A stretch of 22,920 nucleotides of DNA from a virus: the IMG/VR virus record IMGVR_UViG_3300025652_000585, positions 1 to 22,920 of that record; one strand, 5' to 3'. The position numbers and the translations under genes were made by a program. Shown here piece by piece: positions 1 through 22,920 of the stretch. The number at the start of each line of letters is the position of its first letter. The stretch's first letter is position 1. Under the pieces are notes generated by a model. The model did no database searches and had not been told where the DNA came from. It saw only the letters and a list, made by a program, of their open reading frames with translations.

Positions 1-43
1 CTTCCCTGTTACCAATAGATTGGTAGGTTTGATAAGTTGCCAT
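1..43 (-). CDS. Major capsid protein, N-terminal fragment (SU10-like, DUF5309)
   Basis: Only the first 14 codons are inside the window; the gene continues past the left edge. The visible peptide is MATYQTYQSIGNRE. The pattern of a short aromatic/Thr stretch followed by IGNRE is what I recall from the start of SU10-type (DUF5309) major capsid proteins, HK97-fold shell proteins of podoviruses. A Shine-Dalgarno (SD) AAGGAAA lies just upstream and overlaps the stop codon of the preceding scaffold-like gene. The order portal, scaffold, capsid is the usual one. Identification rests on a very short segment plus position. Confidence 0.65.
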   Translation of the reverse strand, partial: MATYQTYQSIGNRE

Positions 44-56
44 TGTTTAAATTTCC

Positions 57-1064
57 TTAAATAAAGTTTTCAAATAACTTAGCAGCATCACGCACTTTGC
101 CTGAGCCTTTAAGTTGTGCTTTTTGTCGCTTTTGTACATCATTGTTGCCTTGCTTAACTTTTGTCCCAGACTTAATCATCTTAGGAGCGTTAGCTACTTT
201 CTTCTGAACACCGGGTTTAGATTTCTGTAGCTTGTCGTACATGGCTGCCTTATGCAGTACAAGGACGTGACGTGAGTCATAGACCTGAGATAACTCTTGG
301 TCTGTAAAACCCACTGTTTTGCCGTAGTTACGAATCTCACTGCGGAGTTGTTCGCCTTTAGCTTTGTCTGAAAACTCTGGTAGGACTTCTGCAAGCTTTG
401 CTGATTCCTGAGCTATTTGTCTTTGCATGGCTTGAGCTCTATCCGCTTGTTGCTGTTGTGCAATGCGTTGTTGCTCGGCTCTTACTGCTTCCAATTGCTC
501 TTTCTTCTCGGTCATCTCTGCGACCTTAATTGCCCACCCTATCTGATCGTTTTCTTTCATACTTGCAATATCTTCTGGAGAATCGTTCATTGTTAGCAAC
601 TGTTCTACCGCTTGCAAGCGTTGAGCATATGTATCTCTAACCTGTTGAGCCTCAATAATAGCTTTAGCCTCAGCTTCTACAGCCTTCCGGTTTTCTGCTA
701 ACTCTTGAGTCTTTTTAGTGTAGTCTGCGCCGAGTTGATAGCCAGATACTAATTCATCAAAGGTAACCTCTTTCTCTTCACCTGATGCTTTAACGGTGAA
801 TTTCTGGGGTGCTTCTTCTTCAGTCTCTTCCTCAACTTCGTCAGAATCTTCAGCTTCATAAGTTTCCTCTTCCGATTGCTCTTCGGATTCTACTTCTTCT
901 TCTGATGCTTCTAAAGTTTCTTCTACAACTTCCTCTGATACGCTTTCTGAATTATCCTTTACAGGGTTCTCTTGGCTATCTAAGAAGCTTTCAAATCCAC
1001 TTACCGATTCACTTACTGTTAGATTGCCACTTCCCTGTTCGGGAGTCATGGTTTCATCACTCAT
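57..1064 (-). CDS. Probable capsid scaffolding protein
   Basis: A 335-residue protein with no catalytic motif. Residues about 25-85 are extremely acidic (runs of E, S and V). A basic segment follows, then a long Gln/Glu/Ala-rich stretch (about 120-225) predicted to be coiled coil, and a Lys/Arg-rich C-terminus. An acidic N-terminus, central coiled coil and basic C-terminal hook are typical of podovirus scaffold proteins, which bind coat protein through the basic tail and leave the prohead. Its place between the portal gene and the capsid start supports this. The start is the first ATG, with AAAGG nine bases upstream. Assigned from composition and position, not from a sequence match. Confidence 0.7.
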   Translation of the reverse strand: MSDETMTPEQGSGNLTVSESVSGFESFLDSQENPVKDNSESVSEEVVEETLEASEEEVESEEQSEEETYEAEDSDEVEEETEEEAPQKFTVKASGEEKEVTFDELVSGYQLGADYTKKTQELAENRKAVEAEAKAIIEAQQVRDTYAQRLQAVEQLLTMNDSPEDIASMKENDQIGWAIKVAEMTEKKEQLEAVRAEQQRIAQQQQADRAQAMQRQIAQESAKLAEVLPEFSDKAKGEQLRSEIRNYGKTVGFTDQELSQVYDSRHVLVLHKAAMYDKLQKSKPGVQKKVANAPKMIKSGTKVKQGNNDVQKRQKAQLKGSGKVRDAAKLFENFI

Positions 1065-1117
1065 TTTGTATTACCTTTTATTCCTCTACGGGAGGTTACC
1101 GATTAGTAGGCAAGTGC

Positions 1118-1348
1118 CTATAATATCTTCCATGCCTTATCTTTTATCTCGCCTGTTTGTGCGATAGATTCAAGATTAGACATAATCTCGTTAATGGATC
1201 TTATGCGTTGGTATGCGTACTCTCTTAGTTGTAGCTCTTCGTCACCAGAGTATTGGATCATTTGTAACTGTGTGTCTTTCATTTCTTTCATGACTTCCTG
1301 AAACTCTGGGCTTCCCAGTATGTTTTTCATTGCTTCCGATAAAGTCAT
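1118..1348 (-). CDS. Small helical protein between portal and scaffold
   Basis: A 76-residue protein, mostly charged and predicted helical, without membrane segments or recognisable motifs. Its ATG overlaps the portal stop codon in a TAATG junction, so it is probably translated by ribosomes finishing the portal gene. A short perfect inverted repeat (TAGGCA-AG-TGCCTA, 1107-1120) covers its stop codon, but no T-tract follows. Small genes at this place in podovirus head operons are often of unknown function; a connector or assembly role is a guess from position only. Confidence 0.7.
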   Translation of the reverse strand: MTLSEAMKNILGSPEFQEVMKEMKDTQLQMIQYSGDEELQLREYAYQRIRSINEIMSNLESIAQTGEIKDKAWKIL

Positions 1349-3504
1349 TACATACCTCTTTGAGTTACGTCATTGATCTTTTCTAATGCGTTCATAAGAA
1401 CCTTAGTTCGGTTTACTTCGCTAGCATCGTTATGCTTTTCAGCATCCATCATCAACTCTAGCTCTTTTAGTGCTAGCTCTTTAGTCTGTTGGATCTCTTT
1501 CATTTGCAACTCTAGTGCATCTTTCTGTGCCTTGAGTTCCATTTGCTCACGATCTAACTGGAGTTTAGCTTGGTCAGATTGCATCTTCATTTGAGCCTTT
1601 TGTATCTCTGCTTGTGCTAATGCTTCAGCAGCTTGTACTTGAGGATCAGACTGTCCTTGTGATGCTTGCTGTGCCATTTGTTGAGCTTGTTCTTCACTAA
1701 TATCCATAAGGAACTGTGAGTCATCTTTAAAGCCAGCCATGTTTACAAACTTAGCTAACGTGTCTCTGTATTGCTTGAGGTTAACTAAGGGGTTACCTAA
1801 GCCATATCCTTGGATGATCTGCTCTTGTTTCTCTAAGATCATTTGCATAGTAGCTAACTGTTCTTGCTTGCTACCAGTACCAAGACCTACGTTGACTGAG
1901 ATGTTGTATTCAGTTTTCCATTCTCTTGGATCAAACGGAACGTATTTGTTATTAACTCTGATGATTCTTTCTTTTTGTTGATACTTACATACCAAATGTA
2001 ATATACCTTTGAATAACGATGAAACACCTGTGTCTGCAAAGATACGTGCTATCAGTTCTAACTTACCTCCAGCTTGGCTCGTCATTGCTGCTACAGCGGT
2101 CGCTGTGACGTTTTGTAGAATATCTGGGTTAAGACCTTGCTGAGAGTCAGAAACGCCTGTACGCTTCGCTTGAACACTGTCTAAGTATTCCAACATAGGG
2201 AATGACTGGTTAGCGTTAGATGTTACTTGCATAGGTACTAAAGCATTTGGATTCTTAATTCTAATAACACCACCAGCAGTGGATGTTAGTAAGTCATCCA
2301 TATTGACCTGACCTTCTACTGCGCCAACTCTATAGTTGTTAGTAAGATAAAGATTATCTAACATCTGTCTTGTTATCGTTGACTTGATAAGCTGTATATC
2401 CATAGTTCTATCAGCCAGTGATTGACCAAAGAACTTATGTGGAATCGGAATAGGACATACTGAATGGAATGGAACGTAGTCACACTCTTCTTCTGATAGT
2501 ATCTCGTTAGAGGCGTAACATACACGTCTCATCTCAGCTATACCGTCACCATCTAAATCTGTCTTGATGTAGCACTCATAGTATTCTACTGTCTGCAATG
2601 CAGGCTCTAGTGCTTCCATATCAGTAGGCAGTTCACCACGAGAGTATCGTGCAATTCTTTCTGGAGAGAAGTCTAGTGAGTCACCAGTTGCTAGTGAGTA
2701 AACTAAGTCTTCGTCATAACCCATAGCCACTAACTCGGATCGTGTCATCATCTTACGGTGTGCAGTGAACTCTGAGTCTGCAATAGTTCTAGCTCTCTTA
2801 GAGATTAGGAACTCTTCAGGTGGTACGTTTTCTATTCTTACTTGACCTTTATCTACCGTTCTTGATAGTTTAACGTCATGTGTTCTGTTAACTAATGGAG
2901 GCACTTCCATCATCATTGGCATACCCATCTCATCCATCATAGGTTGACCAGTCATAGGATCAACAGAAGGCTGAGGTTCTTGCTCAATCATTACTTCATT
3001 AGTCTTTTGTGATACGACTTCAACATCCTCATCGGATGCTATCATTGCTAGCTCATCGTCATCAAGATCATAATACTTTTCTGTTGTTACGTCTTTAGAG
3101 TCATCCCAATAAGCTTTAACTACACCAACCTTTTGCATAAGACCGTCTTTAAACCAGTCGTGCATGATAGAAAAGCCTGGGTTATCTTTTTGGAATATAT
3201 GGTTTACATAAGCGGTAGCTTGTTCTGCTGTCTCTTCGTCACCTTCATTCACTGGCTCAAATACCACTGCATCACTTGTAGATGTAAAGATTTTCATAAG
3301 CTGAGGCATAGCACCATCTACTGCTTCCGCTACTTCCCCAGTTACTATCTGTGATCTACCAGGCACTTCATTGCCGTACTTCTCTCTAAGATAATACTCT
3401 AGTGCTTCTTGGCGTTGGTCAGTTGTTTCTGTCTCTAGGTATCCGATGGAGTCATCTATCTCAGATTCTAGGTACGCCTTTAATTTGTTTTCATCTATTG
3501 CCAT
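1348..3504 (-). CDS. Portal protein (P22-type)
   Basis: A 718-residue portal forming the dodecameric DNA channel at one capsid vertex, to which terminase docks. The N-terminal part (about 1-130) has the features I associate with the P22_portal family: an acidic start, a Y-LREKYGNEVPGRS-like segment, then VTGEVAEAVDGAMPQLMKIF. Residues about 190-210 form a Met-rich insertion. The C-terminal 110 residues are Gln/Lys/Glu-rich and predicted to be a long coiled coil, like the barrel region of P22 gp1. Length matches P22-type portals (about 700 residues). It follows the large terminase immediately (stop 3505, ATG 3504) and overlaps the next gene by one base. Confidence 0.93.
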   Translation of the reverse strand: MAIDENKLKAYLESEIDDSIGYLETETTDQRQEALEYYLREKYGNEVPGRSQIVTGEVAEAVDGAMPQLMKIFTSTSDAVVFEPVNEGDEETAEQATAYVNHIFQKDNPGFSIMHDWFKDGLMQKVGVVKAYWDDSKDVTTEKYYDLDDDELAMIASDEDVEVVSQKTNEVMIEQEPQPSVDPMTGQPMMDEMGMPMMMEVPPLVNRTHDVKLSRTVDKGQVRIENVPPEEFLISKRARTIADSEFTAHRKMMTRSELVAMGYDEDLVYSLATGDSLDFSPERIARYSRGELPTDMEALEPALQTVEYYECYIKTDLDGDGIAEMRRVCYASNEILSEEECDYVPFHSVCPIPIPHKFFGQSLADRTMDIQLIKSTITRQMLDNLYLTNNYRVGAVEGQVNMDDLLTSTAGGVIRIKNPNALVPMQVTSNANQSFPMLEYLDSVQAKRTGVSDSQQGLNPDILQNVTATAVAAMTSQAGGKLELIARIFADTGVSSLFKGILHLVCKYQQKERIIRVNNKYVPFDPREWKTEYNISVNVGLGTGSKQEQLATMQMILEKQEQIIQGYGLGNPLVNLKQYRDTLAKFVNMAGFKDDSQFLMDISEEQAQQMAQQASQGQSDPQVQAAEALAQAEIQKAQMKMQSDQAKLQLDREQMELKAQKDALELQMKEIQQTKELALKELELMMDAEKHNDASEVNRTKVLMNALEKINDVTQRGM

Positions 3505-4761
3505 TTATACGATCCATTGGTTATTTACAGTTAGAGGTTTATCCCATGAGGAAGCCTCGTTAGACATACCATCAACCACTGCACAAACATAACGCCAAGC
3601 ATCTGCACCATGACTGTATTCATCATGAAGCGGAGCACCAGGCTCTTGTGTTGTTTGGTTAATAGCTCTTCTATAATTCTTTAAGCATTCAATCAGTCGT
3701 TTGCTTTTATCAGCATCAAAGTAAGCTCTGCTAAAGGTCATCCTTGCAAGCTTGATGCCTGTCTCTATATCAGATCTAGGTATGATCTCAGTCTCCCATC
3801 CTAGCTTCTGCATAATCTCTTCAGCACTTGTACCGTACTTAAAGTCTTTGTTTCTAGCATCATGGGGTAAGTACATCGTTCCCCAGTTGTGGTTTAACTT
3901 TTTCAACTGATCAGAGTAGCTGTCTAGTGTCCTGTGATCGTCTTCTATGTAGTCAATCACTCGGATCTCCGATAGTGATCTCTGGCATAGGATAATAGAC
4001 ATAGAATCATTCCATCCTAAGTCCATAACCACGTGAGTCTTTAATAAAGCATCACTTGGTATGTTAGTTACACGTCCTTCCTCTTGCGCCATTCTTATCT
4101 CATTGTGATAGATAGCACCATCTGCTGCAGCTTTAGTGTCGCCTTCCCATATGTTTGCATAGTCTTCTGGGTTATGAGCCATGCACCTAGCACGTTCAAT
4201 CTCTAATACTTGAGGAAACCAAGGGTTATCAGAGTAGTTAACCTTCTCTATGCGAGCGTTAGGAGGCTTGTTAATGACGAAACGCTTATAAGTGTCATCA
4301 GTGTCCATGTAAGGGTTAAAAGTCACCCAGATCTCGCTGTTAGGCTTCCTGATCGTAGGTATTAATATGTCCCATGATCTCTTACTAATAACTTGAGCTT
4401 CTTCACACCATGTAACGTCAACACCTTCATAGGATTTAATTGACTCTACTGTGTTGCTTGCTAACCCTGAGAAAGTAAACTCTGTACCGTTGATACCTCG
4501 TATAGATGTTTCTATGACCTCGTAGAAGTCTCCAAGACCTAAGTCTTGTATCTGATCTTTTAATAGTGTGTGAACTGATTGCTTAATGGATCGTTGTACT
4601 TCCCTAGCGCAAAGAATGCGCATAGGCTTCTCTGTACCCATGATTAGCAGTGCTCTAGCAAAGTTCCATGACTTACCAGAACCTCTACCACCGTAAGCTA
4701 CCTTAAAGCGATGTGGTTCAAATAGCCATTTAAGTTTATTCGGAAACTTTTGATTCGACAT
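3505..4761 (-). CDS. terL: Terminase large subunit
   Basis: The ATPase/nuclease motor that cuts and pumps DNA into the prohead. A Walker A motif GGRGSGKS lies at about residues 25-32. A Walker B-like segment VDVTWCEEAQ and a coupling-type WVTFNP follow in the ATPase half. In the nuclease half the segment HVVMDLGWNDS supplies the first acidic residue, and HDEYSHGADAWRY near the C-terminus supplies the last. This is the Terminase_3 (PBSX/P22-like) layout at normal length (about 418 aa). I use the ATG at 4761; the codon just before it is a TTG that could also be read as a start. It overlaps the small-subunit gene by 26 bases, suggesting coupled translation. Confidence 0.95.
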   Translation of the reverse strand: MSNQKFPNKLKWLFEPHRFKVAYGGRGSGKSWNFARALLIMGTEKPMRILCAREVQRSIKQSVHTLLKDQIQDLGLGDFYEVIETSIRGINGTEFTFSGLASNTVESIKSYEGVDVTWCEEAQVISKRSWDILIPTIRKPNSEIWVTFNPYMDTDDTYKRFVINKPPNARIEKVNYSDNPWFPQVLEIERARCMAHNPEDYANIWEGDTKAAADGAIYHNEIRMAQEEGRVTNIPSDALLKTHVVMDLGWNDSMSIILCQRSLSEIRVIDYIEDDHRTLDSYSDQLKKLNHNWGTMYLPHDARNKDFKYGTSAEEIMQKLGWETEIIPRSDIETGIKLARMTFSRAYFDADKSKRLIECLKNYRRAINQTTQEPGAPLHDEYSHGADAWRYVCAVVDGMSNEASSWDKPLTVNNQWIV

Positions 4762-5059
4762 CAACGAACTCTATCTTGAGGTTGTTGCTTAGTGATCCAT
4801 CGGAAGAAGTTATATCTGTTTGGCTTTGGACCTTTCCTTCTAGCCTGTCTAAGACAATGTCAAGCGCCTTTGTGTCTCCCTCTTCAGCTTTTCTTACTAA
4901 AGCTTCCATCATGTTCCTAGCTCTTAACGCATCATCCTGAGTAACAATCCTGTTCAGGGTATCTTTTAATAACCTATTCTTTTTACTAGAGAAGTTGTTT
5001 CCTAGGCTTGCTTCTCTAGCCTTCTCTCTAGCTAATGCTAATTGTTCTTCTTTATCCAT
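4736..5059 (-). CDS. terS: Probable terminase small subunit
   Basis: A 107-residue charged, helical protein directly upstream of and overlapping the large terminase. Residues about 50-75 contain the pattern ALVRKAEEGDTKALDIVLDRLEGKVQ. The closing L-D-RLEGK--Q motif is shared with several small-terminase and DUF5681-type phage proteins. Small subunits recognise the packaging site and form a ring that regulates the large subunit. No classical helix-turn-helix is obvious in the first 40 residues. The call combines this motif with position. Confidence 0.7.
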   Translation of the reverse strand: MDKEEQLALAREKAREASLGNNFSSKKNRLLKDTLNRIVTQDDALRARNMMEALVRKAEEGDTKALDIVLDRLEGKVQSQTDITSSDGSLSNNLKIEFVDVESKVSE

Positions 5060-5096
5060 AATTTTGTAAAGCTCTTACGAGTTATTTACCCCTATG

Positions 5097-5456
5097 TTAT
5101 CTCATTTTTTGTGAACGAATCATCTCTCTTACTTTCTCTATATCAAAGCCTTGTGGCATTGGAGTATTACCTGAGTTTTGCATCTTTTGTTCTATCAGTT
5201 GTTCTGGAGTATGAAATGCTCCATCTATAACATTGTTTGGTAATGGCATATCTTTAAGATAACCCTCTTCAGGCATTTGATTCATTTGATTTACAACATC
5301 CATCATTCCACCATCAACAGATCCTTGATTTGGAGCAAAGTTTCTTGGGTCTCCAGAACTATATATTTGATCTACTGCACCTGGTTGTGCCATTGCTGAT
5401 CCACTTCCAGTAATCATTGCAATCAGTTGAGATAAGTAATCATTCATATTATTCAT
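5097..5456 (-). CDS. Unknown Met/Gln/Pro-rich protein
   Basis: A 119-residue protein rich in Met, Gln, Gly and Pro, with no recognised domain. It has a low-complexity middle (about 20-70), a PEEGYLKDMPLP segment, and a charged C-terminal helix (EKVREMIRSQK). It begins two bases after the stop of the DUF1289 gene, with the SD GAAGG inside that gene, so it belongs to the same late transcript. Position next to terminase suggests a structural or packaging accessory role; nothing in the sequence proves it. Confidence 0.6.
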   Translation of the reverse strand: MNNMNDYLSQLIAMITGSGSAMAQPGAVDQIYSSGDPRNFAPNQGSVDGGMMDVVNQMNQMPEEGYLKDMPLPNNVIDGAFHTPEQLIEQKMQNSGNTPMPQGFDIEKVREMIRSQKMR

Positions 5457-5457
5457 A

Positions 5458-5634
5458 TCATTTGCCTTCTTTTAGTTGTTGCATTCTATATAGTCTTGCA
5501 TCTCTTGATAACTTGAACCACTCATCAATATCTTCATAAGTTCTTTTACAGCTTATGCACTTTGGTGTTTTATCAGTATCATCTACTATCTTACATATTC
5601 CGTTACAAGGTGAGTCGTCTCTACCTTGCTCCAT
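5458..5634 (-). CDS. DUF1289-family small Cys protein
   Basis: A 58-residue protein with the DUF1289 signature: SPCNGICKI near the N-terminus, then a second Cys pair in PKCISCKRT, followed by a D-E-W segment and a charged helix. Four cysteines in two pairs suggest metal binding, probably zinc. DUF1289 proteins are widespread in proteobacteria and occur in phages; their function is not established. I start it at ATG 5634, nine bases after AGGA. That ATG overlaps the TAA of the preceding reading frame (TAATG), which supports both this start and the reality of the upstream frame. Confidence 0.8.
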   Translation of the reverse strand: MEQGRDDSPCNGICKIVDDTDKTPKCISCKRTYEDIDEWFKLSRDARLYRMQQLKEGK

Positions 5635-5859
5635 TACACACAATCCTGTTGCGCTTCAAACCAACGTCTAAGCTTTTCCATAGTTTCAGCAACATCGTCA
5701 GGCATACCTTCCTCTTTGTATTCTAATGCACCCTAAATTAATCAGTAAGTATTCCACTGGGTACTGATCACCTTCTTCAAATTCTATTAGCTCTTCGTAT
5801 AGCTCAATCCCTATGTTAAATCCCCAATAGATATAAACACTCCAGTTTGATCCATCCAT
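5634..5859 (-). CDS. Small acidic protein split by a +1 frame change
   Basis: Read from ATG 5859, the frame gives a sensible acidic protein (YWGFNIGIELYEELIEF...) up to LLINLG. It then degenerates into an Arg/Tyr tail and stops at TGA 5698-5700. The +1 frame entered at the GGG run (5731-5733) continues smoothly as ALEYKEEGMPDDVAETMEKL... and ends at TAA 5634-5636, which overlaps the next gene's ATG as TAATG. The shifted product is 74 residues. Removing one G from the run would restore a single frame. The cause could be a sequencing or assembly indel, a true mutation, or programmed +1 slippage. The start is supported by a TAATG overlap with the tiny gene upstream. Function unknown. Confidence 0.7.
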
Positions 5860-5912
5860 TACTTCTTACCTTTACCGTAACTTCTCTTACCTTTAGATTT
5901 GCACTTAGCCAT
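5859..5912 (-). CDS. 17-residue basic peptide, first gene of the late operon
   Basis: Encodes MAKCKSKGKRSYGKGKK, an extremely basic peptide with one Cys. It has an SD (AGGA, eight bases upstream) and its TAA overlaps the next ATG as TAATG, the same junction type used elsewhere in this genome. This makes it a convincing gene despite its size. It is the first gene after the 5930-5954 terminator. The composition would suit nucleic-acid or capsid binding, but no function can be assigned. Confidence 0.65.
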   Translation of the reverse strand: MAKCKSKGKRSYGKGKK

Positions 5913-5929
5913 AATATTTTTCCTATAAC

Positions 5930-5954
5930 AAAAAAAATCCCTCCGAAGAGGGAT
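5930..5954 (-). terminator. Intrinsic terminator just before the late genes
   Basis: On the minus strand a perfect 7-bp stem ATCCCTC/GAGGGAT closes a stable TTCG tetraloop and is followed by eight T residues. It sits only 18 bp before the ATG of the first late gene, leaving no room for another promoter, and downstream of the 6027-6055 promoter. Late gene expression must therefore pass through it, which suggests antitermination or attenuation. Confidence 0.9.
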
Positions 5955-6020
5955 CTAAACAAAGGAGGATGTTTAAGAATAAGGGCAGTGACGTTGTCAG
6001 TGAACGCACCTCTCCCCTAA
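5930..6020 (-). ncRNA. Short leader or small RNA between promoter and terminator (about 90 nt)
   Basis: If transcription starts about seven bases after the -10 box (near 6020) and stops at the terminator, the product is a discrete RNA of about 90 nt. It starts purine-rich (AGGGGAGAGG), contains an imperfect hairpin (CACTGAC-AAC-GTCACTG), a CCUCCUUU stretch resembling the anti-SD end of 16S rRNA, and the terminator hairpin. The 5' GAGAGG can pair with CCUCUU of the terminator stem, so an alternative fold is possible. It is comparable to lambda 6S RNA made from PR' without Q. The exact start is inferred. Confidence 0.5.
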
Positions 6021-6026
6021 GGCTCT

Positions 6027-6055
6027 ATTATACACGATTGTAGTTTGTAAGCCAA
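6027..6055 (-). promoter_or_regulatory. Probable late promoter (sigma70-type)
   Basis: TTGGCT (6055-6050), a 17-bp spacer and a perfect TATAAT (6032-6027) on the minus strand. It lies directly after the terminator that ends the early/middle transcripts and upstream of the leader terminator, so it is positioned to drive the late operon. The -35 matches TTGACA at four of six positions. Confidence 0.8.
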
Positions 6056-6066
6056 TCGCTAACCAT

Positions 6067-6096
6067 AAAAAAAGGGAGAGTCCTACAAGCTCTCCC
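6067..6096 (-). terminator. Intrinsic terminator ending the early/middle leftward transcript
   Basis: A perfect 7-bp stem GGGAGAG/CTCTCCC with a 9-nt loop, followed on the minus strand by seven T residues. The TAG of the 47-codon gene lies inside the loop. It insulates the late promoter from upstream transcription. Confidence 0.9.
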
Positions 6097-6226
6097 ATGT
6101 TAAATTTAAAACTTCATGCCATTCATCAAAGTTTGGCTCATGCCTTGGATCATTATCTTCTTTCTCTTGTTTGTCTGATTCAATCTCATTTTCATCTCCG
6201 TGATAATCTCCGTATTGCTTTTCCAT
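6083..6226 (-). CDS. Small acidic protein, 47 aa
   Basis: A highly acidic peptide rich in Glu, Asp, His and Trp, without a recognised domain. It has a strong SD (AAAGGAG, seven bases before ATG) and ends inside the terminator hairpin. It follows the 116-aa gene, from which it is separated by a GGTGGC hairpin. Strongly acidic small early/middle phage proteins are often inhibitors or DNA mimics, but nothing here shows that. Confidence 0.65.
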   Translation of the reverse strand: MEKQYGDYHGDENEIESDKQEKEDNDPRHEPNFDEWHEVLNLTWESL

Positions 6227-6231
6227 GTGTA

Positions 6232-6258
6232 TCTCCTTTGTAAAGGTGGCTTACGCCA
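6232..6258 (-). repeat. 3' flank repeat, copy A (GGTGGC hairpin plus RBS)
   Basis: On the minus strand, 27 bases cover the end of the 116-aa gene and the SD of the next gene. They match the end of the rightward 138-aa gene (12657-12683) with a single mismatch. The segment includes part of an 8-bp hairpin, AAGGTGGC-TTAC-GCCACCTT (6243-6262), without a T-tract. See the matching 5' flank at 6638-6672. Confidence 0.75.
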
Positions 6259-6601
6259 CCTTCAAATTAGTTAATGTTGCACGTACATCGTATTCAAAAC
6301 CATATTCAGGACTAAAGGCATGACCACTCATAACGCTACTTAATGTAAGTGCCATATATCCTTTAGCTCCAACGAAACCACTGTGCATCCAGAATTTTTT
6401 ATTGCGACCAGTTTTTATATTAGGAACATAAAACTCAACTACAGGCTCATAAAGCTCTTCTGCCCTAACTGAGCTCCAATGTTGTTGCATTTGCATAATA
6501 GCTAAATTGTATGGTGTTGCTGATATAAACTCTTCACGGCAAGCTAAGTCATATGCCTGATCTTCTGTGATATAAAGTCCGTGTATTCTGTTTGTATCCA
6601 T
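6251..6601 (-). CDS. Unknown 116-aa protein
   Basis: A soluble protein with no recognised motif; the C-terminal half has a beta-rich look (VVEFYVPNI, KFWMHSGFVG, YDVRATLTNL). It has its own strong promoter and an AAAAGGAG SD. The promoter-leader and the 3' hairpin/RBS are near-copies of those flanking the unrelated 138-aa gene at 12248-12664, so the coding segment looks exchanged between shared borders. It lies after the Q-like gene and before the late promoter. Confidence 0.7.
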   Translation of the reverse strand: MDTNRIHGLYITEDQAYDLACREEFISATPYNLAIMQMQQHWSSVRAEELYEPVVEFYVPNIKTGRNKKFWMHSGFVGAKGYMALTLSSVMSGHAFSPEYGFEYDVRATLTNLKVA

Positions 6602-6637
6602 TTTAAATCTCCTTTTGTTTAATTAACCTACAAAAGA

Positions 6638-6672
6638 ATTATCTTATATAGCAACTAAGTTGTCAACAACTA
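6638..6672 (-). promoter_or_regulatory. Promoter with palindromic operator
   Basis: TTGACA (6666-6661), a 17-bp spacer and GATAAT (6643-6638) on the minus strand, a near-consensus sigma70 promoter. The -35 box lies inside the near-palindrome AAGTTGTCAACAACTA (6657-6672), almost identical to the operator at 12176-12191. A Cro-type repressor bound there would block the -35. A separate perfect 14-bp palindrome, ATTTATGCATAAAT (6679-6692), sits just upstream, over the Q-like gene's stop codon. Confidence 0.82.
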
Positions 6673-6680
6673 AACAACAT

Positions 6681-7010
6681 TTATGCATAAATTCTTTTAG
6701 AGGCAAGCTTATCAAGGGATTCCAAGGCATCTTGGTATTTAAATTCTGAGGCAAATGGTTCTTTTGCACCTAAATGTTTAAAATAAATAGCTTCTCTTTG
6801 CTCTACAGGCAACCCTGTAATGATGGCATCAAGGATAATTACGTTACGTTTGTCACTATCATCTACCATTTCTTCAAATACATTCTCAGAAGATCCACCA
6901 GTGCTCATCATAATTGACTTGCTTGGAAAGCCTAGGCGGTGGTTGTCAAATCTCATCCACTTTGCCCAAGCATCTAATAAATAAAGTATCCTAGAAATAG
7001 GTAAGCTCAT
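6681..7010 (-). CDS. Probable Q-like late antiterminator
   Basis: A 109-residue protein with the pattern I associate with Q-type antiterminators (Phage_antitermQ-like): LLDAWAKWMR near the N-terminus, LGFPSKS, then an acidic VDDSD and an I-LDAIITGLP--QREAIY helix. Q proteins bind at a late promoter and modify RNA polymerase so it ignores terminators. The context fits: it is the last gene of the main early operon, after NinB and Ref as in lambdoid nin regions. About 1 kb downstream lies a promoter followed at once by a terminator and then the late genes. It overlaps the upstream gene as ATGA. The family call is from memory of the pattern; another small regulator is possible. Confidence 0.6.
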   Translation of the reverse strand: MSLPISRILYLLDAWAKWMRFDNHRLGFPSKSIMMSTGGSSENVFEEMVDDSDKRNVIILDAIITGLPVEQREAIYFKHLGAKEPFASEFKYQDALESLDKLASKRIYA

Positions 7011-7432
7011 TCGCCACCTTCGTAGATAGTGTTGCTGTAATTGCTAGAGTATTGCTCATAACCACTCTTACCACCAAAGCTAACATTAGGAAAATCCTCT
7101 GCCTTATATTTTTTACTGCTATTAATTTTAAAATCCTTAATGCCCTTACCATGATTAAAGTAATCAGTTAAAGCGCATCCCTTAGGTTTTTTGTAAGCAG
7201 TGTTTCTACTCATCTTCTCGCTAAGTAAAAGCTCAGTAGTAACTAATGTTCTAATAACCGCAAACACTGACTGATAATTCATACCAATTTCATTTGCAAT
7301 CTCTGCTGTGTGCTTCTTATCATCCCCAATAGTATCAAGAATTAAATCTGCTAACTTCGCCCTTTTAATCTTTCTACCATCATCAAATGTAAAAATATAT
7401 TCGTTATCTTGTGCTGCTAATCCTTCTGCCAT
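7007..7432 (-). CDS. Winged-helix DNA-binding protein
   Basis: A 141-residue protein. Residues about 25-75 look like a winged helix: KLADLILDTIG, then TAEIANEIGMNYQSVFAVIRTLV as the helix-turn-helix, then a hydrophobic wing strand. The C-terminal half is Lys/Ser/Tyr-rich and probably disordered. It has a strong SD (AGGAGG) and an ATGA overlap with the Q-like gene. It probably regulates transcription or aids replication; the target is unknown. Confidence 0.65.
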   Translation of the reverse strand: MAEGLAAQDNEYIFTFDDGRKIKRAKLADLILDTIGDDKKHTAEIANEIGMNYQSVFAVIRTLVTTELLLSEKMSRNTAYKKPKGCALTDYFNHGKGIKDFKINSSKKYKAEDFPNVSFGGKSGYEQYSSNYSNTIYEGGE

Positions 7433-7441
7433 AATATCCTC

Positions 7442-7762
7442 CTAAGATACATCCGTTATAAAAGACTTCCATCTACCTTCAACCTTTGCCCACCCTTCTA
7501 CTAACAACGTAAGGTTTGCGTTTCTAAGGTGAGGGGTATATTCACTGTCAGCTATTTTGTTTTCCCTTGCCTTCATATTTCCTTTTGTTGTTACTTGAAT
7601 AAAATGAAGCTCACCATCTTTAGATACTCCCAAGATATCAAAATTCCATAAATCTTGACGAATGCGTGCAAATGGATTCCATTTTTCTACTACTTGAACT
7701 AAAGCGTATTCACCACTTTCTTTCATGCGCTTAAGAGTTCTTTGTGTCGGTGATATCGCCAT
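7442..7762 (-). CDS. Putative PD-(D/E)XK nuclease-like protein
   Basis: A 106-residue protein with the arrangement VVEKWNPFARIRQDLWNFDILGV, then a strand ending in FIQVTT. This matches a common small phage family in which an Asp and a later Q-T-T/E-K strand form a PD-(D/E)XK-like core. The expected E-x-K is replaced by Q-V-T-T, so catalysis is uncertain. The SD AGGGAG is well spaced. It overlaps the preceding gene by 32 bases. A role in DNA processing is inferred. Confidence 0.5.
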   Translation of the reverse strand: MAISPTQRTLKRMKESGEYALVQVVEKWNPFARIRQDLWNFDILGVSKDGELHFIQVTTKGNMKARENKIADSEYTPHLRNANLTLLVEGWAKVEGRWKSFITDVS

Positions 7763-7967
7763 CAGCTCTCTCCCTTATTGATTTCTCATGATCTTCTTTT
7801 ACCATCTCATCTCGCCAAGCAACCTTTTCTATATGTTGCTTAACAACAGCTCCGTTTTGTTCAAACTGATCTGAGTTAGGCTTTGCATTAAATATACGAT
7901 CCCAGTTATCTTGTAACTTTTGATCGCTAACTAATCCTTTTGGTCTTCTACCACTACCTTTTCCCAT
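7731..7967 (-). CDS. Small basic/charged phage protein (MGKGSGRRP type)
   Basis: A 78-residue protein starting MGKGSGRRPKG and followed by a DNWDRIF segment, a combination I recall from many small phage proteins of unknown function. The rest is charged and probably helical. An SD GGAGA lies about ten bases upstream, and its 3' end overlaps the next gene. No function can be assigned. Confidence 0.65.
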   Translation of the reverse strand: MGKGSGRRPKGLVSDQKLQDNWDRIFNAKPNSDQFEQNGAVVKQHIEKVAWRDEMVKEDHEKSIRERADGDITDTKNS

Positions 7968-8019
7968 TGCAAGTTTTCTCCATTTTACAGTTTTTGTGAA
8001 TGTCTATCATAATTTACTC

Positions 8020-8265
8020 CTAGTAACTAATAATTCCCAATGGTGTTGATTCAATAACCGTTAGTTCATCACCATAAACAAATGTTTGACCAGTGTTGCT
8101 TGGAGTTATCTCTAACCCTTGTGAGCCGTTTTGGTCTACAATCACCCTAACTTCTTGTGCATTATCTACAATAGTTAACTGACCATCATCAGGACTAAAG
8201 TAATTTACTGACTCAGCTAAAGCTATTGGTACATAAAACAATCCAACTAATAATATTTTTTTCAT
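8020..8265 (-). CDS. Small exported protein
   Basis: An 81-residue protein with an N-terminal signal peptide: MKK, a hydrophobic core ILLVGLFYVPIA, and a likely signal peptidase I site after ALA (about residue 17). The mature part (about 64 residues) is acidic and beta-rich and lacks Cys, so it is not a lipoprotein. It has a strong SD (AAAGGAG). A periplasmic protein made early with the Mom and nuclease genes could act in superinfection exclusion or envelope modification, but that is a guess. Confidence 0.65.
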   Translation of the reverse strand: MKKILLVGLFYVPIALAESVNYFSPDDGQLTIVDNAQEVRVIVDQNGSQGLEITPSNTGQTFVYGDELTVIESTPLGIISY

Positions 8266-8278
8266 AATATCTCCTTTG

Positions 8279-8935
8279 TTAAAATTCCATGATTACTTGA
8301 GTGGATGGCTTATGAGTAATGTCATACCTATTTGTTTCTCCTTTAGGGTATGGCTGTACTTCATATTTAAGTTTGCTTCTTAAAATCTTTTTATCATTCT
8401 TTGTTCCATGAAATAAAATGTATCTATGTTTCCTTGATCTTTCAATATAATAAAAATCATCTCCGTGCTTTTCTTTAATAGATTCTAAAGTCATGCCATC
8501 ACTAATTGTTTTGCTATGCTTATGCTCTTGCCCTTTAATAGTCCAGTCAACTCTTTTTTCGGATAACCCTGTGTATAAAAAATTAGTTGCTTGGTAAACA
8601 TATCCTACATGACCTTGTGCATGATCAGCATAAGAAACTACTATTGTAGGCTTAGGCAATAGTTTAATAGAACCTGAAACTAACATACTTGCTTGATTTT
8701 TGTCGTTGTTCATTAAACAAAGTCTATTCAACTCTAATACTTTATCTGAATATTCTTTACCACAAATACCCATACATAAACTTGGAGAAGCAGGCATCCC
8801 GTAAGTAACAACGCCAATTAAAGCATCTCCATCATATAATCCAAATGCCTTCATAATATGAGGTATTCTTTTTGCGTAATGAACATTCAACAACCAGTCA
8901 TAAGTTTGGTTTGATTCAATAGGAATAATCTTCAT
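8279..8935 (-). CDS. mom: Mom-family DNA adenine-modification protein
   Basis: A 218-residue relative of phage Mu Mom, a GNAT-like enzyme that converts adenine in phage DNA to N6-(methylcarbamoyl)adenine and so blocks many restriction enzymes. Family features visible in order: HYAKRIP near residue 25, a GLYDGDALIGVVTYGMPASPS strand-turn, ELNRLCL, SMLVSGSIKLL and SYADHAQGHVGYVYQATNFLYTG. I prefer ATG 8935 (MKIIPI), which forms an ATGA overlap with the upstream stop, over the in-frame ATG 18 bases earlier. It lies in the early operon, as expected for modification before packaging. Mu mom needs the partner com for translation; no com-like zinc-finger gene is adjacent. Confidence 0.85.
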   Translation of the reverse strand: MKIIPIESNQTYDWLLNVHYAKRIPHIMKAFGLYDGDALIGVVTYGMPASPSLCMGICGKEYSDKVLELNRLCLMNNDKNQASMLVSGSIKLLPKPTIVVSYADHAQGHVGYVYQATNFLYTGLSEKRVDWTIKGQEHKHSKTISDGMTLESIKEKHGDDFYYIERSRKHRYILFHGTKNDKKILRSKLKYEVQPYPKGETNRYDITHKPSTQVIMEF

Positions 8936-9225
8936 AGTTGATCCAATACCCATTCTAGCATTTCACTTTCTTTTCCGTACTTTTCTATCCAAGTCTTTGG
9001 GCTTGTATGGTATCCATCTTCACCTTGATGATGATAGTGGCAAAGAGGTATTACCATAAAGTCATTGTTCTTTTGTCCCATCCCCATACCTTCTCTAATG
9101 TGATGAAGATTGCATGGAGGTGGATCAGATACATCATGGTGCTTACGACAAATGCAACAACCAAACTCTGACAATTTGTTTAGCCATTGACGTTCGTCTT
9201 TAGTTTTACTTTTCTTTTTACTCAT
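8932..9225 (-). CDS. Ref-like RecA-dependent HNH nuclease
   Basis: A 97-residue protein with a compact Cys/His nuclease core: FGCCICRKHH, then CNLHHIREGMGMGQKNN, then IPLCHYHHQGEDGYH. This is the layout of phage P1 Ref and related lambdoid proteins, in which Cys residues bind zinc and the HH pair lies in an HNH-type site. Ref nicks DNA in RecA-formed D-loops. I prefer ATG 9225 (or 9228) because AGGGA lies just before it; the earlier ATG 9249 lacks an SD. It sits directly after NinB, so a recombination role is likely. Confidence 0.8.
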   Translation of the reverse strand: MSKKKSKTKDERQWLNKLSEFGCCICRKHHDVSDPPPCNLHHIREGMGMGQKNNDFMVIPLCHYHHQGEDGYHTSPKTWIEKYGKESEMLEWVLDQL

Positions 9226-9586
9226 CATCTTCCCTAAATCTAAATCCATATTGCATCGCCCAACTCTGGATATTTTCTTGATACTCTACCATTTCTTTTG
9301 TATTGAGTTGTGATGTGCTTTTTACTTTAATAATAGTTTCACCGCCAACTTCAATCTCAGATGATAAAAATTTATATTTCATTAGCGCATCCATCTCATC
9401 TTCTTCGTAACCAATATAATCACCAATGGATCTTAACAGCTTCCAATACCTAGAATTTTGATCAGTGGTTCTGTTAAATTTATATTCACTCAACTGCATT
9501 CTCCAAGGTTTGGTAAAGTCTAACCCTTTTATCATGTCAATGATATTGTTTACGTTATCTTTTGTTATAGTTTTTTTGACGACCAT
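9218..9586 (-). CDS. ninB: NinB family recombination protein
   Basis: A 122-residue protein matching NinB (lambda Orf), which binds single-stranded DNA and helps load recombination proteins. Visible features: PWRMQLSEYKFNRTTDQNSRYWKLL, where the NRT-QN-YW pattern is characteristic, then IGYEEDEMDALMKYKFL and TSQLNTKEMVEYQENIQSWA. Length is a little below lambda's 146. The SD GGAGG is well placed. It overlaps the upstream 60-aa gene by 32 bases and the Ref-like gene by a few. A nin-like cluster ahead of a Q-like gene recalls lambdoid phages. Confidence 0.88.
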   Translation of the reverse strand: MVVKKTITKDNVNNIIDMIKGLDFTKPWRMQLSEYKFNRTTDQNSRYWKLLRSIGDYIGYEEDEMDALMKYKFLSSEIEVGGETIIKVKSTSQLNTKEMVEYQENIQSWAMQYGFRFREDDE

Positions 9587-9737
9587 TTTTTACCCTCCAT
9601 TGTCTAACTGATTCGTCCCAACCAGAAGATTTATAAACACCACCATCTTCTAGCTTTATACGATAATTAACATCCATACCAAATTCTTTAATTATCTCTT
9701 GAGTAAAACTTTTTAAATCTTTTTTATCATCTGACAT
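9555..9737 (-). CDS. Unknown 60-aa protein
   Basis: A small charged protein with a helical acidic start (SDDKKDLKSFTQEIIKEFG) and a basic end (RQWRVKNGRQKN). There is no recognised family. An SD AGGA precedes the start, and it follows the helicase gene by seven bases. It is probably part of the replication/recombination block; no function is visible. Confidence 0.55.
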   Translation of the reverse strand: MSDDKKDLKSFTQEIIKEFGMDVNYRIKLEDGGVYKSSGWDESVRQWRVKNGRQKNYNKR

Positions 9738-9744
9738 AATATTC

Positions 9745-10650
9745 CTATGCGTAAGTTAATGATTCTGGATTAAAATCAAAATTCCAATGACCCTCATACT
9801 CGTAGTGCCTTTGCTTAACTAAATACAGTTGTGCATCTGGAATATTGACAAAGTCCTCTTGACTAATTTGACCCAACTCTAAGCGTTGATCTCTGTGTGT
9901 TCTATGAACCACAAACACATTGTCCACAAGGTTTGTTATGTGAGTTGATCCTGATACAGAATGTTTAGTTGGAGCATCAGTGTATTCACTATTAGATTTT
10001 TTAGAATGAGCTACCACAAATATATGAATATTTAAATCTCTAGCAGCTACACAGATACGATCAATAAATTTCTTCTGCCCTTCGTAATCATCCTCAGCAA
10101 CTCCACACTTCATGAGTGAGTCCACAATCACAATCTTGCAATCGAGAACTTCCGCAGAATAGTAAATTACGCTAATTATGCTCTCAACTCCAACTGTGCC
10201 CTGCTGATCGTAAAGATAAAGCTTACCATCAAGGCTGTTAATCTTTTCCTCAATAAACTCATTGCTTGGCAATCTTGATCCAGACATTTGTCTTAGTAGT
10301 CTTGCTAATGAAGACCTTGGTTGCAACTCAAAAGATGCAAGCATGGTCTTGTAATCTTTTTCTAATAAACCTAAACTCATCTGGCTAAGTATCATTGACT
10401 TACCTGATCCTGAAAATCCAGAAACTATTGATGCTTCACCTGGACGAACTCTAAATCCATCGTAAGTTTTTTCCCACGGTAGTGTCACACCTTTATGGTA
10501 ATCACCATTAAAATATTCCTGTACCTGTTCTATATAGCTTGATGGATTGTGTATGTTTGTATGTTCATCGTTATCTCTTGTGGCAAAATAACTTTGAATC
10601 TCAGACTCCCTTACAATCATACTTTTTACTTTATCGTTTAGCGTACTCAT
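9745..10650 (-). CDS. DnaB/Twinkle-like replicative helicase
   Basis: A 301-residue RecA-fold ATPase of the DnaB/T7-gp4 class that unwinds the fork. Walker A GFSGSGKS lies at about residues 79-86, the catalytic Glu in ASFELQPR, Walker B in KIVIVDSLMK, motif H3 in IHIFVVAHSKK and H4 in SGSTHITNLVDNVFVVHR. It lacks a primase domain. A separate zinc-finger protein is encoded just upstream and overlaps it by 20 bases, so the usual primase-helicase fusion is split here and the TOPRIM domain is not visible. The SD GGGAGG is strong. Confidence 0.9.
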   Translation of the reverse strand: MSTLNDKVKSMIVRESEIQSYFATRDNDEHTNIHNPSSYIEQVQEYFNGDYHKGVTLPWEKTYDGFRVRPGEASIVSGFSGSGKSMILSQMSLGLLEKDYKTMLASFELQPRSSLARLLRQMSGSRLPSNEFIEEKINSLDGKLYLYDQQGTVGVESIISVIYYSAEVLDCKIVIVDSLMKCGVAEDDYEGQKKFIDRICVAARDLNIHIFVVAHSKKSNSEYTDAPTKHSVSGSTHITNLVDNVFVVHRTHRDQRLELGQISQEDFVNIPDAQLYLVKQRHYEYEGHWNFDFNPESLTYA

Positions 10651-11044
10651 AACCCTCCCTTATTAATCTGACTGACTCTAACAATCTCTTACGGTCACCT
10701 TCTTCTAAAGGTTTACCTTGAGCAAGTTCAGCTGCAACAACTGCTACCAAAAGAACTTCATCTTGTAAACTTTTAAGTACCGCAAAAGGATTATATATTT
10801 TTCCTAATGGTTTTAATAGGTCTTTTCTTTCTGGGACAATATCATCCAGATCTAAACCTACTGCTCCAAGAATAGATGTAATGTCACATCCTGCAAAACA
10901 GTGCATAAGAACTCTACCATCATCAGCAAACTTTATAGAAAGACTTGCTAACCGATCTTCATGCGCTGGACACAAGCAGTTGTAAGAATTACTTTTAGTA
11001 GTTTTACTTACCTTACTAAAATGTGAAAGTAGCGAAATGTTCAT
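10631..11044 (-). CDS. Primase-type zinc-finger (CHC2-like) protein
   Basis: A 137-residue protein. Residues about 20-52 form a zinc-binding module, CLCPAHEDRLASLSI...VLMHCFAGC, with the C-x2-H...C-x4-C spacing of phage primase zinc fingers. The remainder is helical and has no TOPRIM or RNA-polymerase core. It presumably recognises template or supports priming with the helicase encoded next to it; a host or distant phage primase core would be needed. The start sits directly after a GAGGAGAGGAG tract that also encodes the preceding protein's repeats. Confidence 0.8.
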   Translation of the reverse strand: MNISLLSHFSKVSKTTKSNSYNCLCPAHEDRLASLSIKFADDGRVLMHCFAGCDITSILGAVGLDLDDIVPERKDLLKPLGKIYNPFAVLKSLQDEVLLVAVVAAELAQGKPLEEGDRKRLLESVRLIREGYEYAKR

Positions 11045-11399
11045 CTCCTCTCCTCTCTTCTACTCTCTTCTCCTCTACTCTCCTCTCCTCTACTCTAGAC
11101 GAGGTATATACTTTGTCTAGGATTATCCAGTTACCTAGTGATTTTAGGCTACTTTCAATGTCTTCAACTGACCTTCTTAGTCTAAAAGATATAACTTTTA
11201 TTTCTGGAAGTTCTCCGTTGTGTTGACTAGCTAAACACCATAGCTCAATCAGTGCTAATTTATTCTTATCACTTAGCTCTGCATAATCTACATCATTAAG
11301 AAGATCACCTCCGTACAACTTAAACCAATGCATCTTTTTATTGCCTTTGGGATTTTTAAGCTTGTAGTGCTGATGCCTATCCCAGTTCTTAATTTTCAA
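11016..11399 (-). CDS. Phage replication protein N-terminal-like
   Basis: A 127-residue protein beginning KIKNWDRHQHYK, then WFKLY, DLLNDVDYAELSDKNKLALIELWCLASQHNGELP and an RLRR helix. This resembles the N-terminal domain of phage initiator proteins, with a winged-helix flavour. The C-terminus is a tandem VEERR-type repeat and then GDEHFATFTF, so it looks shortened relative to full initiators. I choose TTG 11399: it overlaps the upstream stop as TTGA and has GAGGAG seven bases before it. The GTG three codons earlier has the SD directly against it. It is positioned like lambda O, after cro. Confidence 0.6.
   Translation of the reverse strand: MKIKNWDRHQHYKLKNPKGNKKMHWFKLYGGDLLNDVDYAELSDKNKLALIELWCLASQHNGELPEIKVISFRLRRSVEDIESSLKSLGNWIILDKVYTSSRVEERRVEEKRVEERRGDEHFATFTF
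11049..11093 (-). repeat. Three tandem 15-bp purine-rich repeats
   Basis: On the minus strand three copies of GTAGAGGAGAGGAGA-like units (copies 2 and 3 each differ by one base from the first or from each other's pattern) encode VEERR, VEEKR, VEERR. The tract holds many AGGAG motifs and runs up to the primase ATG. It is almost pure purine on one strand. It could be an iteron cluster inside a replication gene, as in lambda O, or a simple expansion. Confidence 0.8.
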
Positions 11400-11590
11400 A
11401 ATAAACACTCCTCAGTTTTATCCCACCAATCTGGTAAGGATGATTTTTCTTTTCTTGGTCTTTTTGCTACCTGAATAATTTTACAATCAGGTTTGTTCTG
11501 ACAAAACCATACTGCTTCTTTTTTACTTTGGAAAGCCATTAATGGATCTCCAGTAAAATCTAAAACTTGATGTGTAAATAATCTAGTCAT
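11396..11590 (-). CDS. Unknown 64-aa protein
   Basis: A small basic protein with two Cys residues (FCQNKPDC) and an FQSKKEAVWF segment; the C-terminus ends in Trp/Glu-rich PDWWDKTEE. No family is recognised. Its ATG lies inside the last codons of the Cro-like gene (eight-base overlap), and its stop overlaps the next gene's TTG start. By position it corresponds to lambda cII, between cro and the O-like gene, but it has no helix-turn-helix. Confidence 0.55.
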   Translation of the reverse strand: MTRLFTHQVLDFTGDPLMAFQSKKEAVWFCQNKPDCKIIQVAKRPRKEKSSLPDWWDKTEECLF

Positions 11591-11750
11591 CTAATTTTAA
11601 AATTGTCTTAACCTGAAACTGACGAACCTTTGGTATTTCTGCATTAGGAGTTTGCGCCCACTTAGATACAGCCTGAACTGATACATCTAATTCCTTGGCT
11701 AACTCTCTCCGACTGTTGTTAAACATTTTTATTACTTCTTTATATTTCAT
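11583..11750 (-). CDS. cro: Cro-like repressor (55 aa)
   Basis: A 55-residue protein with a single helix-turn-helix: RRELAKELDVSVQAVSKWAQ at about residues 14-33, followed by EIPKVRQFQVKTIL. This matches P22 Cro-type repressors, in which a short helix precedes the turn, the W ends the recognition helix, and an IP--R-Y/F-Q-- segment follows. Length is normal for Cro. SD AAAGGAA is five bases upstream. It lies directly after a terminator and first in the main early operon. Likely targets are the AAGTTGT-N2-ACAACTT palindromes over the -35 boxes at 6657-6672 and 12176-12191. No CI partner gene is visible. Confidence 0.82.
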   Translation of the reverse strand: MKYKEVIKMFNNSRRELAKELDVSVQAVSKWAQTPNAEIPKVRQFQVKTILKLDD

Positions 11751-11765
11751 AAAATTCCTTTAATT

Positions 11766-11791
11766 AAAAAGAGGTGGCGCTGACCACCTCT
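11766..11791 (-). terminator. Intrinsic terminator between the 88-aa gene and cro
   Basis: On the minus strand an 8-bp stem AGAGGTGG/CCACCTCT with a 6-nt loop is followed by T residues (TTTTT with the last stem base). It lies directly before the cro SD, leaving no room for a separate promoter, so cro and the whole early operon depend on read-through or antitermination here. Confidence 0.75.
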
Positions 11792-11797
11792 AAGTTG

Positions 11798-12064
11798 TTA
11801 AGCTATCTCTAGTTGATTAATTATGTTTCCTTCTACATCTATATAATTTAACTCTAAACAAGCTTCCAAGATTTGTTCAGAGCCAATCCCTACCATCTGA
11901 TTATAATTTTCTTGAACAAAAATTAAAACTTGTTCTGTTTGATCGCTGGTTAGTGTTGAATAAGCTTCAACACCATTCTTCCATTTTTGATCAAGAACCC
12001 AATTTACATCATCTCCTGTCCATACTAAAGTTACTTCAAAATTTGAATCTTTTTTACCTGACAT
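11798..12064 (-). CDS. First gene of the leftward early operon, unknown, 88 aa
   Basis: An acidic 88-residue protein (Trp-rich N-terminal third: VTLVWTGDDVNWVLDQKW) with no recognised motif. Its RBS context (AGGAGATTTAAA before ATG) is the same as that of the 116-aa gene at 6251-6601. It is transcribed from the promoter at 12110-12138 and followed by a terminator. By position, a first early product before a terminator, it could help polymerase pass that terminator as lambda N does, but it lacks the Arg-rich RNA-binding motif of N. Confidence 0.7.
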   Translation of the reverse strand: MSGKKDSNFEVTLVWTGDDVNWVLDQKWKNGVEAYSTLTSDQTEQVLIFVQENYNQMVGIGSEQILEACLELNYIDVEGNIINQLEIA

Positions 12065-12109
12065 TTTAAATCTCCTTCATTTTGCTTACCAAAGTTAGTA
12101 AGTCCCTCC

Positions 12110-12138
12110 ACATTACTACCAATCAATTTAGTTGTCAA
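12110..12138 (-). promoter_or_regulatory. Leftward early promoter
   Basis: Perfect TTGACA (12138-12133), a 17-bp spacer and a weak TAATGT (12115-12110). The -35 lies within AGTTGTCAAACACTT, a degenerate version of the operator palindrome found at 6657-6672 and 12176-12191. It faces the rightward promoter about 40 bp away, a lambda-like divergent control region. Confidence 0.6.
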
Positions 12139-12175
12139 ACACTTTAGTGAAATAATTATTTAAAATAAATGAAAT

Positions 12176-12210
12176 AAGTTGTTGACAACTTTGTTTCAAT
12201 AAAGGATACT
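12176..12210 (+). promoter_or_regulatory. Rightward early promoter with palindromic operator
   Basis: TTGACA (12182-12187), a 17-bp spacer and GATACT (12205-12210). The perfect inverted repeat AAGTTGT-TG-ACAACTT (12176-12191) covers the -35 box. The following leader (TTCTTTTGTAGGTTAA, then a TAAACAA-rich SD region) is nearly identical to that downstream of the 6638-6672 promoter, so both are probably controlled by the same repressor, most simply the Cro-like protein. Confidence 0.8.
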
Positions 12211-12247
12211 TCTTTTGTAGGTTAAATAAACAACAAAGGAGTTAGAC

Positions 12248-12664
12248 ATGAAATACCACATTTTACAAATTAGTTTAACAGATGCAGAGGTAGATTTAAT
12301 TAACGAAAAAGGTCATGATGCTGTTGCAAGACACGCTAGACATTTAAACGAAGACATTTTAATACATGACTATGATCATGTTGCAGACATTGAAGCTGAT
12401 AGCCTAGCTGAAGTAGTAGATCTTGGTAACGCTGACATTGATCGTTACAATCATCCACAAATTAATATTGTTATAGATAATCCAGAGCAAAGTCTTGCTA
12501 GTATTAGTGAAGGTGACATTATTATAAATAGCAAAACTCTTAAATGTTATTACGATACTGGGTACAAGTTTATAGAATTAGTTGTACGCCCAGAAGAGTT
12601 AGAAGGATTGCTTTTTAGCAGTCCTACTAGCAAAGCTATTATTATGGAAGAGGCAATGGCGTAA
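12248..12664 (+). CDS. First rightward early gene, unknown acidic 138-aa protein
   Basis: A 138-residue acidic protein with no recognised domain and no helix-turn-helix, so it is unlikely to be a CI repressor despite its divergent position. It is rich in Asp, Glu, Ile and His. The AAAGGAG SD is eight bases upstream. Its promoter-leader and its 3' end are near-copies of the flanks of the 116-aa gene at 6251-6601, although the proteins are unrelated. Confidence 0.7.
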   Translation: MKYHILQISLTDAEVDLINEKGHDAVARHARHLNEDILIHDYDHVADIEADSLAEVVDLGNADIDRYNHPQINIVIDNPEQSLASISEGDIIINSKTLKCYYDTGYKFIELVVRPEELEGLLFSSPTSKAIIMEEAMA

Positions 12665-12683
12665 GCCACCTCTACAAAGGAGA
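12657..12683 (+). repeat. 3' flank repeat, copy B
   Basis: 27 bases covering the last codons of the 138-aa gene and the SD of the next gene; they match minus-strand 6258-6232 with one mismatch. The copy can form a shorter GGC-GTAA-GCC hairpin. With the shared promoter-leader it defines a repeated border around different coding segments. Confidence 0.75.
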
Positions 12684-12689
12684 ATTAAA

Positions 12690-12803
12690 ATGGAATGGAC
12701 AAAAGAATTAGAAGAGCTTTACCAGTATGTGTTTGAGCAACAGCCATCAGAAGTTGAGATGAGTCAAATGGCATCTGAGTATAAGGAGGCAAGCAATGGA
12801 TAA
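12690..12803 (+). CDS. Small acidic protein, 37 aa
   Basis: A Glu-rich, probably helical peptide starting MEWTKELEELYQYVF. It has a strong SD (AAAGGAG) and an eight-base overlap with the next gene. No family is recognised. It occupies the same place after the repeated 3' flank as the acidic 47-aa gene at 6083-6226. Confidence 0.6.
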   Translation: MEWTKELEELYQYVFEQQPSEVEMSQMASEYKEASNG

Positions 12804-12957
12804 CCAACTTTTTAAAGTTTACGATGAAGCCAACGATCATGTTGGCTACATGGTTTATATAAATAAATATGTATATATTCCAAAAGTAGACTACGAAGCC
12901 TTAGCTCCAATCTCTTTGTACAACAAATATAAATCACCACTAACGGAGAAACTGTAA
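12796..12957 (+). CDS. Small Tyr-rich protein, 53 aa
   Basis: A 53-residue protein rich in Tyr, Asn and Lys (GYMVYINKYVYIPKVDYEALAP). The SD AAGGAGG is well placed inside the preceding gene, and its TAA overlaps the next ATG as TAATG. No family is recognised. The overlap chain supports it as a genuine gene. Confidence 0.6.
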   Translation: MDNQLFKVYDEANDHVGYMVYINKYVYIPKVDYEALAPISLYNKYKSPLTEKL

Positions 12958-13280
12958 TGGAAAAAACAGAAAACTTTTTTTACGATAGGCGTGAAGGATT
13001 TTCTCTTAGCCTATTAGTAACTAGTGGAAATAAGTGGGTTACTTTTGCTAGGCGCAGATACATTTCTGATGGCATAGAATTGCAAACAGTTAAGGTTGCC
13101 AAAGATGACTTTGAAAAATATTGGAGTCCAGTATCTCTTGAATGGCAAGGAATGCAAAAGCTACAAACAAGAATGAAGTGCCTTAAAATGATGTTAAGAA
13201 AAGCCGATTACGGAAACCTTAAACATAATAATTTGTACAAAAAAATAAGAGACGAAATTAAAAGTTTGAAACAAAATTAA
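12957..13280 (+). CDS. Unknown basic 107-aa protein
   Basis: A 107-residue basic protein. The N-terminal half looks beta-rich (FSLSLLVTSGNKWVTFARRRYI). The C-terminal half is helical with many Lys/Arg/Met residues (LQTRMKCLKMMLRKA). No motif is recognised. Translation is coupled to the preceding gene. Its last bases carry the -35 box of the recombination promoter. DNA or RNA binding is possible from charge alone. Confidence 0.6.
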   Translation: MEKTENFFYDRREGFSLSLLVTSGNKWVTFARRRYISDGIELQTVKVAKDDFEKYWSPVSLEWQGMQKLQTRMKCLKMMLRKADYGNLKHNNLYKKIRDEIKSLKQN

Positions 13281-13294
13281 CAACGTGTTACAAT
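13266..13294 (+). promoter_or_regulatory. Promoter for the recombination genes
   Basis: TTGAAA (13266-13271), a 17-bp spacer and TACAAT (13289-13294), each one base from consensus. It lies 22 bases before the start of the annealing-protein gene and overlaps the end of the preceding gene. Confidence 0.75.
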
Positions 13295-13316
13295 AAATTT
13301 TTTAAAGGAGATGTTT

Positions 13317-13832
13317 ATGAAACAACTAAAAACAGTAGACATAAAAGGTAAAGCTTATGTCATGGTCAACGAACGTATAGCTCACTTCCGTGAGTTATAC
13401 CCACAAGGAACAATCATTACTGAGTTGTTATCATCTGTTGATGGCACTCATACTTTTAAAGCTACAGCAATTAATGATGGTACGATTTTGTCTACAGGTC
13501 ATGCTTCTGAAAAAGATGGATCTACCTTTATCAATAAAACTTCAGCATTAGAAAATGCAGAGACCAGTAGTGTCGGAAGATGTTTAGGCATACTTGGAAT
13601 TGGCATTGATGCTTCTATAGCATCTGCTGAAGAAGTTGGTAACGCAGTAGCGCAACAAGAAGCTACCCCATCCAAAGAAAAAGTCTCAGACGAGCTTATC
13701 TCTAACGTAAAGAATAATATGGAAAGAGCTCATAAAGAAGGATCACTAAAAAAGTTCTTCTTTACTCTTAGCCCTGAGATTCAAGAAGTTGTTAGGGAGT
13801 ACGCTAATGAGCTCAAATCATCTAAAGGATAA
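13317..13832 (+). CDS. Single-strand annealing protein (Sak3/Rad52-like)
   Basis: A 171-residue recombinase-type annealing protein. The core pattern is KGKAYVMVNERIAHFRELYP, then an FKATAI strand, GTILSTGHASEKDGSTFINKTSALENAETSSVGRCLG, then LGIGIDASIASAEEV. This is the arrangement I know from phage Sak3/Rad52-superfamily proteins, which coat single-stranded DNA and anneal complementary strands. The helical C-terminal tail may bind the partner exonuclease or SSB. I start at ATG 13317 because AAAGGAG directly abuts the earlier ATG 13311. It is followed by an overlapping exonuclease gene and an SSB-like gene, a complete recombination module. Confidence 0.82.
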   Translation: MKQLKTVDIKGKAYVMVNERIAHFRELYPQGTIITELLSSVDGTHTFKATAINDGTILSTGHASEKDGSTFINKTSALENAETSSVGRCLGILGIGIDASIASAEEVGNAVAQQEATPSKEKVSDELISNVKNNMERAHKEGSLKKFFFTLSPEIQEVVREYANELKSSKG

Positions 13833-14385
13833 TCGCAGACATAATGTTGTAACTGCTAGTCAGGGTTATGACATTATTGACAAGCAAGTTCCTAAATTTG
13901 AAGAGTACACATTGTTAAAAGCTCCTTTCCAGGGCAATGAGATGACTGCTTATGGTAATCAATTTGAATCAACTGCATTGTCTGCAATGGAAGTTTATTT
14001 AGATGAGATCTGCAAAGAAGGTAACGAGTTTCATGTTCATCCATCAGAGCCTATAGGCGCATCAGTTGATGGTTGGATTTATGACCCAGAGATAGATATG
14101 GATATAGGGATTGAATTGAAATGTCCTTACACCCAAAAGATTTACCCAAAGATACCAGATAGATATTGGTATCAGGTACAACTACAATGCTTTACCCATG
14201 GAACGCCTTATGGTTGGTTTGGTGTTTGGACTCCTGAGGAATTTCATGCAGAAAAGATTGTGTACGACCAAGAGTTCATTGATTGGTATTTGCCTTATGC
14301 TCACCAGTTCTTAGAATATGTTGAGACTAATACAAAGCCAAGTAGATGGAAAAAGAAACCAGTTTATCAACCAAAGGAGAATTAG
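13807..14385 (+). CDS. YqaJ/lambda-exonuclease-family nuclease
   Basis: A 192-residue 5'-3' exonuclease of the YqaJ type. Motifs in order: GNQFESTAL (first acidic residue), GASVDGWIYD (metal-binding Asp), GIELKCP (E-x-K) and YWYQVQLQCF (Q motif). It resects double-stranded ends to give single strands for the annealing protein. I use ATG 13807, with AGGGAG seven bases upstream, which overlaps the preceding gene by 26 bases. Length is slightly shorter than lambda Exo (226), as is common in marine phages. Confidence 0.88.
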   Translation: MSSNHLKDNRRHNVVTASQGYDIIDKQVPKFEEYTLLKAPFQGNEMTAYGNQFESTALSAMEVYLDEICKEGNEFHVHPSEPIGASVDGWIYDPEIDMDIGIELKCPYTQKIYPKIPDRYWYQVQLQCFTHGTPYGWFGVWTPEEFHAEKIVYDQEFIDWYLPYAHQFLEYVETNTKPSRWKKKPVYQPKEN

Positions 14386-14386
14386 A

Positions 14387-14638
14387 ATGGCTGAGTACAA
14401 CAACAATAATCGTATGGCAATATTTGCGGTTAAAGAAAAGAAGAATGATAAGTCACCTGACTACACAGGAAGCGTTACTATCGCCAACATTGATTTTGAT
14501 GTTGCGCTATGGAAAACTGTTAGTAAAGGTGGTCTGACTTATTTAAGTGGTCAAGTGAATAAAAAGGAAGATCAACCAGTGGCATCTAGCGCACCAGTTG
14601 CAAATACTGTTGAGGATCTTGAAGACATCCCTTTCTAG
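14387..14638 (+). CDS. Small SSB-like protein with acidic tip
   Basis: An 83-residue protein. An Asn-rich start is followed by a short beta-type core (MAIFAVKEKKNDKSPDYTGSV, FDVALWKTV, GLTYLSGQV), resembling small phage OB-like/DUF736-type proteins. A linker then leads to the C-terminal EDLEDIPF. That ending closely matches the acidic tip of bacterial SSB (DDDIPF), which recruits repair partners. Given its place after the annealing protein and exonuclease, single-strand binding is likely. I use ATG 14387, with SD AAAGGAG; the earlier in-frame codons lie in another frame of the exonuclease gene. The core is shorter than classical SSB, so the fold needs testing. Confidence 0.65.
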   Translation: MAEYNNNNRMAIFAVKEKKNDKSPDYTGSVTIANIDFDVALWKTVSKGGLTYLSGQVNKKEDQPVASSAPVANTVEDLEDIPF

Positions 14639-14655
14639 GGATTATGGTTACACTT

Positions 14656-14728
14656 CCCTCAAGAGGCATATGCCTACCATTGTAGTTTGGAATTGGTTCA
14701 GACTATAATGACATTGAGAACTTGAGGG
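14656..14728 (+). other. Predicted three-way-junction element after the SSB-like gene
   Basis: An outer 8-bp stem (CCCTCAAG 14656-14663 with CTTGAGGG 14721-14728) encloses two hairpins. One is AGGC-ATAT-GCCT (14664-14675). The other is a 9-bp stem CATTGTAGT/ACTATAATG (14678-14686 with 14702-14710) that needs one G-U pair and so folds better as plus-strand RNA. No T-tract follows, so it is not an ordinary terminator. It could be an mRNA 3' structure or DNA feature; on the other strand it lies downstream of pqqA. Confidence 0.45.
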
Positions 14729-14737
14729 TTAGTGTAT

Positions 14738-14754
14738 TACTTGTATTACAAGTA
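14738..14754. repeat. 17-bp palindrome with flanking ATTACTTG repeats
   Basis: TACTTGTA-T-TACAAGTA is a perfect inverted repeat immediately downstream of the pqqA stop codon. TATTACTTG occurs at 14735 and again at 14753, and ATTAC recurs further on. This could be a protein-binding site or a weak hairpin protecting the pqqA transcript. Confidence 0.6.
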
Positions 14755-14826
14755 TTACTTGTTCATTACATACATTGTTACTTCAAAGCCAAATCTCATT
14801 TCTGTAGCTGATGGTTTTGTCCACAT
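14755..14826 (-). CDS. pqqA: PqqA: pyrroloquinoline quinone precursor peptide
   Basis: A 23-codon gene whose product begins MWTKPSATEMRFG and ends FEVTMYVMNK. It matches PqqA along its whole length: Trp-x-Lys-Pro near the start, R-G-EVT-Y in the second half, and Glu15 and Tyr19 at the spacing (E-x3-Y) of the two residues that PqqE/PqqD crosslink to build PQQ. The length equals classical 23-residue PqqA. It has its own extended -10 promoter and an AAGGA SD eight bases upstream, and is transcribed against the surrounding rightward genes. No pqqB-F genes are in the window, so host enzymes would process it. Probable role: raising the supply of PQQ for host quinoprotein dehydrogenases during infection. 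Confidence 0.88.
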   Translation of the reverse strand: MWTKPSATEMRFGFEVTMYVMNK

Positions 14827-14837
14827 AGTAGTAGTCC

Positions 14838-14866
14838 TTGTTAGTTAATCAAGACTCTATTATAGC
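14838..14866 (+). promoter_or_regulatory. Possible weak promoter for the membrane-protein/DUF3310 genes
   Basis: TTGTTA (14838-14843), a 17-bp spacer and TATAGC (14861-14866), each four of six consensus. It overlaps the pqqA promoter on the other strand, so the two could interfere with each other. Confidence 0.35.
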
Positions 14867-14867
14867 A
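14859..14867 (-). promoter_or_regulatory. pqqA promoter (extended -10)
   Basis: TGC-TATAAT on the minus strand, a perfect -10 with the TGn extension; the -35 position is poor (TCAGAA). The predicted start lies about 26 bases before the pqqA ATG. The sequence TATAATAGAG is shared with the late promoter at 6023-6032. Confidence 0.7.
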
Positions 14868-14917
14868 AGTATGTTAATTAGTTCTGACGATCAAACCATT
14901 ACAAGGAGGTAATGAAA

Positions 14918-15148
14918 ATGATGAGATATAAATTGCACGAAGAAAAGAAAAAGAAAGGTTGGTTAGTAGTTGGAGTGTTAGTTTTTGTAGGAGGTTTAAT
15001 TTGGCTTGGTGTTAATTCTGTTCCAGACAAAGCTTATCATTGCCATAAGAATGGTTACTTGTTTGAGTCTATGAATGAGGCAAAAAACATTTTTACTAAA
15101 ACTAAAATTAAATGTATTAATATTGAAAATATTACGGAGAAAAAATAA
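14918..15148 (+). CDS. Small single-pass membrane protein
   Basis: A 76-residue protein: a basic N-terminus (RYKLHEEKKKKG), one transmembrane helix (WLVVGVLVFVGGLIWLGV, about residues 17-34), then a polar domain of about 40 residues with two Cys. The positive N-terminus suggests N-in orientation with the C-terminal part in the periplasm. I prefer ATG 14918, spaced seven bases from AAGGAGGT, over ATG 14912. Its TAA overlaps the next ATG as TAATG. Function unknown. Confidence 0.65.
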   Translation: MMRYKLHEEKKKKGWLVVGVLVFVGGLIWLGVNSVPDKAYHCHKNGYLFESMNEAKNIFTKTKIKCINIENITEKK

Positions 15149-15429
15149 TGGCAGATAACATAAACCCAGATCATTATAGAGGTCGTATAGAGTGCATTGA
15201 AGCTATTGAACAAGTGACTAAGGACCTTGTTGGAATTGAAGCAACTGATACAGCCAATGTAATAAAGTATATGTGGCGTTGGAAAAAGAAGAATGGCGTT
15301 GAAGATTTATTAAAAGCGCACTGGTATCTTCAGCATTTAATTCAGCACATATCAGAAGACGAAGAATTGAAAATAAGCATGGAAGAGTTTATGGCAGAAA
15401 AGATCCTGTCGGAAGATGATGATGCTTAA
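15148..15429 (+). CDS. DUF3310 protein
   Basis: A 93-residue protein with the DUF3310 pattern: INPDHYRGRIECIEAIEQ, then NVIKYMWRWKKKNGVEDLLKAHWYLQHLI. This family is frequent in phages and sometimes labelled nucleotide kinase, without firm proof. The acidic C-terminus (EDDDA) is an extension beyond the core. It is translationally coupled to both neighbours through TAATG junctions. A role in nucleotide metabolism or replication is possible. Confidence 0.87.
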   Translation: MADNINPDHYRGRIECIEAIEQVTKDLVGIEATDTANVIKYMWRWKKKNGVEDLLKAHWYLQHLIQHISEDEELKISMEEFMAEKILSEDDDA

Positions 15430-15593
15430 TGGATGATTTTTTCTTTGAAGGGTATAGACATACTATAGAGTTTTGGAATAATGGTACAAAAGATATGTAT
15501 CGTATTACAGATTGTGTGTCTGGAAAGGTAATTAAGGTTGGAGATGTGGTTATATATAATGAAACCCGTCTGAAGCCGTCACAGAGCTCGTAG
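15429..15593 (+). CDS. Unknown 54-aa protein, last rightward gene
   Basis: A small protein beginning MDDFFFEGYRHTIEFW, with beta-type segments (DMYRITDCVSGKVIKVGDVVIY) and no recognised family. The ATG overlaps the DUF3310 stop (TAATG). Its stop codon lies within the outer stem of the structured element that follows. Confidence 0.55.
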   Translation: MDDFFFEGYRHTIEFWNNGTKDMYRITDCVSGKVIKVGDVVIYNETRLKPSQSS

Positions 15594-15677
15594 TGAGGTT
15601 TTTAATATGTTTTGATGTAAGTGTATCAACTCAACATTAAACTCCTCACAGAGAGCCTTACGAAAAGCCGTTTTTTT
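15588..15677 (+). other. Structured convergent intergenic region, possible terminator
   Basis: Between convergent genes. TCGTA-GTGAGG (15588-15598) can pair with CCTCAC (15644-15649) and TACGA (15659-15663), and inner segments TTTAAT/ATTAAA and TTGAT/ATCAA extend the hairpin. Seven T residues follow at 15671-15677 after a short spacer. CACAGAG and AAGCCGT each occur twice. It could terminate rightward transcription, though the T-tract is not directly against a strong stem. Confidence 0.35.
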
Positions 15678-15678
15678 G

Positions 15679-15840
15679 CTAATCGTCTAATTCTGGGATA
15701 TCAGCATGAATTGTGTCAACAACTATGTCAATAACTGTCCCATCATCTAAAAATAAAGTTAACTCAGAATCCTGATAACCTATTTGTGCTTCTTCAATGG
15801 TTTTTCCTACCATCGCAGAAACCACTTTTTCTATATCCAT
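15679..15840 (-). CDS. Unknown acidic 53-aa protein
   Basis: A small acidic protein (MDIEKVVSAMVGKTIEEAQI...) with a repeated strand/turn look (DSELTLFLDDGTVIDIVVDTI), ending IPELDD. The SD AAGGG overlaps the stop of the preceding exonuclease gene. It is the last leftward gene before the convergent region. No family is recognised. Confidence 0.6.
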   Translation of the reverse strand: MDIEKVVSAMVGKTIEEAQIGYQDSELTLFLDDGTVIDIVVDTIHADIPELDD

Positions 15841-15848
15841 GATAACCC

Positions 15849-16595
15849 TTATATGTTGATAGCTGACTCTGACTTTGTTAGCTCTTTAATTGATTTGTTA
15901 GATTTAAACCATGTAGCGCATTCCTGACATTGATAACGCTGATAGGTGTAACTGTGATTCTTTTGATACCCACGTTTCTGTAACTTAATAGATCCGCAAG
16001 TTGGGCATACCATTTTGTCGGTAAACATATTGTGATTAAGACCATGATTTTTAAGCCAAGGTTTTAACTTCTCAAACAAGTCTATTAACAAAACTGTATC
16101 TTGTCGGTTGTACTCTTCCATCATTCTTCTAGCTTCTGGATCTTTCTTCTCTACATCATTCCATAAATGCATTCCGGAATGCTTAACCTTTTCTCCAATA
16201 CCTAATTCAATTGATATGTTTTCTAATTTGTTAGATATAAATCTAAAGTTTTGTCTTACCACTCTATATAGATCTATATTTTTGTATGGACTTGGAGGAG
16301 GAAGTTTTAAAAGTAAAAAGGCACGATTCAATTCTTTCATATCAAATGACGTACCGTTATAGTGGCATACAGCATCAGCCTCATTAAGAAGATCATGCAT
16401 ATGTTTTATCATTTTCTTGTAACTGCTAGTCCATTCTGAATCAAAGATAACGTCTTCTGATCCGTACCACTGCGCTGCCCAACACATGATTGAGCCTCTT
16501 CTTATTATCTGATTAACTGCAACATTTACATCTCTGGTTTGCCATGCTGAAACTACAGCAGGCTTCGTTTCTATATCTAAAAAAAGTATTTTCAT
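15849..16595 (-). CDS. DnaQ-like 3'-5' exonuclease with C-terminal zinc ribbon
   Basis: A 248-residue protein. The first 180 residues form an RNase H-fold DEDD exonuclease: FLDIET (exo I) at residue 5, HYNGTSFDMKELN (exo II) at about 98, and YNRQDTVLLIDL (exo III) at about 165. Residues about 195-232 form a zinc ribbon, CPTCGS...YQCQECATWFK. Such proteins degrade or proofread DNA or process RNA; the zinc ribbon probably binds nucleic acid. It is unusual to find it directly after a lysozyme gene, with an ATGA overlap, which implies late expression. No polymerase domain is fused. Confidence 0.8.
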   Translation of the reverse strand: MKILFLDIETKPAVVSAWQTRDVNVAVNQIIRRGSIMCWAAQWYGSEDVIFDSEWTSSYKKMIKHMHDLLNEADAVCHYNGTSFDMKELNRAFLLLKLPPPSPYKNIDLYRVVRQNFRFISNKLENISIELGIGEKVKHSGMHLWNDVEKKDPEARRMMEEYNRQDTVLLIDLFEKLKPWLKNHGLNHNMFTDKMVCPTCGSIKLQKRGYQKNHSYTYQRYQCQECATWFKSNKSIKELTKSESAINI

Positions 16596-17047
16596 TTTAT
16601 GTGGCTAAAGAATAAATTAGCTTCAGCAGCTCTCCTTCTTTGTAAACCTTTCAATACTCTACCCCCAGAACGACAATAAGCCAACAACACATCTATTGCT
16701 CTTTTTTCATCACCTCTTTGCAACGCTGATCTAACTGTTGATCTTTGAAAGCAACCAAGACCAAGATTAAAACAAAAGCTGACCAAAGCATCAAATTGAT
16801 TTTGTCTAAGTTGCACAGAAGGTAACAAACGGCGTAGTCCATTTTCAAACCGTAGTAAATCTGATCTAAGTAATTCATCTATTTCCCCATGTGATAGCTT
16901 CCTATCGTAATTACTATCGAGCACAGGATTGCGACTGATAAGATGACCAACGCCAATAGTCCAATAACCTGAAGGACACTTATAAGCAGTTTCATGTATA
17001 CCCTCAAAATGTTTAATTAATTTAATGCCAACGTCTGATGTTTTCAT
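16592..17047 (-). CDS. Endolysin, GH24 lysozyme
   Basis: A 151-residue muramidase that cuts peptidoglycan at lysis. The catalytic triad pattern E-8-C-5-T is present: Glu15 in HFEG, Cys24 in YKCPSG, Thr30 in WTIGVGH. The D-to-C change at the middle position occurs naturally in part of this family. QNQFDALVSFCFNLG and GLQRRRAAEANLF are also typical. I use ATG 17047, which overlaps the holin stop as ATGA, rather than the upstream TTG. There is no signal or SAR segment, so release depends on the adjacent holin. Confidence 0.93.
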   Translation of the reverse strand: MKTSDVGIKLIKHFEGIHETAYKCPSGYWTIGVGHLISRNPVLDSNYDRKLSHGEIDELLRSDLLRFENGLRRLLPSVQLRQNQFDALVSFCFNLGLGCFQRSTVRSALQRGDEKRAIDVLLAYCRSGGRVLKGLQRRRAAEANLFFSHIK

Positions 17048-17505
17048 TTTTGCCAATGACGACTACCAAACCAAAACCCTATAATGCTTCCTATAATGCC
17101 TTCTTCTACTGGACTAAACACTGTACTTAGCGCTGTGCCAAATTCTACTCCAGTATGTATTGCCCAAATTAAACCTGCGATGTCAACGAATAGCAAAAGA
17201 GAAACAAAAGCATAGGTGACAATGGGACGAACACTAGCACGGAGATTATTAACCCAAGGACTCGTTTTTGTTTGGAGCTTGTTGTCATGGTTGTATAAAG
17301 AAACTCTTTCAGTAGCGTAAGTTTCCATTTCAGATATACGCTCTTCAGAAGCAAATCCTTTTTCAGCCATTGCCAATGCTCTTTCCATTTCAAGTTTAGC
17401 CATTTCCAACTCATGCTTCTGGTCACCTTTTTGTTCAAAAAATTTAAGTAAATTAGGTAAGCCTGATGTAGCAAACCCTAAAATAGAAGATAATACTGTT
17501 AACAT
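17044..17505 (-). CDS. 3-TM holin (PF11351-like)
   Basis: A 153-residue protein. It has a weakly hydrophobic N-terminus, then a charged coiled-coil middle rich in E, K, A and M (about 25-80), a TSPWVNNLRASVRPIVTYAF segment, and two strong membrane helices (SLLLFVDIAGLIWAI; IGSIIGFWFG). This is the layout of the 3-TM holin family, also found in gene-transfer agents. The SPW-N-RA-VRP motif before the first strong helix is characteristic. It lies between a small membrane protein and lysozyme, coupled to both. Confidence 0.85.
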   Translation of the reverse strand: MLTVLSSILGFATSGLPNLLKFFEQKGDQKHELEMAKLEMERALAMAEKGFASEERISEMETYATERVSLYNHDNKLQTKTSPWVNNLRASVRPIVTYAFVSLLLFVDIAGLIWAIHTGVEFGTALSTVFSPVEEGIIGSIIGFWFGSRHWQK

Positions 17506-17687
17506 TATAGCCCACCTAAGCTAATCAATACTTTAATTAATAAAAATACGATGCCTGCAAATACTGCCATAATAATCTTTTCCATCCTAGCAAGCCTTGC
17601 ATTAATGCCATCATAACGAATGGCACAAACTTCTTCATGCGTATGTAAGTCTGCTTTTACTTCTTGTACTTGGTTAGTTGATGCCAT
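17505..17687 (-). CDS. Small coiled-coil/membrane protein (XhlA-like)
   Basis: A 60-residue protein: a soluble helical N-terminus (VKADLHTHEEVCAIRYDGINARLARMEK) and a C-terminal transmembrane helix (IIMAVFAGIVFLLIKVLISLGGL). XhlA-type lysis accessory proteins have this layout. It is followed by holin and lysozyme with a TAATG junction, so a lysis role (holin partner or antiholin) is likely. Confidence 0.7.
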   Translation of the reverse strand: MASTNQVQEVKADLHTHEEVCAIRYDGINARLARMEKIIMAVFAGIVFLLIKVLISLGGL

Positions 17688-17746
17688 TAGTTTCCCTTCG
17701 GTGCGTTATATAAATTGATTGGTGGTAGTGTAAGTTCTTGCCACAT
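17687..17746 (-). CDS. 19-residue peptide ahead of the lysis genes
   Basis: Encodes MWQELTLPPINLYNAPKGN. An SD AGGAG lies in the end of the preceding gene, and its TAA overlaps the next ATG as TAATG. The LPPINLYNAP core resembles tiny peptides I recall from other phage lysis or tail regions, so it is probably a real conserved micro-gene. Function unknown. Confidence 0.6.
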   Translation of the reverse strand: MWQELTLPPINLYNAPKGN

Positions 17747-17747
17747 A

Positions 17748-19793
17748 TTAATCTCCTAACAAACTTGATATATATGGAGCTAAAGTTCTTTTAGCTTCTA
17801 TTTGTTGTGTTGGAGTAGACAGTATGCCAGGAACATTTTGTGCTGTTCTAGCCTGTGATGACTGAACAATATTTCTGGCTGGACTTCCTAACACGGCTTG
17901 ACCAAGAGGAATTTTATTTAAAAGAGCTGAAGAGCCAATTCCTTCTAACATTCCAAATAATGCACTTGCTGTATTAGATGTATTTACAGCAGCCCCTAAT
18001 GGTATGTGTTGCTCAAAACTAGCTACATTAGAAATGGCTTTTAATTTAGCCAACTCTTCTTTATTAAAAATAAGCTTTAACTTTTCAGTTCCAATTCCAC
18101 CCTTACCAAACAAAACTTTTCTTAGGGCAGATCCACTTATTTTTGCAATTTCATCAGGGTTTCCATTAGTAGCTTTCATTTTAATATGACCAAGAATGTT
18201 ATCTTTAATCATTTGCCTAGTAGGTTCATCAGCAAAATTTAAAGTATTTCTAAGTTGCTTAGTATCAGCTCCTAAAACATATTTATCAAAAAACTTATCT
18301 GGACTAACTCTTTTATCGTATATAGCTTTTAATGCCGGTATTCTTTCTTGAAGTTGTTTGTATTGATAAGTAAATTTTCTAGCTGCCTTTTCTGCATCTA
18401 AAGCATCTTTGCCTAAAGACCTAGGATCTTTTAACTTAACATTTTCTAAGTTATTTCTAACAACCATTAAAGCTTGTTTTACGTTTCCATCTAAACTTGG
18501 TGATCTTAAAGACCTTGAAACTATACTTTTTAACTGAGAAGCAGTCGCTACGTTTAAATCAAATGTTCCTTTTTCTATAGCAGTAAGATATTGTTTTATT
18601 TCTGATGGAAGAAATTGATCTGTTAAATCTGATTTAAGATTAGCTCTAGTTTTCATTACAAATGTTTTTCCATCTAATGGAGCAAACTTACCATCAGAAG
18701 TTCTAACTCTTGAATATAGATCATCTATTTGATCATCGTATAACTTTGTAATTTTACCAAACTGTTCAAACATTTTCCCACCAACAGAGTTAACGTCTAA
18801 AGCTTTATTAGCTCCCAACTCATTAATGTTGTTTAAAAGTATTTTATTGTTTTCAAACTCAATGTTAGCTAATTTTTGAACTTGAGGATCTTGACTATTT
18901 ACACCCATTTTAGCTAGATTTTTTTCTCTAGTAATTAAGTTAGGATCTAAGGTTAATGTTCCTTGCTTGGGAATTGCTCCTACTATCCTATAATCAACCA
19001 ATCTTTTTAACGCTGACTCAGACATATTTGGGTTTACTTTTACAGCCTCAGCAATATCCTTTTTAAGCAAAGAAACAACATTACTGTCAAGATCGTCAAA
19101 TTTAATATTATTATTTTTTAACGTATTTTGTAATACATTAGTAACAGTATCGTCTACTTTGTTTGGAAGAGCGTTTGTAATTTTTCTTGCTATATTGCTT
19201 ATTGGTTTTTCAAGATATTTTTTACTTGCACCAGGAGATAATATTGCAGTTGTAAGACCTACAAGAGTTGAAGCTCCATCACCTAATCCTGCAGCAGAAG
19301 CTGTTTCTTGCCCAGCACCTGCCCCTGCGCCTGCAATTCCTTGCACTTTCATGTCTTGTGTAAGAAGGTTTTTAATAGCTTGACCTGTCTGGGTTAATGG
19401 TTTTGATACATTAGCTATTCCAGCCCCAGTACCAGTGCTTACTAAAGTTTTTGATGCTCCACCAACTATCTTCTCAAGTGTTGTTTCTGGCTTAGGAACA
19501 TTTAAAGCTTCTAATGTAGGTTGAACTACAGCTTCCGTAATTGGTTTTATTTGCATACTTTCAGGTAATGCTAAATTTAAAGCACCCCTTACTGGAGAAG
19601 CAATTAAGTCACCAGTTTCAGAAACTCCTTCAGATATGTATCTTCCTGTTAATCCAAGTTGTCTTCCTAACTCTTCTAACATAGACCGTTTTTCTTCTTT
19701 TACTTTATACCCTGTTTCCCAAGGAGATCCTCCAGAAGATTCTACTTCCTTTACTTTATACCCTGTTTCCCAAGGATTTTGTTTTTCTGCCAT
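17748..19793 (-). CDS. Large putative internal virion/ejection protein
   Basis: A 681-residue protein. The N-terminus holds a duplicated PWETGYKVKE segment with a 17-residue period. Residues about 110-190 are rich in Gly/Ala (IAGAGAGAGQETASAAGLG, TLVGLTTAILSPG) and could insert into membranes. The rest is Lys/Leu/Asn-rich and helical. Large helical proteins with Gly/Ala hydrophobic patches at this place (after tail genes, before lysis) are usually podovirus core proteins ejected with the DNA. No enzymatic motif was found. It could also be a tail component. Confidence 0.6.
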   Translation of the reverse strand: MAEKQNPWETGYKVKEVESSGGSPWETGYKVKEEKRSMLEELGRQLGLTGRYISEGVSETGDLIASPVRGALNLALPESMQIKPITEAVVQPTLEALNVPKPETTLEKIVGGASKTLVSTGTGAGIANVSKPLTQTGQAIKNLLTQDMKVQGIAGAGAGAGQETASAAGLGDGASTLVGLTTAILSPGASKKYLEKPISNIARKITNALPNKVDDTVTNVLQNTLKNNNIKFDDLDSNVVSLLKKDIAEAVKVNPNMSESALKRLVDYRIVGAIPKQGTLTLDPNLITREKNLAKMGVNSQDPQVQKLANIEFENNKILLNNINELGANKALDVNSVGGKMFEQFGKITKLYDDQIDDLYSRVRTSDGKFAPLDGKTFVMKTRANLKSDLTDQFLPSEIKQYLTAIEKGTFDLNVATASQLKSIVSRSLRSPSLDGNVKQALMVVRNNLENVKLKDPRSLGKDALDAEKAARKFTYQYKQLQERIPALKAIYDKRVSPDKFFDKYVLGADTKQLRNTLNFADEPTRQMIKDNILGHIKMKATNGNPDEIAKISGSALRKVLFGKGGIGTEKLKLIFNKEELAKLKAISNVASFEQHIPLGAAVNTSNTASALFGMLEGIGSSALLNKIPLGQAVLGSPARNIVQSSQARTAQNVPGILSTPTQQIEAKRTLAPYISSLLGD
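19699..19776 (-). repeat. 27-bp direct repeat, two copies 51 bp apart
   Basis: Identical 27-bp copies at 19699-19725 and 19750-19776 encode the duplicated PWETGYKVK peptide in the 681-aa virion protein. Perfect DNA identity suggests a recent in-frame tandem duplication. Confidence 0.9.
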
Positions 19794-19802
19794 TAGATTT
19801 CC

Positions 19803-21335
19803 TTATTGTGGTATGTCGTTAGAAGTAAAATTACCTACCTTTTGCCAATTTTTTTTGTCATTTGGATCACCACCTATAAATTTATAACCCTGTTTAACTT
19901 CTCCTACAGTTATTTCATTTCCTCCTACATCTGAGGCAGATCCTTTTTTAACAGAAGGGTTATATAACGCTAATTCAGCTGATATTTCTTCAATTCTTTT
20001 AATAGCTTCTGGATCTCCATTTATAGCAGCTTCCATAGTTGCTGTAACCAGATCTCTTGTTACTCTTTTATTTATTACTGTTTGTTTATCATCTCCAAAT
20101 TGTGGAAAGTATTGTGAGTCTGCATTATCAAATTCACTTTGAGCAATTGCAGCTCCAGATTCTTTACGAAGTATAGAGTTAATAAATGTTTTCTTAGCTT
20201 GTGCTGCTTGTCTATCGGCTGGCGTTAAATTATATTTATTTAAAAGAGCCGCAGAAGCATCACCAACCAAGTAATATGACCCAATAACTTGTTGTCTATT
20301 TACTGCTGTAGGATCGTAATTTAAAGTACCATCTTCATTCTCAAGTTGATTGCTAAATACGTTGTTTGCAGCTTTCATTTTTGTTGAGTGTTGGAAGTTT
20401 TCTGCCTGACTATCTGTAAATGGTTTTGGTTTTACAGAAAAAGCACTATCAATTGGCTTGTTTGTAGTTGCATCAATTGGCTTTTCTCCTTTTATTGCAC
20501 CACTACCTGTTGGAAGATAAGCATTAACTACTTTTCCATCAACAATTAACTCTGTTGGTGTGTTGTTATGTGTTGCTTTTCCTTCTTTTGGAGCAAATGC
20601 TGACCCTCTTGCTATTTCATCGTAGTTTCCAGTTTTTTCATTATAAGTGTAACTAACCTCTTCATCTCCTTCTCTAACTTTTTCTATTTTAGGAGCTTTT
20701 CTTGATGCTATATCAGAAGCTGTTTTTAACTCTTGTTGTTTGAGCATATAATCTAAAGTTTGAGGAAAAGAAAGTGTTCCAGATTGTACTGCTTTGTTCA
20801 TCATTACATTTGGATCAAATCTTCCTTGCATTTCCATGTTAGGAACTAATCCAAAATTAGGCGCTGTAGACTGTCCTGTTGCATCTGGAGCAACTGGTGC
20901 TGTAGATGGAGAGTAGCCTTTTTGAACTTCCTCAAATACATTTGGCTTACCATAGCTTTCTCTAAACTCATCTTGTCTAGCTTGCATATCTCTAGTACGC
21001 TTCATGTCTTGCAACTTCTGATTCATTATTGCATCTTTGCCCATTTGATCATAAGGGCTTTGAGCTGCTTGCATACCAGACAGTCCAGCTTTAGCAAGAT
21101 AAGGAAATATACTACCGTATCCTTGATTTTTAGGTTGCGCTGCATAAGACAAACCAGAGGCTAATAATCCTTGAAACAAAGACTGTTTATTTGCTTTATC
21201 TAGCATATCTTGATACTTGCCTTCTCCCAACAGTCCCATTTCAGCCATTTGTTTCATATTGGCGTTAGGAGCTGCACCAAATATATTAGTCCCTTGTGGA
21301 ACTAAGTCTTTTAAAAAATCTAAATTAAATGCCAT
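19803..21335 (-). CDS. Putative internal virion protein
   Basis: A 510-residue protein. Residues about 45-100 (FQGLLASGLSYAAQPKNQGYGSIFPYLAKAGLSGM) and the segment ILRKESGAAIAQSEFDNADSQYFPQFGD (about 390-420) resemble virion proteins seen in several podoviruses. The R-ESGAAI--SEF---D-QYFP-PGD-like pattern recurs in proteins annotated as internal or injection proteins. No enzymatic motif was found. It lies between two other Gly/Ala/Gln-rich virion genes in the late block. Confidence 0.6.
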   Translation of the reverse strand: MAFNLDFLKDLVPQGTNIFGAAPNANMKQMAEMGLLGEGKYQDMLDKANKQSLFQGLLASGLSYAAQPKNQGYGSIFPYLAKAGLSGMQAAQSPYDQMGKDAIMNQKLQDMKRTRDMQARQDEFRESYGKPNVFEEVQKGYSPSTAPVAPDATGQSTAPNFGLVPNMEMQGRFDPNVMMNKAVQSGTLSFPQTLDYMLKQQELKTASDIASRKAPKIEKVREGDEEVSYTYNEKTGNYDEIARGSAFAPKEGKATHNNTPTELIVDGKVVNAYLPTGSGAIKGEKPIDATTNKPIDSAFSVKPKPFTDSQAENFQHSTKMKAANNVFSNQLENEDGTLNYDPTAVNRQQVIGSYYLVGDASAALLNKYNLTPADRQAAQAKKTFINSILRKESGAAIAQSEFDNADSQYFPQFGDDKQTVINKRVTRDLVTATMEAAINGDPEAIKRIEEISAELALYNPSVKKGSASDVGGNEITVGEVKQGYKFIGGDPNDKKNWQKVGNFTSNDIPQ

Positions 21336-21338
21336 ATT

Positions 21339-22040
21339 TTATCCTTGGTAACTTGTTGGAAATAACTTTCTTCTTTCATCTTCCACAGAAGCAAATGATG
21401 TAAATGGTTTTGGTACGTTAATAGCTAACAAACCATCTCTTGGGTCAGTTGACTTTCCTTGTATAACTTGAGGAGCAGGAACATTCATTTGTGGTTCTGG
21501 TTGAGGGGTAAGTAAATTAGCTCCTGACATACCTAACATAGCCTTGTCAGCAGTAGACATATCATCATCAAATTGATCTGTTATAAGATCAGTGCCTTGT
21601 TGAAATACATTGTTAGTGCCTGTACCTGGAGTGTCTTTAAGTAAACCTGTGTTTGGTACATTTAAATTTGATACAGATTCTGCCCCTAAGTTTGTATTTG
21701 TTGCTAAATCCATGTATTGATTAGACATAGGGTCACCTAAGCCAAAAACAGAATTTTGTGTTCCTAGCATAGACGTTCCATCTGGGGTAAACATACTTAT
21801 CGTTTCAGGATTCATTGCCCCCATTGTTGTTTCAGCTATAGGTTGCATACCACCTAAGCCTTGTGTAGCAAGTTCAGATGTAAGTTGATCTGATCCAACA
21901 TTAAACAAACTTTCAGCTCCCATAAGCTTATCGCCTATGCCTGCTGTAGCACCACCAATTAAAGCAGATTTTAGTGGATCTTTTCCTTGTACTAAACCCA
22001 TTCCTGCGCCTAGCATTGCTCCCATTAACATTGGTTTCAT
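21339..22040 (-). CDS. Putative virion protein with Gly/Ala-rich N-terminus
   Basis: A 233-residue protein. The first 45 residues (MKPMLMGAMLGAGMGLVQG...LIGGATAGIG) are hydrophobic and Gly/Ala/Met-rich, like membrane-active segments of ejection proteins. The remainder is Asn/Thr/Gly/Pro-rich and low in charge until a basic end. Its ATG overlaps the upstream stop as TAATG. Function is inferred from composition and neighbours. Confidence 0.55.
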   Translation of the reverse strand: MKPMLMGAMLGAGMGLVQGKDPLKSALIGGATAGIGDKLMGAESLFNVGSDQLTSELATQGLGGMQPIAETTMGAMNPETISMFTPDGTSMLGTQNSVFGLGDPMSNQYMDLATNTNLGAESVSNLNVPNTGLLKDTPGTGTNNVFQQGTDLITDQFDDDMSTADKAMLGMSGANLLTPQPEPQMNVPAPQVIQGKSTDPRDGLLAINVPKPFTSFASVEDERRKLFPTSYQG

Positions 22041-22852
22041 TATTTTCCTCCTCCGCCAGAGCTAGTAGTGGTCTGGTTGACTGGTGCTGGTGCTCCATAA
22101 GCTGCAGCTAAGTAGTTACTTAATTGCTGTTGTGGTGCATTAACCCCATACTCGTATCTTGAAATGTCAGCTTCTAATGCTTGACGATCTATATCTTCTT
22201 GTGTTCTACCTACGTTAGCCAATTGATTAATGTCAGCATAATCAGCTTGAGCCATTTGAGGTGCAGTAGCAATAGCTTGATTTTGCATTCCACGCTCTGC
22301 TCCATAGTTTTGATAAGCTAGTCGTGATGCTGTGTCAGTTAATGATGTTGCTAAGTTTTTAGATGCTTGTGATTCCATTTCACCCATAGCACCTGACCCA
22401 TATCTGCCTGATGCAGCAGTTCTACTACCAATATCTCTAATAGCTGTGTTAAATTGATCAATTGCTGGTCTTGCTGCTCCTGCCATCATTCCTGAAAAGT
22501 AAGGGTTTCCAGCTGATAGATAGTCACCTTGTACAGTGCTTAACTGTTGAGCTTGAGCTGCTGGAAGTAACGGATTGCCTCCTAATGCTCTTGACTCAGC
22601 CATACCCAATGCTGTTTTAGTTTGTGAGGAAGGATCTACATAGGTTTGACCTGGATAGTATTCAGGAGCACCTTCTGAGTACATATTTTTGGCTTCATCT
22701 AAGCCATACGTTATGTAAGGCATTATTTCCGGGTCAATATTTTGCGTAGTAGACTGAGTCTGCCCTCCACCACCGCCTTTAAATAACTTCCTACCCATCT
22801 TACCATTGTCAATAGATTGGTTTCCGTCTAGCTCTGGAAAATAATCGTTCAT
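22040..22852 (-). CDS. Putative virion/DNA-transfer protein
   Basis: A 270-residue protein. It begins with a polar segment and a GGGGG run, then contains NPYFSGMMAGAARPAIDQFNTAIRDIGSR and AASGRYGSGAMGEMES, a pattern I recall from podovirus tail or DNA-transfer proteins, and ends in Thr/Ser/Gly. It is predicted mostly helical (Ala/Gln-rich), with no enzymatic motif. It precedes two further virion genes and overlaps the upstream gene as ATGA. Confidence 0.55.
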   Translation of the reverse strand: MNDYFPELDGNQSIDNGKMGRKLFKGGGGGQTQSTTQNIDPEIMPYITYGLDEAKNMYSEGAPEYYPGQTYVDPSSQTKTALGMAESRALGGNPLLPAAQAQQLSTVQGDYLSAGNPYFSGMMAGAARPAIDQFNTAIRDIGSRTAASGRYGSGAMGEMESQASKNLATSLTDTASRLAYQNYGAERGMQNQAIATAPQMAQADYADINQLANVGRTQEDIDRQALEADISRYEYGVNAPQQQLSNYLAAAYGAPAPVNQTTTSSGGGGK

Positions 22853-22920
22853 AGTTTTAGCTCCATTAGTGTGTATTTTGATTGCATTTTATAAGCCATA
22901 CGCCATAACCTTGCGATAGC
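22849..22920 (-). CDS. C-terminal end of an upstream late gene (partial)
   Basis: An open frame enters from the right edge and ends ARLWRMAYKMQSKYTLMELKL at a TGA that overlaps the next ATG (ATGA). It is basic and helical. Probably a tail or connector protein; too little is visible to name it. Confidence 0.55.
   Translation of the reverse strand, partial: AIARLWRMAYKMQSKYTLMELKL

Follow-up and report, generated by a model that had tools for sequence, protein, structure and literature searches.

A probable lambda-type PR'/tR'/Q switch for late genes, with a candidate Q21-like antiterminator, in an environmental virus of bacteria

Results

The DNA analysed here (the window) is a 22,920-nt fragment of IMG/VR record IMGVR_UViG_3300025652_000585, an environmental-sample virus of bacteria. 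Its early genes are arranged in the order Cro-like gene (P22_Cro, over cut-off), replication genes, NinB (over cut-off) and Q, the same as in the right operon of lambda. The Q-like gene, an ORF of 109 aa at 6681-7010 of the minus strand (stop codon included), lies at the end of the early region and upstream of a promoter-terminator block (PR'/tR'), from which it is separated by a cassette in the window type. All features of the block are on the minus strand. Behind it, on the same strand, come a lysine-rich ORF of 17 aa read from the sequence (MAKCKSKGKRSYGKGKK, 5911-5858), a listed ORF of 53 aa (5859-5698) whose start overlaps the stop of the former, a probable terminase small subunit (107 aa, 5059-4736; weak, phrog_2538, E 0.067), the terminase large subunit (4764-3505, profile matches) and, both by PHROG profile match, the portal protein (3504-1348) and the scaffold protein (1064-57). 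A gene for a Mom-family protein was also seen at 8279-8953 (PF25680, E 3.1e-39). At 11791-11770 a strong terminator separates the Cro-like gene from the first leftward early gene (12064-11798), so that read-through may be needed in the early operon as well.

It had been claimed that the virus has no visible RNA polymerase gene and is probably marine. The former was borne out, since no single-subunit (T7-type) RNA polymerase was found in any of 10 records (the window plus nine related ones), while the phage T7 control was positive. The latter is not readable from sequence; the relatives that have names comprise one coastal marine phage, one spring-water virus and one sludge virus. The T7-type polymerase aside, no integrase was found in the 10 records (14/14 controls positive), so that these phages, of which the window is a 22.9-kb fragment, may be strictly lytic.

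Between Q and the late genes, a sigma70 promoter was found to lie between two intrinsic terminators, all three in a row, as proposed in the earlier note. Terminator 1 (6096-6067), recognized by reading the sequence and by folding (-13.1 kcal/mol, z -2.46), has a GGGAGAG/CTCTCCC stem, a 9-nt loop and seven U, and is predicted to end the cassette/early transcript upstream of PR'. It is absent from our terminator scan of positions 1-12000 because that scan allows loops of at most 8 nt. The promoter scan placed the -35 box of PR', TTGGCT, at 6055-6050 and the -10 box, TATAAT, at 6032-6027; the 17-nt spacer between them (TACAAACTACAATCGTG, 6049-6033) is the predicted place for a Q-binding element. 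With 10/12 consensus matches, TTGGCT-17-TATAAT (6055-6027) is surpassed in positions 1-12000 by one of 30 promoter hits (11/12, 6666-6638 minus). The 30 promoter-like sites are no excess over shuffled sequences (34.2 +/- 5.9), so PR' by itself is not significant and comparative evidence is needed. Terminator 2 (tR', 5956-5930), found by scan and folding (-12.8 kcal/mol, z -3.65), has a stem at 5956-5935, a UUCG loop and eight U (5937-5930), and terminator-like sites in 1-12000 are in excess (13 versus 6.0 +/- 2.5 expected). Transcription from PR' would probably start at 6020-6018, giving a predicted terminated leader RNA of about 85-90 nt (6020-5930). The last U of terminator 2 is 18 nt from the ATG of the first late ORF (5911), again as claimed. 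The additional claim that no other promoter is left was too strong, as weak 9/12 sites lie at 5511-5483, 5146-5119 and 5070-5041. The PR' block is also present in three of five close-relative records (L003, 100%; L012, 99%; L005, 94% identical); for the other two, L011 and L013, the loci extend just 141 and 456 nt beyond the Q match.

The distance from the Q stop to the -35 box of PR' is 625 nt, not about 1 kb as first estimated, and it is occupied by a cassette with its own promoter and two minus-strand ORFs. Q therefore does not end the early operon as had been thought: ORFs of 116 aa (6601-6251, from the ORF list) and 47 aa (6226-6083, read from the sequence, with its stop codon inside the loop of terminator 1) come after it. 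The 116-aa ORF had no Pfam or PHROG match, and other ORFs stand in its place in close relatives. Comparison of relatives L002/L012, L004/L013 and L005 showed conserved cassette flanks around differing ORFs; L005 is without terminator 1. The cassette promoter, found directly after Q by the scan (TTGACA-17-GATAAT, 11/12, 6666-6638), nearly duplicates, on alignment, the rightward early promoter at 12180 on the plus strand, and a 13-mer is common to 12179 plus and 6669 minus. A palindrome, AAGTTGT-TG-ACAACTT, lies whole or mostly over the -35 at 6600-6680 and 12165-12252, and its presence at both promoters marks it as a possible operator of the Cro-like protein (11750-11583).

Three relatives of the 109-aa protein were found among phage records: gp37 of Methylophilales phage Venkman ('antitermination-like protein', 43.5% identity), the 'phage antitermination protein Q' of MW202481 (41.3%) and gp41 of EBPR podovirus 1. 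From IMG/VR, relatives were taken in three overlapping sets (80 of 295 found, 80 of 441 and 80 of 315), whereas a scan of bacterial and archaeal genomes gave 61 pattern matches and no relatives. Alone, the window protein had no meaningful Pfam, NCBIfam or PHROG match. Among 27 aligned members of its family, 13 matched PF06530 (Phage_antitermQ) weakly (best 2.3e-4), 6 matched PHROG 79 'anti-termination protein Q-like' (best 0.027), 6 phrog_248 'transcriptional activator' (best 0.0052) and 7 Sigma70_r4_2 (best 0.036). In PMC7171158, PF06530 is described as the family of phage-21 Q. In a genome-wide search it was over its curated cut-off in 0/10 records and had E under 1e-3 in 3/10. The window protein is thus not a formal member of the Q21 family, having no match of its own and relatives below the cut-off.

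The AlphaFold2 model of the protein (pLDDT 73.6, pTM 0.65, weak at residues 24-45) was aligned by VIA with 183 chains, and the best three were all phage-21 Q: 6p18 (Z 6.7), 6jnx (Z 6.4) and 6p1a (Z 5.3), although a Z under 8 may reflect a common helical arrangement. These alignments cover 90-98 residues (1/3-109 of the model). With Foldseek against the PDB, no match had E under 1e-3 and phage-21 Q was not among the best 50 matches listed; a search of PDB sequences with the Q alignment returned nothing beyond repeat-protein and other chance matches. Below phage-21 Q in the VIA ranking, and likewise in Foldseek, the matches are sigma region 4 domains. On sequence and model together, the ORF product is a short, divergent candidate for a Q21-like antiterminator.

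The earlier note had asked whether the promoter-terminator pair is conserved in relatives. From 244 loci with a Q match, 121 distinct 170-nt downstream sequences were obtained, of which 4 were too short and 117 were counted. A promoter plus terminator pair beginning no more than 80 nt from the Q stop was found in 84/117. The 33 misses comprise 3 that have the pair by eye (L054, L237, L340), 4 of the window type and 26 with another layout. Away from Q, pairs occurred in the Q-bearing loci at 0.035 per kb of strand (35 in 1002.8 kb), a background measured at stricter settings than the 84/117 count; by chance, about 0.03 pairs are expected in 915 nt beside a Q gene. Three of 45 pair hits (L015, L016, L038) were weak and 750 nt away, and were excluded from support. 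In many relatives the TGA stop of Q sits within TTGACA, and in 11/21 usable representative leaders the Q stop codon and the -35 box overlap (distance -4). Q and terminase share a strand, with terminase downstream, in G001, G002, G005, G006 and MW202481. In G003 and Venkman, records with the other layout, terminase is on the opposite strand; in Venkman other genes come after Q, and no promoter-pause-terminator triple was found in the whole genome (L010).

The phrog_248, Sigma70_r4_2 and region 4 fold matches given above would also suit a quite different role, in which the Q-like protein is an activator whose sigma-region-4-like helix-turn-helix recruits polymerase to PR', the terminator being merely leaky and strong initiation leading to read-through. 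We regard this as very unlikely. The PR' boxes are near-consensus already (12/12 in L047 and L008), so that an activator is little needed; terminator sequence varies between groups, yet even unrelated sequence versions have a strong terminator immediately in front of the first late ORF; and PMC6606751 describes the helix-turn-helix of phage-21 Q itself as resembling sigma region 4.

A consensus pause signature was found in the window leader 21 nt after the -10 box: G-11 (6016), G-10 (6015), T-3, G-2, C-1 (6006) and G+1 (6005) (6016-6005, minus strand). The form GG.......TGCG at 20-22 nt after the -10 box was first noticed in the window, MW202481 and EBPR podovirus 1. The reduced signature G-11 G-10 ... 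Y-1 G+1, with -1 at 19-22 nt after the -10 box, is present in 23/25 distinct leaders including the window, in a set from which L002 was left out and to which L005, L340, L237 and L054 were added by hand. The exceptions are L078, which has it at 23, and L052, which is without G-11. Shuffled leaders would have it at a rate of 0.2-9% per leader. Without the groups that had suggested it (L003, L005, L210, L288) the count was 19/21; the leaders are related to one another and represent perhaps ten independent groups. In 24 aligned leaders, the only invariant columns are G-10 and G+1. We take G-11 G-10 ... Y-1 G+1 to be the consensus elemental pause of RNA polymerase. By sequence, the leaders thus carry a predicted promoter-proximal consensus pause at a fixed distance. 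The existence of a consensus pause is described in PMC6336406.

The hexamer GGTGCG is not universal: among 80 loci, those of the window type alone had it near Q, and it is also present in MW202481 and EBPR podovirus 1. A pattern scan of IMG/VR with TATAAT-N7-13-GGNNNAGGTGCG returned at least 119 stretches; none of the 80 loci examined had a Q-like ORF, and a -35 or a terminator was present in 15. Taken by itself, the pattern therefore yields mainly chance hits.

Known Q proteins depend on two DNA elements, one that binds Q and one that is -10-like. No -10-like element was found in the window leader (best match 2/6, GAGAGG); in other leader groups GATAAC, GATAGT or GATAAT lies within the pause signature, unlike in HK97, where such an element precedes it. 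The PR' spacer contains an imperfect repeat, TACAAA/TACAAT, 7 nt apart (p 0.04, a weak test). Summed over 25 leaders, the direct-repeat score was 93 versus 81.3, with 0.5% of shuffles as high, a figure inflated by related leaders.

Plain attenuation would need no antiterminator: with a partly efficient terminator, the late genes would be reached by constitutive read-through or from weak downstream promoters, for which the 9/12 sites offer candidates, and 26/117 Q homologues are without an adjacent pair. This explanation seems very improbable to us, as it leaves unexplained both the tight placement of the pair after Q in 84/117 and the conserved pause.

The leader itself (6018-5934) folds better than 199/200 shuffles (z -2.78), and a hairpin loop at 5976-5950 contains UCCUCC, complementary to strong Shine-Dalgarno sites of early genes. 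An Rfam search gave no match. As a conserved feature an early RNA hairpin was rejected, with z under -1 in 13/25 leaders and a mean z of -1.17; the window type and most of the largest leader group do not have it. An anti-Shine-Dalgarno small RNA, suggestive in the window, was rejected too, the property not being enriched in other leader groups (group medians 0.036 to 0.639). Between pause and terminator, a TCTCCGTA-like motif is conserved 28-63 nt after the -10 box in L284, L280, L249, L017, L210 and others, and is absent from the window leader; its complement, that is TACGGAGA targets, was not located at start codons. That the block is mainly a small-RNA gene, its terminated leader acting on early or host messages, as has been reported of StxS of Stx phages, and late transcription being a separate matter, would fit the folding of the leader and the possible pairing of its UCCUCC loop, but is extremely improbable given the medians and the start-codon result.

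Discussion

We propose that the late genes are controlled by a switch of the lambda PR'/tR'/Q kind with Q21-like antitermination, and give this reading a probability of roughly 0.8. The PR'/6S RNA/Q arrangement suggested by the earlier note is supported by a protein family that reaches PF06530, by the predicted fold, by the pair beside Q, by the conserved pause and by the lack of a detected RNA polymerase gene. Starting from what is directly observed, namely the anatomy of the sequence, conserved next to Q homologues, a distant kinship to phage-21 Q and no RNA polymerase gene detected, the switch would operate as follows. Host RNA polymerase with sigma70 would start at PR', near 6020-6018, and pause about 13-15 nt into the transcript at the consensus pause. 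Without the phage protein, transcription would stop at tR' (5956-5930), leaving a short leader RNA. Once the early gene 7010-6681 is expressed, its 109-aa Q21-like product would bind promoter DNA and be loaded onto the paused polymerase, which would then be resistant to tR' and later terminators. Read-through would lead to transcription of the packaging and head genes (terminase, portal, scaffold). Counting against a Q switch are the window protein without a Pfam match and its relatives below the PF06530 cut-off, the 26/117 homologues without an adjacent pair and the missing Venkman triple, the 625 nt and cassette between Q and PR', the lack of a -10-like element in the window leader together with the weak spacer repeat test, and the structural comparisons (Foldseek without E under 1e-3, Z under 8).

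The pause signature, 13-16 nt into the transcript, is kept almost without exception while no -10-like element precedes it; its fullest form (GG.......TGCG) is that of the window type, which has no -10-like match. This may suggest that the Q-type antiterminator of aquatic phages is loaded at a sequence-encoded (elemental) pause, not a sigma-dependent one, a tentative idea that we consider rather unlikely.

In the open literature we found no description of a Q/PR'/tR' switch in aquatic podoviruses, and 'antitermin' is absent from the text of the Venkman and OM43 phage papers (PMC9004378, PMC8163748, PMC10580990). Nor did we find there an explanation of how abundant aquatic podoviruses without their own RNA polymerase transcribe their late genes; a Q-type switch, present beside most homologues in IMG/VR, would supply a testable model. 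The proposed Q21-like late switch is ordinary in kind and wide in occurrence. It would broaden the range of Q antitermination far past the lambdoid phages of enterics, and it would offer many natural promoter/protein pairs for asking how Q proteins read DNA sites and which pause is needed.

Among known systems, the Q/PR'/tR' switch of phage 21 resembles the window in that the relatives of the window protein reach PF06530 and phage-21 Q is the best VIA fold match, and in its anatomy, with a terminator shortly past the promoter and the late genes behind. It differs in the length of Q (109 aa in the window versus 147-156 residues in phage-21 Q chains); moreover, the window's relatives lack a PF06530 score over the cut-off, its spacer lacks a demonstrated TGAGCA-like direct repeat, and its leader lacks a -10-like element. 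HK97 has the same succession of Q gene, promoter (TTGACT-17-TAAATT), terminator beginning 34 nt after the -10 box, and next genes; indeed HK97 and HK022, with lambda-type Q and PR', share a compact anatomy equal to that of the window's relatives. However, their Q is about 207 aa long and of another family, their leader has the -10-like AACGAT directly before GG, which the window leader has not, and lysis genes come first there, whereas packaging genes come first in the window. At the alpB promoter of Pseudomonas aeruginosa, as described in PMC9371919, the antiterminator AlpA has its binding site between -35 and -10; it is loaded at a sigma-dependent pause and lets transcription pass a downstream terminator. 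That system serves a cellular cell-lysis operon and has a -10-like CACGAT, but it is like the proposed switch in having an antiterminator between -35 and -10, a promoter-proximal pause and a terminator downstream.
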